A stretch of 64,000 nt of DNA, from assembly GCF_008064665.1 (NCBI RefSeq), contig NZ_VRZA01000001.1:186001-250000 (forward strand). The letters run 5' to 3'. The translations under genes and the position numbers were made by a program. The notes under the pieces were generated by a model that saw nothing but the letters and a program-made list of their open reading frames with translations, made no database searches and had not been told where the DNA came from. The number at the start of each line of letters is the position of its first letter. Position 1 is the first letter of the stretch. This DNA is from Parahaliea maris. Its GTDB lineage: Bacteria > Pseudomonadota > Gammaproteobacteria > Pseudomonadales > Halieaceae. Positions 1-64,000 of this stretch are shown here, one piece after another.

Positions 1-447
1 TTTGCCCTGGCCGCTTCGCTGGTGGCATCGGTTGGCCTGGTACTGGCACCCCAGTGGCAGGTTGCCGAGCACGGTGGCGAGCACGCAGACCTGGTAGCCC
101 AGGCTCTGGAAAGCACCCCCTCCAGCGCGGATCAGTGGTCTTCACTGGCCGACGGCAGCAACCTGCGCCCGGTACTGAGCTTTGCCGGCACTGACGGACG
201 CTGGTGCCGTGAATACCAGCTGCAGCAGGCCGACCAGCAGTGGCGCGGTGTAGCCTGCCGCACTGACGGTGGCTGGCAGACGGAAATCCAGGTCGCCGAA
301 CCGGCGGAACTGGACAGCGGCAATCAATACCTGCCCGCCGGCGCCCATGACGTCGACGCCATTTCCGACTTTATCAATCGCAACGCTACCGACATCCCCC
401 TCAGCGCCGCCGAGGAAGCCGAGCTGATCGACAGCGCCTGGCGCTGA
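1..447 (+). CDS. Anti-sigma-factor-like protein, C-terminal part (5' end outside window)
   Basis: The reading frame is open from base 1 and stops with TGA at 445-447, so the gene begins before the window. The first residues (FALAASLVASVGLVLAP) look like the end of a membrane segment. The rest is a soluble domain with spaced Cys and Trp residues (WCREYQL around residue 65, GVACR and GGWQTE shortly after). This pattern recalls the periplasmic part of transmembrane anti-sigma factors in gammaproteobacteria, which usually follow an ECF sigma gene; that gene would lie upstream and is not visible. The family assignment is by resemblance only. The downstream neighbour is convergent and separated by a repeat-bearing gap. 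Confidence 0.5.
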   Translation, partial: FALAASLVASVGLVLAPQWQVAEHGGEHADLVAQALESTPSSADQWSSLADGSNLRPVLSFAGTDGRWCREYQLQQADQQWRGVACRTDGGWQTEIQVAEPAELDSGNQYLPAGAHDVDAISDFINRNATDIPLSAAEEAELIDSAWR

Positions 448-678
448 TTGAGCCTCCTGGGGCTGGCCATTGGGTCAGCCCCCTCTTCCACGCCTCCTCT
501 CGTTGACAATCGTTCGCAGACGGGCCAGCAGGTTCTCCCCAAACCTTGTTTCAACGAAAGCGATAAATTCCGAACGTACGTGCTTCGTAGCCCGGGCGCG
601 AATTTCCAGTTCATCAGCCTGATCGAAGTTGCAAGATGGAGATGCCCGCCAGCGGAGCGTGCGCGGTGCGCGGGGCCC

Positions 679-748
679 TTCCGGGACCTTCAGCGGCAAG
701 GATGCCGCTGAGGAGCCCCCATGGACGGGTTCACGGCGTGTCCCGGAA
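679..748 (-). repeat. Nested palindromic interspersed repeat, copy A
   Basis: A 70-base element bounded by TTCCGGGAC and its exact complement GTCCCGGAA, containing an internal hairpin (CAGCGGCA..GATGCCGCTG, one mismatch) and a CCATGGACGGGTTCACGG segment. Read on the minus strand it matches the copy at 11025-11094 nearly base for base, including GGGACACGCCGTGAA and GGCTCCTCAGCGGCATCC. It lies between convergent genes. It behaves like a REP/BIME-type element. Confidence 0.8.
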
Positions 749-887
749 GGGCTCCGGGTACCGAGCGCGCGGGTCGACCGCGCCATCAGGATGGAAACCG
801 CCCACCTGAAGACTCTGAAGGTTCAGATTTAAACCAATCAGTACACAAACCAGGAAGATTAGAAATGAGATAGGGAGAAGAGAGTGG

Positions 888-922
888 CAGAGCCTGCCGC
901 CCCATGTAGACGGCAGGCTCTG
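888..922. terminator. Perfect 12-bp inverted repeat, possible bidirectional terminator
   Basis: CAGAGCCTGCCG at 888-899 and CGGCAGGCTCTG at 911-922 are exact reverse complements around an 11-base loop. There is no T tract on either side, so this is not a classical intrinsic terminator. Its position between convergent genes makes a termination or mRNA-end-protection role plausible. Confidence 0.45.
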
Positions 923-1246
923 GAGTCCAGGCCCGGAGGGCTAGCGGTCCCCGGTCCTGTGTCCCGTTGCCAGTTTCGCCCTTACAGCTCACTGACGGGT
1001 GCCGCAACTGCAGAAGCAGTCACGGCGGGCGTTCTGGAAGTGAGGCAGGATGTGCCGGCTCCACCCCTCCGTTCTGATCGGAAGGCTGTACCCAAATCAG
1101 CTCGGCACTCCTGCACTCAAAGCGGTTTCACCCCACTTTCATTCACTTGACGGACCTGAACGCGAACTTATTCCCCCGGCGAGGAAATATTTTTCAGGAC
1201 ATAAGGGGTGAAGCCGTCGTGGAGCAGTGCACCCAGGTAGCCGGGC

Positions 1247-2032
1247 CTAAAGCAGCGCCTTGCGGATATTGTCGGCCATGGCCAGTAATGCCTCCCGGCG
1301 GGGCAGGGCCAGCAGGCCATCGAACATGGCGCGGTTCTGTTCACCGCACACCCGCACAGGGCCGTCGGCGAGGTGATCGAGGGCGTCCCGGGCCACGTCG
1401 CGTGGGTGCATCATGCCGCTCAGCGTGCTGCGGTCGATGCCCTGCTTTTCGTGGGCCTCAGTGTCGGTACTGCCGGGACAGAGCGCCAGCACGTCGATAC
1501 CGGCAGGTGACAGCTCACCCCACAGGCCTTCGGCCAGGCTGTTGGTGAATGCCTTGGAAGCGGCGTAGGCAGCGGAGTAAGGGACTCCAATCAGGCCCTC
1601 CACCGAACTGGTAATCACGATGCCGCCGTGCCCCCGCTGCCGCAGGGAGGGAATCAGGCGGTGGGTGAGCTGCAGCGGGGCCTGGCAGTTGAGCTGCACC
1701 ATCTCGGCCATGACCACCGGGTCGTTTGCCTCGTGGGCACCCTTGAGGCCGAAGCCCGCGTTGCTCACCAGCAACCCGGGATTCCTGCCCGCCACGCGCT
1801 GGGCCAGGTTATCGATGGCCTGGGGCAGGGAGAGATCCGCCACCAGCACATCAACGGCAACGCCATGGTCGGCGCGCAGCCGCTCGGCGAGGGTTTCGAG
1901 GCGCGATTGCCGCCGCGCGACCAGCAGCAGGTCGAGCCCTCTCGCTGCCAGCTCCTCGGCGAAGCCGACCCCGATCCCGGAAGACGCCCCGGTGACGATC
2001 GCCAGGGGGCCATAGCGTTCACTGAATTCCAT
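1247..2032 (-). CDS. Short-chain dehydrogenase/reductase (SDR)
   Basis: A 261-residue classical SDR. It has the N-terminal cofactor motif TGASSGIG (about residues 15-22), SNAGFG in place of NNAG (about 90), a catalytic Ser in ITSSVEG and YAASK as the YxxxK pair (about 155-159). The GASSGIG form with LLLVARRQSRL after it suits NADP(H), as in DltE-like reductases. Length is usual. The start overlaps the end of the VOC gene by 14 bases, so the two are probably translated together. Substrate is unknown; oxidation or reduction of a hydroxy/keto group is the family role. Confidence 0.85.
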   Translation of the reverse strand: MEFSERYGPLAIVTGASSGIGVGFAEELAARGLDLLLVARRQSRLETLAERLRADHGVAVDVLVADLSLPQAIDNLAQRVAGRNPGLLVSNAGFGLKGAHEANDPVVMAEMVQLNCQAPLQLTHRLIPSLRQRGHGGIVITSSVEGLIGVPYSAAYAASKAFTNSLAEGLWGELSPAGIDVLALCPGSTDTEAHEKQGIDRSTLSGMMHPRDVARDALDHLADGPVRVCGEQNRAMFDGLLALPRREALLAMADNIRKALL

Positions 2033-2498
2033 CGGGAACCACCTCGCCGTTGTGTCGGTCTTCGAACAGTTCGATGATCAGCGGATCGCCCTCGCGCTCC
2101 ATGTAAGCCACCGCCAGCCCCTCGGCGAACCGGGTATGCCAGATCGGCCGGTATCCCAGGGCTTGTGCCGCAGCCACCTTCGGCTCCAGTGCATCCACTT
2201 TGAAACGGACGTGGTGCATGCCCTCGCGACCGGCATCGAGGAATTCCTTGTGCGGGGAGCCCCCGGACACCCACTGGATGAACTCGATTTCCAGCTCTCC
2301 GCTGCGGCCAAAGGCAATAATCAGCCGGCAGGGCTCGGCTTCACCCCGATAGTTGTATTCGTAGGCGTCAAACTCGTGATAGCTGAACGGGCCGAAAATG
2401 GGCTGGTAGCGTTCGATCGCGGCTTTCACGTCGTGAAACACAAAGCCCACCTGGTCCATGGGTCCGAGATCCAGGCTGGCTTGCAGGTCATCGGTCAT
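2019..2498 (-). CDS. VOC-family (glyoxalase/dioxygenase fold) protein
   Basis: A 159-residue single-domain vicinal-oxygen-chelate protein. DQVGFVFHDVKAAIERY at the N terminus and GMHHVRFKVDAL in the middle are the paired beta-alpha-beta motifs; His and Glu residues typical of metal ligands are present (HHVRFKV, LIIELFE). The methylmalonyl-CoA epimerase/glyoxalase branch fits best, but the substrate is not known. I chose the ATG at 2498 over the longer frame because GAGGAG lies just upstream on the minus strand. It is 63 bases downstream of the flavin oxidoreductase gene and overlaps the SDR, which suggests a three-gene unit. Confidence 0.8.
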   Translation of the reverse strand: MTDDLQASLDLGPMDQVGFVFHDVKAAIERYQPIFGPFSYHEFDAYEYNYRGEAEPCRLIIAFGRSGELEIEFIQWVSGGSPHKEFLDAGREGMHHVRFKVDALEPKVAAAQALGYRPIWHTRFAEGLAVAYMEREGDPLIIELFEDRHNGEVVPDGIQ

Positions 2499-2561
2499 TG
2501 TTATTCTCCTCGCGGTGGAGCAACAGCCCACCAGTGTTTGTCACTCAACAGTTAACGCGAC

Positions 2562-4685
2562 TCAGTCGAGACCGGCCACCAGTTCCGCAGCCGATTCCAT
2601 GGCGCCCTCGATATAACCCACGCCATTACAGTCGCCAATACTGTGGACGGTAACGCCCTGGGTCTGTAACTGCTCGGCCAGGCTCAGGTCACCCGTGGCG
2701 CCCTGGGCCACAATCACCTCGTCGGCGTCCAGGCTGCGTTGCTGACCGCGATAGTTCACGTAACGCACCCGGTGGTCGCCCACCTCGATATCCCGGGCGC
2801 GGTTGATCAGGACAACGCCCTCCTCCCGCAGCTCGTGCAACAGGCGCATACGGCGTACCAGGTAGAGTCCGGCGCCCGGGCGCCCGGCACTGTCGATCAC
2901 GGTGACGTTGCGACCCCGGTGTGCCAGGTACTCGGCCAATTCCAGACCGACCAGTTCGGCGCCGATGACCACAATATTTTTACCCAGGGGCAACCAGGCC
3001 CGGGACACCTGACGCAGCAGCCAGGGGTGCTTGTTGGCACCGGTGACAGCACCGGCGCGGGTCATGAGGCGGGTAAAGCCCGAGGTCTTGCGCCCGAGCG
3101 CCGCGTTCGCCTCCCCCAGCACCAGGGCGCGCATCTCGTCGCCGCTGAACACAAAATCCTGGTCCTTGCCCGGGATATCCGGCAGGTCGCGACGGGCGCC
3201 GGTGGCAACCACCACTTCATCCACACCCAGTTGTTTCAGCAACGAGGGCGTGGCCTGGGTATTCAGGCGCACCTCCACCGCGGATTGCTCGGTCTGGCGG
3301 CGCAACCAGCGCAGCAGGCGTTCGTTGGGTTCATAGGCAATGCTGGCGAACTGCAGGGTGCCGCCGAGGCGGTCTGAAGCCTCCAGCAGGGTCACCCGGT
3401 GTCCTCTTTCCGCCAGTCGCCGGGCGGCCTCCATACCGGCCGGACCGCCACCCACCACGGCGAAATGGCGCGCCCGGCTGGTGGCAATCAGGGAGCGGGT
3501 CAGTTCGTGGGCAGTTTCCGGATTCACCGCGCACTTGAGCGGTTTGAGAACATAGATCTGGCTGACACAGCAATAGCAGTACACGCAGGGCCTGATATCA
3601 TCCAGACGGCCTGCAATCACCTTGTTCGGCAAGTCCGGGTCCGCCAGCAGCTTACGTCCCATGCCCAGCATGTCGAAGTGACCGCTGCCAATATGTTTAT
3701 CGGCCGCCTCCAGTTCAATTCGCCCGGAGGTAATGACCGGAATGGAGAGTGCCTGCTTGATACTGGTGGCTCCCGCCACCAGCCGCTCCGGCACGTGGGG
3801 TATGTTGGATTCCGAGTGATTCACCCCCATCGAGGTGTCGTGGTAGGCGCTGACGGTGATCGCATCCACACCGGCGCGCTCCAGCATGACCGCAGTCTCC
3901 CGGGCGTCCGCCAGGCTGATGCCCTCCCGGGTGCCGAACTCGCCGGAATCGATCTTGACCCACACGGGATAGTCCGCGCCCACTGCCGCGCGAACCGCCG
4001 CCACGATCTCCAGCAGGAACCGGGCGCGATTCTCCAGGCTGCCGCCGTACTCGTCGTCGCGCTGGTTGGCCAGGGGAGAGAGAAACTCCGAAATGATATA
4101 GCCGTGACCACCGTGAATTTCGACACCATCGATGCCGGCGGTTTTGGCGCGGACTGCAGCGGCGGCGAAATCCGCCACCAGCTGGTCGATGTCGTCCCTG
4201 GTCATCACGTGCAGCTGGGGCTCGGGGGCTTTCGGATCGAACATTGCGGCCAGCTCGGATTCCAGGAAACCGTCCGCCATATCGCCCGTTTTTACCTCAG
4301 GGTACGACGGCACCCACATCGGGCGCCCCTCGGCGCGGTCCTGGGCCGCCACCAGGCCGCCGTGGTGCAACTGGGCCGCCAGCTTGGCACCGTGGCCATG
4401 GACGGCATCCGCCAGTTTACGCCAGGCCGGTATATGCTCGTCCCGGGAGATCGCTGCCTGCCAGGGCTGGTTGCCACCACTGGGCCAGCTCACCCCCACC
4501 GACCCGAGCACGATCAGTCCCGCCCCCCCCTTTGCCTGGCGCTCGTGCAAGGCGTGCAGGCGCTCGCTCGGGCTGCCGTCTTCGGCACCGAGGTTGGTAC
4601 CCATGGCAGTGACCACCATGCGGTTCTTCAGCTGCAGTTTGCCGATCCGGCAGGGAGAGGAGAGGTGGGTCAGGGCTTTACTCAT
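2562..4685 (-). CDS. NADH:flavin oxidoreductase, 2,4-dienoyl-CoA reductase-like (FMN/4Fe-4S/FAD)
   Basis: A 707-residue multidomain flavoenzyme. Residues 1 to about 350 form an Old Yellow Enzyme TIM barrel (HGGHGYIISEFLSP, NQRDDEYGGSLENR). A cysteine cluster C-x2-C-x2-C-x11-C follows (CVYCYCC ... KCAVNP, about 365-385) as the 4Fe-4S site. The C-terminal half has two dinucleotide motifs, VVGGGPAGMEAARRL (about 410) and VVIGAELVGLELAEYL. This is the architecture of FadH and of bile-acid/enoate reductases; electrons pass from NAD(P)H through FAD and the cluster to FMN. The double bond reduced is unknown. It is the first gene of a likely unit with the VOC and SDR genes. Confidence 0.85.
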   Translation of the reverse strand: MSKALTHLSSPCRIGKLQLKNRMVVTAMGTNLGAEDGSPSERLHALHERQAKGGAGLIVLGSVGVSWPSGGNQPWQAAISRDEHIPAWRKLADAVHGHGAKLAAQLHHGGLVAAQDRAEGRPMWVPSYPEVKTGDMADGFLESELAAMFDPKAPEPQLHVMTRDDIDQLVADFAAAAVRAKTAGIDGVEIHGGHGYIISEFLSPLANQRDDEYGGSLENRARFLLEIVAAVRAAVGADYPVWVKIDSGEFGTREGISLADARETAVMLERAGVDAITVSAYHDTSMGVNHSESNIPHVPERLVAGATSIKQALSIPVITSGRIELEAADKHIGSGHFDMLGMGRKLLADPDLPNKVIAGRLDDIRPCVYCYCCVSQIYVLKPLKCAVNPETAHELTRSLIATSRARHFAVVGGGPAGMEAARRLAERGHRVTLLEASDRLGGTLQFASIAYEPNERLLRWLRRQTEQSAVEVRLNTQATPSLLKQLGVDEVVVATGARRDLPDIPGKDQDFVFSGDEMRALVLGEANAALGRKTSGFTRLMTRAGAVTGANKHPWLLRQVSRAWLPLGKNIVVIGAELVGLELAEYLAHRGRNVTVIDSAGRPGAGLYLVRRMRLLHELREEGVVLINRARDIEVGDHRVRYVNYRGQQRSLDADEVIVAQGATGDLSLAEQLQTQGVTVHSIGDCNGVGYIEGAMESAAELVAGLD

Positions 4686-4889
4686 GCAACAGGTTTCCGG
4701 GTCGCAGGGGAATTATTAGCGGCTCATGGTAGCCAACTCCGGCCCTCACCGTACCCCCCTGGAGGGGCTGGCGTCGCGATAGCAAAGCCCAGTTCAACTA
4801 TGTAATCAGCCCTGCCGCCGGTTGACCGGATTGACCACCATGGCCTGCTTTGCCATGCTCGACGGTTTGCTACCAGCCCGAACCTCGAT

Positions 4890-5324
4890 ATGTCACGAAA
4901 GACCATCACACTCCCGGACCAGTTCCTGTTTCACACCGATTACGAGGTCCTCTACACGGACGTCAACGCCGCCAGCCATCTGGGCGCGGACCGGGTTCTC
5001 CCGATCGCCATGGAAGCCCAGTTGCGCTTTATCAAGGAGCTGGGCTACAGCGACGCGGTCGCTTTCGAGGACGCGGGCCTGATCATGGCCCACTCGGAGG
5101 TCCAGTACCTGTCGGAGGCGCGCTACGGCGACCGCTTGCACATTGAACTTGGCATCCGCGATTTCGACCGCAAGAGTTTCCAGTTTGTCTACCGTATCAG
5201 CAACACCAGCCGGGAGCAGGAGATGGCGCGCGTCGCCACCACCCTGTTGTTCTTCGACTACGAAAAGAGCTGCGTCATCCCGGTTCCGGATACCTTCCGC
5301 GAACGCTGCAACGCCCGGCTGTAA
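4890..5324 (+). CDS. Hotdog-fold acyl-CoA thioesterase, FadM/YbgC type
   Basis: A 144-residue hotdog protein. The N-terminal stretch TDYEVLYTDVNAASHLGADR resembles the active-site helix of 4-hydroxybenzoyl-CoA thioesterases, with Asp and Asn/His in the catalytic region; the usual Y-x-D-x-D-x-x-x-H pattern reads YTDVNAASH. EVQYLSEARYGDRLHIEL is the conserved second strand. It should hydrolyse a cytosolic acyl-CoA thioester. It begins about 200 bases from the divergent flavin reductase gene and is followed 39 bases later by the M20 amidohydrolase. The ribosome binding site is weak. Confidence 0.75.
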   Translation: MSRKTITLPDQFLFHTDYEVLYTDVNAASHLGADRVLPIAMEAQLRFIKELGYSDAVAFEDAGLIMAHSEVQYLSEARYGDRLHIELGIRDFDRKSFQFVYRISNTSREQEMARVATTLLFFDYEKSCVIPVPDTFRERCNARL

Positions 5325-5363
5325 TTCCGTTCCACCCCGATCACCCGCCCTGGAGCCAACCCC

Positions 5364-6677
5364 ATGCGTTACCTTCCCCCTCTGCTGACCCTGCCACTCG
5401 TGGCAGCCAGCCTGTTGACCACCGTTTCCGCCAGCGCAAGCGACGCTGACCTCAACGCCGCCCTCGAGGCCAGCGAGGACAGCGTCATCGCCTGGCGTCG
5501 CCACTTTCACGAGCACCCGGAGCTGTCCAACCGTGAATTCCAGACGGCGAAAAAGATCGCAGATACCCTGCGTGAACTGGGCCTGGACTCGGTGGAGACC
5601 GGTATCGCTCACACCGGTGTAGTGGGCACTCTGGTCGGCGGCAAGCCAGGGCCGGTGATCGCACTGCGCGCCGATATGGATGCCCTTCCGGTGCAGGAGC
5701 AAACCGGGCTGGCGTTCGCGTCACAGGCCAGGGGCGAGTACAACGGTGCCGAGGTATCGGTGATGCACGCCTGCGGCCACGACGCCCACATCGCCATGCT
5801 GCTGGGGGCAGCGAAGGTGTTGGCAGAACAGCGCGAACAACTGGCAGGCACCGTCAAGTTCCTGTTCCAACCGGCGGAGGAAGGACCGCCCGGCGATGAG
5901 CAGGGCGGTGCTGCGATGATGATTGCGGAAGGCGTGCTGGAGGGAGACGACGCGCCGGAGGCCATTCTCGGCCTGCATGTCTGGCCCAACGATGCTGGCG
6001 AGATCACTTACCGAGCCGGTGGCTTCATGGCAGCGGCGGACACCCTGGCCATCACCATTACCGGGCGCCAGACCCACGGTTCCTCCCCCTGGCTGGGCGT
6101 CGACCCCATCTACACCGCGGCCCAGGTAACCACCGCCCTGCAGGGCGTTCCCGGCCGCCACCTGGATGTCACCCGCGGCCCCGTCGTGGTGACCATCGGC
6201 AGCATTCACGGCGGCGTGCGCGGCAACATCATTCCCGACACCGTGGAAATGGCGGGTACCCTGCGGACCTTCGACATGGACGTACGCGACGACCTGCATC
6301 GCAAACTGCGCCAGACCGTAGAAGCGGTGGCCAGCGCCAATGGTGCCACCGCGGAGATCACCATCACCGAGGCAGCCCCGGTGACCGTGAACGACCCTGT
6401 CCTGCTGCGGCGGATGATGCCCACCCTGGAGCGGGCAGCCGGCGCAGACCGCGTGAAGGAGGGGCCGGCGATTACCGGTGCCGAGGACTTCGGCTATTTC
6501 GAGCACCACATTCCCGGCCTGTTCCTGCACCTGGGCGTGGGCGACCCGAGCGTGCCGCGAAACGAGCGTCCCTCCAACCACTCGCCCTACTTCGACATTC
6601 AGGAAGACGCGCTGCTGGTGGGGGTACGCACCCTGGTGGGCTTCGCCATGGATTATGCGGCTTCCGCGGAGGATTGA
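5364..6677 (+). CDS. Exported M20-family amidohydrolase/carboxypeptidase
   Basis: A 437-residue M20D peptidase/amidohydrolase with a clear signal peptide (LLTLPLVAASLLTTVSASA), so it acts in the periplasm. Metal-site motifs are intact: RADMDALPVQE (about 95), HACGHDAH (about 135), AEEGPPG (about 170) and TGAEDFGYF near residue 370. The lid domain lies between about 215 and 325. Relatives are IAA-amino-acid, hippurate and N-acyl-amino-acid hydrolases. GGAG lies 8 bases before the ATG. The next gene is convergent with only 9 bases between. Confidence 0.88.
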   Translation: MRYLPPLLTLPLVAASLLTTVSASASDADLNAALEASEDSVIAWRRHFHEHPELSNREFQTAKKIADTLRELGLDSVETGIAHTGVVGTLVGGKPGPVIALRADMDALPVQEQTGLAFASQARGEYNGAEVSVMHACGHDAHIAMLLGAAKVLAEQREQLAGTVKFLFQPAEEGPPGDEQGGAAMMIAEGVLEGDDAPEAILGLHVWPNDAGEITYRAGGFMAAADTLAITITGRQTHGSSPWLGVDPIYTAAQVTTALQGVPGRHLDVTRGPVVVTIGSIHGGVRGNIIPDTVEMAGTLRTFDMDVRDDLHRKLRQTVEAVASANGATAEITITEAAPVTVNDPVLLRRMMPTLERAAGADRVKEGPAITGAEDFGYFEHHIPGLFLHLGVGDPSVPRNERPSNHSPYFDIQEDALLVGVRTLVGFAMDYAASAED

Positions 6678-6686
6678 TCCGGCCGT

Positions 6687-7367
6687 TCAGATAGGCAGCG
6701 GAATAAACACTGTTGACGCGGTATGCACGGCGCTGGTGATCAGGCGGTCATCGGCGTCGGCCGCGACCCGGGCCAGCAGGTCCTGCAGGGCGATCAGCTT
6801 GCCAAACAGGCGCTCGAAGCTGAGGTTGTCCACGACCCCGCCATTCTCGTGACTGATGAGGTAGAGGCTGCCGTCCGGGCGCCGCGTATTCTTGAGCTTC
6901 CACACCAGGACCTCGACATTGCGTGCGCTGGTGGCGAGGGCCTCGGCGTTGAGGCTGTCAGGCAGGAAAAACTCCGGGCGATAGCCATAGGACTGGCGCA
7001 ACATTCCCCCCAGGCCAGCCACCAGGGCGAAGACCCGGTCGCCCCTGTAATCGGGGGCAAAGGCGAGATTCATGGCGTCGATGCCCTGGCGCCCCTGCAA
7101 CTCGGGAAAATCAAGCTCCCGCTCATTCACCTTCAACAGGGCTACCCGACCCTCGATGGTCATGCCGGGGATCTTGTGCAGTTCCGCTGGATTGCGCCGG
7201 TACAGCTTGACCGTGAGTTCCCGCACCAGGCGGCGGCTTTCGATGATGACCTCGTCGGCCACCAGGTCGATGTCGGTCTTGGCGAGGTTTTTGACTTCGT
7301 AACCGCCACATCCCGCGACCGCCATCAGCATGGCCAGCAGCAGGCACCTGGCGACAGCCGGCAGCAC
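6687..7367 (-). CDS. Hypothetical lipoprotein
   Basis: A 226-residue protein starting at GTG, 1 base after the mgsA stop codon, so it is very likely co-transcribed with mgsA. The N terminus CLLLAMLMAVAGCGGYE has a lipobox (VAGC) for signal peptidase II, and the next residues (GGYE) contain no Asp at +2, consistent with sorting to the outer membrane. The remainder is an alpha/beta protein with no motif I recognise; a segment around residues 110-135 (LVAGLGGMLRQSYGYRPEFFLPD) may be conserved. Function unknown. Confidence 0.75.
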   Translation of the reverse strand: MLPAVARCLLLAMLMAVAGCGGYEVKNLAKTDIDLVADEVIIESRRLVRELTVKLYRRNPAELHKIPGMTIEGRVALLKVNERELDFPELQGRQGIDAMNLAFAPDYRGDRVFALVAGLGGMLRQSYGYRPEFFLPDSLNAEALATSARNVEVLVWKLKNTRRPDGSLYLISHENGGVVDNLSFERLFGKLIALQDLLARVAADADDRLITSAVHTASTVFIPLPI

Positions 7368-7368
7368 C

Positions 7369-7785
7369 TCAGTAGACCGGTATGTCCCGGTGATAGGTAT
7401 CGCTGTCGAGTGACTGGCCGCCGAACATCAGGTCAGCGCTGGCCCGGTTACAGGCCACCGGTACGTTCCAGACGCTGCACAGGCGCAGCAAGGCCTTGAC
7501 GTCGGGGTCGTGGGGAGCGGGGTACAGCGGGTCCCAGAAGAACACCAGGGCATCCAGGCCACCTTCAGAGATGAGCGCGCCAATCTGCTGGTCGCCCCCA
7601 AGGGGGCCGCTGTTGTAGCGGTGCACCGCCTGGCCCAGCGCATCCGCCAACAGGCCGCCCGTCGTGCCGGTGGCCACCAGGCGATGGCCGGCCAGCCAGT
7701 CGCGCCGGGACAGGGCCCAGTCGATCAGGTCCTGTTTTTTGTGGTCGTGCGCTACTAGGCCAATAGTCCTGCTGGTCACCCTCAT
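7369..7785 (-). CDS. mgsA: Methylglyoxal synthase
   Basis: A 138-residue protein matching MgsA along its length: [13 protein letters not shown] at the N terminus, TGTTGGLL (phosphate binding), [13 protein letters not shown], and LVFFWDPL with the conserved Asp, then [13 protein letters not shown] and [13 protein letters not shown]. MgsA converts dihydroxyacetone phosphate to methylglyoxal and phosphate, a bypass of lower glycolysis. It lies 69 bases downstream of uxaA on the same strand, so it may share the uronate-induced transcript. Confidence 0.93.
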
Positions 7786-7854
7786 CCCCCATTGTCGGCT
7801 GACGCGATAGGCACCCCAATACTAAGCCATTGGAGCAACAAATACAGGCACAGC

Positions 7855-9378
7855 TCAGACCGTGGCGCCAATTTTCCAGGGATTGAATTCGCTGTCGCCA
7901 TAGCCGAGTTGCTCACTGGCGGTGCGCTCACCGGAGGCTACGGCCAGCACCCGCCGGAAGATTTCTTCTCCCTTGCGCTGGACGTCGCTGTCGCCAGTGA
8001 CAATATCACCGCAATTGATGTCCATGTCTTCGCCCATGTGGTCGTAGAGTCGCTGGTTGCTCGCGAGCTTGAGGCAGGGCACCGGCTTGAAACCGAAAGC
8101 CGAGCCGCGCCCGGTGGTAAAACAGATGACGTTGGCGCCGGAGGCCACCTGTCCGGTCACCGAGACCGGATCGTAGCCGGGGCTGTCCATGAAGGCCAGG
8201 CCCGGCCTGGTGACCCGCTCGCCATAGCGATAGACACCCGTCAGGGGTGTGCTGCCACTCTTGGCCTGGGCGCCCAGTGATTTTTCCAGGATCGTGGTCA
8301 GGCCACCGGCCTTGTTGCCAGGCGAGGGATTACTGTCGAGTTCCACGCCGTTGATCCGGGTGTACTCCTCCCACCACCGAATCCGCTCGAGTAGCGCTTC
8401 CGCTACCGGGACGCTCTCGGCGCGCTGGGTGAGCAAATGCTCGGCACCGTAGATTTCCGGGGTCTCCGAGTAGATCACTGTGCCCCCGTGACGGATCAAC
8501 CAGTCTCCGGCTTCACCCAGGGCCGGGTTGGCCGTCAGGCCGGAAAGCGCATCCGAGCCGCCGCACTGTACCGCCAGGGTCAATTCGCTGGCCGGAATGG
8601 GCTCGCGCCGAAAGCCATCGGCCGCCGGCAACATGTCCGCCAGCACCGACACCCCGCGCTCGATAGCGGCCCGGGTGCCGCCGCTGTCCTGAATGGTGAA
8701 GGCACGGAACCGGGACGAATCCGCCAGCCCGCTCTCCTCCATCACCCGCCGGATCTGGAGGGTTTCACAGCCCAGCCCCACCAGCATCACGCCGGCGAAA
8801 TTGGGGTGACGGGCGTAACCTTCCAGGGTGCGACGCAGGGTCTGGTAGCCCTCGTCGTCACCCTGCATGCCGCAGCCCGAACTGTGCGTCAGGGCCACGA
8901 TGCCGTCGACCCCCGGGTACTCCCCGCCCGCCAGTAACTGCTCGCCCCGGGCGGCAATGCCGCGTGCCACGGTAGCGGAGCAATTCACCGTGGTCAGGAC
9001 GCCGAGGTAGTTGCGGGTACCCGCCAGCCCCGACGCCCGGCGATAGCCCATGAAGGTCGCTCGCTCTGCCTCGGGAACCCAGGCCGGGGCCACCGCGTGG
9101 CGGCAGAAGCCGTAATCCTTCTCCAGTTCACCCATCCGGCAGTTGTGGACGTGGACGTGCTCCCCGGCGGCGATGTCACCAGCGGCGAATCCGATCACCT
9201 GGCCATACTTGAAGATGGGTTGACCGCAGCCGATGGGCTGTATGGCGACCTTGTGCATGGCCGGGATAGCAGCGCGGGTTTCCACGCTGACACCGCCCAC
9301 ACTGACCAAGCTGCCAGCGGGGATTTCGTTGACCGCGATGGCGACATTGTCAGCGACATTGATGCGTATGACGTTCAT
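7855..9378 (-). CDS. uxaA: Altronate dehydratase
   Basis: A 507-residue UxaA. Residues 1 to about 90 form the SAF domain (EIPAGSLVSVGG, HKVAIQPIGCGQPIFKYG). The remaining D-altronate dehydratase domain carries HSSGCGMQGDDEGYQTLRRTL, MLVGLGCETLQI, QCGGSDALSGLTANPALG, SPGYDPVSVTGQVASGANV and GRGSAFGFKPVPCLK. It dehydrates D-altronate to 2-keto-3-deoxy-D-gluconate, the last dedicated step of the galacturonate branch. It is divergent from uxaC, with a shared promoter and LacI-type operator between them. Confidence 0.95.
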   Translation of the reverse strand: MNVIRINVADNVAIAVNEIPAGSLVSVGGVSVETRAAIPAMHKVAIQPIGCGQPIFKYGQVIGFAAGDIAAGEHVHVHNCRMGELEKDYGFCRHAVAPAWVPEAERATFMGYRRASGLAGTRNYLGVLTTVNCSATVARGIAARGEQLLAGGEYPGVDGIVALTHSSGCGMQGDDEGYQTLRRTLEGYARHPNFAGVMLVGLGCETLQIRRVMEESGLADSSRFRAFTIQDSGGTRAAIERGVSVLADMLPAADGFRREPIPASELTLAVQCGGSDALSGLTANPALGEAGDWLIRHGGTVIYSETPEIYGAEHLLTQRAESVPVAEALLERIRWWEEYTRINGVELDSNPSPGNKAGGLTTILEKSLGAQAKSGSTPLTGVYRYGERVTRPGLAFMDSPGYDPVSVTGQVASGANVICFTTGRGSAFGFKPVPCLKLASNQRLYDHMGEDMDINCGDIVTGDSDVQRKGEEIFRRVLAVASGERTASEQLGYGDSEFNPWKIGATV

Positions 9379-9442
9379 AAACAGGGCCCCCGGAAGCGGG
9401 TTTACAGCAGGGACGCAGCGGGGTTAGGGGGCATTGCTGCGC

Positions 9443-9485
9443 TTGCCATGGCGGCAACGATACCGTACTATGCCACCGGTAGCAA
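9443..9485. promoter_or_regulatory. Divergent uxaA/uxaC promoters with LacI-type operator O1
   Basis: The operator TGCCACCGGTAGCA is at 9471-9484. For uxaC (plus), TTGCCA 9443-9448 and TACTAT 9466-9471 are 17 bases apart and the operator starts on the last base of the -10. For uxaA (minus), TTGCTA (complement of 9480-9485) and TATCGT (complement of 9457-9462) are also 17 bases apart and the operator covers the -35. One repressor bound here could block both promoters. Confidence 0.8.
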
Positions 9486-9524
9486 TAATTCTGGCAACAC
9501 GCCTCCGCAAGCAGGTTACTCTCT

Positions 9525-10940
9525 ATGTCACATACTCTAACAATGCATCCCGACCGCCTCTTTCCCGCCGATGCGGGCACCCGCGCCGTGGCCCGGGCGC
9601 TTTACCAGAACGTGAAGGACCTCCCCATTATCAGCCCCCACGGCCACACCGACCCGGCCTGGTTCGCCACCAATGAGCCCTTTGCCAACGCCGCCGAGCT
9701 GTTCATCACGCCAGACCATTATGTGTTCCGCATGCTCTACAGCCAGGGCGTCAGCATGGAGTCCCTGGGCGTACCCACCGTCGACGGCGCCGAGGTCGAA
9801 ACCGACGGCCGCAAGATCTGGCAGCGCTTTGCCGATCACTACCACCTGCTGCGTGGCACCCCATCGCGGATGTGGCTCGACAGCGTATTCTCCGAAGTAT
9901 TCGGCTTCCAGCAGCGCCTCGACAGCGGCACCGCCGACGCCTATTACGACCGCATTAACGAAAAACTGGCCACCGACGCATTTCGCCCCCGGGCGCTGTT
10001 CGACCGTTTCAACATCGAACTACTGGCCACCACCGAGGGCCCCCTGGACGACCTGGCTCATCACCGAACCATCCGGGATAGCGGCTGGGGAGGACGGGTC
10101 ATTACCACCTACCGCCCCGATGCGGTGACCGACCCGGACTACGAGGGCTTCACCGACAATCTCGCCCAGTTCGCCGAGCTCACCGGCGAGGACACCAGTA
10201 CCTGGACGGGTTACCTCAACGCCCACCGCGCACGCCGCGCCTTCTTCAAGTCGATGGGCGCCACCGCCACCGACCACGGCCACCCCAGTGCCACAACCGC
10301 AAACCTCAGCCGCAGCGAAGCAGAAGCCCTCTACGACACTGTACGCAGCGGCCGCCACAGCGCCGGGGAAGCGGAACTGTTCCGCGGCCAGATGCTCACC
10401 GAGATGGCAGGTATGAGCCTTGAAGACGACCTGGTGATGCAGATTCACCCGGGCAGCTTCCGCAACCACAATGAGTTCGTGTTCCAGCGCTTCGGCCGCG
10501 ACAAGGGCGCCGACATCCCCTCCCCCACGGGTTATGTACGGGCATTGAAGCCCCTGCTGGACAAGTACGGCAGGGAACCGGCACTGGAGATCATCCTGTT
10601 CACCCTGGACGAAACCAGCTACAGCCGGGAACTGGCACCCCTGGCCGGCCACTACCCCTGCCTGCGCCTGGGCCCGCCCTGGTGGTTCCACGACAGCCCG
10701 GAAGGCATGCGCCGTTTCCGCCAGCAGGCAACGGAAACCGCGGGCTTCTACAATACCGCAGGCTTCAACGACGACACCCGGGCCTTCCTGTCCATCCCGG
10801 CCCGCCACGATGTGGCCCGGCGCATGGACTGCGCCTTCCTGGCGGAACTGGTGGCAGATCATCGGCTGCAGGAAGAGGAAGCTGCGGAGTTGGCGGTAGA
10901 TCTGGCGTATAACCTGGCCAAACAATCGTATCGGCTTTAG
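9525..10940 (+). CDS. uxaC: Uronate (glucuronate/galacturonate) isomerase
   Basis: A 471-residue UxaC, the usual length. The metal-binding start LPIISPHGHTDPAWF (HxH), NIELLATTEGPLDDL, YRPDAVTDPD, MQIHPGSFRNHNEF, LRLGPPWWFHDSPEGMRRFR and the closing GFNDDTRAFLSIPARHDVARR are all family hallmarks. It isomerises D-galacturonate to D-tagaturonate (and D-glucuronate to D-fructuronate) in the cytosol. A second in-frame ATG at 9543 (MHPDRLF) is an alternative start; neither has a strong ribosome binding site. The gene is transcribed alone from the operator-bearing promoter. Confidence 0.95.
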   Translation: MSHTLTMHPDRLFPADAGTRAVARALYQNVKDLPIISPHGHTDPAWFATNEPFANAAELFITPDHYVFRMLYSQGVSMESLGVPTVDGAEVETDGRKIWQRFADHYHLLRGTPSRMWLDSVFSEVFGFQQRLDSGTADAYYDRINEKLATDAFRPRALFDRFNIELLATTEGPLDDLAHHRTIRDSGWGGRVITTYRPDAVTDPDYEGFTDNLAQFAELTGEDTSTWTGYLNAHRARRAFFKSMGATATDHGHPSATTANLSRSEAEALYDTVRSGRHSAGEAELFRGQMLTEMAGMSLEDDLVMQIHPGSFRNHNEFVFQRFGRDKGADIPSPTGYVRALKPLLDKYGREPALEIILFTLDETSYSRELAPLAGHYPCLRLGPPWWFHDSPEGMRRFRQQATETAGFYNTAGFNDDTRAFLSIPARHDVARRMDCAFLAELVADHRLQEEEAAELAVDLAYNLAKQSYRL

Positions 10941-11012
10941 AAACAATTTTTAAAATTTACCGTGAAGGCGTTTCAGACCCCCTTGGCGAGCACTCCGTAG
11001 GACGGGCGCGAT

Positions 11013-11106
11013 CTGGGGAGCGTTTTCCGGGACACGCCGTGAATACATCCATGTAGGCTCCTCAGCGGCATCCATGCCGCTGAAGGTCCCGGAAAACGCT
11101 CCCCAG
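11013..11106 (+). repeat. Nested palindromic repeat, copy B (long cruciform)
   Basis: The core 11025-11094 matches copy A at 679-748 in reverse orientation. Here the outer arms extend to 21 perfectly complementary bases (11013-11033 with 11086-11106), and nearly 24 with one mismatch. Inside sits a second perfect hairpin, TCAGCGGCA..TGCCGCTGA (11062-11083). The whole forms a long double hairpin, as RNA or DNA. Confidence 0.85.
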
Positions 11107-11108
11107 CT

Positions 11109-11455
11109 CACACCCTGCGACAGAGCGTGGTTCGGATTTACAGATACGAAGTCACCATCCTGAATACCCTCGAAGGGAGCGCGCGCAGCGCCCGGTACCC
11201 TTCCGGGACTCTATGAGGCATGGATGCCGAGTCAGCGACCGTCCAGGCCGCTGAAGGTCCCGGAAGACACCCCCAGTTCACACCCTGCTCTGGAGCGTTG
11301 TTCTGGTTTAGGGATGCGAAGTCACCATCCTGAATACCCTCAATGGGAGCGTGTGCGGCGCCCGGAGTCCTTCTGGGACTCTATGAGGCATGGAGGTCGG
11401 GGGCGGCCATCCGCAGTAGAAGCGTACATGGACGTATTTACAGCGTGTCCCGGAA
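11109..11455. repeat. Tandem duplication of about 170 bp with degenerate palindrome copies C and D
   Basis: The block starting at 11109 (CACACCCTGC) recurs at 11279 with a period of 170 bases. The best-conserved stretch is GAAGTCACCATCCTGAATAC in both units. Each unit ends in a degenerate repeat copy: 11201-11265 (TTCCGGGAC to GTCCCGGAA) and 11371-11455 (TTCTGGGAC to GTCCCGGAA). Sequence drift between units suggests the duplication is not recent. Confidence 0.8.
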
Positions 11456-11524
11456 GGACTCCGGGTGCTGCGCGCGCGGGTTTAGAACTCCCAAGATCCC
11501 GAGCGACCAGGTAGAAAGTGGAAT

Positions 11525-12943
11525 TCAGCTTTTGGCAAGACAGGCTTCAAGCACAGACTCCACCCCATCACATTCCATCCGGCTGATAACGTCACTAAGA
11601 GCATCAACCAACCCTGAAACCGGCGGCAATTTCTCACCCCAGATCACATCGCTGTCGAGAATCGCAGCAATCGCCAGCGAAGGCTCCGCACCGCTCTGCC
11701 ACAACCGCCGCAACTCCGCCACGGCAGCCTCATCGTCACGCACAGGCAGAGTCCGCCCCTGCCACTGGCCGCGATAGAAACACAGCAGCGCCGCCAGAGA
11801 GAGCACCAGCAAGGGAGGCAGGCTGTCGCGACCGGCGGCTGCGTCCAGCAGCGTCGGCAGCAAGCGCGCCCGCCACTTGGACAGGGCATTAAGGGCGATA
11901 TTCTCCCAGCGATGCTCCACATGGGGATTGTCAAAGCGCTCAAGGATGGCGGCAGCGTAGACCTCGATGTCCTCTCCCGCCAGGGTGGGACAGACCTCAT
12001 CGTAGATCAGGCGCTCGAGGTAGCGTCGCAGCAGGGGGTTCGACATGCTGTCGAACACCGTGGGCACTCCCAGCATCAGGCTGAGCGCAAACCCGGCGGT
12101 ATGGGCGCCGTTGAGAATTCGCACCTTGCGCTCGCGCCAGGGCTTGAGATCGTCGACAAACTGCACCCCGTCCAGCCCCGCCCTCTCCACCGGCAGCCGG
12201 GCCCACACCGCTGGCGGTGCCTGGATCACCCAACTGTAGAAGGCTTCGGCCTCGATCAGGGGAGCATCCGACGGCAGGGTCCGCGCGGGTGGGGCGCTGG
12301 CGGGCTCGCCGGTGACGATACGGTCGACCAGGGTGTTGCAGAAAGCACAGGACGCCTGCAGCCAGTCGCTAAAATCCGCAGGCAGGTTCCAGTCACCGGC
12401 ATGACGCAGGACGATGTCCCGCAGGGTCGAGGCGTTGTCCTCGATCAGCTCGCAGCACAGCACGGTCACACCGCGTTCGCCGGCGCCCCGGTAGTGGACG
12501 AACCGGTGGTGCAACATGGCCGTGAGCAGCGCAGGAAAGGTTGTCGGTACGGCATCCTGTGGCGCCTGTTGGGCCGTGTAGCGGATGCCTGCTTCAGTGG
12601 TGTTGGAGACCACCCAGCGCCACTCGTCACTGGCGGCCTGTTCCAGTGCCACGGCGTAATCAGCGAAGGGGTTGACGGCGCCCTGGACGCAGTTCACGGG
12701 CTGCACCTCGTCGATCAGTTCGCCGTTGCGGTAACCGCGCAACCAGATCTCGAACCGGCCGCTGTATTGATTGAGCGGCGCCAACGACGCGCTGCTCCCC
12801 GGACGTGCCTTCAGCGCCAGCACCCGGCCATCGAACTCAGCGCGCTCATTGAGTTGCTGAATGATCCAGTCGACGAAGCCCAGTAAAAATACGCCGGTGC
12901 CAAACTGCAGAACCGTGGCCGGAGCCGGTGCAGAACCCGTCAC
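11525..12943 (-). CDS. uxaB: Tagaturonate reductase (altronate oxidoreductase)
   Basis: A 472-residue member of the mannitol dehydrogenase family. VLQFGTGVFLLGFVDWIIQ is the N-terminal NAD(P) site; SNTTEAGIRY, ERKVRILNGAHTAGFAL (the family signature) and LRRYLERLIYDEVCPTL follow. It reduces D-tagaturonate to D-altronate between UxaC and UxaA. The start is GTG at 12943, directly after the TGA of kduD with no gap, so translation is coupled. It is the last gene of the DUF4861-GH105/kduI/kduD/uxaB unit. Confidence 0.92.
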   Translation of the reverse strand: MTGSAPAPATVLQFGTGVFLLGFVDWIIQQLNERAEFDGRVLALKARPGSSASLAPLNQYSGRFEIWLRGYRNGELIDEVQPVNCVQGAVNPFADYAVALEQAASDEWRWVVSNTTEAGIRYTAQQAPQDAVPTTFPALLTAMLHHRFVHYRGAGERGVTVLCCELIEDNASTLRDIVLRHAGDWNLPADFSDWLQASCAFCNTLVDRIVTGEPASAPPARTLPSDAPLIEAEAFYSWVIQAPPAVWARLPVERAGLDGVQFVDDLKPWRERKVRILNGAHTAGFALSLMLGVPTVFDSMSNPLLRRYLERLIYDEVCPTLAGEDIEVYAAAILERFDNPHVEHRWENIALNALSKWRARLLPTLLDAAAGRDSLPPLLVLSLAALLCFYRGQWQGRTLPVRDDEAAVAELRRLWQSGAEPSLAIAAILDSDVIWGEKLPPVSGLVDALSDVISRMECDGVESVLEACLAKS

Positions 12944-13735
12944 TCAGTCTTCTCCCGCAGGTCTGCCGATGGTGGCCAGGATGCCACCGTCCACGTAGAC
13001 GATCTGGCCGTTGACGAAGTCGCTGGCACGGGAGGCGAGAAACACCGCGGTGCCTTGCAGGTCATCGGGATCGCCCCAGCGGTTGGCCGGCGTCCGGTGC
13101 AGGATGAATTCGTTGAACGGGTTGCCGGGGACGCGAATGGGAGCGGTCTGGCTGGTGGCGAAATAGCCCGGGCCGATACCGTTGACCTGAATGTTGTGCT
13201 TGGCCCACTCGGTGGCCATGTTGCGGGTCAGCATCTTCAGCCCGCCCTTGGCAGCGGCATAGGCGCCCACGCTATTGCGGCCGAGTTCGCTCATCATCGA
13301 GCAGATGTTGATGACCTTGCCGCCACCGTTATCGATCATGCGGCGCACAACCGGCCGACTCATCACGAACACCCCGGTGAGGTCGGTACGAATCACCTGC
13401 TCCCACTCGGCGAGATCCATGTCCAGCATCGGTACGCGCTTGATGATACCGGCATTGTTGACGAGGATATCGATCGCGCCGACTTCCGCGGCGATCTTTG
13501 CCACGGCGGTTTCCGCCTCGTTCTCATCCGTTACGTCGAACCGATAGCCGTGGCTGTCGATACCGGCGGCACGCAGCTCTGTGACTGCACTGTCGATTTT
13601 CTCCTGGGAGGAGTGACCGTTGATGACGACTGTAGCGCCGGCCTCGCCGAGCCCACGCGCCATGGCAAGTCCGAGACCGTGGGTAGCGCCGGTAACCAGC
13701 GCCCGCTTGCCACTGAGGTTGAACAGAGTGCTCAC
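12944..13735 (-). CDS. kduD: 2-dehydro-3-deoxy-D-gluconate 5-dehydrogenase
   Basis: A 263-residue SDR. TGATHGLGLAMARGL is the cofactor motif (about 15-29), NNAGII at about 92, Ser in ICSMMSE and YAAAK as catalytic pair (about 160), FVNGQIVYVDGG near the end. Together with the adjacent kduI this identifies KduD, which reduces 2,5-diketo-3-deoxygluconate to KDG. Start is GTG with AGGAGG just upstream, 8 bases after kduI. Confidence 0.93.
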   Translation of the reverse strand: MSTLFNLSGKRALVTGATHGLGLAMARGLGEAGATVVINGHSSQEKIDSAVTELRAAGIDSHGYRFDVTDENEAETAVAKIAAEVGAIDILVNNAGIIKRVPMLDMDLAEWEQVIRTDLTGVFVMSRPVVRRMIDNGGGKVINICSMMSELGRNSVGAYAAAKGGLKMLTRNMATEWAKHNIQVNGIGPGYFATSQTAPIRVPGNPFNEFILHRTPANRWGDPDDLQGTAVFLASRASDFVNGQIVYVDGGILATIGRPAGED

Positions 13736-13743
13736 GGTGCCTC

Positions 13744-14586
13744 CTAGCGCAGCTCGTGCGGCTGGCAGTGGTCCATGTCACCGTAGTCGAGGTTCTCCCC
13801 GGCCATGCCCCAGATAAATACGTAGCTGCTGGTACCAACGCCGGTATGCATGGACCAGGGCGGCGAAACCACGGCCTCCTCGTTGCCCATCCAGATGTGG
13901 CGAGTCTCTTCCTTTGGCCCCATGAAGTGGCAGACAGCCTGGTCCTCCGGCAGCTCGAAATAGAAATAGGCTTCCATCCTGCGGTCGTGAATATGCGCGG
14001 GCATGGTGTTCCAGACACTGCCCGGATGGAATTCAGTGAGCCCCATCTGCAACTGGCAGGTCTCCACCACGGTGTTGACCAGCAATTTGTTGATCGTGCG
14101 CTCGTTACAGGTTTCACCGGAACCGAGGGTCATGGCGTCGGCATCGGCCATACCGACTTTCTTGTCGGGGTAGCTGTGATGCGCCGGCGCCGAATTGATA
14201 TAGAACCTGGCCGGCTTACCTGCATCGACACTGGCGAATTCCACCTGCTTGTCACCGGCACCGAGGTACATGGCCTCGCGATAACCCACCTCATACACTT
14301 TGCCGTCGACGGTAATCGTGCCGGGCCCACCGATGTTGATCGCCCCCAACTCGCGGCGGTGCAGAAAGTACTCGGCCTTGAGCGGGTCGATGGTTTCCAG
14401 CGGCAACGCCTTGGTGACCGGCAATATGCCGCCGACAATCAGCCGCTCGTAGTGGGTGTAGGTCAGCGAGATCTTGTCCTGCTGGAACAGGTTACTGACG
14501 TGATAATGCTTGCGCAGGGTTTCGGTGTCGTAGCCCTTGTAATCATCCGGATGGGTTGCAAAGCGGACGCTGTATTCGGTACTCAT
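13744..14586 (-). CDS. kduI: 5-keto-4-deoxyuronate isomerase
   Basis: A 280-residue cupin-fold isomerase matching KduI: HPDDYKGYDTETLRKHY near the N terminus, RRELGAINIGGPG, LYLGAGDK-type segment (MYLGAGDKQVEFAS), the zinc site MPAHIHDRRMEAYFYF (His-x-His, Glu) and WSMHTGVGTSSYVFIWGMAGEN. It converts 5-keto-4-deoxyuronate, released spontaneously from unsaturated galacturonate, to 2,5-diketo-3-deoxygluconate. An AGGAGA site precedes the ATG. It lies 27 bases after the fusion gene that would produce its substrate. Confidence 0.95.
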   Translation of the reverse strand: MSTEYSVRFATHPDDYKGYDTETLRKHYHVSNLFQQDKISLTYTHYERLIVGGILPVTKALPLETIDPLKAEYFLHRRELGAINIGGPGTITVDGKVYEVGYREAMYLGAGDKQVEFASVDAGKPARFYINSAPAHHSYPDKKVGMADADAMTLGSGETCNERTINKLLVNTVVETCQLQMGLTEFHPGSVWNTMPAHIHDRRMEAYFYFELPEDQAVCHFMGPKEETRHIWMGNEEAVVSPPWSMHTGVGTSSYVFIWGMAGENLDYGDMDHCQPHELR

Positions 14587-14613
14587 AAACTGTCTCCTTT
14601 CTCTGTTCGCCCG

Positions 14614-17031
14614 CTAACCCAGCAGGCGAGCGATTTCAATGCTGGCGAAAACGAACGGACCGAGACCCTTCGGGTCGTCGGGGATAACCTTCTCGCTCAT
14701 GTAATAACGGTAGCTGCCGTCGCGACCAAAGCCGAGGCCGGCCACCTGGCAGATTTGGGTCAGGCTGGCGCTGCCATCCGGGTGCGGCTCAACGAATTCC
14801 CGCACCAGTCCCTCGTAGGACTTGATCGCAGCGTCACGGTAGGAAGTTGGCAGGATGCCCCTGTTTACTCCCTTGGCGAGCATGTAGGTAAACATGCTGC
14901 TACCGGAGGCCTCGAGATAGTTCCCGGTCGCATCGGGCATATCCAGTATCTGGTACCAGGTGCCGCTCTCGTCCTGTACTTCAAGCAAAGCGTCCGCCAA
15001 CTGCCGTGTCATGTCGATCAGCAGCTGGCGTCGCGCGGTATCCTCCGGGGGTATATAGTCCAGGGTATCCACCAGCGCCATGGCCAGCCAGCCGAGGCCA
15101 CGACCCCAGAAATACGCCGAGCGGCCCGTCTCCTTGTCGGCCCAAACCTGCTGCTTTTTTTCATCCCAGGCATGCCAGTACAGGCCGGTCTCCGGGTCGC
15201 GCAACTGGTCACGACTGATCTCGAACTCCCTGACCACCTCGTCGATGCTGTGCCCCTCTTCAAACAACTGGCTGTAGTGCGCCAGGAAAGGCATGCCCAT
15301 ATAGACTCCGTCGAGCCACAACTGGTACGGGTAACGCTGCTTGTGCCAGAACGCTCCGGCGCTCACCCGGGGGTGCTCTTCCAGTTGTTCCCGCAAACGG
15401 GTGGCCGCCGCGCGATAGCGCGGCTCCCCGGTTCGCTCATACAAACGCAGCAGCATTTTGCCGCTGTTGATACTGTCGATGTTGTAACTGGATTTGTCGT
15501 AACTGTGGATGCTGCCATCCTCCGCCACGAAGGAAGCGATCACCCCCTCCGCCATGGTGCTGTAGGCACGCTGGTCCAGGGCCAGGCCGAGGGCGTCATA
15601 GGCCTGCATCAGCAGGCCGGTGGTGTACTCCCAGTTTGCGGGGCGCGCACGCAGGTCATCCCAGCCACCGTGGGCCAGCTGCCGGCCGTGGCGGGCGATT
15701 TCGGAATCCACCAGCACCTGGGCCCAGCCCAGGGCCGCGTTCGCAGTGATCGGGAACTGCTTCTCCCCAGCGCCATAAGCGCTCGACACCTGTACTCGTG
15801 GAGTGATAGTCAGGCGTTCCGCCTCCCGATCCAGGTAATCGACAAAGGCCTTCTCGCTGGTAATACCACCCGGCTCACCGTCCCATGCAGCCAGAAAATA
15901 GTACTCCAGACGGGTGCCGCGGGGTTCCAGAACGGCAACGTGGTTTGCCTCGTCCTCCGCCAGTTCCCTGAGATCATTGCGATGAAACAGCACCGCCATG
16001 CCCAGCTCACCGCCGTCCAGGCTCTGCTTGCCCCAGGTACCCAGGTAGGAGAACGCCTCTCCGGTGATATCCAGGTCGCCCTTCACGGTGACGGTGCCCG
16101 GGTGCTTCACCACTCCGGTGACCAGGTTGTCCAATGGCTCGGAGCTTTCCAGAGCCACCTTCACCAACCGGCTTCCTGCCTGCATGGTCAGGGTACTGCG
16201 CAGTTGCACCGTCTTGCCGGCCACTTTCCAGTCCTTGTAGTGGATGGTAAAGGACGATTGCAGGTTACCGTTCTCCTTGATGCTCGCGGTCCAGCCGGAT
16301 ACATCGGACACCCGCTGCACCGCGTCATCCTGCCAGTAGCCGTAGCCCCCCATACCGAGGGAGGCACCGACCTTGAGCACGTCCAGCCCCCACTCCGAAG
16401 GCTCGTGGTAGGAATCAAAGCCATCCAGCCCCACACGCTGCAGCACCGGTTCCGGCACCTTCTTGCCGAAGATATCGAAACCGTTGCGCTCATCGAGATA
16501 GACCCGGTAGCCGACCTTGTCGGATTCGATACCGGGCCCTTCATAGCGGATGTACCAGGAGTGGTCGGTATGCTCGGGGGGCGGCGTCAGCTCCTGTACA
16601 TTCACGAAGTCGCCGCCGATATATTCACGCCCCTGCCAGTGCCCGCCTTCCTTGCGGGATATTTCTGCCTGGGTGCGCTTGGCGTAGCGTTGTTTCGCTG
16701 CCAGCTGGGCATCGCTGACCACCCGGATCTGACGCCGCTCCGCGCCTTTCAGGTCCAGCAACACCAGCAGGCTATCAACCTTTTTGTCACCATCGGTATC
16801 CAGCGTCTGGCTCGGCAATACCTGCTCACCCGCCAGCGCCACCAGCGAGCTGGCCGCCGTGCTCTCCTTCACGCCAAGGGAGGCAAAGCTGAGGGACAGG
16901 GGCTCATCATTGCGCTGGAAATTCGAGGGGTTGGCTACCTCAACAGTCGCCAGCGGCACCGTTGCAGCAGTGGACATGAGGGGTAGCAGCGCCAGCATCA
17001 ACCCCGCGGAAGTGTGTCGTTTTATTTTCAC
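14614..17031 (-). CDS. Exported DUF4861 - GH105 (unsaturated uronyl hydrolase) fusion
   Basis: An 805-residue two-domain protein. A signal peptide (SAGLMLALLPLMSTAATV) precedes a DUF4861-type domain to about residue 430 (VEVANPSNFQRNDEPLSL, YEGPGIESDKVGYRVYLDER, WGLDVLKVGASLGMGG). The C-terminal part is a GH105/GH88 (alpha/alpha)6 barrel: WEYTTGLLMQAYDAL, SINSGKMLLRLYERTG, LWLDGVYMGMPFLAHY with the catalytic-region Asp, YFWGRGLGWLAMAL and GSSMFTYMLAKG. GH105 enzymes remove unsaturated galacturonyl residues from pectin fragments. The start is GTG with GGAG 8 bases upstream. It heads the operon with kduI, kduD and uxaB. The two domains are more often separate proteins; the DUF4861 part may help bind or process the substrate. 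Confidence 0.88.
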   Translation of the reverse strand: MKIKRHTSAGLMLALLPLMSTAATVPLATVEVANPSNFQRNDEPLSLSFASLGVKESTAASSLVALAGEQVLPSQTLDTDGDKKVDSLLVLLDLKGAERRQIRVVSDAQLAAKQRYAKRTQAEISRKEGGHWQGREYIGGDFVNVQELTPPPEHTDHSWYIRYEGPGIESDKVGYRVYLDERNGFDIFGKKVPEPVLQRVGLDGFDSYHEPSEWGLDVLKVGASLGMGGYGYWQDDAVQRVSDVSGWTASIKENGNLQSSFTIHYKDWKVAGKTVQLRSTLTMQAGSRLVKVALESSEPLDNLVTGVVKHPGTVTVKGDLDITGEAFSYLGTWGKQSLDGGELGMAVLFHRNDLRELAEDEANHVAVLEPRGTRLEYYFLAAWDGEPGGITSEKAFVDYLDREAERLTITPRVQVSSAYGAGEKQFPITANAALGWAQVLVDSEIARHGRQLAHGGWDDLRARPANWEYTTGLLMQAYDALGLALDQRAYSTMAEGVIASFVAEDGSIHSYDKSSYNIDSINSGKMLLRLYERTGEPRYRAAATRLREQLEEHPRVSAGAFWHKQRYPYQLWLDGVYMGMPFLAHYSQLFEEGHSIDEVVREFEISRDQLRDPETGLYWHAWDEKKQQVWADKETGRSAYFWGRGLGWLAMALVDTLDYIPPEDTARRQLLIDMTRQLADALLEVQDESGTWYQILDMPDATGNYLEASGSSMFTYMLAKGVNRGILPTSYRDAAIKSYEGLVREFVEPHPDGSASLTQICQVAGLGFGRDGSYRYYMSEKVIPDDPKGLGPFVFASIEIARLLG

Positions 17032-17106
17032 CTGGTGCGCTCCAGTTATTGCACGGCTGTTCGGGTGGTGGCGTGTCGCCTTTGTATCGTCTCTTTATCG
17101 CTCTTG

Positions 17107-17150
17107 TGCCACCGGTAGCATAGAGTACAGGCGAAGGAACGAAAATTCAA
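17107..17150 (-). promoter_or_regulatory. Promoter and operator O2 for the DUF4861-GH105/kduI/kduD/uxaB unit
   Basis: On the minus strand TTGAAT (complement of 17145-17150) and TACTCT (complement of 17122-17127) are 17 bases apart. Operator O2, TGCCACCGGTAGCA at 17107-17120, starts 2 bases after the -10 and so covers the expected start of transcription. The GTG start of the first gene is about 75 bases further. Confidence 0.8.
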
Positions 17151-17206
17151 GGGAGACGGGGGATTGAGAGGGCCCAAAGCCGGAATCGAGAAGGTTTTCC
17201 AGGATA

Positions 17207-17239
17207 TAAAAAAACCCACAGCCGCTGTCGACTGTGGGT
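17207..17239 (-). terminator. Intrinsic terminator of the candidate small RNA
   Basis: On the minus strand an 8-bp stem (ACCCACAG / CTGTGGGT at 17214-17221 and 17232-17239) with a 10-base loop is followed by a run of T (A at 17208-17214 on the plus strand). The plus strand has no T run after the stem, so it works for minus-strand transcription. It lies upstream of the promoter at 17122-17150 and would insulate it. Confidence 0.8.
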
Positions 17240-17383
17240 CAAAAAGGGAAGCGGTCCGTTTGCCGGGGGTCCCGCCCAACACTTACCCCCAGACCACGCC
17301 CCTGTTAGCAGTGCGGCTTCCCGCGAAAGCCGCAGATTCAACCGGACCTGCGCAGCAGCGACAACCTACACACTGCCACCGGT
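17207..17383 (-). ncRNA. Candidate small regulatory RNA under uronate repressor control
   Basis: A good promoter with two operators (see 17374-17419) faces a stretch of about 175 bases that ends in an intrinsic terminator and contains no credible reading frame: the longest minus-strand frame from here has no ribosome binding site and runs through the terminator. Two further stem-loops precede the terminator: TGCGGCTT/AAGCCGCA (17312-17319 with 17327-17334, 8 bp, perfect) and GGGGGT/ACCCCC (17265-17270 with 17285-17290). The likely 5' end is near 17383, inside operator O3. It could also be the 3' part of a long lacI transcript, since lacI ends at 17558. Targets are unknown. The call rests on promoter, structure and terminator only. 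Confidence 0.55.
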
Positions 17384-17419
17384 AGCAAGAATATACCCCC
17401 GCAATGCCACCGCTGGCAA
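17374..17419 (-). promoter_or_regulatory. Double-operator promoter (O3 and O4) facing the small RNA candidate
   Basis: On the minus strand TTGCCA (complement of 17414-17419) and TATATT (complement of 17390-17395) are 18 bases apart. Operator O3, TGCCACCGGTAGCA at 17374-17387, lies just after the -10; O4, TGCCACCGCTGGCA at 17405-17418, covers the -35. Their centres are 31 bases apart, close to three helical turns, so two dimers could sit on the same face. Confidence 0.75.
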
Positions 17420-17557
17420 TCATTTCTTCAAACAGGGGCCATTTTTCGACATAAAGGCCATTGATGGGCCCCGGCCCCACAACTTTCGGAACCGTAGTTA
17501 CAGTGAGACATAAAGAAGCAGGGGCACTAACCCCCGGAGAAAAACGCCCGGACAGGG

Positions 17558-18592
17558 CTAACCGCGAACCGGCCCGCTGCTCTGGCGCAAGATCAATTCC
17601 GGCGCGAATTCATGGGTGAGTTCCGACGCTTCATCAGGCCGCCCGGCGATACTGGCCAACAGCTTCTTTACGGCGAGAGCGGCCATACGCTCATTGTGGC
17701 GACGGAAGGTAGTGAGGGGCGGTACGATCTTCGATGCCAGCGGACTGTCGTCGTAACCCGCCACCGAAAGCTGTTGCGGCACCTTGATGCCCAACTGCCA
17801 GGCGGCGTGAATCACCCCTGCCGCCATCTCATCATTACTGGCAAAAATGGCGGTGGGCGGTTCGGGACGGTCCAACAGGCGCATGCCGGCATCGATACCC
17901 GACTCGTAGGTGAAGTCACCCTCCACGATGTTGTCCGGGGGCAAGTCCAGGCCCAAATCCTCCAGCCCCTGTCGGAAACCCTCAAACCGCACCTCCGATG
18001 CCAGGCGATACTTGGGCCCCGTGATCATGGCGATATCACGGTGCCCGAGTTCGGCGAAATGCCGGGCGAGGTCGACCATGACGGCACGATCATCAGAAAT
18101 CACGATACGCTCGGGCCGGTCCACAGGCAGCGCCGCCAGACGCACATAGTGAAAGCCCTCGGCGTCGAGGGCCGCGGCCAGTTTTTCGTTGGCGGACAGC
18201 GGCGGCAGGATCACCACCCCGTCGAGCTTGGAGCGGGTGATGAATTTTTTCACCCCGGACACCAGGTTGCGAGCCAGGTGGTCGCAGGGGTGCACCACCA
18301 GCTCGTAGCCCTCCGCCACGCAGACGCTGAGAATGCCCCGCTGCACAGCGTGGATAAACAGCGCATTGGGATCGTCGTACAGCAAACCGAGCATGTAGGA
18401 GCGGCTGGACGCCAGGCCGCGTGCCTGGGGGCTGGGCACGTATTTGAGTTGTTTTATGACCTTCTGGATCTGCTCCCGGGTCTTCTGGTTCACCTTGGGC
18501 GAATCGTTGAGCACCCGGGAAACGGTGCGCTTGGAAACACCCGCGATACGCGCCACGTCATTGATCGTGGGACTGGTGGATTCTTTACTCAA
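17558..18592 (-). CDS. LacI-family transcriptional regulator of the pectin/uronate locus
   Basis: A 344-residue LacI/GalR regulator. The helix-turn-helix is at about residues 9-30 (TINDVARIAGVSKRTVSRVL) with the hinge at 48-60 (YVPSPQARGLASSRS), then a periplasmic-binding-protein-like sensor domain (LDGVVILPPLS, AMITGPKYRLASEVRFEGF, AIFASNDEMAAGVIHAAW, VAGYDDSPLASKIVPPLTTF). It starts at TTG with AGGAG 9 bases upstream and lies 22 bases after the GH28 gene, as the last gene of the TRAP operon. The palindrome TGCCACCGGTAGCA with central CG is what LacI-type dimers bind, and it precedes the TRAP operon too, so autoregulation is likely. KDG or a related uronate intermediate is a natural inducer, but that is inference. 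Confidence 0.9.
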   Translation of the reverse strand: MSKESTSPTINDVARIAGVSKRTVSRVLNDSPKVNQKTREQIQKVIKQLKYVPSPQARGLASSRSYMLGLLYDDPNALFIHAVQRGILSVCVAEGYELVVHPCDHLARNLVSGVKKFITRSKLDGVVILPPLSANEKLAAALDAEGFHYVRLAALPVDRPERIVISDDRAVMVDLARHFAELGHRDIAMITGPKYRLASEVRFEGFRQGLEDLGLDLPPDNIVEGDFTYESGIDAGMRLLDRPEPPTAIFASNDEMAAGVIHAAWQLGIKVPQQLSVAGYDDSPLASKIVPPLTTFRRHNERMAALAVKKLLASIAGRPDEASELTHEFAPELILRQSSGPVRG

Positions 18593-18614
18593 CGCACTCG
18601 CTCCTGTTCACCTG

Positions 18615-20072
18615 TCAGACGGCGGGACCCCGCCAGGCATTGCCATTAATCGTAACCTGATCGACCTCGAGGCCCGTGACGTGCTCCACAATACCGATGG
18701 TCCCTGCGCGACGCACCATAACATTTTCCAGGCGTACATCCCGCACCGGGTTGCGGGCAAAGCCACGCACCTGGAACACCCGGTCGGCATTCTCCACCAC
18801 CAGGTTGCTCACTTCCACATCCCGCACCAGGGGCTCGAAGTCACCGGCATCACCTTCCTCGTAGTGGAAGTTGATCACCAGCACATCCTTGACCCGCCCG
18901 ACATGAATGTTGCGATAACGCAGATGCTCCAGTACGCCTCCGCGCACAGAGTTGGTTTTTATCCGCAGGGCGCGCTCGAGGTCCGGGCTGTTCATTTCGC
19001 AATTCTCGGCGTACACATGGCGCACCCCGCCGGAAATTTCGCTGCCGATGACCACACCGCCGTGACCGGCCGCCATGTGACAGCCTCTGATCAGCACATC
19101 CTCACAGGGCACCGCAATCCTGCGCCCGTCGGCATTCCGACCGGATTTTATCGCGATACAGTCGTCACCGGTATCGAAGCGGCAGTTGTCGATGAGCACC
19201 CTGCGACAGGATTCCGGGTTACAGCCGTCGGAGTTGGGGCCGTGGCTGGAACAGGTAACACCCCGCACCACCACATCCTCGCAGAGGACCGGGTGAATCA
19301 ACCAGAAGGGTGAATCCTTCAGGGTGACACCTTCCAGCAATACGCGCTTGCAGCGATAGAATTGCACCAGCGGGGGACGCAACCAGCTTCCCTCGCCGTA
19401 AAGGCGCTCTGCCACCGGCAACCCCGCCTCGGTTTCCTGCTCCAGCCGCGCCCGGGCCGGCGCCTGGTCCTGCCCCTCGATCAGGTCCCAGTGCTGCTCA
19501 CTGTTCGGCCCCTTCCAGGGCCACCAGGTCTGGTCATTGGCATTGCCCTGAAGTGTGCCGGCACCGGTAACTGCCACGTTTTCCTGCCCGTAGGCATACA
19601 CCAGCGGGGAATAGTTCATCAGCTCCATCCCTTCCCAGCGGGTGAACACCCTGGGTAGGTAGCGCTGCGGGTCGGTGCTGAAGGACAGCTCCGCCCCCTC
19701 CACGAGGTGCAGGTTTACATTTGAGCGCAGGTGTATCGGCCCGCAGGCAAATACGCCTTCGGGCACAACAACGCGACCGCCACCTGCCTCGTGGCAGGCG
19801 GCTATGGCACGGGTAATGGCTGCCGTGGCGTCGGCCTGACCACCCGCCTCGGCGCCGAAGTCGCGGATATCGAAATCCCGGTCCGGAAATGTGGCGGTGG
19901 CAATGGTCTCACTGATCTCCCGGGCCCGGGCCCACCCGTCCGCCGCTTCTGCGGCAACCCCTGCCCCGGTACTCGCTGTGCAACCCGCCAGCGCCGCGCC
20001 TGTAGCACCCGCCACAGCCAGGTGCAAAAAGTGACGGCGGGACAAGGCATAATTCCGGTGTGCTCGCTTCAT
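18615..20072 (-). CDS. GH28 polygalacturonase-like Tat lipoprotein
   Basis: A 485-residue GH28 beta-helix protein. The N terminus has a twin-arginine motif (SRRHFLHLAVAG) followed by a lipobox (ALAGC), so it is probably folded before export and then lipid-anchored. Catalytic signatures are intact: NSDGCNPES (NTDG motif), FDTGDDCIAIKSG (the DD pair), GHGGVVIGSE (G-H-G) and RALRIKTN (RIK). The form with RIKTN suits exo-acting enzymes on oligogalacturonides. The ATG overlaps the kdgK stop by 4 bases, so translation is coupled. A surface or periplasm-facing anchor would release galacturonate close to the TRAP binding protein. Confidence 0.92.
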   Translation of the reverse strand: MKRAHRNYALSRRHFLHLAVAGATGAALAGCTASTGAGVAAEAADGWARAREISETIATATFPDRDFDIRDFGAEAGGQADATAAITRAIAACHEAGGGRVVVPEGVFACGPIHLRSNVNLHLVEGAELSFSTDPQRYLPRVFTRWEGMELMNYSPLVYAYGQENVAVTGAGTLQGNANDQTWWPWKGPNSEQHWDLIEGQDQAPARARLEQETEAGLPVAERLYGEGSWLRPPLVQFYRCKRVLLEGVTLKDSPFWLIHPVLCEDVVVRGVTCSSHGPNSDGCNPESCRRVLIDNCRFDTGDDCIAIKSGRNADGRRIAVPCEDVLIRGCHMAAGHGGVVIGSEISGGVRHVYAENCEMNSPDLERALRIKTNSVRGGVLEHLRYRNIHVGRVKDVLVINFHYEEGDAGDFEPLVRDVEVSNLVVENADRVFQVRGFARNPVRDVRLENVMVRRAGTIGIVEHVTGLEVDQVTINGNAWRGPAV

Positions 20073-21037
20073 TGGCCCGCCTCACTATTTACCGGATCCG
20101 GCATCTGTTCCCGGGGCAGGATCGCGCCGCGAACCTGGATGACCCGGGCGGCCAGGGCATGCCCCTGCCGGGATGCGTCGGCAGGCGCGAGGCCGGACAA
20201 TCGCCCCGCAAGGTAGCCGGCATTGAAGGAGTCACCTGCCGCCGTGGTGTCTACCACGGTTTCAACCCGCTGCGCCGCCACCACCTGCTCCCCTTCGGCA
20301 TCTTTCACGCGACAGCCGGCAGGGCCCTGCTTCAGGACAATTTCACCTGCCCCCTCGGCCGCTATCCGGGCCAGGGTAACGCCCGGGCCGGCATCGCCGA
20401 ACAATGCCTGCTCGTCCTCGAACGTGGGCAATACCATATCCGAAGTCTCACAGGCCCGGCTGAAGGCCCGCCTGGCAGCTTCGCCGTCGGGCCAGCCGGC
20501 GGGACGGTAATTGCCGTCGAAGGCAACCTTCACTCCGCGCTGGCGCAACCCGGCCAGTAGCGCGAACAGCTTCTCCTGTGCCGCCGGCGGGTATAGCGAC
20601 AAGGTAATGCCGGAAAGGTAGACCAGTCGATACCCGCTCAGCGCGGCTCTCAGCGCCTCGACCCGGGCATCGTCGTCGAATAATTCACGGGCCGGTGCCG
20701 CGCTGCGCCAGTAACTGAAATGGCGTTCACCGTCGGGGTCGGTGTCGATCATATACAGCCCTGGCACCCGCCCGGGCAGGCGCGTCACCAGGGAAACACC
20801 CACCCCCTCCGCCTGCCAGGCGTCCAGCATCCACTGGCTGTGTTGGTCATCGCCCAGGGCAGTGACATAGTCAACGTCCATTCCCAGGCGCGCCATGTAC
20901 ACCGCGGTATTGAGGGTATCGCCACCGTACCCGAGGGTCATGGTGCGGCTCGCGCCCTGGCCCGGAACGCCCGAAAGCTCCAGCATACATTCGCCGATCG
21001 CGGCCACACGGGGCCTGTTGTTCACCAAATCGTTCAT
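20069..21037 (-). CDS. kdgK: 2-keto-3-deoxygluconate kinase
   Basis: A 322-residue PfkB-family sugar kinase: ECMLELSG at the N terminus, GYGGDTLNTAVYMARLG, GLYMIDTDPDGERHFSYWR (typical of KdgK), FDGNYRPAGW, and the catalytic DTTAAGDSFNAGYLAGRL near residue 262. It phosphorylates KDG, the product of both UxaA and KduD, to KDPG. Four-base overlaps with dctM upstream and GH28 downstream show tight coupling. The KDPG aldolase that should follow is not in this window. Confidence 0.93.
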   Translation of the reverse strand: MNDLVNNRPRVAAIGECMLELSGVPGQGASRTMTLGYGGDTLNTAVYMARLGMDVDYVTALGDDQHSQWMLDAWQAEGVGVSLVTRLPGRVPGLYMIDTDPDGERHFSYWRSAAPARELFDDDARVEALRAALSGYRLVYLSGITLSLYPPAAQEKLFALLAGLRQRGVKVAFDGNYRPAGWPDGEAARRAFSRACETSDMVLPTFEDEQALFGDAGPGVTLARIAAEGAGEIVLKQGPAGCRVKDAEGEQVVAAQRVETVVDTTAAGDSFNAGYLAGRLSGLAPADASRQGHALAARVIQVRGAILPREQMPDPVNSEAGQ

Positions 21038-22329
21038 TCGTAGAGACCAAAGAAGCGCGGCAGCGCCTCACTGAAAAAGGGCACATAGGTGACCAGCAGC
21101 AGGGCGACGAACATCGCGGCATACATGGGCATCAGCGGCTTGATAATGCGGGCAATGGAGGTACGGGCTATGGCACAGCTGACAAACAGCACACTGCCAA
21201 CCGGTGGTGTGCACAACCCGATGGACAGGTTGAGCACCATCATGATACCGAAGTGCAGGGGCGACATGTCCAGTTGTACCGCAACCGGCAGGAAGATCGG
21301 GGTGAATATCAGCACCGCCGGGGTCATGTCCATGAAGGAACCCACCAGTAGCAGTACCAGGTTGATCATCAGCAGAATCATCAACGGGTTGTCGCTGAAG
21401 CCCAGCAGCGCTTCGGCCACCAGCACCGGCACGTTCTGGAAGGCCAGAAGCCAGGACATGGCCATGGAAGTTCCGACCAGCAGCATGACGATAGCCGTTG
21501 TTTCCGTCGCCTTCAGCAGGATGCCGGGCAACTCGGTAATGGCCACTTCACGGTACGCCAGCACCGACAGACCCAGCGCATACAACACAGCGATGGCCCC
21601 GGCCTCGGTCGCGGTAAAGATACCGCCGATGATGCCGCCTATGACCAGCACGATGAGGAACAGGCTGGGAGCCGCCGCCAGGGTGTGACGCAGCACTTCA
21701 GCCGCTGGGACGGTACCACCCGCCGGCATATTGCGACGCTTGGCATAGAGTGCGCACACTGCCATCAGGCACAGAGCCACCAGCATGCCAGGCAGGTAGC
21801 CACCCAGGAACAGGGCTGCGATGGACACCCCGCCACTGGCCACTGCATACACGATGAGTATGTTGCTGGGGGGAATCAGCAGGCCGGTGGTGGCCGAGGT
21901 GGCGGTAATCGCCGCGCTGAATTCCCGCTCGTACTTTTCCTCGTCCATGGCCGGCACCATGAACCCCCCCACCGCCGAGGTAGCCGCCACCGCGGAGCCC
22001 GAAATGGCGCCGAACAGGGTGCAGGAAATCACGTTCACAAAGGCCAGTCCCCCGGGGACCATGCCCACCAGGCACTTGGCAAAGTTGATCAGTCGCCGGG
22101 CGATGCCGCCCTGCCCCATTAACAGGCCGGACAGGATGAAAAGGGGAATCGCCAGCAGGGCAAAGCTGTTGATACCGCCCGCCATGCGCTGGGCAATGGT
22201 GGTCAATGCGGGGCCGGGGTCAATCGACACCAGCATCGCCAGCATGGTCGCCACGCCAATACAGAAGGCTACCGGGACACCCAGCGTCAGCAGCAGCACA
22301 AAAGTCAGGACCAGTGCCAGTTCAACCAT
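21034..22329 (-). CDS. dctM: TRAP transporter large permease subunit
   Basis: A 431-residue DctM-type membrane protein with about 12 hydrophobic segments from the first residue on (VELALVLTFVLLLTLGVPVAFCIG). Family segments include GAISGSAVAATSAVGGFMVPAM, LIPPSNILIVYAVASGG and FTPIFLPVAVQLDMSPLHFG. I use the ATG at 22329; the open frame continues upstream but only by overlapping dctQ in another frame. It lies 2 bases after the dctQ stop. It uses the sodium gradient to move the substrate delivered by DctP; the neighbours imply uronate or a short oligogalacturonide. Confidence 0.93.
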   Translation of the reverse strand: MVELALVLTFVLLLTLGVPVAFCIGVATMLAMLVSIDPGPALTTIAQRMAGGINSFALLAIPLFILSGLLMGQGGIARRLINFAKCLVGMVPGGLAFVNVISCTLFGAISGSAVAATSAVGGFMVPAMDEEKYEREFSAAITATSATTGLLIPPSNILIVYAVASGGVSIAALFLGGYLPGMLVALCLMAVCALYAKRRNMPAGGTVPAAEVLRHTLAAAPSLFLIVLVIGGIIGGIFTATEAGAIAVLYALGLSVLAYREVAITELPGILLKATETTAIVMLLVGTSMAMSWLLAFQNVPVLVAEALLGFSDNPLMILLMINLVLLLVGSFMDMTPAVLIFTPIFLPVAVQLDMSPLHFGIMMVLNLSIGLCTPPVGSVLFVSCAIARTSIARIIKPLMPMYAAMFVALLLVTYVPFFSEALPRFFGLYE

Positions 22330-22331
22330 TG

Positions 22332-22829
22332 TCAGACACTCCCTCTGCCATGCGTGTTGCCGTCGCGATACTCGCGCCAGCCGTGCAGGCAGTTCTCTGC
22401 CGCGTAGATCGTAATCAGTGCGCCGCTCAGGGGCACCACGGTATACACCCAGGCCATGGGCAGGCCCAGCGCTGGCGAGACCTGGTTGAGTTCCCAGGTC
22501 ATGGCCACCAGCTTGCTGCCGCCCACCACCATGACGGCGAGGGCAAAGCCGGCGACGACCGCGTTGACGAACACGTCCAGTGCGAAGGCCTTGCCTCCCC
22601 TCAGACGCTGGGCGAGCAGGTCGATGCCCAGGTGCATCTTCACTTTGTAGGCGTAACTCGCGCCCAGGATGCCAATCCACACCAGCAGGAAGCGCGCCAG
22701 CTCCTCGGTCCAGGAGCTGGGCTCGGAGAGCAGGTAACGGGACAGGATCTGCCAGGTGACGGACACCACCAGCAGGGCCATCAATGCAGACAGCAACCAG
22801 CGGAACAGGCGATCGACAAACTCCAGCAC
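22332..22829 (-). CDS. dctQ: TRAP transporter small permease subunit
   Basis: A 165-residue DctQ protein with four membrane segments (LLSALMALLVVSVTWQIL, FLLVWIGILGASYAY, AVVAGFALAVMVVGG, YTVVPLSGALITIYAAE) and the family sequence WTEELARFLLVWIG after SRYLL. It starts at GTG, 2 bases after dctP, and pairs with DctM to form the membrane part of the carrier. Confidence 0.92.
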   Translation of the reverse strand: MLEFVDRLFRWLLSALMALLVVSVTWQILSRYLLSEPSSWTEELARFLLVWIGILGASYAYKVKMHLGIDLLAQRLRGGKAFALDVFVNAVVAGFALAVMVVGGSKLVAMTWELNQVSPALGLPMAWVYTVVPLSGALITIYAAENCLHGWREYRDGNTHGRGSV

Positions 22830-22831
22830 GA

Positions 22832-23812
22832 CTACCTCCCCACCTGCGCAATGCGCGCGATCAGGTCACCCACGGGCGTGCCCCGGTAACCCGCCTGCAT
22901 GGCGGCCACCCGCTCCCGGAACAGGGCCTTGTCCGGGCGGATGATTTCCACCCCGGCTTCCTCCACCGCGGCCAGCGCCGCGGCACTGTCCTGCGCCCAT
23001 AGCTGGCGCTGGAAGGTGACCGAATCGTCCACCGCGCGCTGCAACCACTGCTGCTGCTCGCTGGTCAGTGAATTCCAGGCCACCGTGCCGATCAGCAGCA
23101 GGTCGGGAACTGCAGTGTGCTCATCGAGGGTGTAGTACTTGCAGATCTCGTAGTGACCTGAGAGGAAGAAGCTCGGCGGGTTGTTCTCCGCGCCGTCCAC
23201 TACACCCTGCTGCAGCGCGGTGTACAGCTCACCCCAGGCAATCGGTGTGGCCGAGCCGCCGAGGGCCCCCACCATGCGCAGGGCCGTCTTGCTCTCCTGC
23301 ACCCGAATTTTCAATCCGGCGAGGTCGTCCGGTGTGTTTACCGGTTGCTTCACGGTGTAAAAACTGCGGCTGCCGGCATCGTAGTAACCGAGGCCCTTGA
23401 GCCGCACCGGCAGTGGTGCATCCAGCAGCTCGCGGCCGACGGCGGAGTCCAGCACCTGCTGGTAGTGGGCCTGGTCCCGAAACACGTAGGGAACGTTGAA
23501 TACCTGCATCTGCGGTACGAAACCTTCCAGCGGGCTGGCGGACACCTTGGTCATGGCCAGGCTGCCGATCTGCAGCAGTTCGATCAGTTCGCGTTCATTG
23601 CCCAGCTGGCCGCCAGGATAGAGGGCCACACGCATCGTACCCCCACTGTAGCGCTCCAGTTGCTCGCCGAGATGTACCATGGCCTTGTGCACGGTGTGCC
23701 CGGTGTCGAGGGTGTGTGCCAGGTGCAACACAGTGACCTCGTCCCGTACACCACAGGCCGCCACAAGGCTCAGGAAGGCGGCGCAAAGCGCCACGCGAAA
23801 AGACTGCCACAT
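22832..23812 (-). CDS. dctP: TRAP transporter substrate-binding lipoprotein (uronate type)
   Basis: A 326-residue DctP-family binding protein. The N terminus AAFLSLVAACGVRDE carries a lipobox (VAAC), so the protein is probably membrane-anchored instead of free in the periplasm. Family features: HTLDTGHTVHKAMVHLGEQL, YPGGQLGNERELIELLQIG, NTPDDLAGLKIRVQES with the substrate-carboxylate Arg, and YTALQQGVVDGAENNPPSF. Homologues in this context bind glucuronate/galacturonate. It is the first gene of dctPQM-kdgK-GH28-lacI, behind operator O5. Confidence 0.92.
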   Translation of the reverse strand: MWQSFRVALCAAFLSLVAACGVRDEVTVLHLAHTLDTGHTVHKAMVHLGEQLERYSGGTMRVALYPGGQLGNERELIELLQIGSLAMTKVSASPLEGFVPQMQVFNVPYVFRDQAHYQQVLDSAVGRELLDAPLPVRLKGLGYYDAGSRSFYTVKQPVNTPDDLAGLKIRVQESKTALRMVGALGGSATPIAWGELYTALQQGVVDGAENNPPSFFLSGHYEICKYYTLDEHTAVPDLLLIGTVAWNSLTSEQQQWLQRAVDDSVTFQRQLWAQDSAAALAAVEEAGVEIIRPDKALFRERVAAMQAGYRGTPVGDLIARIAQVGR

Positions 23813-23919
23813 TCGTTATTATTCCTGTTACCGGCACTGACAACGCAGCGTGTATCAGCGCTCGTTCTACTTTGCAGGGAGGGCGGCTGACCACCACTCC
23901 AACAGCGGGCACAATGTTG

Positions 23920-23961
23920 TGCCACCGGTAGCAGTCTATAGCAGACACCATGGCCTGACAA
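23920..23961 (-). promoter_or_regulatory. Promoter and operator O5 of the TRAP-kdgK-GH28-lacI operon
   Basis: On the minus strand TTGTCA (complement of 23956-23961) and TAGACT (complement of 23933-23938) are 17 bases apart. Operator TGCCACCGGTAGCA at 23920-23933 begins on the last base of the -10, the same arrangement as for uxaC. The dctP ATG is about 110 bases further. Because lacI ends this operon, this would close an autoregulatory loop. Confidence 0.75.
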
Positions 23962-23973
23962 GGGTACAGAGGA

Positions 23974-25818
23974 CTAGGCGAAGGCGTAGAGCTGGTCTTT
24001 ACCGCCGGATTTGGCGCGGTACATGGCGCTGTCGGCCGCCGCGTAGAGACTATCGGCGTCCGTGCACCCCGCGCCAAAACTGGCCACCCCAACGCTCACG
24101 GTAACCTGGAGTTGCCCCGGGCCGGGCACCTCGAAGTGGTGGTGACGCACGCTCTCCAGCAGGCGCTGGGCCACCATCCGGGCATTGTTTGCCGAGGTGC
24201 GTGGCAACAGGCAGAGAAACTCTTCCCCACCCACTCTCGCCATCTCGTCACCGGGCCGCAACAGGCGGCCGCCGAGCGCGGCCAGCTCCTGCAGAATGCG
24301 GTCGCCCACCGGGTGCCCATAGCAGTCGTTGATCATTTTGAAGTCGTCCACATCCACCAGAACGATAGACAACTCGGCCCGGTCCAGCGGCAGGTCTGCG
24401 GTGAGGTCTTGCAGGCGCTGAAATATAAAACGCCGGTTGTACAGCCCGGTCAGCGCGTCGCGACTGGAAATTTCCCGCAAGCGGCGGGTGTGGCGGATCT
24501 GCCAGGCGAGGAAAATCAGCACCATTACGGTCACACCGATCCAGGAAAAAGTGGTCATGCGCTGCAACTGGTTGCTGCGGCGTTGCTGTTCCAACTCCAG
24601 GGCATCGATGCGGGCCTCTTCCCGCAACAGGGCGATTTCGTGATCCTTGCGGGCATTCTCCATCTCGACTCGCAGGGTCACCAGCCGCTCCGAGGCATTT
24701 TCCTGCTGCAGGGTCATCATCTGCTCGTGGTATTGGTGCATGAGCTCGTAGGCGCGCGCCATGTCACCCAGCTCCGCAGCCACCTCCGCAGCGGCGCGAT
24801 CCACTTCCAGCTCCCAGTGTGTCCCCTCGAACACCTGCAGTTTGTCGAATACCGCCCGCGCTGCGGCGACGGCAGCTGCGGCGCCCTCGGCGTCTCCGGC
24901 GCGCGCCAGGCAGACCGCCTGGCGCTTGTAGAGTTCGGCCTTGAAATCCTCCGGGGTGCCGGCCGCCAGGGCCTCGGCAATCACCGGCAGGGCGTGGGCG
25001 CAATCTCCCATCTCGGCGTAGGTCATGCCCTCGCCGTAAAGGGAAGAGTAGCGGCCGTGCTCGCTGTGATTGACCTCGGTGAGCTGGCGGTAATGGCGAA
25101 ACATCTCCAGCGCCTTGTCCCACTGCCGGGCGTAGCGGTAGGAGATGGCGATGCCGTAGGTAGCCTCGGCCTCGTACACGGAATAGCCAATGGCGGCGTA
25201 CTCTTCCAGTGCCTTGCGGTAGTAGGTGATGGACTGATCGTACTCGCCCACGTAACCGTAGACCGAGCCGTAGGATTCATTCACCAGGGCCAACAGGAAC
25301 CGGTCCTGGGCAGCAACCGCCGCGGTGTGAGCCGCCTGCAGGCGCGGGAAAGCCTGCTCACTCTTGCCCGCCATGCCCTGGGTGAAACCGAGTTCGGCGA
25401 GGGCGAACACGTAGAGGAACTGGTCGTTCACCTCTCGCGCCCGCGACGCGGCTGCCAGCATCATGTCCGCCGCCCGGGTGTAATCCCCCTCCCGCCGCAC
25501 CCGGACCGCGTCGAACAGCGCCAGGAACAGGCGAACGTGAGGCGGCGTATCCGCGTTTACGGCTTGCAGACCCGCCGCCACCGCGGCGTCATATTCCTCA
25601 TTCAGGTAAAGGTACTGGAGGGCGAGGGCCAGCTGCTGGTAGTAGAGCGCCCTGATCCCGGCATCGCTCTGCGGCACCCCGGGTGCCAGCGCCTGCAGCC
25701 GCTCCCGGGCCGCCCAGGGGTCGCGCCAGACCAGGGTCTCCAGCGCCTGCAGCTCAGCGCCAAGATCGTCGGGGGCCGCTACTGCCGCAGGCGCACACAG
25801 GGCCGCCAGCCAGAGCAA
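23974..25818 (-). CDS. Diguanylate cyclase with periplasmic TPR-like sensor
   Basis: A 614-residue protein. After a hydrophobic start (LWLAALCAPAAVAA) comes a long helical region of TPR-like repeats (about 30-350), a coiled coil (about 350-400), one membrane segment (FSWIGVTVMVLIFLAWQI, about 410-427) and a GGDEF domain (RDALTGLYNRRF, VDDFKMINDCYGHPVGD, ARVGGEEF). The GGEEF site is intact, and RPGD lies five residues before it as the RxxD inhibition site. It makes c-di-GMP from two GTP. The TTG start at 25818 is doubtful: the frame stays open to 25884 and reads RNSRHTFLGV just upstream, a proper positively charged signal-peptide start, but without ATG, GTG or TTG. It is divergent from the EAL gene. 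Confidence 0.88.
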   Translation of the reverse strand: MLWLAALCAPAAVAAPDDLGAELQALETLVWRDPWAARERLQALAPGVPQSDAGIRALYYQQLALALQYLYLNEEYDAAVAAGLQAVNADTPPHVRLFLALFDAVRVRREGDYTRAADMMLAAASRAREVNDQFLYVFALAELGFTQGMAGKSEQAFPRLQAAHTAAVAAQDRFLLALVNESYGSVYGYVGEYDQSITYYRKALEEYAAIGYSVYEAEATYGIAISYRYARQWDKALEMFRHYRQLTEVNHSEHGRYSSLYGEGMTYAEMGDCAHALPVIAEALAAGTPEDFKAELYKRQAVCLARAGDAEGAAAAVAAARAVFDKLQVFEGTHWELEVDRAAAEVAAELGDMARAYELMHQYHEQMMTLQQENASERLVTLRVEMENARKDHEIALLREEARIDALELEQQRRSNQLQRMTTFSWIGVTVMVLIFLAWQIRHTRRLREISSRDALTGLYNRRFIFQRLQDLTADLPLDRAELSIVLVDVDDFKMINDCYGHPVGDRILQELAALGGRLLRPGDEMARVGGEEFLCLLPRTSANNARMVAQRLLESVRHHHFEVPGPGQLQVTVSVGVASFGAGCTDADSLYAAADSAMYRAKSGGKDQLYAFA

Positions 25819-26001
25819 TACTCCCAGGAAGGTGTGACGTGAATTGCGGATGGAGACAGCCCCATGAACAGTCGGTTCAACAGTCTACCATCGCGGCCCA
25901 CCGGAGTTGGAATCGGGCCACCGAGCTGTGACCGCCCTCCCACTTTAGGTGAACAGCGGCATTGTCCTGCGCCGCCCCGGGCACTAAGGTAGGCACTTCC
26001 A

Positions 26002-27621
26002 TTGCCCCGGACAACACGCCACTTGGCTCGACCACACCACCACGCCACCGCCCGCCGCGAGCGGGCCGTCCTGATTGCCCTGCTGACCGCCATGGCCGGC
26101 GTCATTGCCCTTATCACCGTGCTGGGCTGGTATCTCTGGCGCGAATCGGTGGTGGCGGAGGAGCAGCGCCTGGGCGCAGTGGCCGAACACCTCGGTCACC
26201 GGGCGGAAGATGCCCTGCTGGACGCCCGGGGACTGCTGGACAGCCTCAACCAGTCAACGCTGCCGCGCTGCTCGGCCGGGCACATCGCCCAGTTGCAGGA
26301 CGAGGCTATCGCCCGCCCCTATATCCGCGCCATTGGCTACTGGCAGGCGGCAGAGCGCCGCTGCGGCGTCGGCTTTGTGCAGGGCGCCGCACTCACGCCG
26401 CCAGCGGCCAGCCGCATCTATGACAACGGCGTGGTGGCCTGGTGGCCCGGCCCCGATACCACAGTGGGCGGCGTCGCCCTGTTCCTGATGCGCCTGGGCG
26501 ACCACGACGTGGCCATCGACCCCCGCCTGTTGCTGGACACCGGCACACCGCTCGAGCAACAGGCCGGGCTCTGGGTGGAGGGACTGCGCATGATCAGCGT
26601 GCCCGCCGACGCCGACCTGCCCTCGCCGGAAACCCTCAAACCCGGCCTCACCATCGCGGGGGAGTCCGGTCGTATCCTGGCACGCTTCTCCCTCGACACG
26701 GTGTTTCCGATGGACGTGGTGGCGGTGCAGCCCTCCGGCCAGTTCGTCAAGCGCTACCTGCCCTCACTGATGACGGCTTCCCTGCTCGGCCTGTTGCTGG
26801 CGGCGCTCTGGGTGCTGGTGGTGCTGCGCGTTTCCCGCCGCCATCTCAGCCTCGGCGCCGAGTTGCGCAGTGCCATCGAGAGCGGCGCCATCGATGTGGT
26901 CTACCAGCCCATCGTGGACCTGAAAAGCGGCCGCTGCACAGGCGCCGAGGCGCTCGCCCGCTGGCAGCGGGCCGGCGGTGAAAACATCAGCCCGGAGGTG
27001 TTCATTCCACTGGCCGAATCCGGCCGCATGATTACCGACCTGACCCTGATGCTGCTGGAGAAGGTGGTGAGCGAGCTGGGCCGCCTGCTCAGGGAACACG
27101 AGGGCTTTACCATCAACCTGAACCTGTCGCCCCAGGACCTGGAGGACAGCCGCCTGCTGAACGCACTGGACAGCGCCCTGTCGGGTGCCGGCCTGCCGGC
27201 CTCCGCCCTCAAGCTGGAGCTCACCGAGCGCGGCCTGGTGGATAGCGACGATTCCCGCCAGTTGCTCAGCGAACTGCGGCGGCGCGGCCACCAGCTGGCA
27301 GTGGACGACTTCGGCACCGGCTATTCCAGCCTGTCCTACCTGGAAAGCTTTGAGCTCGATACCCTGAAGCTCGACAAGGCCTTCGTCGACGCCATCGAAA
27401 CCCACGCGGTCACCAGTTCGGTCATCGTGCATATCATCGAGATGGCCCATTCCCTGCACCTGAACATGGTGGCCGAAGGCATCGAGTCCGAACACCAGGC
27501 CCAGTGGCTGGCCGCCAATGGGGTGCAATTGGGCCAGGGCTATCTCTACAGTCGCCCCCTGCCGGCACGGGCCTTCCGGCGCTACCTGAAAGACAACCAG
27601 GGCGCCAGCGGAACGGCCTGA
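26002..27621 (+). CDS. c-di-GMP phosphodiesterase, CSS-motif sensor with EAL domain
   Basis: A 539-residue protein with two membrane segments (about 22-46 and 255-278) around a periplasmic domain, then a cytoplasmic EAL domain. The periplasmic part resembles the CSS-motif sensor of enterobacterial PDEs; the motif here reads CSA (Cys90) with a second Cys at 121, which could form the redox-sensitive disulfide. In the EAL domain EALAR, NLSPQDLED, LELTERGLVD and DDFGTGYSSLSYL are present, so it should degrade c-di-GMP. The start is TTG at 26002 with an AGGTAGG site 8 bases upstream; no ATG precedes the first membrane segment. It opposes the cyclase transcribed from the same gap. Confidence 0.88.
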   Translation: MPRTTRHLARPHHHATARRERAVLIALLTAMAGVIALITVLGWYLWRESVVAEEQRLGAVAEHLGHRAEDALLDARGLLDSLNQSTLPRCSAGHIAQLQDEAIARPYIRAIGYWQAAERRCGVGFVQGAALTPPAASRIYDNGVVAWWPGPDTTVGGVALFLMRLGDHDVAIDPRLLLDTGTPLEQQAGLWVEGLRMISVPADADLPSPETLKPGLTIAGESGRILARFSLDTVFPMDVVAVQPSGQFVKRYLPSLMTASLLGLLLAALWVLVVLRVSRRHLSLGAELRSAIESGAIDVVYQPIVDLKSGRCTGAEALARWQRAGGENISPEVFIPLAESGRMITDLTLMLLEKVVSELGRLLREHEGFTINLNLSPQDLEDSRLLNALDSALSGAGLPASALKLELTERGLVDSDDSRQLLSELRRRGHQLAVDDFGTGYSSLSYLESFELDTLKLDKAFVDAIETHAVTSSVIVHIIEMAHSLHLNMVAEGIESEHQAQWLAANGVQLGQGYLYSRPLPARAFRRYLKDNQGASGTA

Positions 27622-27705
27622 ACGCGGCGGGCGAAAGGGGCCTACCCGCAGCCGGTTTTTGGCGTAGAATGGCGCCGTTCCATACCCCCCACAGGAAGCC
27701 CGCGC

Positions 27706-28413
27706 TTGTCCGCAATGAAACACCTCGCCGCTGTTCGCCTTCTCACTGCCACCGGCGCCCTCCTGGTGACACTCGCCGGCTGCAGCAACCTGGATCTCCC
27801 TCGCGGCGGCCAGGCGGACTCACGTAGCACGTCAAGCGCCACAACCAGCCGCCCGGCCGAGCCCCGACTGGCCAGCGCCAGCAGTGACGCAGAAGTCGCC
27901 AGCCAGCTGGCCCGGGCCACCGCGCAGGCCGACAAGGCCCTGCCGGACGATACTGTGGGCTATTACCTCGACGTCCAGACCGCCAAACTGCAAACCCTGC
28001 AGCATGGCGGCCTGCAGGTGCGCCGTGAAGCCGACCACATCCGCCTGGTCCTGCCCGGCTCCGGCAGTTTTGACACCGGCAGCGCGAGCCTGACCCCCGC
28101 GATCCAGACCACCCTGGATGAACTCGCCAGCCTGCTGCGCGAATACGACCTGAGCCTGGTGCTCATCGCCGGACACAGTGACAACCAGGGCGACCCGAAT
28201 TACAACCTGCAGCTGTCGCGCGAGCGTGCCCGGGCGGTGGGTCGTTACCTCAATCGCCACGGTGTCGACACCCAGCGCCTGGTGGTACGCGGCTTTGGCG
28301 ACAGCCACCCGGTGGCCGACAACGCCACCGAGGAAGGCCGCACTGCCAATCGACGCATCGAGCTGGAATTGTGGCCACTGGTGGCGACAAATCGCGGACC
28401 TGGTGCGTCATAG
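27706..28413 (+). CDS. OmpA-family peptidoglycan-binding lipoprotein
   Basis: A 235-residue lipoprotein with lipobox LAGC (residues about 23-26) followed by a Ser/Thr-rich linker. The C-terminal OmpA-like domain (about 105-225) contains SLVLIAGHSDNQGDPNYNLQLS and LSRERARAVGRYL, with NRRIELEL at the end, the pattern that binds meso-diaminopimelate in peptidoglycan. A TTG start at 27706 lies 7 bases after AGGAAG; the ATG at 27715 is too far from that site. A role in envelope anchoring is the family expectation; the middle segment is not recognised. Confidence 0.82.
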   Translation: MSAMKHLAAVRLLTATGALLVTLAGCSNLDLPRGGQADSRSTSSATTSRPAEPRLASASSDAEVASQLARATAQADKALPDDTVGYYLDVQTAKLQTLQHGGLQVRREADHIRLVLPGSGSFDTGSASLTPAIQTTLDELASLLREYDLSLVLIAGHSDNQGDPNYNLQLSRERARAVGRYLNRHGVDTQRLVVRGFGDSHPVADNATEEGRTANRRIELELWPLVATNRGPGAS

Positions 28414-28502
28414 CAGACACCGCGGCTCCATTTCCCATCGGCATCTTGCCAGCACCGCCCGCGCGGGCCAGCCTTGGGAGACGACCCGACTGGAGAACGA
28501 CA

Positions 28503-28967
28503 ATGACCCTGGAAACCCTGCTGGCTGAACGCGCCATCTACCGCGCGCTGGTCGCTTTCGCGCGTGCCATGGACGCCCGTGACTGGGGCGCGCTGACGCA
28601 ACTCACCACCGCCGACATCACGGCAGATCTCGGCGCCGGCAAGCTGGGCGGACGCGAGCAACTGGTGGCCAATATGCGTTCATTCCTGGACGATTGCGGC
28701 CCCACCCAGCACCTGTTGGGCAATGTGCTGATCGAGGTGAATGGCGAGACCGCCAGCAGCCGGGCCTATGTCAGCGACCTGCACAAGGGAACAGGCGAAT
28801 TCGCCGAACTGACCTTCTCGACCCTGGGGGATTATCACGACCAGTGGCGCTGTGAGCAGGGCGAGTGGCGCATGTGCCACCGCAGCAAACTCAATCGGGC
28901 CCACATCGGTGACATCCGCGTGCTGGGAGCGGGGCCCTCAGGATGGGATGTCGCTGCCGGCCGCTAG
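28503..28967 (+). CDS. SnoaL/NTF2-like protein
   Basis: A 154-residue alpha+beta cone-fold protein. The N-terminal helices (LLAERAIYRALVAFARAMDARDW) followed by LTTADITADLGAGKLGG and CGPTQHLLGNVLIEVNGETASSRAYV match the SnoaL_4-type branch, as in small ring-hydroxylating dioxygenase-beta-like and polyketide cyclase-like proteins. Start ATG at 28503 is supported by GGAG upstream; the open frame is longer but would overlap the OmpA gene. No catalytic residue can be named with confidence. It converges on the ABC ATPase gene with 9 bases between. Confidence 0.7.
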   Translation: MTLETLLAERAIYRALVAFARAMDARDWGALTQLTTADITADLGAGKLGGREQLVANMRSFLDDCGPTQHLLGNVLIEVNGETASSRAYVSDLHKGTGEFAELTFSTLGDYHDQWRCEQGEWRMCHRSKLNRAHIGDIRVLGAGPSGWDVAAGR

Positions 28968-28976
28968 CGGGAACGG

Positions 28977-30092
28977 TCAGGCCCGGGCTTCGCGCCGGTG
29001 AGCCAGCAGGGTCTCGCTGAAGCCAAGCTCTCGCGCCACCGCCAGGATCTCGGCCTCTTCCTCGACCCCGATGGCTCCGTCTGCTTCCGCCACCGCATAC
29101 ATGGCGTCGACAAAGCGCTGGCACTGGGTCTCGGAAAAGCCCTCGCCGTCGGCCGAGGCCGCGAAGCGCGCCCGCACCTGGCTCTGGGCCAGCTCCATGA
29201 CAAGGTCTACTTCAGACCCGGCCAGGCCCGACTGCTGGTTGAGAATGTCGCGTATCACCCGGGCTTCCACCTCGTCAAAGTGGGCGTCGGCCATCGCTAC
29301 CCGGGTCAGGGCCGAGGCAAAGGCCGACAGGTAGCGGGCCGCCGCCGGGTCGTGACGATCCAGCAGGCGCAATAACCGGCTGGCGCTGGATGCCACCGCA
29401 TGGCTGACTGGCTGAATCTCGCCGTCGTCCAGGTGCAGGATACGGTCGGCGGCGTCCAGGATCCGGTTGTCGTGGGTGACCAGCACGACGCTGGTGCCCT
29501 CTTCGCGGCACAGGCGCTGGATCAGCTCGATCACATTGCGCCCGGAGTCCTTGTCCAGTGACGCGGTGGGTTCGTCGGCGAGAATCAGCTGCGGCCTGGC
29601 GGCCAGCGCCCGGGCGATGCCCACCCGCTGTTTCTGCCCGCCCGACAGGGCCGCCGGCGATTTATCGATATGCTCTTCCAGCCCGACTTCCCCCAGCACC
29701 CTGGCCACCCGCTCGCGGGCTTCCTTGCGTGACAGACGGGGCTCCGCCAGCTGCAGGGACATGACCACATTTTCCGCCACGCTCAGGCAGTCGAGCAGGT
29801 TGTGCTGCTGGAAAATATACCCCACCTGGCGCCGCACCTCGGTCAGGCGCCGCTGGGGGGCGCCGTGTAGCTGGTGGCCCAGCACCTCCAGCTCGCCGCT
29901 CTGACAGGCCCGCAGGGCACCCATCAGGGTAATCAGCGTGGTCTTGCCCGAACCGGAAGGACCGGTGAGGATCACGATCTCCCCCGTCTGGATATCCAGG
30001 CTCACCTCGTGCAGTACACGGCGCTGGGAAAGGTCCGAGCGATAACTGTAGGACACGCCCGCTACATGCACCGGATGCTGCGAAGTGGCCAT
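28977..30092 (-). CDS. DevA-type ABC ATPase with C-terminal TerB-like domain
   Basis: A 371-residue protein. Residues 1 to about 225 are an ABC ATPase of the DevA/LolD/MacB group: GPSGSGKTT (Walker A), FQQHNLLDCLSVAENV, LSGGQKQRVGIARAL (signature), LILADEPTASLD (Walker B) and VTHDNRIL. The last 130 residues look like a TerB-type helical domain: ALTRVAMADAHFDEVEARVI and AVAEADGAIGVEEEAEILAV each carry an acidic cluster of the TerB kind. Such a tail is unusual on an exporter ATPase and may bind metal ions. The ATG at 30092 shares one base with the permease stop (TGATG), so translation is coupled. Confidence 0.85.
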   Translation of the reverse strand: MATSQHPVHVAGVSYSYRSDLSQRRVLHEVSLDIQTGEIVILTGPSGSGKTTLITLMGALRACQSGELEVLGHQLHGAPQRRLTEVRRQVGYIFQQHNLLDCLSVAENVVMSLQLAEPRLSRKEARERVARVLGEVGLEEHIDKSPAALSGGQKQRVGIARALAARPQLILADEPTASLDKDSGRNVIELIQRLCREEGTSVVLVTHDNRILDAADRILHLDDGEIQPVSHAVASSASRLLRLLDRHDPAAARYLSAFASALTRVAMADAHFDEVEARVIRDILNQQSGLAGSEVDLVMELAQSQVRARFAASADGEGFSETQCQRFVDAMYAVAEADGAIGVEEEAEILAVARELGFSETLLAHRREARA

Positions 30093-31249
30093 CAGAACAG
30101 CTCCGCCGGGTCTGCCGCCCGCAGTTTGCGCAGGGCCAGAAGCCCGGAAAAGGCGCACATGCCGACCGTCAGCGCCAGCACCAGGGCCACCCGTATAGGC
30201 GTCATTTCCACCGGCAGATTGGTCGCGGTACTGGCTTGGGTGTAGACCAGCAGGCTGAGCAGCAGGCCCGGCACAAACCCGACCAGGGCCAGCAGCACGG
30301 CCTCGTTGAGCACGATGCGCGACAGAAAGCCCTGGGAGTAGCCCATCGCCTTGAGGGTGGCGTACTCCTTGAGGTGGTCCTGCACATCGGAAAACAGGAT
30401 CTGGTATACAATGATGAGCCCCACTGCCAACCCCATGGCGACGCCCATGCCGAACACGTAGCCAATGGGTGTGCTGTTGCTCCAGTAATCCACCTCGTGC
30501 TGGATAAATTCGGCGCGCGTCAGCACACGGACATCACCGGGCAACGCCGAGCGCACCGCCTCCTGTACCACCTTCAGGTCGGCACCCGGCTCGATATTGA
30601 GTAGCCCAAGCTCCACCCGCGAAGCCGAGCGGTCGGGAAAGATACGGCGGAAGTTGAGGTCGCTGGTGACAATGCTGCCATCAATACCAAACGAAGTGCC
30701 CAGCTCGTACAGGCCCACCACCTCCGCATCACGGTTGTTGATCTCCGTGGTCACCGTGCGACCCGATATCAACTGGTTCGCCACCGGGCCAAACTCCGGG
30801 CGCGACAGGCGGTCGAACAGTACCCGGTCGGGCATCCGCAGACGGGCGATCTGGCGCTCATCGCCGGCCAGTGCAAAACCCCGGTCGCTCGGGTCGAAAC
30901 CCATCACATAGATGTTGCGCGCCTGCAGCGGGTCCTGCGGATTGCGCCACTCGGCGATGCCGATATACACCGGGGTCACCGAGGCGATACCCGCCACTCC
31001 CAGGGCCTGGTACACCCGGTTGCGGGGAAACCCCGGCGGATTGACGATGTAGGTCGCCTTCGGGCTGATCAAGGCGATGTCGTAGCCCAGGGCGGTGTGC
31101 CAGCGCACGGAACTGTCGTACAGGGCGCGCTGGAAGCCCAGCTGGACGAAAACGAGGATCACTGCGAAGGCTACCCCCAACAGGGCCGCCAGTAGCCGCA
31201 GGCGCTGGAAGGTGATCTGCGCCCAGGCGATTTTCAGTGGCGAAATCAT
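30092..31249 (-). CDS. DevC-type ABC exporter permease
   Basis: A 385-residue permease with the MacB/FtsX-like layout: one membrane segment at the N terminus (LLAALLGVAFAVILVFVQLG), a large extracytoplasmic domain (about 45-260), and three segments at the C terminus. The sequences PLKIAWAQITFQRLRL, DVQDHLKEYATLKAMGYSQ and FLSRIVLNEAVLLALVGF are typical of DevC, the permease of the cyanobacterial glycolipid exporter, with relatives in many proteobacteria. It starts within the 4-base overlap with the adaptor gene and ends in a 1-base overlap with the ATPase gene. Confidence 0.88.
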   Translation of the reverse strand: MISPLKIAWAQITFQRLRLLAALLGVAFAVILVFVQLGFQRALYDSSVRWHTALGYDIALISPKATYIVNPPGFPRNRVYQALGVAGIASVTPVYIGIAEWRNPQDPLQARNIYVMGFDPSDRGFALAGDERQIARLRMPDRVLFDRLSRPEFGPVANQLISGRTVTTEINNRDAEVVGLYELGTSFGIDGSIVTSDLNFRRIFPDRSASRVELGLLNIEPGADLKVVQEAVRSALPGDVRVLTRAEFIQHEVDYWSNSTPIGYVFGMGVAMGLAVGLIIVYQILFSDVQDHLKEYATLKAMGYSQGFLSRIVLNEAVLLALVGFVPGLLLSLLVYTQASTATNLPVEMTPIRVALVLALTVGMCAFSGLLALRKLRAADPAELF

Positions 31250-32022
31250 CCCGGAGTGATCTCGACTTCGACCTGCAGGTTGGTCAGGGCGCGCACGGTC
31301 TCCGGCTCATCGAGCAGGATATCCACCTCGATCACCCGGGCATCGGCCTCGGCCACCGGGTCCATGCCCAGCACAACCATGCGGCCGACCTTGAGGCCAA
31401 TACGTTCCACGGTACCCGCTACCGGCTCGGCCAGTGCCGGACTGCGGACCGAAGCGCGCTGCCCGGGCTTGACGTTGAGAATGTCCGTTTCGTAGACCTC
31501 GGCGACGGCGTACATGCGGCTGGTGTCGCCCAGTTCCAGCACCCCCTCGGGCCCTACCCGCTCGCCCGGGCGGGTATGCACATACAGCACCTGGCCACTG
31601 ATCGGCGCCCGTACCAGCGCCAGGTCAAGCATGCCCTCGGCCGCGCTAACGGCGGCCTGGGCCGCTTTCACCTCGAGTTCCAGGCCCTCCAGTTTGGAGG
31701 CGGCGGAGGCCATCTTGGACGCCAGGGCCTTTTCCCGGGCCAACTGGCTGCGGGCGTTTTCCAACTCCGCCTGCAGGCGCCGCAGGTCTGCCTGGCGCAC
31801 CGGGTACTCGTTGAGCACGGCGAGCACCTGGCCGGCCTCGACGCTATCACCCTCGTCGACCCGCAGCTCCATCAGTACCGAACTCAGGCCGGACGGCCCC
31901 GCCAGCCGGATCAGGCCGCCGGCGGGCTCTATCCGCCCCAGGCTGCTGATCAGGCGTTGCTGGGCCAGTGCTGCGCCAGCGAAGACCAGCAGGCACAATG
32001 CAACGAGCAGTCTCTTTGTCAT
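31246..32022 (-). CDS. DevB/HlyD-type periplasmic adaptor
   Basis: A 258-residue membrane-fusion protein with a signal peptide (LLVALCLLVFAGAALAQ). The lipoyl half-motifs are VDEGDSVEAGQVLAVLNEYP and LALVRAPISGQVLYVHTRPGE, separated by a short coiled-coil hairpin (about 80-140), and the barrel follows (YETDILNVKPGQRASVRS). The hairpin is much shorter than in TolC-docking adaptors, so a different outer-membrane arrangement is possible. First gene of the three-gene exporter operon. No outer-membrane protein gene is adjacent on this strand. Confidence 0.87.
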   Translation of the reverse strand: MTKRLLVALCLLVFAGAALAQQRLISSLGRIEPAGGLIRLAGPSGLSSVLMELRVDEGDSVEAGQVLAVLNEYPVRQADLRRLQAELENARSQLAREKALASKMASAASKLEGLELEVKAAQAAVSAAEGMLDLALVRAPISGQVLYVHTRPGERVGPEGVLELGDTSRMYAVAEVYETDILNVKPGQRASVRSPALAEPVAGTVERIGLKVGRMVVLGMDPVAEADARVIEVDILLDEPETVRALTNLQVEVEITPG

Positions 32023-32259
32023 CCGCTGTTATCCTTATTATTGTGATTGCCTGAATAGTACCCACAATCCTGCGAGACGCAAATCACCTGCTGACAGGAA
32101 AGGGCATTACAGCTGGCGCTATGACAGGCGCCGAAAATTGAACCAGGCGAGGCAACACCACCCTCACGGGGCGATGCCAGCCCCGCGGCACTTGTGGCCC
32201 CCCCGGTCGCACACTATGTTCAGGCTTGCTGAATCATAGATCGAATTGGGGAGTTGACC

Positions 32260-32643
32260 ATGTCCGAGGCATTAATGCGGCGTTACTACCAGACCTACAA
32301 CGGCGAGGACCCGGAAAAGCTCTCCGCGTTCTATCACCCCGACGTCGAGTTGCATTCCGCCCAGGGAGTAATGCAAGGGCGAGATGCGGTGCTGGAGACT
32401 TACCGATACCTGGTGACAGTATTCGAAGACAGGATGGAGCCCACCCGGATCGTCATAGAGGGTGACACGGCGACGGTGGATATCACGGACAAACTGACAG
32501 CACGCGACCAGGTCGACGACTTTATGGGTGCCTCACTGTCTGCCGGCGAGACGCTGACCCTGGAACTGACCGGCACCTACGAGATAGACGACGGCCGGTT
32601 CCGGCGCATCACGATAGCCATGCGGGACGGCGGGACGGCCTGA
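32260..32643 (+). CDS. SnoaL-like NTF2-fold protein
   Basis: A 127-residue protein with MRRYYQTYNGEDPEKLSAFY, HPDVELHSAQG and GRDAVLETYRYL, the usual helix and strand order of SnoaL-like proteins. The family includes isomerases, epoxide hydrolases and cyclases; no specific active site can be assigned. ATG at 32260 follows GGGGAG by 6 bases. It is convergent with the ketosteroid-isomerase-like gene, 11 bases apart. Confidence 0.75.
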   Translation: MSEALMRRYYQTYNGEDPEKLSAFYHPDVELHSAQGVMQGRDAVLETYRYLVTVFEDRMEPTRIVIEGDTATVDITDKLTARDQVDDFMGASLSAGETLTLELTGTYEIDDGRFRRITIAMRDGGTA

Positions 32644-32654
32644 TCGCGCCGCAA

Positions 32655-33077
32655 TCAGCCAAGTAGTTCTGGCGGAAGCTGGTCCGCCAGGGCGTCAACG
32701 TCCCAGTACACCTTGAGACTTTGCAATTGGCCTGCCTCGTTGACCTCGTAGGTTGCGATCATCTCGATAAAGGTTTTCAGGCCTTCGATATTGTTCGCAG
32801 CCGTCATGGCCACGGCCACGACATCCTCGCCACAGGGATAGCGCTTGTGGGGAATGATGGTGAGGTTTCCGGGACCGATCATCATGTCCCAAAATTCGGA
32901 GATGCGCGCCTTGCCGCGAAAACCGGCCCCCTCCGGATCGTGCGGCGAGCGCCCCACCGGGTCGTGCACCACCGCATCGTCTGCGAACAGAGCCAGCCAG
33001 TCTTCCTTGTTCCCCGCCATGGCATTGGCGATGGATGCCTTGTGCGCGCGAATAGCGCGAGTGTCTTTCTCTGACAT
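32655..33077 (-). CDS. Ketosteroid-isomerase-like NTF2-fold protein
   Basis: A 140-residue protein. LFADDAVVHDPVGRSP (about 30-45) corresponds to the segment of delta5-3-ketosteroid isomerase that holds the catalytic base (Asp39 here), and QLQSLKVYWDVDAL matches the closing strand of that family. The Tyr general acid seen near residue 14 of the Pseudomonas enzyme is not at the same place. It may shift a double bond next to a ketone; the KstD-like and P450 genes further along make a steroid-like substrate possible, but that is inference. Confidence 0.72.
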   Translation of the reverse strand: MSEKDTRAIRAHKASIANAMAGNKEDWLALFADDAVVHDPVGRSPHDPEGAGFRGKARISEFWDMMIGPGNLTIIPHKRYPCGEDVVAVAMTAANNIEGLKTFIEMIATYEVNEAGQLQSLKVYWDVDALADQLPPELLG

Positions 33078-33268
33078 CAGCGTATCTCCTGTCCTCTCAT
33101 CCCCCAGTACGGGCAGCGCCTGGGGAGTTCATCATCCGGAAAAGTGTGGGCATTCGTTACACACAATCATAGTCCCTTCCCCCTGCCGAAGGGGACGTAG
33201 TGACGCGAAAAGAGAGGGTTTCCGGGCGCTGGCCTTAATAGTCAAACCCGGAGGGTCAGCGAGGGATT

Positions 33269-33889
33269 TCAGCTGTAAAGCATATCCGTCACGATCATCT
33301 TGAGTCGCTTGATGTGCGGACGGGGGTCAAAGCTTTCGGGCTCCAGCGCCATCTCGATGAGGATACCGGTCAACATGCAATGCACCAGGTAAATCACTTC
33401 CTGAAAGATGCGATCACTGGCGGCGCTGTCATGAAAAATGCGTCGGGCAAGGTCGAGGTGGGCCTTGCGGCTGCGGCTGATGGACAGGTCGTTGCCCGCC
33501 TTGCCATGCCCCCGGGTTGCCAGCAGGATTTCCATGGTCGCCATGTACTCCTCGCCCTGGTAGTGATACCAGGCGGCATCCACGTACTTGGCCACCCGCC
33601 GCTCCGCACTGCCGGTGGTGAAACGGTTGGCACTGAGGGTCTCGTGAAACTTGAGGTGGGAGCGTTGTAATACTTCCTCGAGGATTTCTTCCTTGCCGCC
33701 GAAGTGGTGCTGTACGGCCCCCCAGGTTACCCCGGCGCGTTTGGCGATCTGGCTGGAGCTGGCCGCGGCGTAACCCTTTTCCTTGATCAGGCCGATGACG
33801 GCATTAATAATCCTGTCTTGCGTGGCTTTGCTTTTGGCCGCCTGCCGCCCCATTGCATCGATATCTGCCTGATCAAGATCCAGTGCCAC
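33269..33889 (-). CDS. TetR-family transcriptional regulator
   Basis: A 206-residue TetR regulator. The DNA-binding domain is at about 18-65 (TQDRIINAVIGLIKEKGYAA, SSSQIAKRAGVTWGAVQHHF, GGKEEILEEVL). The rest is an all-helical ligand domain. The start is GTG at 33889 behind GGAGG. The upstream gap holds AAACATTGGT (33904-33913) and ACCAGTGTTT (33933-33942), a near-perfect inverted pair that might be its operator. Regulated genes are probably the neighbouring PPOX and ADC genes or the NTF2 gene. Confidence 0.88.
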   Translation of the reverse strand: MALDLDQADIDAMGRQAAKSKATQDRIINAVIGLIKEKGYAAASSSQIAKRAGVTWGAVQHHFGGKEEILEEVLQRSHLKFHETLSANRFTTGSAERRVAKYVDAAWYHYQGEEYMATMEILLATRGHGKAGNDLSISRSRKAHLDLARRIFHDSAASDRIFQEVIYLVHCMLTGILIEMALEPESFDPRPHIKRLKMIVTDMLYS

Positions 33890-34000
33890 GCACGCCTCCA
33901 GAGAAACATTGGTTTAACAACGCTGCCATTCTACCAGTGTTTACGCGGATTCGGCACAGGTATTCGCACGCGCCAGGCGGTAAATACGAGGGTTTGGGCC

Positions 34001-34435
34001 TCAGCTGCCAATGTGGTCCAGGCGCCCACCGTACAGCAGCGGGGTCGAGACCTGCTCGCAGACCAGCGTGACAATAACGCGCTCGGCATCGGGTTCGTCC
34101 AGGTCAAAATCCCGGCCCATGTTCTTGCGGAAGATTTTCTGGTTCAGGGCCCCCTCGGGGTCGTCCTCCAATTCCGCGTGCCCCCGGAGCTCGATGTATC
34201 GAGTTGGGGCGCCGGGGTCCATTACACAGACTGACAGGCGCGGGTCGGCCAGCATGTTGCGGTACTTCACGCGGCTTTTCAGCGTACTGAAGCGAAAAGT
34301 TTCGTCGTCCCAGTCGAACCCCACTGGGTTGGTGGAAATCAGCTGGTCCTTGTGGCGGACAGTACTGACGTAGGCAAATACGGCAGTCTCCAGTATGTGG
34401 CGATGACTTTCAGGAACGGTGGCAGTCGCGGGCAT
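34001..34435 (-). CDS. PPOX-class (F420/FMN) split-barrel protein
   Basis: A 144-residue protein of the pyridoxamine-phosphate-oxidase-like split-barrel family: FAYVSTVRHKDQLISTNPVGF, FDWDDETFRFSTLKSRVKYRN, LADPRLSVCVMDPGAPTRYI and the closing VTLVCEQVSTPLLYGG. These features match the TIGR03618-like class often called F420-dependent. FMN and heme binders share the fold, so the cofactor is not settled. I chose the ATG at 34435, which follows AGGAGAG, over a longer frame. Confidence 0.8.
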   Translation of the reverse strand: MPATATVPESHRHILETAVFAYVSTVRHKDQLISTNPVGFDWDDETFRFSTLKSRVKYRNMLADPRLSVCVMDPGAPTRYIELRGHAELEDDPEGALNQKIFRKNMGRDFDLDEPDAERVIVTLVCEQVSTPLLYGGRLDHIGS

Positions 34436-34661
34436 GGGCGCTTCTCTCCTTCTGATTATCGGGACCCCCGGATAATTTATCCTCCCACAAGCCCCGCGCC
34501 AGCGCACCGATGACTGCCTGCCACCAGCTCAACTATGTTAACGCACCACAGGTTTCTTTCTGCTCACTGAGCGGGACAGGCCAGTGCGGGGCCGGAATGC
34601 ACTGCGACAACCCCGGGTAGCGGGACATGCTACACCGCCCCGCTACCACTGGGATGCTGAC

Positions 34662-35444
34662 TCAGCCCTTGGGCGGCCCACCGTGAAAGCCCGGCCAGCG
34701 GGAGCCGGAGATGGTGTCGGCGAAGGGCATAAAGCCCTCGGGATCCAGCTTGCCCGCGAGCGTGATTTCCCGGTCCAGGAAAATTGGCCACCACAAATGG
34801 GCTGACACCTGCTCCCTCATCGGCAGACGACTGGCCAACGGATCCCAGGGGCTGTCGCGAAGGACCAGTTCCCCCTGCACATCTTCCTTCCAGGCCGTGC
34901 CGTACTTGCTGCGTACATGCACCACATGGGGGGGGAAGTCATAGCCCTGCGCAGGGTCGGGCATGACGCCGGCGGCACGGGAGACCTTGATCCACCATTC
35001 GTGCTGCTCCCACTCGCCCTGGGGGATATTCTCGCCCTGGGACACCCCCTTGAACTCGACAAAGGTATAGCCCTGGTGGGTACAGCGCGCCGTCACCTGT
35101 GGCCCGAGACGAAAGTATTCGGTAGTACAGGGATATTTGGGCTGACCGTTAGTCTCCTGACTGATGAAGATGGCCGACTCCTGGTCGATGCCATACCCCA
35201 GTGTGTACTCCCCCTCAATACCGTCGTAGTCCGCGTTGACCGTAGTTACAATCCCGAACTCCGGCACATCCGGCACCGGGAAGTTGTAGATGGTGAGGTT
35301 GACGTGGGGATCCTTGCCCGGCGTAATTCCTGGCGGCAGCAGTGCGGCAATCTTGTCCGGGTCGGTGCGGTAGGTGATCTTCAGCATCGGCCAGTTGACG
35401 ATGTCGCCGGGGCTGCCCAGGGGGCTAGTGGGTTGGTCGCTCAT
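34662..35444 (-). CDS. Acetoacetate decarboxylase-family protein
   Basis: A 260-residue protein. GQPKYPC (about 99-105) corresponds to the catalytic lysine motif of acetoacetate decarboxylases, which form a Schiff base with a beta-keto acid. LKITYRTDPDKIAALLPPGI at the N terminus and LRDSPWDPLASRLPMRE are typical of the environmental ADC-like group, whose members often act as hydratases or cyclases on other substrates. It lies 76 bases upstream on the map of an SDR gene and 226 bases from PPOX, on the same strand. Confidence 0.82.
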   Translation of the reverse strand: MSDQPTSPLGSPGDIVNWPMLKITYRTDPDKIAALLPPGITPGKDPHVNLTIYNFPVPDVPEFGIVTTVNADYDGIEGEYTLGYGIDQESAIFISQETNGQPKYPCTTEYFRLGPQVTARCTHQGYTFVEFKGVSQGENIPQGEWEQHEWWIKVSRAAGVMPDPAQGYDFPPHVVHVRSKYGTAWKEDVQGELVLRDSPWDPLASRLPMREQVSAHLWWPIFLDREITLAGKLDPEGFMPFADTISGSRWPGFHGGPPKG

Positions 35445-35520
35445 AGTGTTCCTCTTTTTTATGCTCTTTTGGCTGAAAAAAATGTCAGTGCGCCAGCGGC
35501 AGGCACGAAGACCTGGCCGG

Positions 35521-36402
35521 CTATCCTCCTACCTGTTCCGGAACAGGCGTCTTCCGCTCCAGAATCATGTCGCAGCGCGCCCGAACCTTCGCATCTGTCT
35601 CCGGTGTCGTTTTCAGCAACCAGAACGCATCCTGCTCCAGCCCCTCGATCGCCATCGCCGCTACCTCGTCCGGGTGCGTGGTCTTTAGCTCAATGCCGAA
35701 CTCTGCCGCCATCTTCTTCATGTCATCCACCGAACTGATACCCGAAGCATTGCCTGCTGTTTCCTTCTGCAAGGCTTGCGGCCGCACCCGCCCCGAATTG
35801 AACAGACCGGTATCCACAATGTGCGGCCCGGGGAACAGGGCGCTGACTTTCACCGGCAGGTTGCCCGCCTGTACCTGGTAGTGCAGATTTTCCGTGATGG
35901 TATGCACGGCCGCTTTGGTCGCGGTGTAGATCGGCTGATCCGGGTAGACCAGCAGCGCACCGTTGCCGGACCCGGTGACCACGAAGTGGGTCGTTTCACT
36001 CTGAGTCACCAGCCGCGGCATGAAGGCCCGGATCGCGTTGATCACACCCCACAGGTTCACGTTCAGGCACCACTGCCAGTCCTTCTCGGAGTAATCCCAC
36101 ATGGCGCCGGATTCGCCGGCACCAATGCCCGCGTTGGCGAAGACCAGCTGGATACCACCAAAGCGTTCCTCGGCGGCGTCGGCCAGCGCTTCGTTACTCG
36201 CCAATTGGGTGACATCACAGTGGGCGACCAGCGCCTCAATGCCCTCGGCCTCGAGATCGTCACCTACCTGCTCCATCGCGGCGGCATCCACATCGCCCAC
36301 CACGATCTTTGCGCCGCGCCGCCCCAGGGCGAAAGCCAGTGAACGGCCCACTCCGCTGGCGCCGCCAGTGATAACTGCTACCTTGCCGCTAAAATCCTTC
36401 AT
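35521..36402 (-). CDS. Short-chain dehydrogenase/reductase
   Basis: A 293-residue SDR: TGGASGVGRSLAFALGRRGA (about 11-30), DVDAAAME after the second strand (Asp favours NAD), FANAGIGAGES, VTGSGNGA with the Ser position, and YTATK as the catalytic pair (about 160). The C terminus is longer than usual. The ATG at 36402 overlaps the Rieske gene stop in TGATG, so the oxygenase and this dehydrogenase are coupled; a hydroxylation followed by dehydrogenation is a reasonable pairing. Confidence 0.87.
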   Translation of the reverse strand: MKDFSGKVAVITGGASGVGRSLAFALGRRGAKIVVGDVDAAAMEQVGDDLEAEGIEALVAHCDVTQLASNEALADAAEERFGGIQLVFANAGIGAGESGAMWDYSEKDWQWCLNVNLWGVINAIRAFMPRLVTQSETTHFVVTGSGNGALLVYPDQPIYTATKAAVHTITENLHYQVQAGNLPVKVSALFPGPHIVDTGLFNSGRVRPQALQKETAGNASGISSVDDMKKMAAEFGIELKTTHPDEVAAMAIEGLEQDAFWLLKTTPETDAKVRARCDMILERKTPVPEQVGG

Positions 36403-37370
36403 CAATCGATCTCCCTCACATCCACATAAAACTGTCTCACCCATTTGCGATACTGCACCAGGGGACCATCGCCACGGCAAAATACCGGCTTGCGCTTGTG
36501 CACCTTGTTGGACCAGATCGGGTAGTCCTGGCTGAGCCCCTCGATGATCCCGTTCATCACGTCGTCACCCGCCAGGTCTTCAATCTCCCGCCTCACCGAC
36601 AACTGCCAGCGCAATAGCGTGGTGTTACGGTCAATCGGCAGCGCGCTGTTATAGACGACCATTTCCGCCCCGGGACCATAGGTGGTTCTAACGATGGCCA
36701 GCCCGGGCTGGAATACTGTGGAGTGCAGGTGACTGGGGTTGGCCGCCTGCTCCATATCTGCGTGCAGGTGCATCGTGCGGCCGTCCCCATCGATCGTCAC
36801 CTCTGAAGCGGGAACGCCGGGCTGGCGGTGAACGTACTGGAAATGCACCGGATCACAGGAGTTTTCGGCGATATCCTGGATGTGGATAGGAATCTCGAAC
36901 TGCGAATGCCGGGGCGCAGTCCATTGCTCATTTTCAAGTTCCGGTACGTGCGGTATTTCCCACAGCGGATCCTTGCCCTCAGGATGAAACCAGATATAGA
37001 TCTCGTTGTTTTTTTCCGCGGTGGGCCACATCCTGATGCGGGCCCGCTCGGGAATTTCCTCGCAGTAGGGAATCTCCACGCACTGGCCGCTGGTGTCAAA
37101 GCGCCAGCCATGGAAAGGGCAGCGCAGGGACTCGCCCACGACCCGCCCTTCTACCCCGAGATGTGCACCGAGGTGGGGGCAGAATGCATCCTGGATAACC
37201 GGGACACCACTGCGGGTTCGGTACAGGGCGAGCTCACGATCGAAAGCGTGCACGCGCTGGACTTCGCCCACCTGGAGTTCCTGGCTTCTCGCCACAGAGA
37301 ACCAACCCATGGGAAAGTCCGGCGTGGTATTGGTTTTCGATTCACAGGCTTCGATAATCTGGGTCATCAT
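36402..37370 (-). CDS. Rieske non-heme iron oxygenase, KshA-like
   Basis: A 322-residue single-component oxygenase subunit. The Rieske cluster ligands are CPHLGAHLG (about 64) and CPFHGWRFD (about 84), a C-x-H...C-x2-H set. The mononuclear iron site is ENSCDPVHFQYVH (about 170-182) with Asn/Asp and two His. This is the layout of 3-ketosteroid 9-alpha-hydroxylase KshA and cholesterol 7-desaturase (DAF-36/Neverland) relatives. A ferredoxin reductase partner must come from elsewhere; none is adjacent. Two ATG codons in tandem start the gene behind AGGAG. Confidence 0.88.
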   Translation of the reverse strand: MMTQIIEACESKTNTTPDFPMGWFSVARSQELQVGEVQRVHAFDRELALYRTRSGVPVIQDAFCPHLGAHLGVEGRVVGESLRCPFHGWRFDTSGQCVEIPYCEEIPERARIRMWPTAEKNNEIYIWFHPEGKDPLWEIPHVPELENEQWTAPRHSQFEIPIHIQDIAENSCDPVHFQYVHRQPGVPASEVTIDGDGRTMHLHADMEQAANPSHLHSTVFQPGLAIVRTTYGPGAEMVVYNSALPIDRNTTLLRWQLSVRREIEDLAGDDVMNGIIEGLSQDYPIWSNKVHKRKPVFCRGDGPLVQYRKWVRQFYVDVREID

Positions 37371-37391
37371 TGATCTCCTGTCGATGCTGGT

Positions 37392-38606
37392 TCAGGCGAA
37401 AATTGAAGTGTCGGGACCAATTTCATTGGCCACTTCCTGCAACCTGGCACGATCCAGCCCATACCATTCAACGGCGTTTTCCCCCAGGATCTTGCGGCCG
37501 TCGTCTTCCGGAAAGCCGCTGAAGGTCTCCTTGAAGTAATCCGGGGTCTGCGGCCAGGTGCCTTCGGGGTGCGGGTAGTCACTACCCCACATCAGCTTGG
37601 TGTCACCGAGTTGAGTGCGAAGATCGAGGTCACGGCGTGGTACACACGACGCGCCTATCGCCACGTTGCGCGCAAAGTATTCACTCGGTGACAGGGAGAG
37701 ATGACTGCGGAAATCACCCAGCTTGGCCGAGTAATGGACCTCGCTGTAGTTGTGGTCCATCAGGCGCAGCCAGGGCGGTAGCATATACAGGGTGCCGCCC
37801 TCGGTAATCACGACTTTAAGCTTCGGATAGCGCTCGAACACGCCACCCCAGATCATGAAGGTCAGGGGGCGGTACAACCACCAGGTCACCTCGGAGGTAA
37901 ATACGCCCATCGCCCCCGGCAGTTCATCGCTGCGATCTTCAGCGGGAAAATTCTTGCCGAAATATTCCGTGTTAGGGGCCGGGCCGGAATGCAAATGGAT
38001 CACGACACCGAGGTCCTCGCAAACCTCCCAGAACGGGTCATACTTACGGTCGTGGTAAGGCGCATAGTCCTCCCACAGGGTCGGAATCATCACCGAGGTA
38101 AGGCCGTTGTCCACACACCAGCGCACCGCTTCAACGGCCTGCTGCACGTCGAATAGCAGAGGTATCGACGCAACGCCCACATGGCGCGCAGGATCATTGG
38201 CGCAGAACTCCGCCAGCCAGCGGTTGTGGGCCATGGCACCCGCCCACTGCAACTCGGGAACCGCGTCTCGCGGGGACAGGCCGAGCCCCGCTCCGAAGGG
38301 CGGGGTATTCATTTCGGTGATGCCATCGGGGAAAATGATTTCCGCAGCAATGCCATCTCCCGCCAGCATACGCAGCCGCTCCTGGTAGTCCCAGGCACCG
38401 GTCAGTTGCTGCTGAATGGGGGCACGCCAGGCGTCGTTGATTTCCTTGATCAGGAAGCTCTCCTCGGCTTTCTGCATCATTTCCACCTGGGCGGGCACCG
38501 CCACGTCCAGCAGGTCCTGGTACCTGGATTCGACATAGGGCTTGTAATCGGAGATATGGAGCCCTGCGTGGCAGTCGGACGACACCACGATGAGACGATC
38601 GGACAT
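37392..38606 (-). CDS. Amidohydrolase-2 (ACMSD-like) metal-dependent hydrolase
   Basis: A 404-residue TIM-barrel amidohydrolase of the aminocarboxymuconate-semialdehyde decarboxylase group. SSDCHAGLH at the N terminus replaces the H-x-H metal motif by Cys-His, GVVIHLHSGPAPN holds the middle His, and WGSDYPHPEGTW near 340 holds the metal Asp. Members decarboxylate or hydrate small acids or cleave C-C bonds; proteins of this exact type occur in aromatic and alicyclic degradation clusters. It is 21 bases upstream of the Rieske gene, so the four genes 38606-34662 probably form one transcript. Confidence 0.85.
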   Translation of the reverse strand: MSDRLIVVSSDCHAGLHISDYKPYVESRYQDLLDVAVPAQVEMMQKAEESFLIKEINDAWRAPIQQQLTGAWDYQERLRMLAGDGIAAEIIFPDGITEMNTPPFGAGLGLSPRDAVPELQWAGAMAHNRWLAEFCANDPARHVGVASIPLLFDVQQAVEAVRWCVDNGLTSVMIPTLWEDYAPYHDRKYDPFWEVCEDLGVVIHLHSGPAPNTEYFGKNFPAEDRSDELPGAMGVFTSEVTWWLYRPLTFMIWGGVFERYPKLKVVITEGGTLYMLPPWLRLMDHNYSEVHYSAKLGDFRSHLSLSPSEYFARNVAIGASCVPRRDLDLRTQLGDTKLMWGSDYPHPEGTWPQTPDYFKETFSGFPEDDGRKILGENAVEWYGLDRARLQEVANEIGPDTSIFA

Positions 38607-38680
38607 AACAGCAACACTCTCTTTATAGTCGTAGTAGTAATTCAGGCAGTTAAGCTATCCATACTGCTCAACCGCGCATA

Positions 38681-38774
38681 ATTGCACAGTTGTATACAAT
38701 GTAGTTTAATCAACTGGAGAACACAACAACATTGCAAAAAATTCATATTACATTGCAGTAGGTATGCAATGTAA
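38681..38774. promoter_or_regulatory. Inverted repeats in the divergent amidohydrolase/tetR gap
   Basis: TTACATTGCA (38748-38757) and TGCAATGTAA (38765-38774) are a perfect 10-bp inverted repeat with a 7-base spacer, 25 bases before the tetR ATG. A weaker site of the same kind, ATTGCA (38681-38686) and CAATGTA (38697-38703), lies nearer the amidohydrolase start. Their positions in a divergent gap suggest operators of the TetR protein encoded at 38800. Confidence 0.7.
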
Positions 38775-38799
38775 CAAACCGACTTTCGGATAGCGTGCT

Positions 38800-39432
38800 A
38801 TGAATACACAGACTCCCCCGGTTGATCGTCATGAGAGGCGGAAGCTCGAAACCCGCTCCCGTATCGAAAATGCCGCGTACTTGCTCTTCAGTGAGAATGG
38901 CATCGAGGCGACCAGTATTGAAATGATCTGCGAAGCAGCCGATGTCGCCCGCCGCACCTTCTACAGCCACTTCCCTAACAAACAGGCGGTGATCGGAGAG
39001 CTTGGCATTTCCCGCCTGTACAGCCAGGCGGAACCCATGCTGGCCATGCTCATGGAGGGGCATGCCACGACACGACAGCAGCTCGATGGAATGATTGAAT
39101 ATATCGAGACACGCTTTGCGGCCTACCAGGAGGTCGACCGCCAGCTGATGATTTCGGCACCCGCGCGGTTTACCAGCGACCCGCAACAGCAGGGGAAGAT
39201 CAGCAGCGACGCAATCGGCGCATTCGCACGAATGATCGCAGCGGGTCAGGAAAAGGGGGACGCCCGAACGGAATGCTCACCTGAAATCCTGGCCACCATG
39301 ATCGTTGGCACCCTGACCACAATGACGACCAACTGGGCCATCGACCCCACCTACCCTATCTTTTCCAAGCTGGAGGAGGCCCGGCTGTTGTTTCAGCTCA
39401 TTGTTTGCGTCGACTCACCTGAACCGGAATGA
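38800..39432 (+). CDS. TetR-family transcriptional regulator
   Basis: A 210-residue TetR regulator. The DNA-binding domain is at about 12-60: RRKLETRSRIENAAYLLFSE, NGIEATSIEMICEAADVARR, TFYSHFPNKQAVIGELG. The ligand-binding part resembles the TetR_C group with no ligand predictable. It is divergent from the amidohydrolase-Rieske-SDR-ADC set and upstream of the dehydrogenase set, and a perfect inverted repeat lies just before its start. Confidence 0.9.
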   Translation: MNTQTPPVDRHERRKLETRSRIENAAYLLFSENGIEATSIEMICEAADVARRTFYSHFPNKQAVIGELGISRLYSQAEPMLAMLMEGHATTRQQLDGMIEYIETRFAAYQEVDRQLMISAPARFTSDPQQQGKISSDAIGAFARMIAAGQEKGDARTECSPEILATMIVGTLTTMTTNWAIDPTYPIFSKLEEARLLFQLIVCVDSPEPE

Positions 39433-39786
39433 AGGTTGCAACGTCACAACAACGCCTGCCACGGCTTCAGGTGGCAGTCTCAGCTTGCTCCTCACAGACA
39501 AAGGCTTCCAACTACTCCCGGCTACCGTGAGATGATCTAGTCCAGTTTCTCTTTTAGAAACGACCGATCAAAGGTTTCGGGAAACTAATCTGCGAGGCAG
39601 GCTCTATCGCAGGCGAAGGCTCCCAGAAAACCGATGCCATCACCAAGTTGGGAACACCCCCGTGCTGAGGCTGGATTTCTGAACTCGACCGAACACTCTC
39701 TACAAGAGTCGCAGTTTAGAATAACTGGTACGACAGATTCGCTCCGCTACACCGCTGTATCCATAAAAATCCAATCGGAGAACTTC
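39433..39786. other. Intergenic region with a hairpin after tetR
   Basis: Some 350 bases without a gene. CTGCCAC (39456-39462) and GTGGCAG (39471-39477) form a 7-bp hairpin just after the tetR stop; no T tract follows, so any termination would not be of the classical intrinsic type. The frame open ahead of the next gene's ATG has no ribosome binding site at its own start codons. I see nothing else in this stretch. Confidence 0.5.
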
Positions 39787-40875
39787 ATGGGCAAGATTCG
39801 GGTCATTCAATACGCCTCAGGCACCACGGGTAAAATCGCCATTCGCGCTATGGCTAATCACCCTGAACTGGAACTGGTAGGTATGCTGGTACACAGCGCA
39901 GAGAAGGTGGGTTTGGACGCAGGAGAATTGGCGGGTATAGGCAACCTCGGAGTGACCGCAACCGACTCCCTTGAGGAAATCCTGGCCATTGAAGCCGACG
40001 CGGTATCCTTCATGGGCTTGTGGCCAGACCTGGACCTGGTCTGCCCAATGCTTGAATCCGGAAAACACGTAGTACTGACGCCAGGGCTTCTTTATCCAAA
40101 GTATCTCGGCGACGAGGTGGTGGAACGCCTTGAGGCAGCCTGCAAAAAGGGAAACACCTGTGTTTTCGGTGGCGGCATCAGCCCCGGATTCGTCCAGTGT
40201 GTTGCCCCTATCGCCATGAGTAATCTTGCACTGGGGATAAACAAAATCACGGTAGAAGAATTTGTCGACTTCCATGATGTGGGTGAATCGCCGGAACTGA
40301 TTCGCGACATGCTGGGTATAGGCCGCACTCTCGAGGATGTTAAGGCCAACAAGCATCCATGGTTCGACGAGATGATGCCCGACTTTTTCAACCAGACCGT
40401 GGCTCTGACCGCCGATGCTCTGAAACTCGAACTGGATGAAATCCGCGCCGATATCGAGCATTTCGTATCACCCGGCGGTGGTCGCATTGATTCGGTGGAG
40501 ATCCCACCGGGCACCGTGGGCGGAGTACGCTCTACCTTCACCGGCGTGGTAGACGGGCAGGACAGGCTCATTGTTCGCCTCAACTGGTGGTGTACCTACG
40601 ACCTCGGCGATGGCTGGTTTTCAGCAGACGATATCAGTAACTCAACCCAGTGGCGGATTACGGTGGATGGGGAACCTTCAATGCGTCTGACTTTTGAACA
40701 AGCCGACCATTTCAACGATCCCACAGGCAACCCACGCAAGTCCACTGAGCACTCATTTATCATCACAGCGATGAACGTACTTCACGCCATTCCCTATCTC
40801 TGCCAGGAAAAATCCCCGGGCATCAAGCATTACGGCAACCTGCCGCTCATGGCAGGGCGTTATACGATACGTTGA
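39787..40875 (+). CDS. NAD(P)-binding dihydrodipicolinate-reductase-like dehydrogenase
   Basis: A 362-residue protein with an N-terminal Rossmann fold (IRVIQYASGTTGKIAIRAMA, LVGMLVHSAEKVGLDAGEL) and a C-terminal domain typical of the group related to 2,4-diaminopentanoate dehydrogenase and often named NAD(P)H-dependent amine dehydrogenase. Many such genes lie in steroid and terpenoid clusters of actinobacteria and marine gammaproteobacteria, where the substrate is not established. ATG at 39787 follows CGGAG; the longer frame to 39634 has no such site. Confidence 0.8.
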   Translation: MGKIRVIQYASGTTGKIAIRAMANHPELELVGMLVHSAEKVGLDAGELAGIGNLGVTATDSLEEILAIEADAVSFMGLWPDLDLVCPMLESGKHVVLTPGLLYPKYLGDEVVERLEAACKKGNTCVFGGGISPGFVQCVAPIAMSNLALGINKITVEEFVDFHDVGESPELIRDMLGIGRTLEDVKANKHPWFDEMMPDFFNQTVALTADALKLELDEIRADIEHFVSPGGGRIDSVEIPPGTVGGVRSTFTGVVDGQDRLIVRLNWWCTYDLGDGWFSADDISNSTQWRITVDGEPSMRLTFEQADHFNDPTGNPRKSTEHSFIITAMNVLHAIPYLCQEKSPGIKHYGNLPLMAGRYTIR

Positions 40876-40928
40876 CCGCGTAGCCTTCTGGCGCCTGAAA
40901 CCTGGGCAGGAAGATTCCTGCCCACTGC

Positions 40929-41690
40929 TCAGTAGGGGAGCGACGCAGTCGCGGAGTTATCTACCGGAAGCGCAACTCCATTGATGTGGCAGGCGTCATC
41001 CGACCCGAGGAACAGAATGCTCCTTGCGATATCCTCAGGCTGGCACATCCAGCGTCCATGGGTTTCCCGAAACTCCGCTGTAAGTTGCATTCGGGTTTCA
41101 GCGTCCAGGCCCTGACGAAACATGGGGGGATCAATAGCCCCGGGATGTACGCTATTGCAGCGCACTGAGTTACCGGCGTCGGCACAGTGAACCGCGATAC
41201 TCTGGGTGAGCGACATGACGGCAGCTTTGCTGGCTGCGTAGGCTGGAGTGAGCGGGCTTCCCCGCATGGCCGCTATCGACGACACATTGATGATGGCGCC
41301 CCCACCTGATTGTTCGAGCAAAGGGAGCGCGTGTTTCGCCGACAGAAAAACGCTCTCTGCATTCACCTGATGGGTGATTCGCCAGTTTTCAACGGTATCA
41401 TCTGGAAGCGATACGGTGTTGCAGATTGCAGCGATATTCGTCACCAGATCCAGCTGACCGTAGTCCCTGGAGACCTGCTCAATCAGCGCCACCCAGGCGG
41501 CTTCCTCCGCTACATTGTGACACACGAAACGCCCACCCTTTTCTTCAACCTCGGGAATCGGGGGGACTTCACGCAGATCGGTATAGATAACGCGGGCGCC
41601 CTCACCTGCCAGCATTCGAGCCGTTGCGCCGCCGACGAAGCCACCTGCACCTGTGACCAGGGCAACTTTACCTTCAAACCGAGAATCCAT
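40929..41690 (-). CDS. Short-chain dehydrogenase/reductase
   Basis: A 253-residue classical SDR: TGAGGFVGGATARMLAGEGA (about 14-33), YTDL with Asp for NAD, NVSSIAAMRGS (Ser), YAASK (about 155) and GSDDACHINGVALPVDNSAT at the end. It is convergent with the preceding dehydrogenase, and the first of several same-strand genes that run up to 52.2 kb. Substrate unknown. Confidence 0.88.
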   Translation of the reverse strand: MDSRFEGKVALVTGAGGFVGGATARMLAGEGARVIYTDLREVPPIPEVEEKGGRFVCHNVAEEAAWVALIEQVSRDYGQLDLVTNIAAICNTVSLPDDTVENWRITHQVNAESVFLSAKHALPLLEQSGGGAIINVSSIAAMRGSPLTPAYAASKAAVMSLTQSIAVHCADAGNSVRCNSVHPGAIDPPMFRQGLDAETRMQLTAEFRETHGRWMCQPEDIARSILFLGSDDACHINGVALPVDNSATASLPY

Positions 41691-41778
41691 ATCTCACCTT
41701 TACTGTTTTGAAATAGCCGAGCTTGTATCCGCGGCTAATAGCGCATTGAGCCGGCCGGAATGTAGATAAGGCAGTAAG

Positions 41779-42612
41779 TCAAACGTTGTACATATCACCA
41801 CTGGCTCTCACCGTAATGTCGCCAATCGATACACCGAGCGGCTGGTTGATGGCGTACACAACCTGGTCTGCCAGCAACTCGGGGGCGAGGATGAAGTACT
41901 CGATATTGTCCACCGAGCTCCAGCTGTCGGGTGCGCTGCCATCGAAAAGTTTGCCGAAGCGCTCGCCGACCTCTACAGCGTTATCGCCGAGAATCCCGCC
42001 ACCTGCATCAAAATTAACGATGCCGCCGCTGATACCCGTGGTCGGAATACCTGTGGGGCGAACGGTGGTGACCTTGATCCGCCCCTGAGCTTCCTGGCGC
42101 AGTGACTCCGACAGGAAGTTCACCGCCGCCTTGGTCGCGCCGTAAACTGCGGCGCCCTTGACCGGATAATTACCGTAAATGGACGACATGTTGATGATAT
42201 GTCCACTACCCTGCTTGATCATCTGGTCGTAGACGGCAGAAATCCCGTGCAGAACTCCCTTGAAGTTGATATCGATACAGCGGTCCCAGGCCGTTGACGC
42301 CGTTTCATGGTCGGCATAAAAAGCCAGGGGCATGACGCCGGCGTTGTTGACCAGTACGTCAACGGCCCCATACTTTTCCACTGCAGTATCAATCAAAGCC
42401 TTCATCTCTGAGGTGCTGGTTACATCGGCCCGGACCGCCAGGGCCTCGCCGCCCGCCTCATTGATGCCGCTACAAGCGATCTCCAGTTGCGCTTCATTGA
42501 CATCGGAGAGCACTACTCGCGCGCCCAGCGCGGCCACTTTCTCCGCTACCAGTTTGCCGAATCCACCGGCTGCGCCAGTGACAAGAACTACCTTGCCTTC
42601 TATATAACTCAC
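41779..42612 (-). CDS. Short-chain dehydrogenase/reductase
   Basis: A 277-residue SDR: TGAAGGFGKLVAEKVAALGA, VVLSDVNEAQL, VNNAGVMPLAF, NMSSIYGNYPV (Ser), YGATK (about 157). The start is GTG behind GGGGAGG. It lies 88 bases upstream (in transcription) of the preceding SDR and downstream of the hydroxyisobutyrate-dehydrogenase-like gene, likely in one operon. Confidence 0.88.
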   Translation of the reverse strand: MSYIEGKVVLVTGAAGGFGKLVAEKVAALGARVVLSDVNEAQLEIACSGINEAGGEALAVRADVTSTSEMKALIDTAVEKYGAVDVLVNNAGVMPLAFYADHETASTAWDRCIDINFKGVLHGISAVYDQMIKQGSGHIINMSSIYGNYPVKGAAVYGATKAAVNFLSESLRQEAQGRIKVTTVRPTGIPTTGISGGIVNFDAGGGILGDNAVEVGERFGKLFDGSAPDSWSSVDNIEYFILAPELLADQVVYAINQPLGVSIGDITVRASGDMYNV

Positions 42613-42722
42613 AAATACCTCCCCAAATCTCGATCTGACAGGACTAGCAACCCGACAGTTCCCATCCGTGCTGACGCGTTACCCCCGCCAGTATCCCAGT
42701 ACGATTGTTGCCGACACTACGT

Positions 42723-43565
42723 TTAGCCGTCGTGACGCTCAAATACTGGCCGGACAAGTTCCCGCGCTTGAAGAGCCATCGCCATGTTCAACCCTGCCAG
42801 TTCACCGCACTCAACGGCCACCTGGAGATCCTTTTCACCGATACCGGCCTGACTTGCCATGTAGGCATCAAATTCCGGGTTATCCCCCGGTTTGACAGCC
42901 TGCTGCCCGGTCAACAGGGCCTCCATCGATGGCGTCATATTGCCGTTTGCCTTCATCACCGCATTCAGCGAGGCGAACGGAACACCGAAGTGGCTCGCGA
43001 GTTTTACTGCCTGGCTACCCACCATAAACTGCACCCAGGTGACCAGGTTATTGGAGATTTTCGTGGCCATTCCCGCACCGATGGGTCCGACATTCAGGAT
43101 ATCAGTGGAGAAGGTCTCAAGAACGGGCCTCACCTTCTCGGTCAGCGCCGGGTCGCCACCGGTCATGGTGAACACAAAACGACCTTCTTCATCCTCCCGG
43201 GTCCGTGACACTGGAGCGTCCATGAATTGAATTCCCTTGGACGCCAATCGCTCAGAGATATCTTTCACTGTATCCAGCCGGATCGTGCTGTGAACTATGA
43301 CGATACTGCCTTGCGGGAGGTGTTCGGCAGCACCGGTGCTACCAAACAGCGTATCCAGCACCTGCTGGTCGTCGCGAACGCAAATTTCCAGTACGTCGGC
43401 ACCTTTGGCCGCATCTCCCGGGGAGGAAGCCAGCCGTGCTATTCCGGAAAATTTTTCCATCGCCTCCGCAAAGACATCAAACACCGTCAGGTTAAAATTG
43501 TTTTTGGCGATTTGCGTTGCCTGCTGACCGCCCATATTTCCCAATCCGATATACGTCACGTTCAT
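42723..43565 (-). CDS. 3-hydroxyisobutyrate dehydrogenase-family oxidoreductase
   Basis: A 280-residue beta-hydroxyacid dehydrogenase. YIGLGNMGGQQATQIAK is the NAD(P) motif, MDAPVSRTREDEEG the substrate motif (about 118), and GAGMATKISNNLVTW contains the catalytic Lys (about 172). The family oxidises beta-hydroxy acids such as 3-hydroxyisobutyrate or tartronate semialdehyde's alcohol. Here it probably serves a branched-chain intermediate of the neighbouring pathway; that is inference. Confidence 0.87.
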   Translation of the reverse strand: MNVTYIGLGNMGGQQATQIAKNNFNLTVFDVFAEAMEKFSGIARLASSPGDAAKGADVLEICVRDDQQVLDTLFGSTGAAEHLPQGSIVIVHSTIRLDTVKDISERLASKGIQFMDAPVSRTREDEEGRFVFTMTGGDPALTEKVRPVLETFSTDILNVGPIGAGMATKISNNLVTWVQFMVGSQAVKLASHFGVPFASLNAVMKANGNMTPSMEALLTGQQAVKPGDNPEFDAYMASQAGIGEKDLQVAVECGELAGLNMAMALQARELVRPVFERHDG

Positions 43566-43701
43566 TTTTATTACTCCTGTGCCAGATAGTTTTCTGACTA
43601 AGTTGCATTATTGATTGTTGAGTGTATCTGCCGCTAAAACCATTCACACATGTTCTGTTGAGCAATTTCCATGAGTCTCGATACTAGCCGGGCAGCGTGC
43701 A

Positions 43702-45417
43702 TCATACGTTTCCAGCAATAAATCGCTCTCTCACTTTTAGCTTGTGAAGCTTTTCACTGGCGTTACGGGGTAGCGGGTCCCGCGAAAATACGATATGCCG
43801 AGGTACCTTGTAGCCCGCCAGATGTAACCCCAGGAACTCGCGCAGTTCTACCTCGGCATGCTGGAGAGCCTCCTGGCAGTAGCAAACCATTACCAGCTCC
43901 TCGCCCATTGCGACATCATCAACACCGAATACCACCACTTCTTTCACCGCAGGGTGCTGGTACGCGACACTCTCGATCTCACCGGGGAAAATGTTTTCGC
44001 CACCACGAATAACAATTTCCTTGATGCGGCCGGTCACGTGGAGGAATCCATCCTCGTCGAGATAGCCGATATCACCCGACTTCAACCAACCATCCCCCGT
44101 CATTACATCGGCTGTCGCCTCGGGGCTTCGCCAGTAACCGGTGGTGCAGGTAATGCCTCGCATCTGGATTTCACCCGGCTGACCGGGGGGCAGGACGTCG
44201 CCTCCAGTTGAAGCGAAGCGCATTTCCATGATCGGCGATAGGATGCCGGCACTGTCAGGTTTGAGATCATACACACAGCCACTCATGGTCGTCGCCACGG
44301 CCAGCGTTTCGGTCATGGCATAACCGGTAGACCGGTTGGGCTCTCCCAGGCGTGTGCGAATCAACTCTGGCAGTCCGCTTGGTGTGGCCGCGCCTGCAGA
44401 GGCGACCCGGATCAACGACGAGGTGTCGTAACTATTGAAATCCGGGCTGGACAGTAAATCCATGAGGATAGCGGGAACGCTGGATATATTGGTAATGCGC
44501 TCATCATGGATCAATTGCAGTGCCGCATCGCGATTCCACTTGCGCATCATCACGACCTTATGGCCCAGTGATGCTGGAACCAGGAAGCCGCTATTGAGCC
44601 CCGTCGCATGAAACAACGGCACTGTAAGCAACGGCGTTTCCCGGGTTGCTCCCCCCTGGAATTCCCGCTGCCCTTCCAACTGCATGGTCAGGAAACCCAG
44701 GAACATCATATTCATGTGTACCTGGCAGACAGCCGCGTGATGATGCACGACTCCTTTGGGAAAGCCGGTACTGCCCGAGGTATAAAGTACAAGGCACGCA
44801 CTTTCGGTATCTGGCGACGCGACCTCATAAGCGTGCCCGGGCCAGGTATCAAGGATCTCTGTAAGAAAGTGCACGCTCTCAGCTGGCATGCAATCTACAG
44901 ACTCTGCAATGACAACGTGGGTATCAAGGTCTGGAAGGCGATTTGACACCAGATCGAATCGGGCGCGATCCAGTACAACCACGCTGGCACCGCTGTCGTG
45001 GATGGCAAAGCTGAGTTCGTCCGCTTTTCCCCAACTGTTGATGGGCACCACAATGGCCCCCACGAGTATTGCCCCTGCAAAGGCGATAAGCCACTCCGGC
45101 CGGTTACTCATCGCAAGCGCCACCCGATCACCAGGTTGTATTTCGCGAGCCCTTTGAAGCCAGGCGGCGAATGCGTCCGCAGCCTTGAAAAAATCGGCAT
45201 AGGTTAACCGGTTCGCCTCATAGACGAGGAACTCAGCATCACCGTGGTTGCGAGCGGACTGCAGGATGTCAAGCATCGTCTCAGCCGCATTGATAAAAGC
45301 CAGTCGCTCACCAAAGGAATAGCTTCGTCGTGTCACTTCGAAGAACTCGCCTTGCCGGGTCAGGTTCCTGATCTCTTCGTGGACACGCGCCGCAGTGACA
45401 GGTTGAAAATCGGTCAT
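43702..45417 (-). CDS. Acyl-CoA synthetase (AMP-forming)
   Basis: A 571-residue member of the adenylate-forming family. LVLYTSGSTGFPKGVVHH is the ATP loop (about 178), GYAMTETLAVATT the A5 motif, WLKSGDIGYLDEDGFLHVTGR the A8 hinge and PRNASEKLHKLKVRE the C-terminal Lys region. It should activate a carboxylic acid as a CoA thioester for the acyl-CoA dehydrogenases nearby. The ATG at 45417 sits after GGAGAGG; an ATG 18 bases earlier has no site. Chain type is not predictable. Confidence 0.9.
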   Translation of the reverse strand: MTDFQPVTAARVHEEIRNLTRQGEFFEVTRRSYSFGERLAFINAAETMLDILQSARNHGDAEFLVYEANRLTYADFFKAADAFAAWLQRAREIQPGDRVALAMSNRPEWLIAFAGAILVGAIVVPINSWGKADELSFAIHDSGASVVVLDRARFDLVSNRLPDLDTHVVIAESVDCMPAESVHFLTEILDTWPGHAYEVASPDTESACLVLYTSGSTGFPKGVVHHHAAVCQVHMNMMFLGFLTMQLEGQREFQGGATRETPLLTVPLFHATGLNSGFLVPASLGHKVVMMRKWNRDAALQLIHDERITNISSVPAILMDLLSSPDFNSYDTSSLIRVASAGAATPSGLPELIRTRLGEPNRSTGYAMTETLAVATTMSGCVYDLKPDSAGILSPIMEMRFASTGGDVLPPGQPGEIQMRGITCTTGYWRSPEATADVMTGDGWLKSGDIGYLDEDGFLHVTGRIKEIVIRGGENIFPGEIESVAYQHPAVKEVVVFGVDDVAMGEELVMVCYCQEALQHAEVELREFLGLHLAGYKVPRHIVFSRDPLPRNASEKLHKLKVRERFIAGNV

Positions 45418-45460
45418 TTGCCTCTCCGCAAACATCTACTCGCCCTTCTGAAAACGGTGG

Positions 45461-46831
45461 TCATGGCAGGATTGGCGGCAGTTCTTTCTGCAGCTCCAGT
45501 TTGGCCCTGGTGGCCTCACCGGTCAGGGCAAAGCCCAACAGGGCGCCACCGGCGTCGCGGTATTCTGCCCGGACGTTATTGCCGTCGGCTGCTACTTTCC
45601 ACTCACCGGCAGCGCCGGCGGCCGGTGGTGCGACGACCACCGGACAGGCCGGCGTCTTGATGGTCACCGGCATGGCCGGGTACACCACCTCGGTGGGCTG
45701 GCCGGCGAGGGTTTTACCCAGCGCTTTGACGGCCGCCATCAGGGGGGCGACGTAGACCAGGACCTGTCCCTCGACCTCAGCGCAGTCACCCAGAGCGTAT
45801 ACATTGGCTGCACTGGTCTCGAGCAGGCGATTGGTTACGACGCCACGGTTGGTGGCGATCCCCGAGGCCTTGGCCAGGTCGATACGCGGGCGTACACCGA
45901 CTGCCGAAACCACCAGGTCCGCACTGAGAGTGCTGCCATTATTGAGGATAACCGACACACCCTGCTCCGCCTTGTTGACTTCCGTGACCAGCGGCCCGAA
46001 ATGGAATTTTGCCCCCTTCGCCTCCAGAGCCGCCTGCACTGCCTTGCCAGCGGTTTCCGGCAGCAAAGTGGGCAGGCAGTAGGCCAGCGGGTCAACCGCT
46101 TCCACCTCAAAGCCGCCATTGAGCAGGTCGTTGGTGAACTCGCACCCGATCAGGCCACCGCCGATAATGCAGACCTTCTTCACGTTGTTCTTGGCCACGG
46201 CGGTACGGAAGTCGTCGTAGTCCAACAGATCGTTGACCGAATACACCAGGTCCAGGCCGTCGCCGCCGATGGGCGGTTGAATGACCTGGGCGCCGAGCGC
46301 CAGCACCAGCTTGCCGTAATGGATTTCGGTCTGCTCATCGCCGACCTTGATCACCTGCCGTGCGGTATCGATTTCACTGACGTGGGTACGAGTCCAGACG
46401 CTGGCCTTGAGTTGCTGCCCCATGGTCCCCGCGTCCTGCTGGGCCAGGTCATCGGCACTGGTATCCCGGGTGAAACCTGTGGACAGCATGGGCTTGGAAT
46501 AGGCGCGCCCGTCGTCCGAAGTCAGCAAAATCAGGGGAGTCTCGTCATCCTGCTTGCGGAACTCGCGCGCCAGGTTGTAGCCGGCCAACCCCGTGCCGAT
46601 GATGACCACCGGCGCATGTTCGCGATCAGCCACGGGCTCCTCGTGGTGGGGAAGATCATCGAGAGGCGCTTCCTCCAGCAGTTCGAAGTCCTCTTTGCCC
46701 ACGCCACAGTCGGGGCAGAGCCAGTCTTCGGGCACATCCTCCCACCTGGTTCCCGGCGCAATGCCGTCGTCTGGCCAGCCTTCCTTCTCATCGTAGATCA
46801 GGCCGCAAACAATACATTCCCACTTACTCAT
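45461..46831 (-). CDS. Rubredoxin - rubredoxin reductase fusion
   Basis: A 456-residue fusion. Residues 1-52 are a complete rubredoxin with both iron knuckles ([20 protein letters not shown] and [18 protein letters not shown]). After a linker, residues 72-456 are a FAD/NADH rubredoxin reductase: [59 protein letters not shown] and [16 protein letters not shown]. In hexadecane degraders this pair feeds electrons from NADH to AlkB-type monooxygenases; no alkB is in the window. It may support an oxygenase elsewhere or act in oxygen detoxification. Confidence 0.92.
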
Positions 46832-46872
46832 AATTCCATCTCTCGGTACATCATTCGGATATCACTGGACAA

Positions 46873-48546
46873 TCAGTCCAGTTGCGGGAGGACTTCCCAT
46901 CCCTGCTCTCTCCAGAAGCGGCAAGCCCTCTCCCTGAGCCCGGTTTCAAGACGAGGCTCTGCTGAGAAGGCCAGGTGGTACTCCGCCTGATCGCCAGCGT
47001 AAGGCTTCCACTCGACCAGTCCATCGCCATTGGGGTCAGCGCCATGAACAAAGTTCGCCACGTAACGACGAAACAGCCTTGCGGCCTCCTGCTGCTCGGC
47101 ATTGAAGTCCGGTACACTGCCATCAAAACTCCCCCCGAACAGCAGTTCCGTGTCAAAGCCGTGGTAGGCACCCATCTCAAGGTTCGGGCTGGTTTTGGTA
47201 CCCGGTACCTGCTGTTCATACATCCAGGTTGGCACAATCCGGGAAAGCGTCATGGCCAGTTCACTGTGCGGACAGGTATAGTGCGCCTCGGTCGCCACAT
47301 CGGAGAATCGCTCGATGGGTGATAGCCCGGAACCTTCCAGGGGATAGGCAACGGCGGCACTTTCGGCAATCGCTTTCGAGCCGAGTAGGCCCTCAAGCGC
47401 TGACAAATAATCCTCACTGCCCATTTGTCCCGCGCCGATCTGGAACAACAAGTCGCCATAAACCCGGCGGCCCTCATGTCGGGCTACACCGATCATCACA
47501 GGCACTCGGTGGAAGGCGCCGTTGCTGAACGCATCCGGAAATGAGCGGGGAAAGACCTGCCCGTCAACAATATTTCCGCTGCGCCCGCCCAACATGGGCA
47601 TGGCCGAGAAGAAACTGATGGCTGGAGGCTTATGGGGGTTGTATACGGAAGGGAAGCGAAAAAAGGATTCGGCAGGCTGTTGCCGCATACACTCGATGGG
47701 CTGCGGTCTCTCCGCACAACCCATCTGGTTTACCAATTGCTGCCCACGGCGTTCCCCAATTTGCCAGGAGTCAGTGGGAAACCAGCAGGAGCCACCGCTC
47801 TGGATGATCGCACCGTGGAACAGGCCTTCAGCCTGTGGGCTTGCCATCAGGCCACAGACCATTGTCCCGCCGCCGGACATGCCGCCTATCGTGACCCGCT
47901 GGGGGGCACCGCCGAAGGCTGCGATTTCCCGCTGGACCCACTGTAGCGCAGCAATTGCATCGAGGTAGCCGTAGTTACCGGAAGAAAACCTGCCGGATTC
48001 TGCCGCATTCAACGCGGGGTGAGCAAAAAAGGCAAGGTGGTCCAGACGATACTGAATCATCACCACCACCGTACCGGTTTCGCGTACAAAGTCCTCCACG
48101 GGCCGGCGACCATCGCCGTTCCTTCGCCCACCACCGTGAATCCAGACGAGTACCGGGGCACCTTCGCTCAGGTCGCTGTCAGGCGTATAGACATTGAGGT
48201 ATAAACAGTCTTCCGTTCCGTAAGTTTTTGCAACGCCAGCTTCATAGCGCGTCTGGGTACACACCGGGGGAAAGCTATCGGCAGCAAACTCTCCCTGCCA
48301 GCCCGCCGCTGGCTGAGGAGCTGAGAAGCGCAGCTCACCAACCGGAGGTGCCGCGAATGGAATGCCCTTGAAGGCAACGACTCCCTCGCTTTTCACGCCA
48401 CGAACCTGGCCTGAACCCATACTCACTACTGCCGGTTCTGCAGAGACAGCACTGACCGTTGCCGCATTTGCCAGAAGCAGGATTACGCTCAAGACGAGCA
48501 CGCAGCGGTAGATGGACAGGGAATAGGCGGATGGCTCCGGAAACAT
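46873..48546 (-). CDS. Exported type-B carboxylesterase
   Basis: A 557-residue alpha/beta hydrolase of the carboxylesterase type B family. A signal peptide or membrane anchor is seen at SIYRCVLVLSVILLLANAA. GIPFAAPPVGELRFSAPQPA, EDCLYLNVYTPD, VWIHGGGRRNGDG (oxyanion loop) and IGGMSGGGTMVCGL (nucleophile Ser in G-M-S-G-G, unlike the common GESAG) follow, with His in YHGFDTEL. It would hydrolyse an ester outside the cytoplasm, possibly the first step for an esterified substrate. The ATG at 48546 fits AGGAG; a TTG just before it is too close. Confidence 0.88.
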   Translation of the reverse strand: MFPEPSAYSLSIYRCVLVLSVILLLANAATVSAVSAEPAVVSMGSGQVRGVKSEGVVAFKGIPFAAPPVGELRFSAPQPAAGWQGEFAADSFPPVCTQTRYEAGVAKTYGTEDCLYLNVYTPDSDLSEGAPVLVWIHGGGRRNGDGRRPVEDFVRETGTVVVMIQYRLDHLAFFAHPALNAAESGRFSSGNYGYLDAIAALQWVQREIAAFGGAPQRVTIGGMSGGGTMVCGLMASPQAEGLFHGAIIQSGGSCWFPTDSWQIGERRGQQLVNQMGCAERPQPIECMRQQPAESFFRFPSVYNPHKPPAISFFSAMPMLGGRSGNIVDGQVFPRSFPDAFSNGAFHRVPVMIGVARHEGRRVYGDLLFQIGAGQMGSEDYLSALEGLLGSKAIAESAAVAYPLEGSGLSPIERFSDVATEAHYTCPHSELAMTLSRIVPTWMYEQQVPGTKTSPNLEMGAYHGFDTELLFGGSFDGSVPDFNAEQQEAARLFRRYVANFVHGADPNGDGLVEWKPYAGDQAEYHLAFSAEPRLETGLRERACRFWREQGWEVLPQLD

Positions 48547-48660
48547 CAAGACTCCTTAAAGATTGATAAATTTAGCCTGGGGCATAATACATACCACTAG
48601 ATATGTTTTAACCGGGTAAATTGCAAATTAGCTCAATGTAATCTGGTTGGTATCGACTGT

Positions 48661-49698
48661 TTAACCGGCCCAGCAGTCCAGCACCACCTTACCCGCGATG
48701 GCCCCGACATCGATCTCCCGGTGCACTGCCGCCGCATCCTCCAGCGGTCTGCGCTGGGCGACTACAGGCGACAGTCGACCTGCGGCTAACATTGAAAACA
48801 GCGTTTCAACATCGGCCTTGAACTCCTCCGGGTGCTTCTGGCGCCGCGTGTGAATGTTATAGAAGCTGGTCTTGCGACCATCGGGCAGAATGCGCCACAG
48901 CACGAGCAACTTGGCGAAGCCCCACAGCAGTGCGGGCACCCGCTCCTCGCCGGTAGTCACCTGCAGGGCACCAAAGGCGACGAGTTTTCCGCCAAACGCC
49001 AGGCAGCGATACGACCGGGACCAATTCTTGCCGCCGATGGTATCGAACACCGCGTCAACGCCCCGCCCGTCAGTTTTACGCATCAGCACATCGACAAAGT
49101 CTTCATTGCGGTAGTCGATGGGTTCTGCGCCCAATTCCGTCAACAGCGGGTGTTTGGCAGAGGAGGCTGTACCGTAGACCTTAAGGCCCATTTCACTGCC
49201 CAGTTCCAGCAGCGCGGTGCCCACCGCGCCGCCCGCAGCGTGTACCAGAATACTGTCACCGGGCTTCAGTGTGCATTCCCGGGTGAGCATCTGGTAGGCC
49301 GTGGTATAGGAAAGAATCATGCACACAGCGGCCGCGGGATCGAGACCCGCTGGCGCCTTCACCAGGCGATCTGCCGCCACACAGAGGTACTGGGTATATC
49401 CACCGATAACACTCATGTCGGCCACCGGATCACCCGGCACAAACCCGGAGACACCCTCCCCGATCGCATCGACTACCCCGAACCAGTCGTAGCCCAGGAC
49501 GAAGGGAGGCTTGTCCTTGACATCCACATATTGCCCCTGGCGGATGATGGTATCGGTAAACCCCGTACCGGCCGTGAGCACCTTGACCCTGACCTCACCC
49601 GGCCCGGGCTCCGGAAGCTCGGCCTGCAGGACTGTGTGTAACTCCTCGGGGCCCCCGAAGGCTTTCAATTCGATACGTTTCCAGGGCTGGTGTTCCAA
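48661..49698 (-). CDS. Medium-chain dehydrogenase/reductase (quinone oxidoreductase-like)
   Basis: A 345-residue MDR without the catalytic or structural zinc cysteines. TGFTDTIIRQGQYVD, LGYDWFGVVDAIGEGV, SYTTAYQMLTRECTLKPGDS and VHAAGGAVGTALLELGSEMG (NADP motif) are typical of the zeta-crystallin/quinone reductase and enoyl-reductase branch. It probably reduces a double bond next to a carbonyl with NADPH. The start is TTG behind GGAAGG. It is about 110 bases upstream of the esterase gene on the same strand. Confidence 0.86.
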   Translation of the reverse strand: MEHQPWKRIELKAFGGPEELHTVLQAELPEPGPGEVRVKVLTAGTGFTDTIIRQGQYVDVKDKPPFVLGYDWFGVVDAIGEGVSGFVPGDPVADMSVIGGYTQYLCVAADRLVKAPAGLDPAAAVCMILSYTTAYQMLTRECTLKPGDSILVHAAGGAVGTALLELGSEMGLKVYGTASSAKHPLLTELGAEPIDYRNEDFVDVLMRKTDGRGVDAVFDTIGGKNWSRSYRCLAFGGKLVAFGALQVTTGEERVPALLWGFAKLLVLWRILPDGRKTSFYNIHTRRQKHPEEFKADVETLFSMLAAGRLSPVVAQRRPLEDAAAVHREIDVGAIAGKVVLDCWAG

Positions 49699-49782
49699 GC
49701 CGACCTTCCTCTCCGTTGCCGCCGCTCCCGGCCCCTGCCACAGAAGGAACCATCGCGGCCATAGTTAACCCGCCTTATCGGC

Positions 49783-50076
49783 TCAGAACTCGAACTGGCT
49801 GGTGGCGTAGGACGCCATCACTTCGCCACACACCGGGAATATCACCTCCGCATGCGCAGCGTGGGTCGAGTAGGTCAGAAAGTCGTCCGCTGAGGCGAAC
49901 TCCGCTACTACCGCCAGCCCGGCATTACCTTCCAGCAATTCGAGGTCGAGCCCCGTGCGAAAGGCCTTGATCCCGGGAATCAGATCGGGGAGTTGCTGGA
50001 ATGCAGCCAGTACGGCCTGCTTGCGCTCGTCTGTCGTATCGGCCTTGAAGTAAATAAGGGTTATATGCTGGATCAT
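49783..50076 (-). CDS. Dabb (stress-responsive A/B-barrel) domain protein
   Basis: A 97-residue ferredoxin-like dimeric barrel protein: MIQHITLIYFKADTTDERKQ, LPDLIPGIKAFRTGLDLELL and SADDFLTYSTHAAHAEVI with the conserved His pair are typical. Such proteins include olivetolic-acid-cyclase-like folds and dimeric decarboxylases or monooxygenases. The ATG overlaps the LLM gene stop by 4 bases, so it is co-translated with that oxidoreductase and may act on its product. Confidence 0.8.
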   Translation of the reverse strand: MIQHITLIYFKADTTDERKQAVLAAFQQLPDLIPGIKAFRTGLDLELLEGNAGLAVVAEFASADDFLTYSTHAAHAEVIFPVCGEVMASYATSQFEF

Positions 50077-51284
50077 GACTTACCTGCCTTTGCCTGTTTT
50101 GCGGAAACTTCTTCTTCGTGTTGTTGGATGGCACGTTCGATGCCCCCCATGTACTCAGCCATGAAGCGGTCGGCATTGGAGGCCGCCCATTCCAGCGACG
50201 CGGTGCGGTTGTCGTTACTGTGCTGGAAGTGGGGCATTACATACTGGGCCAGCAGTTCATAGGACTTTTTAGTGGCCTCGTAACTCGCCGCGTTGTGGGC
50301 CAGTGAAAGGAACGCCCCGAAACCGCCAGATTGCTCCTGCAGGTTCCTGATGTGCTCCACCAGATCATCCGGGGTACCCACCAGGCCCACGCCGAAGGCA
50401 CCCAGGCCGCCGGTGCACCAGATTTCGATGGCCTCGTCCAGGTCCTTCACCTGCGGAAACAGGTCGCCGCCGAACTTGTGGAAGTAATTGAACATGTCCA
50501 TCAGGCCGAACTCGAGGTCCCGTCGCGCCTGCTCCCGGGTTTCGGCAATGTGGAAGGGCGCTACCACCCGCCAGCTGCTGCGATCCACCGTCTGGCTGTA
50601 TTCCTCCGCCTTCGACTCACAGATACTCCAGCTGTCCGCCAGCGCCTCGAAGCCCTTCGGGCTGGAGGCTGCTACCGACAGCATGGCGGCGCCATACTGC
50701 CCCGCCAGCCGCGCCCCTGAGGGCGAGATCGCCGACGCCACGGCAATTTCCAGGTTTTCCTGGTAGGGCAGGATGTGCATGCGCGCCTCGTTCAGGGTGA
50801 ACCAGTCGGTACTGGCGGTCACGGTTTCGCCATTGAGCAGCTTGACCAGCACGTCCAGTGACTCGCCCATGCGGTCGCGCAGCTTTTGCGGGTCCACACC
50901 CATCATGTAGGCATCGGCGATCAGCTGGCCGGGCCCCACCCCGAACATAATGCGGCCCCGGGTCTGGTGGTCCAGCTGGGCGATGCGGTCGGCCAGGATC
51001 AGGGGCTGGTGGTAGGACAGCGAGCTGACCCCGGTACCCAGGCGGATATTGCGGGTGCGCTCGGCTGCCGTGGCAATAAATACCTCAGGTGACGCGATGC
51101 ACTCGTAGGCGCCTGAGTGGTGTTCGCCGATCCAGGCCTCGTCGTAGTCGAGATGATCCAGCCACTTGATCAGGTCCAGGTCCCGCTCCAGCGCAAATGT
51201 CGGGCTGGTGCGATTGTTGTGGAAGGGCGCGAAGAAGGCGCCAAAGCGCATCCGTCGGGGGATGCTGGTTGTGGTTTTGTTCAT
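50073..51284 (-). CDS. LLM flavin monooxygenase, limonene-1,2-monooxygenase-like
   Basis: A 403-residue luciferase-like monooxygenase. MRFGAFFAPFHNNRTSPTFA, YDEAWIGEHHSGAYE, ASPEVFIATAAERTRNIRLG, GVSSLSYHQPLILADRIAQL and RIMFGVGPGQL match the limonene monooxygenase type by memory of that family. FMNH2 from a separate reductase is the usual cofactor. The context with GMC, ALDH and acyl-CoA enzymes suggests an alicyclic or isoprenoid substrate. Confidence 0.86.
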   Translation of the reverse strand: MNKTTTSIPRRMRFGAFFAPFHNNRTSPTFALERDLDLIKWLDHLDYDEAWIGEHHSGAYECIASPEVFIATAAERTRNIRLGTGVSSLSYHQPLILADRIAQLDHQTRGRIMFGVGPGQLIADAYMMGVDPQKLRDRMGESLDVLVKLLNGETVTASTDWFTLNEARMHILPYQENLEIAVASAISPSGARLAGQYGAAMLSVAASSPKGFEALADSWSICESKAEEYSQTVDRSSWRVVAPFHIAETREQARRDLEFGLMDMFNYFHKFGGDLFPQVKDLDEAIEIWCTGGLGAFGVGLVGTPDDLVEHIRNLQEQSGGFGAFLSLAHNAASYEATKKSYELLAQYVMPHFQHSNDNRTASLEWAASNADRFMAEYMGGIERAIQQHEEEVSAKQAKAGKS

Positions 51285-51396
51285 GCTTTTCCCCTGGTAT
51301 TTCCCGATTGACCCGCTACCGGCTCACGCGTGTGGGTCTGACTCAGGGCATCATGCCCACGCCGGGTGTTTTGTAACTGTTTTTACACGTTTTGAC

Positions 51397-52164
51397 TCAC
51401 ACACCGTAACCACCATCCACTGACAGGATTTGCCCGGTAACATAACCGGCCCGCTGCGAGGCGAGGTAGACCACCGCGTGGGCGACTTCCTCTGGCTCAC
51501 CCCAGCGCTTGATGCACAAACCGGCCTGCACAGCCTCCTTCCAGGCCTCGTCAAAGGAGCCATCCGCCCAAAGACGCTTGAAGATTCCGGCATTGATAAC
51601 ACCAATAGCAACGCTGTTGGCCCGAATGCCAAACATGCCCTCTTCTTTCGCAATACCCTGCAGCAGCCATTCAATAGAGGCTTTGGGAGCAACAGACAGC
51701 ACGTCACGTTCTGGCCATTTATGTAAACCAGCGGAGCTGATATGCACGTAGGAACCGCCGCCCCCCGCCTTCATATGGGGCAGAGATGCGTGCACGATAT
51801 TGAAGAAGCCGTTTACATCGGCATCGACCACCCTTTTCCATTCATCCGGTGAGACATCCCTGATCATCAATTGCGGTATATCTGACCCTGCGGCTACCAC
51901 CACGGTGTGGATTCGGTGCCGGCTGGCTATATCGTCAATCAGCGTTTTTACCCGCTGATGATCTCCAATAGACAACTGGTGGTACTCCGCCTGTCGCCCA
52001 AGGGATACCAACTGCTCCGCCGTTTGAGCGGCCCTTTCCCGGTTACCGTTGTACGTCAATACGACATCGCTACCCGCCTCGGCCAACTCTCTACAGATGA
52101 CTGCGCCGGTACCGCCGCTACCGCCGATCACCAGGGCAACGCCCTCGGGAAAGTCCTGTGTCAT
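51397..52164 (-). CDS. SDR-family protein lacking the canonical catalytic tyrosine
   Basis: A 255-residue protein with the SDR cofactor motif in the form IGGSGGTGAVICRELAEAGS (about 13-32), VVVAAGSD in place of NNAG, ISSAG (Ser) and the C-terminal AGYVTGQILSVDGGYGV. Where YxxxK is expected, the sequence reads DVLSVAPKAS, so Lys is kept but Tyr is Ser. Relatives with SVAPK exist as a subgroup, so this may be ancestral and not damage. ATG at 52164 follows GGAGG; the longer frame does not. Confidence 0.8.
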   Translation of the reverse strand: MTQDFPEGVALVIGGSGGTGAVICRELAEAGSDVVLTYNGNRERAAQTAEQLVSLGRQAEYHQLSIGDHQRVKTLIDDIASRHRIHTVVVAAGSDIPQLMIRDVSPDEWKRVVDADVNGFFNIVHASLPHMKAGGGGSYVHISSAGLHKWPERDVLSVAPKASIEWLLQGIAKEEGMFGIRANSVAIGVINAGIFKRLWADGSFDEAWKEAVQAGLCIKRWGEPEEVAHAVVYLASQRAGYVTGQILSVDGGYGV

Positions 52165-52376
52165 GCACCCTCCATACGATTGAATTTGCCGGGACCCAGT
52201 GGGCCCCACTGCAATACCATTAGTCTGAAATGTTATTGAAAGAGTACTGCACAAAGATTACTATTGCAATGTTTTATGGGTCTCAAGACGCCGAGAGCTC
52301 ACTACAGGAAAAAGAACATAATCTCGTCTATCAGGAACTATCCTGAAATACGAAACGCTTAAGCCCGGTACATTCA

Positions 52377-54059
52377 ATGCCTACGTTAAGACAGAGCTAC
52401 GATTACATAATAGTTGGTGCAGGATCTGCTGGCTGTGCACTGGCCAACCGCCTCTCCAGGGAGTCGAGTCGCAGTGTGCTGCTGGTGGAGGCGGGGCCCA
52501 AAGGACGCCACCCCTTATTGCGGATTCCCCTGGGATTCGCCTTCCTGATGAACCACAAAACCCTGAATTGGGGCTACCACACGGAACCCGAACAAAACCT
52601 CTCGGGGCGACGCATAAGTTGGCCACGCGGCCGGGTTCTGGGGGGCACCAGCGCCATCAATGGCATGGTCTATATTCGTGGCCAGGCAGATGATTACGAT
52701 AGCTGGGCGAACCTGGGCTGCCACGGCTGGGACTACCAGAGCGTACTGCCCTATTTCCTCCGCTCCGAACATTACGCGGGCTCCCCGTCGAGCTTCCACG
52801 GACGTGGTGGCCCGCTGTGGGTAGAGGAATTCGAGCCGGCCGAACGCTGGCGGCTGGCAGATATTTTCGTTCAGGCGGCGATGGAATCCGGGCTGCCCTT
52901 TAACAACGATTTCAACGGCGCTGACCAGGAAGGCGTCGGCTATTACCAGAAGAACATCCGGCGCGGGCGCAGACACAGTGCTCGCAACGCCTATCTGGAC
53001 CCGGTGTCTTCACGACCCAACCTCACCGTCGTAACGGGCATGTTGGCCCGGCGCCTCCTGCTCGACGCAAATCGGGTGAGCGGCGTTGAATTGCAATCAG
53101 ACTCACCACGCTCTGCGGGGCCCCTCGTTATCAACGCGAATCGGGAAGTCATTCTCTGTGGTGGAGCCATTAACTCGCCGCAGCTCCTCGAGTTGTCTGG
53201 TATCGGCAATGGGGAATTGCTCAGTTCGCTGGGTATTGACGTCATTCGGGACGCACCTGGAGTTGGTGAAAACCTTCAGGATCACCTTACCGTGAATGTT
53301 CTGCAGGGATTATCCGGCGTGAAGACTTTTCACGAGGAGACCCGCCCACTTCGCTTGCTGGGGAATCTGGCGAAGTATGCGATGAACGGAAGTGGTTTGC
53401 TTTCTCATCCTGCTGCCCAGGTGGGCGCCTTTTTCCGAACCAGTGAACAGGTCAAAAGGCCAGATGCCCAGGTGCACTTCGCGCCAGCGGCGAGCGAAAC
53501 TGACAGCCGTGGAAATATGAAAACCCGCACGGGAACCACGGCAACTGTCTGCTTCCTGCGGCCTGCCAGCCGTGGTTCCATACACATAGCATCCCCTGAC
53601 CCGACACGGGCGCCGCTTATACGGGCCAACTACCTCAGCGAGCCCGAAGATGTCCAATCTACGGTCGCAGCGGTTCGGCGCGTAAGGCAAATATTCCAGG
53701 CCCCTACCTTTGCGCCTTATCGACAGAGCGAGATTTTACCCGGGCCAACCGTGAACTCTGACGAACAGCTACTGCGCTTTATCCAGGACCATGCCGAATC
53801 GGTTTACCACCCTGTAGGCACCTGCCGAATGGGCGCCGACCAGGATTCTGTGGTCGATGAGCGCTTGCGGGTGCGTGGTATTGAAGCCTTGCGTATAGCT
53901 GACGCATCCATCATGCCAATACTGATCTCCGGCAATACACACGCCCCCACCACAATGATCGCAGAGAAATGTGCCGATCTCATTCTGGAAGACTCCGGCG
54001 TCCCTCTGGAACCACTTGCAGCCAGTTACCGCCGCCAACTCGAAGGAATTCAACAATGA
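52377..54059 (+). CDS. GMC-family FAD alcohol dehydrogenase
   Basis: A 560-residue GMC oxidoreductase. YIIVGAGSAGCALANRLSRE is the FAD motif (about 10-28), RGRVLGGTSAINGMVYIRGQ the first GMC signature, CGGAINSPQLLELSGIGNG the second, and HPVGTCRMG (catalytic His) with GNTHAPTTMIAEKCADLIL (Asn/His) close the active site. It oxidises a primary or polyethylene-glycol-like alcohol to the aldehyde and passes electrons to a membrane acceptor. No clear ribosome binding site precedes the ATG. Its stop overlaps the aldehyde dehydrogenase start (ATGA), so the two act in sequence. Confidence 0.92.
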   Translation: MPTLRQSYDYIIVGAGSAGCALANRLSRESSRSVLLVEAGPKGRHPLLRIPLGFAFLMNHKTLNWGYHTEPEQNLSGRRISWPRGRVLGGTSAINGMVYIRGQADDYDSWANLGCHGWDYQSVLPYFLRSEHYAGSPSSFHGRGGPLWVEEFEPAERWRLADIFVQAAMESGLPFNNDFNGADQEGVGYYQKNIRRGRRHSARNAYLDPVSSRPNLTVVTGMLARRLLLDANRVSGVELQSDSPRSAGPLVINANREVILCGGAINSPQLLELSGIGNGELLSSLGIDVIRDAPGVGENLQDHLTVNVLQGLSGVKTFHEETRPLRLLGNLAKYAMNGSGLLSHPAAQVGAFFRTSEQVKRPDAQVHFAPAASETDSRGNMKTRTGTTATVCFLRPASRGSIHIASPDPTRAPLIRANYLSEPEDVQSTVAAVRRVRQIFQAPTFAPYRQSEILPGPTVNSDEQLLRFIQDHAESVYHPVGTCRMGADQDSVVDERLRVRGIEALRIADASIMPILISGNTHAPTTMIAEKCADLILEDSGVPLEPLAASYRRQLEGIQQ

Positions 54060-55504
54060 ACGATCTTACCCAGGGTAAGCACGCAAAGGTTTCCCTTGAT
54101 GACCTGTTATCGTGCCAGCGCAGAGCCTTTCGCGAGGAAGGAGAAGTCGCTCTCGCAACCCGGCTGGACAGGATTGACCGTTGTATCGCTCTCCTGGTCG
54201 ACAACGTGGATGAAATCTGTGCCGCCGTGGAATCCGATTTCGGTTGTCGCTCACCTTATGTGACACAGATGATGGACATCCTGACTTCCGTCAATAGTCT
54301 CAAGTTTGTCAAAAAGAACCTGAAGAAGTGGATGCGCCCGGAGCGGCGCAAGCCCATGGCTCCGCTGAATTTTCTGGGCGCTCGCGCCTGGGTTCAGTAC
54401 CAGCCCAAAGGTGTGGTGGGGATCATGACCCCCTGGAATGTCCCGGTAAACATGGTATTCAGCCCACTGGCGGATGTACTGGGAGCGGGCAACCGGGCGC
54501 TGATCAAGCCGTCTGAGTACACGCCAGCGACCAGCGAGTGCCTGAGCCGTCTGTTCAGTCGCTACTTCGAGCCTTCCGAGATCGCTGTGGTAACGGGTGG
54601 TCCGGAAGTCGGCGCAGCCTTTACCGCTCTCCCCCTCGATCACCTCATTTTCACCGGGTCTACCAGCATCGGCCGCAAAGTCATGCTCGGCGCGGCAGAA
54701 AACCTCGTGCCGGTCACCCTTGAACTGGGTGGAAAGTCTCCGGTGATCATTGGCAGTGGTGCCGATATCTACAAATCGGTCGAAACACTGATCATGGGTA
54801 AATCAATGAATGCGGGTCAGCTGTGTGTCAGCCCGGATTATTGTTTTATCCACCACAGCCAACTAGAGGCGTTCATCCGTACCGCGCAAAGCATCATCAG
54901 TGAACATTTCCCGACCATCCAGAACAACCCGGATTTCGTTGCCTGTATTAATCAGCGACATTTCAAACGTATCGCGGGCTTGATCGATGAAGCTGAGCAG
55001 GCGGGTACCCGGGTTGTTGCCTTGAGTCCGAGTGGCGAGGCGATCTCAGGGGATGACGCGCATAAAATTGCTATCCATCTGATCATCAACCCCGAGGACA
55101 ACCTTGCCTGCATGCAGGAGGAATTGTTCGGTCCCATACTCTGTGTAAAAACTTACCAGACTCTGGATGAAGCCACTGATTTCATCAACGTACGGGAGAA
55201 GCCACTGGCACTCTATTATTTCGGCAGTGATCGTGAGGAAAAAGCAAAGGTACTGCGACAGACAACATCGGGTGGGGTTTCAGTCAATGCCGTCGCTTCG
55301 CATGTAGGATGCGACGACCTGCCCTTTGGTGGTATCGGCATGTCTGGGCAGGGTAACTACCGTGGTCGGGACGGTTTCAAAACATTCAGCCACGCCCGGG
55401 CCGTATACGAGGAAGGCTGGGTGAATATCGCAAAACTGGGGGGCACCTTACCTCCCTACGGTGAGAAGATTGCCAATCTACTGGCGTCACAAATCAAAAA
55501 GTAA
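54056..55504 (+). CDS. Aldehyde dehydrogenase, coniferyl-aldehyde-dehydrogenase-like
   Basis: A 482-residue ALDH. GVVGIMTPWNVPVNMVFSPL, HLIFTGSTSIGRKVM, TLELGGKSPVI (catalytic Glu) and MNAGQLCVSPDYCF (catalytic Cys) are intact, and LPFGGIGMSGQGNYRG closes the family pattern. It resembles CalB-type enzymes. It would oxidise the aldehyde from the GMC enzyme to the acid, which the acyl-CoA synthetase could then activate. Confidence 0.92.
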   Translation: MNDLTQGKHAKVSLDDLLSCQRRAFREEGEVALATRLDRIDRCIALLVDNVDEICAAVESDFGCRSPYVTQMMDILTSVNSLKFVKKNLKKWMRPERRKPMAPLNFLGARAWVQYQPKGVVGIMTPWNVPVNMVFSPLADVLGAGNRALIKPSEYTPATSECLSRLFSRYFEPSEIAVVTGGPEVGAAFTALPLDHLIFTGSTSIGRKVMLGAAENLVPVTLELGGKSPVIIGSGADIYKSVETLIMGKSMNAGQLCVSPDYCFIHHSQLEAFIRTAQSIISEHFPTIQNNPDFVACINQRHFKRIAGLIDEAEQAGTRVVALSPSGEAISGDDAHKIAIHLIINPEDNLACMQEELFGPILCVKTYQTLDEATDFINVREKPLALYYFGSDREEKAKVLRQTTSGGVSVNAVASHVGCDDLPFGGIGMSGQGNYRGRDGFKTFSHARAVYEEGWVNIAKLGGTLPPYGEKIANLLASQIKK

Positions 55505-55564
55505 GCCAACTAACCCGATGCATTATCTGTAACTGAGCGTGGAAACCTGACAGGAGAACGCGTA

Positions 55565-56752
55565 ATGGAAGAACTGGAAGCGTTTCGGCGTGAAACTCGT
55601 ACGTGGCTGGAAGAAAACTGTCCAGACAGTGAACGCCAGCCTGCCCTGCCCGATGATCAGTACTGGGGAGGTCGCGATGCCGCTTTCCCCAGCGAAGGAG
55701 CCCGCGTCTGGTTCGAACGCATGCGCGACAAGCACTGGATCGCTCCGGAATGGCCAAGCGCCTATGGGGGTGGCGGCCTCTCACCGGAACAGGCACATGT
55801 TCTGAAACAGGAGTTGAAGCGAATCCGCGCCCGACCGCCTCTGTGCAGCCTGGGCCTGTGGATGCTTGGCCCCGCTCTGCTGGAGTTCGGTAGTGAAGAG
55901 CAAAAGCTAGAGCACCTGCCCTCGATTGTCAGAGGGGAAATCCGCTGGTGCCAGGGTTACTCCGAGCCTGGATCAGGTTCGGATCTCGCCAGCGTGCAAA
56001 CCCGGGCGGAGGACAGAGGCGATCACTTTTTGGTCAATGGCAGCAAGATCTGGACCACAGGTGCAGACAAAGCAGACTGTATTTTCTGCCTGGTAAGAAC
56101 CGATCCCGGTGCGAAAAAACAGGAAGGAATCAGTTTTCTTCTCATCGATATGGCAAGCGACGGCGTCAGCGCGACTCCCATCGAACTGATCAGCGGTGAA
56201 TCCGAGTTCTGTCAAACCTTCTTCGATGACGTGTTAGTGCCGAAATCGAACCTGGTAGGTGAGATCAACAAGGGGTGGAGTATCGCCAAGGCCCTGCTCG
56301 TGCATGAGCGCAAACTCATCGCTGAAATGGGTACAGAGTCACCACGAAAGCAAATTACTCCCACCGCTGCCGCACGCGAGTATCTCCCCTTCTCCGACGG
56401 ACGAATAGCCGATGCGCACCTGCGAGCGGCACTGGTTGACTACGAGATGCTGTTGCAAGCCATCGCACTCACCCATATGCGATGCTACGAGGAAAAATCC
56501 ACCGGTACACAGAGCGCTGCGCCGTTGATAATGAAGTATGTCGGAACCGAACTCGAAAAGGCCAAGAGTGAATTGTTACTTGCGATTATGGGTAGCAAGG
56601 GACTCGGTTGGGAGGGCGAGGGATTCAGCCAGATTGAACTCGACACACTGCGAATCTGGGCATTTTCCAAGACCCTGACCATCGCTGGCGGCACTTCCGA
56701 GATACAGCTCAACGTACTCGCCAAACGCGTGCTGGGACTTCCACAGTCCTGA
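55565..56752 (+). CDS. Acyl-CoA dehydrogenase subunit carrying the C-terminal GGTSEIQ half
   Basis: A 395-residue acyl-CoA dehydrogenase. WCQGYSEPGSGSDLASVQTR and KIWTTGADKADCIFCLVRTD are the flavin-facing strands. The C terminus IAGGTSEIQLNVLAKRVLGL is normal, but the expected QxxGGxG motif before it reads IMGSKGLGWEGEG. The following gene has the reverse defect, so the two probably form a heteromeric alpha2beta2 enzyme like mycobacterial ChsE1-ChsE2. Role: alpha,beta-dehydrogenation of a bulky acyl-CoA. AGGAG lies 8 bases before the ATG. Confidence 0.88.
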   Translation: MEELEAFRRETRTWLEENCPDSERQPALPDDQYWGGRDAAFPSEGARVWFERMRDKHWIAPEWPSAYGGGGLSPEQAHVLKQELKRIRARPPLCSLGLWMLGPALLEFGSEEQKLEHLPSIVRGEIRWCQGYSEPGSGSDLASVQTRAEDRGDHFLVNGSKIWTTGADKADCIFCLVRTDPGAKKQEGISFLLIDMASDGVSATPIELISGESEFCQTFFDDVLVPKSNLVGEINKGWSIAKALLVHERKLIAEMGTESPRKQITPTAAAREYLPFSDGRIADAHLRAALVDYEMLLQAIALTHMRCYEEKSTGTQSAAPLIMKYVGTELEKAKSELLLAIMGSKGLGWEGEGFSQIELDTLRIWAFSKTLTIAGGTSEIQLNVLAKRVLGLPQS

Positions 56753-56779
56753 CGCTTGACCTGAGAGTAGAGGAATAAC

Positions 56780-57922
56780 ATGGCACTTGTACTGAATGAA
56801 GAGCAGCGACTGCTTCGGGATACAGCGCGCGAATTCTTGACGAAAAACGCACCGGTAGCCGAACTGAGAAGGCTCCGCGACAACTGCGACGAGATCGGCT
56901 ACTCGCCGTCATTGTGGCAAGAAATGGTGGCACTGGGATGGGCGGGAATCCCCGTTCAGGAAGCCTTTGGAGGCCTGGACTTTGGCTACCTTGGCCTCGG
57001 CGTGGTGCTGGAAGAAACGGGTCGCACCCTGACCCCTTCGCCCCTCTTCGCAACCCTTGTACTGGGCGCTTCCGCAATACAGTTGGGGGGTAACGAGTCC
57101 CAGAAGGAACGCCTTCTTCCGGCCATTGTTGCCGGAGAGCTGACCCTGGCCCTGGCGCTGGAAGAACACAACCACCACAACCCCACCGGTTTCTCCACCT
57201 CATTGCGTAAAGAAAACGGGCAGTACCTGCTCAATGGCAGTAAATGCTTTGTGCTTGATGGCCACAGCGCGGACCAGTGCCTGGTTGTTGCGCGGAACGA
57301 TAGTGGGTGCACCCAGAGCGCCGATGCCGTTTGCCTGGTACTGGTTCCCCGTGAAACAGACGGCGTCCAGTGCGACCGTACATTGATGGCAGACAGCCGC
57401 AATGCGGCAAATCTGACCTTCCAGAACGTCGTCATTGAAGATGGCTGGATTATTGGTGAGGGCAGTGAAGGGCAAACACTCCTCGAGGCGGTTCTGGATC
57501 GCGGGCGCGTGGCCCTCTGTGCAGAAATGCTGGGGCTCGCCCGGGAGGCGTTTGAGCGAACAGTGGACTATCTCAAGGAACGCACCCAGTTTGGTGTCAA
57601 AATCGGCTCCTTCCAGGCCCTGCAACATCGTGCAGCTATCATGCTGACAGAGCTGGAGCTCTGTCAGTCAGTTGTTCTACAGGCACTGACAGCTGTGGAC
57701 GAAGATTCCGATCAGCTCCCTGCAATGGCCAGTCTCGCCAAGGCGAAAATGAATGAACTGGTGCAAACAGTGACCAATGAAGCGGTGCAAATGCACGGCG
57801 GGATTGGCGTGACGGACGAATTGGACATCGGCTTGTTCCTCAAACGAGCCCGCGTCTGCATGCAAGTTCTCGGCGATAGTGGCTACCATAAGGACCGGTA
57901 CGCGAGGTTATGCGGATACTGA
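56780..57922 (+). CDS. Acyl-CoA dehydrogenase subunit carrying the QxHGGxG half
   Basis: A 380-residue protein starting 28 bases after the first subunit. LNEEQRLLRDTAREFLTKNA, LGWAGIPVQEAFGGLDFGYL, GSKCFVLDGHSADQCLVVAR and ERTQFGVKIGSFQALQHRAA are acyl-CoA dehydrogenase segments. EAVQMHGGIGVTDELDIGLF is intact, but the C-terminal EGTSEIQ motif is missing: the chain ends LGDSGYHKDRYARLCGY. It resembles the FadE27/ChsE-type small partner, and should be inactive alone. Confidence 0.87.
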   Translation: MALVLNEEQRLLRDTAREFLTKNAPVAELRRLRDNCDEIGYSPSLWQEMVALGWAGIPVQEAFGGLDFGYLGLGVVLEETGRTLTPSPLFATLVLGASAIQLGGNESQKERLLPAIVAGELTLALALEEHNHHNPTGFSTSLRKENGQYLLNGSKCFVLDGHSADQCLVVARNDSGCTQSADAVCLVLVPRETDGVQCDRTLMADSRNAANLTFQNVVIEDGWIIGEGSEGQTLLEAVLDRGRVALCAEMLGLAREAFERTVDYLKERTQFGVKIGSFQALQHRAAIMLTELELCQSVVLQALTAVDEDSDQLPAMASLAKAKMNELVQTVTNEAVQMHGGIGVTDELDIGLFLKRARVCMQVLGDSGYHKDRYARLCGY

Positions 57923-58057
57923 CCCCATTGACGTCCCTGCGCCAGGCAACGGCAGAAAGATTGTCATGCCATACCCACGACCCACGATCGAGGGTAGTGA
58001 TTTTGCTACACCCACACAATGCGGGCAGAGTGCCCCATACATCTCAGGAGGCCACCT

Positions 58058-58630
58058 ATGGATAACAACAACCCCGCGCCTGCTCCCGGAGCACGCCCCA
58101 GGAAAGGCATTGACATATTCCGCTTTGCCGACGCCAACCCGCTCACCGAAGAGCAAATGCCCATGGAAGGTATTGATGACAGCGTGATGGCCGGCTTCAG
58201 CAAACTGATTGAAGCTGGCGGTGCTGAGAGTGGCGGCGAGAAGGTGCTGTGCCTGTATCGCGAACCGGAGGACGATGGGCTCAGCCTGTGTTATGCATGG
58301 TTCAAGAGCGGTTTTGTTCTACCCCGTCACTCCCACAGCGCTGACTGCCTTTACTATGTTATCGCTGGTGAGGTACACCTCGGTAAGCAGGTACTGTGCA
58401 AGGGGGACGGCTTTTTCGTACCGGCGGATGCTCCCTACAGCTACGTCGCCGGGCCGGACGGCGCCGAAGTCCTCGAGTTTCGCAATGCCGCGCGCTTCAA
58501 TATCCTGTTTCGTAATAACGATGAATCCCACTGGGAGAAAATGGCGCAGGCGTTCCGGGATAACGGCGAGAAATGGAAGTCAGAGATCGTACCACCTTCA
58601 GATAAGAGCGCCCTCACGGCACAGGGGTGA
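58058..58630 (+). CDS. Cupin-domain protein
   Basis: A 190-residue protein. The cupin core is about residues 75-145: FVLPRHSHSADCLYYVIAGE (two His for metal), VHLGKQVLCKGDGFFVPADA and PYSYVAGPDGAEVLEFRNA. It may be an enzyme (dioxygenase, decarboxylase or isomerase) or a binding protein. ATG at 58058 follows AGGAGG. The next gene begins 4 bases after its stop, so the two are co-translated. Confidence 0.8.
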   Translation: MDNNNPAPAPGARPRKGIDIFRFADANPLTEEQMPMEGIDDSVMAGFSKLIEAGGAESGGEKVLCLYREPEDDGLSLCYAWFKSGFVLPRHSHSADCLYYVIAGEVHLGKQVLCKGDGFFVPADAPYSYVAGPDGAEVLEFRNAARFNILFRNNDESHWEKMAQAFRDNGEKWKSEIVPPSDKSALTAQG

Positions 58631-58634
58631 GCCC

Positions 58635-59048
58635 ATGAACGAAGATGTCGGCCAAGGCCAACAGCACCAGGACCAGGACCAGGACCAGAGCGTTCCGGAC
58701 CTGGCTGCCCTCATTGACAACAAGACACTTTATTTCGACCCGGACGACAAAGCCAACGGCAGCCTCTATCTGTGCCTGGACGCGCCTGAGGAGGGAAACG
58801 TGCCCGGCTTCATCGCCAGGGCACGGGAAGCTGGTTTGTGGTCAGGCGCGCCCCCAAAGTGCGTTGAGGACAACCAGAAGAGCGCCTACAAGTCGCAGTT
58901 GGAGCTGCTGGATGTTTACCAGGGTCGTATCGTTGGCGAAGACATTGTACTGGCCCGGTGTAACCACCCGGCGTTCCCCTCGGACGAACGCCGCTGGAAC
59001 GAGTGGAAGTCCCTGGCACGGCAATTCGCGGATGCGCCCACCGCTTGA
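58635..59048 (+). CDS. Hypothetical protein with N-terminal Gln/Asp repeat
   Basis: A 137-residue protein. Residues 6-18 are low-complexity (GQGQQHQDQDQDQ), encoded by a hexamer repeat CAGGAC around 58666-58689. The remaining 110 residues are a folded-looking domain (LAALIDNKTLYFDPDDKANG, LDAPEEGNVPGFIARAREAG, SERRWNEWKSLARQFADA-type end) that I do not recognise. It follows the cupin gene by 4 bases, so the two products probably act together. Contraction or expansion of the hexamer stays in frame. Confidence 0.7.
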   Translation: MNEDVGQGQQHQDQDQDQSVPDLAALIDNKTLYFDPDDKANGSLYLCLDAPEEGNVPGFIARAREAGLWSGAPPKCVEDNQKSAYKSQLELLDVYQGRIVGEDIVLARCNHPAFPSDERRWNEWKSLARQFADAPTA

Positions 59049-59113
59049 CGGGGGCGCGACGCCTGAAGCAGAGTCACGCTATCACGGGTACGCCACAACG
59101 AGCGGCCCTGGAA

Positions 59114-60757
59114 TCAGCGACACAGGTCCCGAGCGGCCCTGCGCCCGGAAAAGATGCAGTCCGCAACCGATAGCCCGGTGACATAACTGTTGGAAGGGAT
59201 TCCAACCGCGTTGCGGCCCGCGGCATACAAACCGGGCACCGGCTCGCCGCTTTCCTTCAACACCCGACCAGAGGCCTCGTCGACCTGCAGCCCTCCCAGG
59301 GTGATCACCGGCGTAATACCACCCTTCCCTGCCGACAGGTCGATGGCGTAGAACGGGGGTTTGACTATCGCCTGGATATATTCCGGCGATTTTTGAAATT
59401 CGTCCCTTTCACCTTTCTCGGCGATGGCATTGTAAGACGCTACCGTTTCGCGCAGACCGCTTGGATCAATACCGGTGCGGCTGGCCAGTTCGTCCAGACT
59501 ATCCGCCTTGACGGCCTTGGAGATAGCGTCCCTGAACTGCAGCCGGGTGATGAGACGCGCGGTTTTTGCACTGATTTCACTGACACTCTGATCATACAGC
59601 GTGCTGTCCAGGATCAGGATGCCGTTAGCTTCATGATTGCGCATCATCTCGGTACCGATGGCGGCACCGTACAGGGTTTCGCTGACATAGCGGTTACCCT
59701 GACGATTGACCAGAATGGCCCTGGTCCAGCTCACCGGAGGGTTGATGAAGCGCCAGGCAGACGCGTTGCCCATATGCTTGAGGGCGCCGCCGACACTGGC
59801 CCCCAACGCAATACCCGATCCGTCGTCACCCGCGGTACCAAGACGCATACCCGGCTCGAACCTGGCGGCATACTTTTTCACCATCTCGCGATTGAAGATG
59901 AACCCGCCGGCGGCGAGGACCACGCCCTTCCTCGCTTTGATCCTGACGCCCTCACCGCGGCTGCCTTTCTCGATACCATCCGCCCAGGCACGGAATACAT
60001 CGGCGACACCCGGTGAGTACATATGCGTCGCTACAGCCAGTCTGGACCACAGGCGGTGGCGGAGTGCGGCGAACCTGGAGGACGCCAGCGCGCCACATTC
60101 GACACCCACCACTCGTCCGGTCTGGTCGACAACCAGCCGATTAACCCGATGCTGGCGATAAAAAGCGGGCTTGAGGCGCGCCACTGCCGCGGCGATCGGC
60201 TTATAGAACGCCGGGCCCATGGCAGACCACTTGGCAATACCATTCGGTATGTGACCCCGGGCGGCCGGATCGGCCTCTCTCGAATAGGTATAGTCGAGTT
60301 CGTTGCCAGAGGGGTAAAGAGAGTAACCGTGAACGGGATACGTCGTTTTCTGGTTGAACAGGCCGCCCGAGAATGCAACGCCGTGACCGGCGAGCCAGTC
60401 GATGTTTTCCGGGCTCTGGCGGCAAAATTCAAGGACGGTTTCGTCATTGACAACACCGTCGGTCTCCTGCCGCAGGTAGCGGTACATATTGTCGACGCTG
60501 TCCTCAACCCCGAGGCGCTTCTGCAGGCTGGTCCCGCCCCCCGCATAAATGACGGAGCCACTGATGGCCGTTGCCCCGCCCCCCTCAAAGCGGTCCACAA
60601 CCGCCACGCTTGCCCCCTGCTCGAGGGCCTCCAGCGCAGTCACGGCGCCCGCACCGCCATAACCGACGACAATGACATCGTACTCTCGATCAAACTGCAC
60701 GCTGCCATCGTCCGTTAACGGCGGACTGACGCGCGTACCCGGCAGAACTTCGCTCAT
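59114..60757 (-). CDS. FAD-dependent dehydrogenase, KstD/fumarate-reductase-like
   Basis: A 547-residue flavoprotein. VIVVGYGGAGAVTALEALEQ is the FAD motif (about 29-48), ATAISGSVIYAGGGT the substrate loop, VLAAGGFIFNREMVKKY and GNRYVSETLYGAAIG in the middle, and the C-terminal PGLYAAGRNAVGIPSNSYVT with GLSVADCIFSGRRAARDL. The last segment is typical of 3-ketosteroid delta1-dehydrogenase-type and related FAD-binding proteins. It likely introduces or removes a C=C bond next to a ketone. Whether the substrate is a steroid cannot be shown here. Divergent from the P450 gene. Confidence 0.86.
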   Translation of the reverse strand: MSEVLPGTRVSPPLTDDGSVQFDREYDVIVVGYGGAGAVTALEALEQGASVAVVDRFEGGGATAISGSVIYAGGGTSLQKRLGVEDSVDNMYRYLRQETDGVVNDETVLEFCRQSPENIDWLAGHGVAFSGGLFNQKTTYPVHGYSLYPSGNELDYTYSREADPAARGHIPNGIAKWSAMGPAFYKPIAAAVARLKPAFYRQHRVNRLVVDQTGRVVGVECGALASSRFAALRHRLWSRLAVATHMYSPGVADVFRAWADGIEKGSRGEGVRIKARKGVVLAAGGFIFNREMVKKYAARFEPGMRLGTAGDDGSGIALGASVGGALKHMGNASAWRFINPPVSWTRAILVNRQGNRYVSETLYGAAIGTEMMRNHEANGILILDSTLYDQSVSEISAKTARLITRLQFRDAISKAVKADSLDELASRTGIDPSGLRETVASYNAIAEKGERDEFQKSPEYIQAIVKPPFYAIDLSAGKGGITPVITLGGLQVDEASGRVLKESGEPVPGLYAAGRNAVGIPSNSYVTGLSVADCIFSGRRAARDLCR

Positions 60758-60999
60758 AAGGGGTCTTCACCTGTTATTGTTCACGCTCTGGCCAGCTTGC
60801 CATCAATAGCGAAACAGGCCTTCAAGGGTTGGATATATTACATTCTTTTCATTATGTTTTATACTACTGCAAGGCCGAGAATGCGCATAGTTGGATACCG
60901 TGAGCGGCCGACGGCCTGGCCGCTTCCACCGCACCGAGAATTCAAAGGGTAACGCGGTGCTTTTGCCGATACCGAGAGACCACAACCAGGAACACTGCC

Positions 61000-62244
61000 A
61001 TGTCACAATGTCCGTTCTCCAATCTGATGGACCCGAAATTTCTGTCTTCAGGCTATGACGCCGCTGCAGTTGCTGCTATTCGCGAGGCCGGACCCGCGGT
61101 CAGGATCGAGGACCCACTGACCGGCGTCCCCTACTGGGCGGTAACACGTCATGCCGCGATTGATTTCGTATCAAAGAATAACAACCTGTTTTCATCCCGC
61201 CTCCGTGCAGCGGTACCCATGGAATTCGACCAGGAGATGGTCGATAACATCCAGTCCCGAATGTTTCTTAACCTGGATCCCCCGGAGAACCTCGAGTATC
61301 GGAAACTAATCCGCGATCACTTCTCCCCTGCTGCCGTTGCCGGCTACGAACCTCGCGCACGGCAATACGCCAGTGAGATTGTTGACCGGGTGATCGATCG
61401 GGGTGAATGCGAGTTTGTCACCGATATCGCGGCAGAACTTCCCCTGTTGATGATCCTCGACTTTTTCGACATTCCGGCCGAAGACCGAAAGGACTTCTTC
61501 GAGTGGACCAACCTGATGATGTTTGCCGACGATCCTGACAGCCAGGTGAGCGAGGATGCCGGCATGCAAGCTGCGGCCAACATCATGATGTACGCCCACG
61601 AACTGGCGGCAAAATGGCGCGGCTCGAACGAAAGGAATGTCAGCAGCCAATTGCTGAATGGCGAGATCAATGGTGAACCTGTATCGGATGAAACCTTTGC
61701 CTGGATCGTGCTCATGATTCTTTCGGCCGGCAATGAGAGCACCCGAACCACGATTACCCACGGGATGCGCAATCTGATTGCCAACCCCGAGCAATACCGC
61801 TACCTGCAGGAGCATCCCGACAAACTGGACGACGCGATTCTGGAAATCGTGCGTTACAACCCGCCCTTCGTCTGCATGCGGAGGACAGCGACCCAGGACA
61901 TCACGGCTCCCGAACTCGGCAACGCACCCATCAAAAAGGGCGACAAGGTCATTATGTACTACCCCGGTGCGAATCGGGATGAAGCGATCTTCGCACAGGA
62001 CCCGGAAGCCTTCGATATTCACCGAAGCGATTACCAGGATATGGTGAGGGATATCCGTTCATTCGGGATTGGCCGCCACAACTGCTTCGGGATGAACCTC
62101 GCGAAAATGGAAATGCAGGTAATGCTTGGAGAAATCTTGCGCCGTATCGATAATCCCAGGCTGAGTGGCGACGTATTGTACATGCACTCGAATTTCATCC
62201 AGGGCATCAAGGCAATGCCGATCACTTTTGACAAACGCACCTGA
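61000..62244 (+). CDS. Cytochrome P450
   Basis: A 414-residue soluble P450. I-helix ILSAGNESTRTTITHGM (about 243-259, with Asn-Glu in place of the usual Gly-x-Asp/Glu-Thr), K-helix EIVRYNPPF (ExxR), MRRTATQDI, and the heme loop FGIGRHNCFGMNLAKME with Cys about residue 362. The form agrees with bacterial class I enzymes near the CYP125/CYP142 and terpene hydroxylases. It needs a ferredoxin and reductase; the fused rubredoxin system at 45.5 kb is not the usual partner. No redox partner lies next to it. Confidence 0.92.
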   Translation: MSQCPFSNLMDPKFLSSGYDAAAVAAIREAGPAVRIEDPLTGVPYWAVTRHAAIDFVSKNNNLFSSRLRAAVPMEFDQEMVDNIQSRMFLNLDPPENLEYRKLIRDHFSPAAVAGYEPRARQYASEIVDRVIDRGECEFVTDIAAELPLLMILDFFDIPAEDRKDFFEWTNLMMFADDPDSQVSEDAGMQAAANIMMYAHELAAKWRGSNERNVSSQLLNGEINGEPVSDETFAWIVLMILSAGNESTRTTITHGMRNLIANPEQYRYLQEHPDKLDDAILEIVRYNPPFVCMRRTATQDITAPELGNAPIKKGDKVIMYYPGANRDEAIFAQDPEAFDIHRSDYQDMVRDIRSFGIGRHNCFGMNLAKMEMQVMLGEILRRIDNPRLSGDVLYMHSNFIQGIKAMPITFDKRT

Positions 62245-62303
62245 CGCCCTTTCGCGAGCAAGGCCGAACAGCGCCTTGTTCGCATTAGGCCCCTATCGCC
62301 GAA

Positions 62304-63380
62304 CTAGCCCAGGAACTCCCCTGCCCCCAGATCCAGGCAGTGCTGAACATGGCGCCGGATCATCGCAGAGAACATCGCGTCCGCCCGTGGGTCCGGCGAG
62401 CTGAAACTGGCCCCCAGAATCATGATCATCAGGCCGTGCATGGAGTACTCACGATACTGGTCCCAGCAGTCGCTCTCCGGGAGTTCCAAACCATGATCCG
62501 CCAGCACCCCCCTGAAGTAGGCGACCATCTCCCGTTCCCACTGCCGGCGATCCCCGGTTTCCACACTTCCTCCCATAAAGTAGGCGAGATCGGCCAGCGG
62601 GCTGGATTCACTGGCCGTCTGCCAATCAACCGCTGTTGCCGTATCCACGCCAAACAGAATATTCTCGCTCCGGAAATCGCCATGGATCAGGGTTTTAGGG
62701 CCCGTATAACGCGTTGCAAAAATCGTGTGGCGCCCAATATAGTCTTCGCCAAACTCCCGCGCTTCTGCCGACAATGCAGCCTGAAACCGATCTACAAAGC
62801 CGGGCCAGCACTGTTCCATCAGCGCCTGCGCCATAGCTCCGCCATCTTCGCGTGCCGGGCTCATTACATAGTCCCGCCCCCCCAGGGTCTCGTCGCCGTA
62901 GAAGCTGGCAGCCAGTTTCGCCGCTTCCCGTGCAGCCAGCGTGGTATGTTCCCGGGAAGCGCCCTCCAGATTATTACCCGCTGAAGCGTCGCTTATATCC
63001 TCCATGAGAAGTAGAAAACCCTTACGATCATCGGAAAGTTCGCTGGCATAGATTCGGGGCGTTTTCATCGGTGTCGCGGGTGCGAGCTCCCGGTAGAACA
63101 TGACTTCCTTGTAGTATGCACCCTGAGCACCTGCCATCTCCCGCGCCCGCGCGTCCTCCGCCGGAAATTTACCGACAATGGTAGCTGGTGCCCCTTGTGC
63201 CGGGCCACTGTAGCTAAGCCGCAGGCGAGCATTGGCTCCCATTTTTCCGTGTCCTATCAAACTGTAATCGACATCACGAACGTTAACCCTATCGGCTATT
63301 GCTCCTGACTCCTGTAGATAGACGGTCAACCGCTCCGGACTTAACTCGGCAGGAGTGGATGGAAATTCAAACTGACTCAT
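62304..63380 (-). CDS. APH-family phosphotransferase (aminoglycoside phosphotransferase-like)
   Basis: A 358-residue kinase-like protein. KTLIHGDFRSENILFG is the catalytic loop (H-G-D-x5-N) and TAVDWQTASESSPLADLAYF the DxD-type metal motif. VGKFPAEDARAREMAGAQGA and EVMFYRELA are the N-lobe segments. Such proteins are abundant in steroid and fatty-acid degradation clusters and are thought to phosphorylate small molecules; they are not resistance genes by context. ATG at 63380 was chosen by homology to family N termini; no strong ribosome binding site is visible. Confidence 0.85.
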   Translation of the reverse strand: MSQFEFPSTPAELSPERLTVYLQESGAIADRVNVRDVDYSLIGHGKMGANARLRLSYSGPAQGAPATIVGKFPAEDARAREMAGAQGAYYKEVMFYRELAPATPMKTPRIYASELSDDRKGFLLLMEDISDASAGNNLEGASREHTTLAAREAAKLAASFYGDETLGGRDYVMSPAREDGGAMAQALMEQCWPGFVDRFQAALSAEAREFGEDYIGRHTIFATRYTGPKTLIHGDFRSENILFGVDTATAVDWQTASESSPLADLAYFMGGSVETGDRRQWEREMVAYFRGVLADHGLELPESDCWDQYREYSMHGLMIMILGASFSSPDPRADAMFSAMIRRHVQHCLDLGAGEFLG

Positions 63381-63546
63381 TGGAATACCCTGACTACACT
63401 GATTGAAGAGCCCGGCGGATGGCCCGGGTAACTTGCAGCATGCTTTATTACATTGCCAGATAAATGTTATTGTAGCGCAAAGTGTAACACCTTTTGCACG
63501 CCGATAAAGGCATTCCAGTCGCTGACACTGATCCAGGACAATAATT

Positions 63547-64000
63547 ATGAGCCACACCGAATTTCCCGAACTAAGCTGTTACCTGCTGCCGGGACACACC
63601 ACGACACCTGCAGACGCCATCACGGAGGCCGCCGCCGCTGAAGAACTTGGGTTGGGCCGGGTCTGGCTGTCTGAGCGCTTTGACGTCAAGGATGCCGGAG
63701 TCATCTGCAGCGCGGCGTTGGCGACAACCCGCCGGATTCACGTCGCAACCGCCGCGACCAACTTGCATACTCGACATCCGCTGGTACTCGCCACCATGTG
63801 CTCCAGCCTGCACTACCTCTCCGAAGGCCGTTTTGAGCTGGGACTGAGTCGAGGCGTGGCCCTGCGCAACCAGTTGATGGGTCTGGAAAACGTGAACAAT
63901 AAGAAATTTGTCGAAGGCATCGAGCTCCTGCGAACATTGTGGTCCGGAGAAAGTGTTCTGGACCACAAGGGTGAACTGGGCCATTTCCCCTACCTGAGCA
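63547..64000 (+). CDS. LLM-class flavin-dependent oxidoreductase, N-terminal part (runs off window)
   Basis: The frame is open from ATG at 63547 to the last base, so only the first 151 residues are visible. ELSCYLLPGHTTTPADAITE, AAAAEELGLGRVWLSERFDV, TTRRIHVATAATNLHTRHPL and LSEGRFELGLSRGVALRNQL are the N-terminal barrel strands of the F420/FMN luciferase-like family, in the form found in actinobacterial catabolic clusters. It is divergent from the APH-like gene, which begins 166 bases away. The second half lies outside the window. Confidence 0.85.
   Translation, partial: MSHTEFPELSCYLLPGHTTTPADAITEAAAAEELGLGRVWLSERFDVKDAGVICSAALATTRRIHVATAATNLHTRHPLVLATMCSSLHYLSEGRFELGLSRGVALRNQLMGLENVNNKKFVEGIELLRTLWSGESVLDHKGELGHFPYLS

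Follow-up and report, generated by a model that had tools for sequence, protein, structure and literature searches.

The segment between the lacI gene and the adjoining hydrolase gene in the pectin/uronate locus of Parahaliea maris is very probably a deletion scar, left by the loss of a TonB-dependent receptor (TBDT) gene, rather than a dedicated small-RNA gene. In the window, i.e., the whole stretch of 64,000 nucleotides that was analysed, the gene of a LacI-family regulator (lacI, 17558-18592, minus strand, Pfam LacI and Peripla_BP_3) is followed on the same strand by a gene with DUF4861 and GH88/GH105-type hydrolase domains (14614-17031, Pfam). In the relatives that keep this gene order a TBDT gene stands between the two. 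The 3' part of the window segment is homologous to the end of that receptor unit, the operators and the promoter layout at its other end match those of the unit, and the receptor gene itself is absent.

The family sample comprised 140 genomes, of which four carry the GH105 gene (criterion E <= 1e-50): the own genome (G000), G001, which belongs to the same genus as the source of the window, G050 and G003. In all three other carriers a TBDT gene lies between lacI and the GH105 gene, with frames of 898, 899, and 927 amino acids in G001, G050, and G003, respectively. The G001 protein contains the Pfam plug and barrel domains. Upstream of the TBDT gene of G001 and G050 the operators TGCCATCGGTGGCA and TGCCACCGGTAGCA show the 31-bp spacing found in the window, and G003 has two operators ahead of its TBDT gene with a spacing of 32 bp. 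Among 66 genome-contig loci, which include G001 and G050 again (n = 2), a TBDT gene was found within 1 kb on the 5' side of the GH105 gene and on the same strand in 40, and lacI precedes in the same direction in four of these 40. Searching the own genome for an ortholog of the receptor revealed none, the best match reaching 39%. The occurrence of the receptor at the loci of the relatives therefore makes it most likely, as judged from sequence comparison, that its presence is ancestral and that the window is the loser. The preliminary description had proposed a small-RNA gene under the control of the repressor encoded next to it; as a dedicated gene this proposal was rejected, because a TBDT gene occupies the place between an equivalent promoter and the GH105 gene in all three relatives. 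The counterpart of the segment in G001 and G050 is not a conserved noncoding gene but the 3' UTR of the receptor.

The individual elements that had been described are nevertheless there. A promoter with the -35 box TTGCCA, an 18-bp spacer and the -10 box TATATT is present on the minus strand (17419-17390) with 10 of 12 consensus matches, and it is the only promoter-like site within 16900-17700 (0.3 +/- 0.5 in shuffles). Its layout is shared with the region upstream of the TBDT gene in G001 and G050, which suggests that it is the old receptor promoter. Judging from the -10 box, transcription would start at about 17383. The two operators of the uronate family were found at the expected places, 31 bp apart: O3 (TGCTACCGGTGGCA on the minus strand, 17374-17387) lies just past the -10 box and covers the putative start, and O4 (TGCCAGCGGTGGCA on the minus strand, 17405-17418) covers the -35 box. 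The terminator scan also bore out the 7-T intrinsic terminator (17208-17240, minus strand), which consists of a 12-bp hairpin (17240-17213) followed by seven T; four terminator-like sites occur within 16900-17700, compared with 1.1 +/- 1.2 in shuffles. The stretch contains no usable frame, as the RNA strand has no ATG and no long frame. Thus, it does possess its own promoter and terminator without a reading frame, as would a small-RNA gene. The part of the earlier claim that holds is the short noncoding stretch with a repressor-type promoter and its own terminator, whereas the unit as such is very probably the product of a deletion. Folding of the 181-nt strand gave -82.7 kcal/mol (z -2.26), a value equalled by 6 of 200 shuffles and thus modestly beyond chance. 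A known RNA family was rejected as an explanation, since the Rfam 15 scan of the window returned no match at the gathering score.

Comparison with the receptor gene of G001 assigned the segment piece by piece. The last codons of the G001 TBDT gene, its 3' UTR and the T run align to the window with 99 identities in 126 columns (79% over 125 bases). On the minus strand of the window, this similarity begins with the decayed last codons of the receptor (17314-17331), which read G F R G K P instead of G F R W K L as in G001 and G050 (alignment, residues assigned by eye), and continues through the structured 3' UTR of the lost gene and the whole T run (17208-17314). The remnant codons bear changes found in neither relative. 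By hand count 3 of their 18 bases are changed in the window only, and the 3' UTR has 8 such changes in 104 columns; the difference is not significant (p 0.21). On the other side, the 5' leader stub (17343-17373, minus strand) ends with eight bases (17343-17350) that recur in the G001 leader at almost the same offset. Such a match carries little weight, as 83 of 5000 shuffles contained one as long, and the 5' junction is therefore approximate, the deletion junction being placed at about 17332-17342. The two matching points are separated by 2774 bases in G001 and by 11 in the window. The similarity to the receptor end of G050 is weaker (103 columns at 72%; two-locus blast E 2e-6), and G050 was missed when 151 bases of the segment served as query in a plain DNA search; homology to G050 is based on position, on the two-locus blast and on the covariance model built with G050. 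In G003 the element was not matched by the covariance model, and by eye the 3' ends differ in G003 as well as in 19 more distant loci.

The 3' UTR is conserved beyond the surrounding sequence. Between the window and G001, 77 of 107 positions are identical, compared with 482 of 868 four-fold sites in four neighbouring genes (p 0.0012). The names uxaC and kdgK used for neighbours are those we take to apply from their translations. The flanking intergenic stretches align poorly, with 46 of 124 and 82 of 146 identities even when gaps are free. Concerning structure, the two stem-loops described earlier are present, but the smaller one, given as a 6-bp stem, lies at the core of a more extensive structure, whose outer stem (17246-17302, minus strand; arms 17302-17290 and 17258-17246) has 12 of 13 positions paired. 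The same 13 positions form 11 pairs in G001 and 13 in G050. The stems are kept in relatives, as the check proposed in the preliminary description demanded, but there the receptor mRNA carries them in its 3' UTR. Six of 30 pairs are changed on both sides, which 1 of 500 shuffles reaches, in a comparison of three sequences only. The corresponding regions of G001 (L014:10246-10352) and G050 (L015:9645-9753) represent a TBDT 3' UTR with a long covarying stem ahead of the terminator that belongs to no known family. Changes specific to one sequence are about equally frequent in the window and in G001 (8 versus 12; p 0.50). The 3' UTR of the window hence lacks the faster decay expected of a long-dead relic, which speaks against a scar; equal decay would fit a deletion of recent date, or a 3' UTR that has kept its importance.

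Sequences of the window, G001, and G050 were used to construct a covariance model (R1). Matches in G001 and G050 were strong and no further strong one occurred among the 140 genomes, of which 20 gave matches with E <= 1, the best outside G000, G001, and G050 scoring 30.8 bits. Over 24 sources, R1 was strong only in the window, in L014 and L015 and in their copies L025 and L026. A wider RNA family was considered and rejected: eight of nine loci (L113-L121) match R1, all eight resembling terminator hairpins with nearby sequence and several of them adjoining lysine/alanine-rich frames, and L119 gave no R1 match. At the DNA level, the segment had matches in 6 of 293 genomes of the order sample, the own genome included; the other five matches were 24 to 32 bases long (E 5e-4 to 0.01, with two candidates scored per genome) and were taken as chance.

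These observations can be combined in the following model. Originally, lacI, TBDT, and DUF4861-GH105 would have followed one another on a single strand, and two LacI-type operators would have controlled the TBDT promoter. Loss of about 2.8 kb would then have removed the receptor gene, beginning in the leader and sparing roughly the last six codons. The promoter with its operators would thereby have come to lie about 70 bases upstream of the former stop region, which is followed by the 3' UTR and the intrinsic terminator. Once the repressor dissociates from O3 and O4, presumably in response to pectin breakdown products, the old receptor promoter would fire, and polymerase would stop about 175 bases further on, in the 7-T run of the terminator inherited from the receptor gene. 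The resulting RNA would comprise the stub of the leader, the few decayed codons and the 3' UTR. A short uronate-induced leftover RNA of about 175 nt is thus probably still made, as a relic. From the sequence we infer the identity of the repressor and of the inducer as well as the lack of a function of this RNA; the protein encoded at 17558-18592 is, by the position of its gene, the presumed reader of the operators.

An alternative is that the conserved 3' UTR was already active as RNA or has gained a role, and that selection keeps the scar under the uronate promoter. The likeness of the 3' UTR to that of G001, the covariation and the undiminished conservation make a 3'-UTR-derived RNA set free by gene loss possible, and promoter, operators, and terminator are all intact. 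However, the comparison comprises three sequences, the alignment of one of these contains off-register pairs, the 3' ends at the 19 other loci look different, R1 found no further strong member in the 140 genomes, and a recent deletion accounts for the same data. We therefore regard a functional stand-alone small RNA as unlikely. We give somewhat less credit to the idea that O3 and O4 are auxiliary operators which loop to the operator upstream of the DUF4861-GH105 gene (17107-17120), an operator that G001 also has before this gene; selection would then act on the DNA rather than on the RNA. There are indeed three sites of the family within about 310 bp, but the function of the operator pair at the TBDT promoter of the relatives already accounts for it.

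That the region is merely the end of the lacI transcript with its terminator is very improbable. The lacI gene lies upstream on the same strand, and a nearer terminator-like site (17536-17519) is weak with seven pairs; lacI read-through may therefore stop at 17208. Yet the segment is homologous to the TBDT unit and has its own promoter with two operators, which makes it more than a lacI 3' tail; a lacI mRNA tail alone is insufficient, even if read-through may still end there. We consider least credible an assembly error by which a receptor gene present in the organism was dropped. The genome is represented by a single assembly of 23 contigs, but the window contains no N, the ortholog is absent from a genome that is 98.8% complete, and a mere omission would not explain remnant codons with changes absent from both relatives.

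The scar can be compared with known systems. Carbohydrate utilisation loci of a comparable kind have been described (PMC1790865). A pectin-locus TBDT unit and the window share the order of LacI-family regulator, operators, promoter, 3' UTR, and terminator as well as GH105 and GH28 neighbours, whereas the window lacks the receptor coding sequence. RNAs derived from 3' UTRs with roles in carbon use have been reviewed, e.g., MalH, as has MicX, which has its own promoter (PMC9438474). Like these RNAs, the segment is structured after the stop codon and ends in an intrinsic terminator, its counterpart in the relatives adjoins a carbon-uptake gene, and the window has a promoter of its own. It differs in that this promoter would have been brought in by deletion of coding sequence, and in that the segment is known from sequence alone.

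The operators also mark other genes. Further sites of the family in the window lie at 9471, 17107, and 23920. The pattern TGCYAVCGSTRGCA, which was chosen after the sites had been seen, occurs at eight places in the 4.85-Mb genome, compared with one for the reversed control, and five of the eight are inside the window. The three places outside are C11:10193, C17:593930, and C22:97296. The first precedes a second pectin cluster (GH28-TBDT-GH88/105, L108; G000:C11:10162-15903), situated at a distance of about 190 kb from the locus in the window, which has an extra site at 10162, 31 bp away, that TGCYAVCGSTRGCA missed. The second (L122) lies where a frame for a GDSL-type esterase begins, and the third (L123) is upstream of an MFS transporter; both genes are likely members of the same regulon. 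Accordingly, the sites track genes that fit pectin/uronate use. As a separate observation, four-fold sites of lacI carry 26 window-only changes versus 12 in G001, and those of GH105 34 versus 36.

The TBDT of the second cluster gives the 39% match to the G001 receptor. As a paralogous receptor is thus encoded in a second pectin cluster, the loss may be buffered, and this protein may cover the function of the lost receptor. The receptor is possibly not the only gene lost from the locus. In G001 (L014:2890-4548) and G050 (L015:2304-4079) a pectate-lyase-like gene (Pfam Pec_lyase), 56% alike between the two, lies next to uxaC, and the window counterpart (10941-11524) is about 0.6 kb long without it. 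A search of the own genome, run without a positive control, gave no match to this gene, which is possibly the second one lost.

A unit that resembles a textbook small-RNA gene was recognised, on comparison with relatives, as very probably the scar of a lost coding gene, which calls for caution in predicting small RNAs from single genomes. At the same time, the operators sketch a pectin regulon of the Parahaliea maris genome. If the RNA were functional, the locus would be a small-RNA gene born by gene loss and caught as a snapshot, with a receptor promoter fused to a conserved 3' UTR. The locus also lends itself, as an experiment of nature, to asking whether a conserved 3' UTR retains a role after the loss of its gene.
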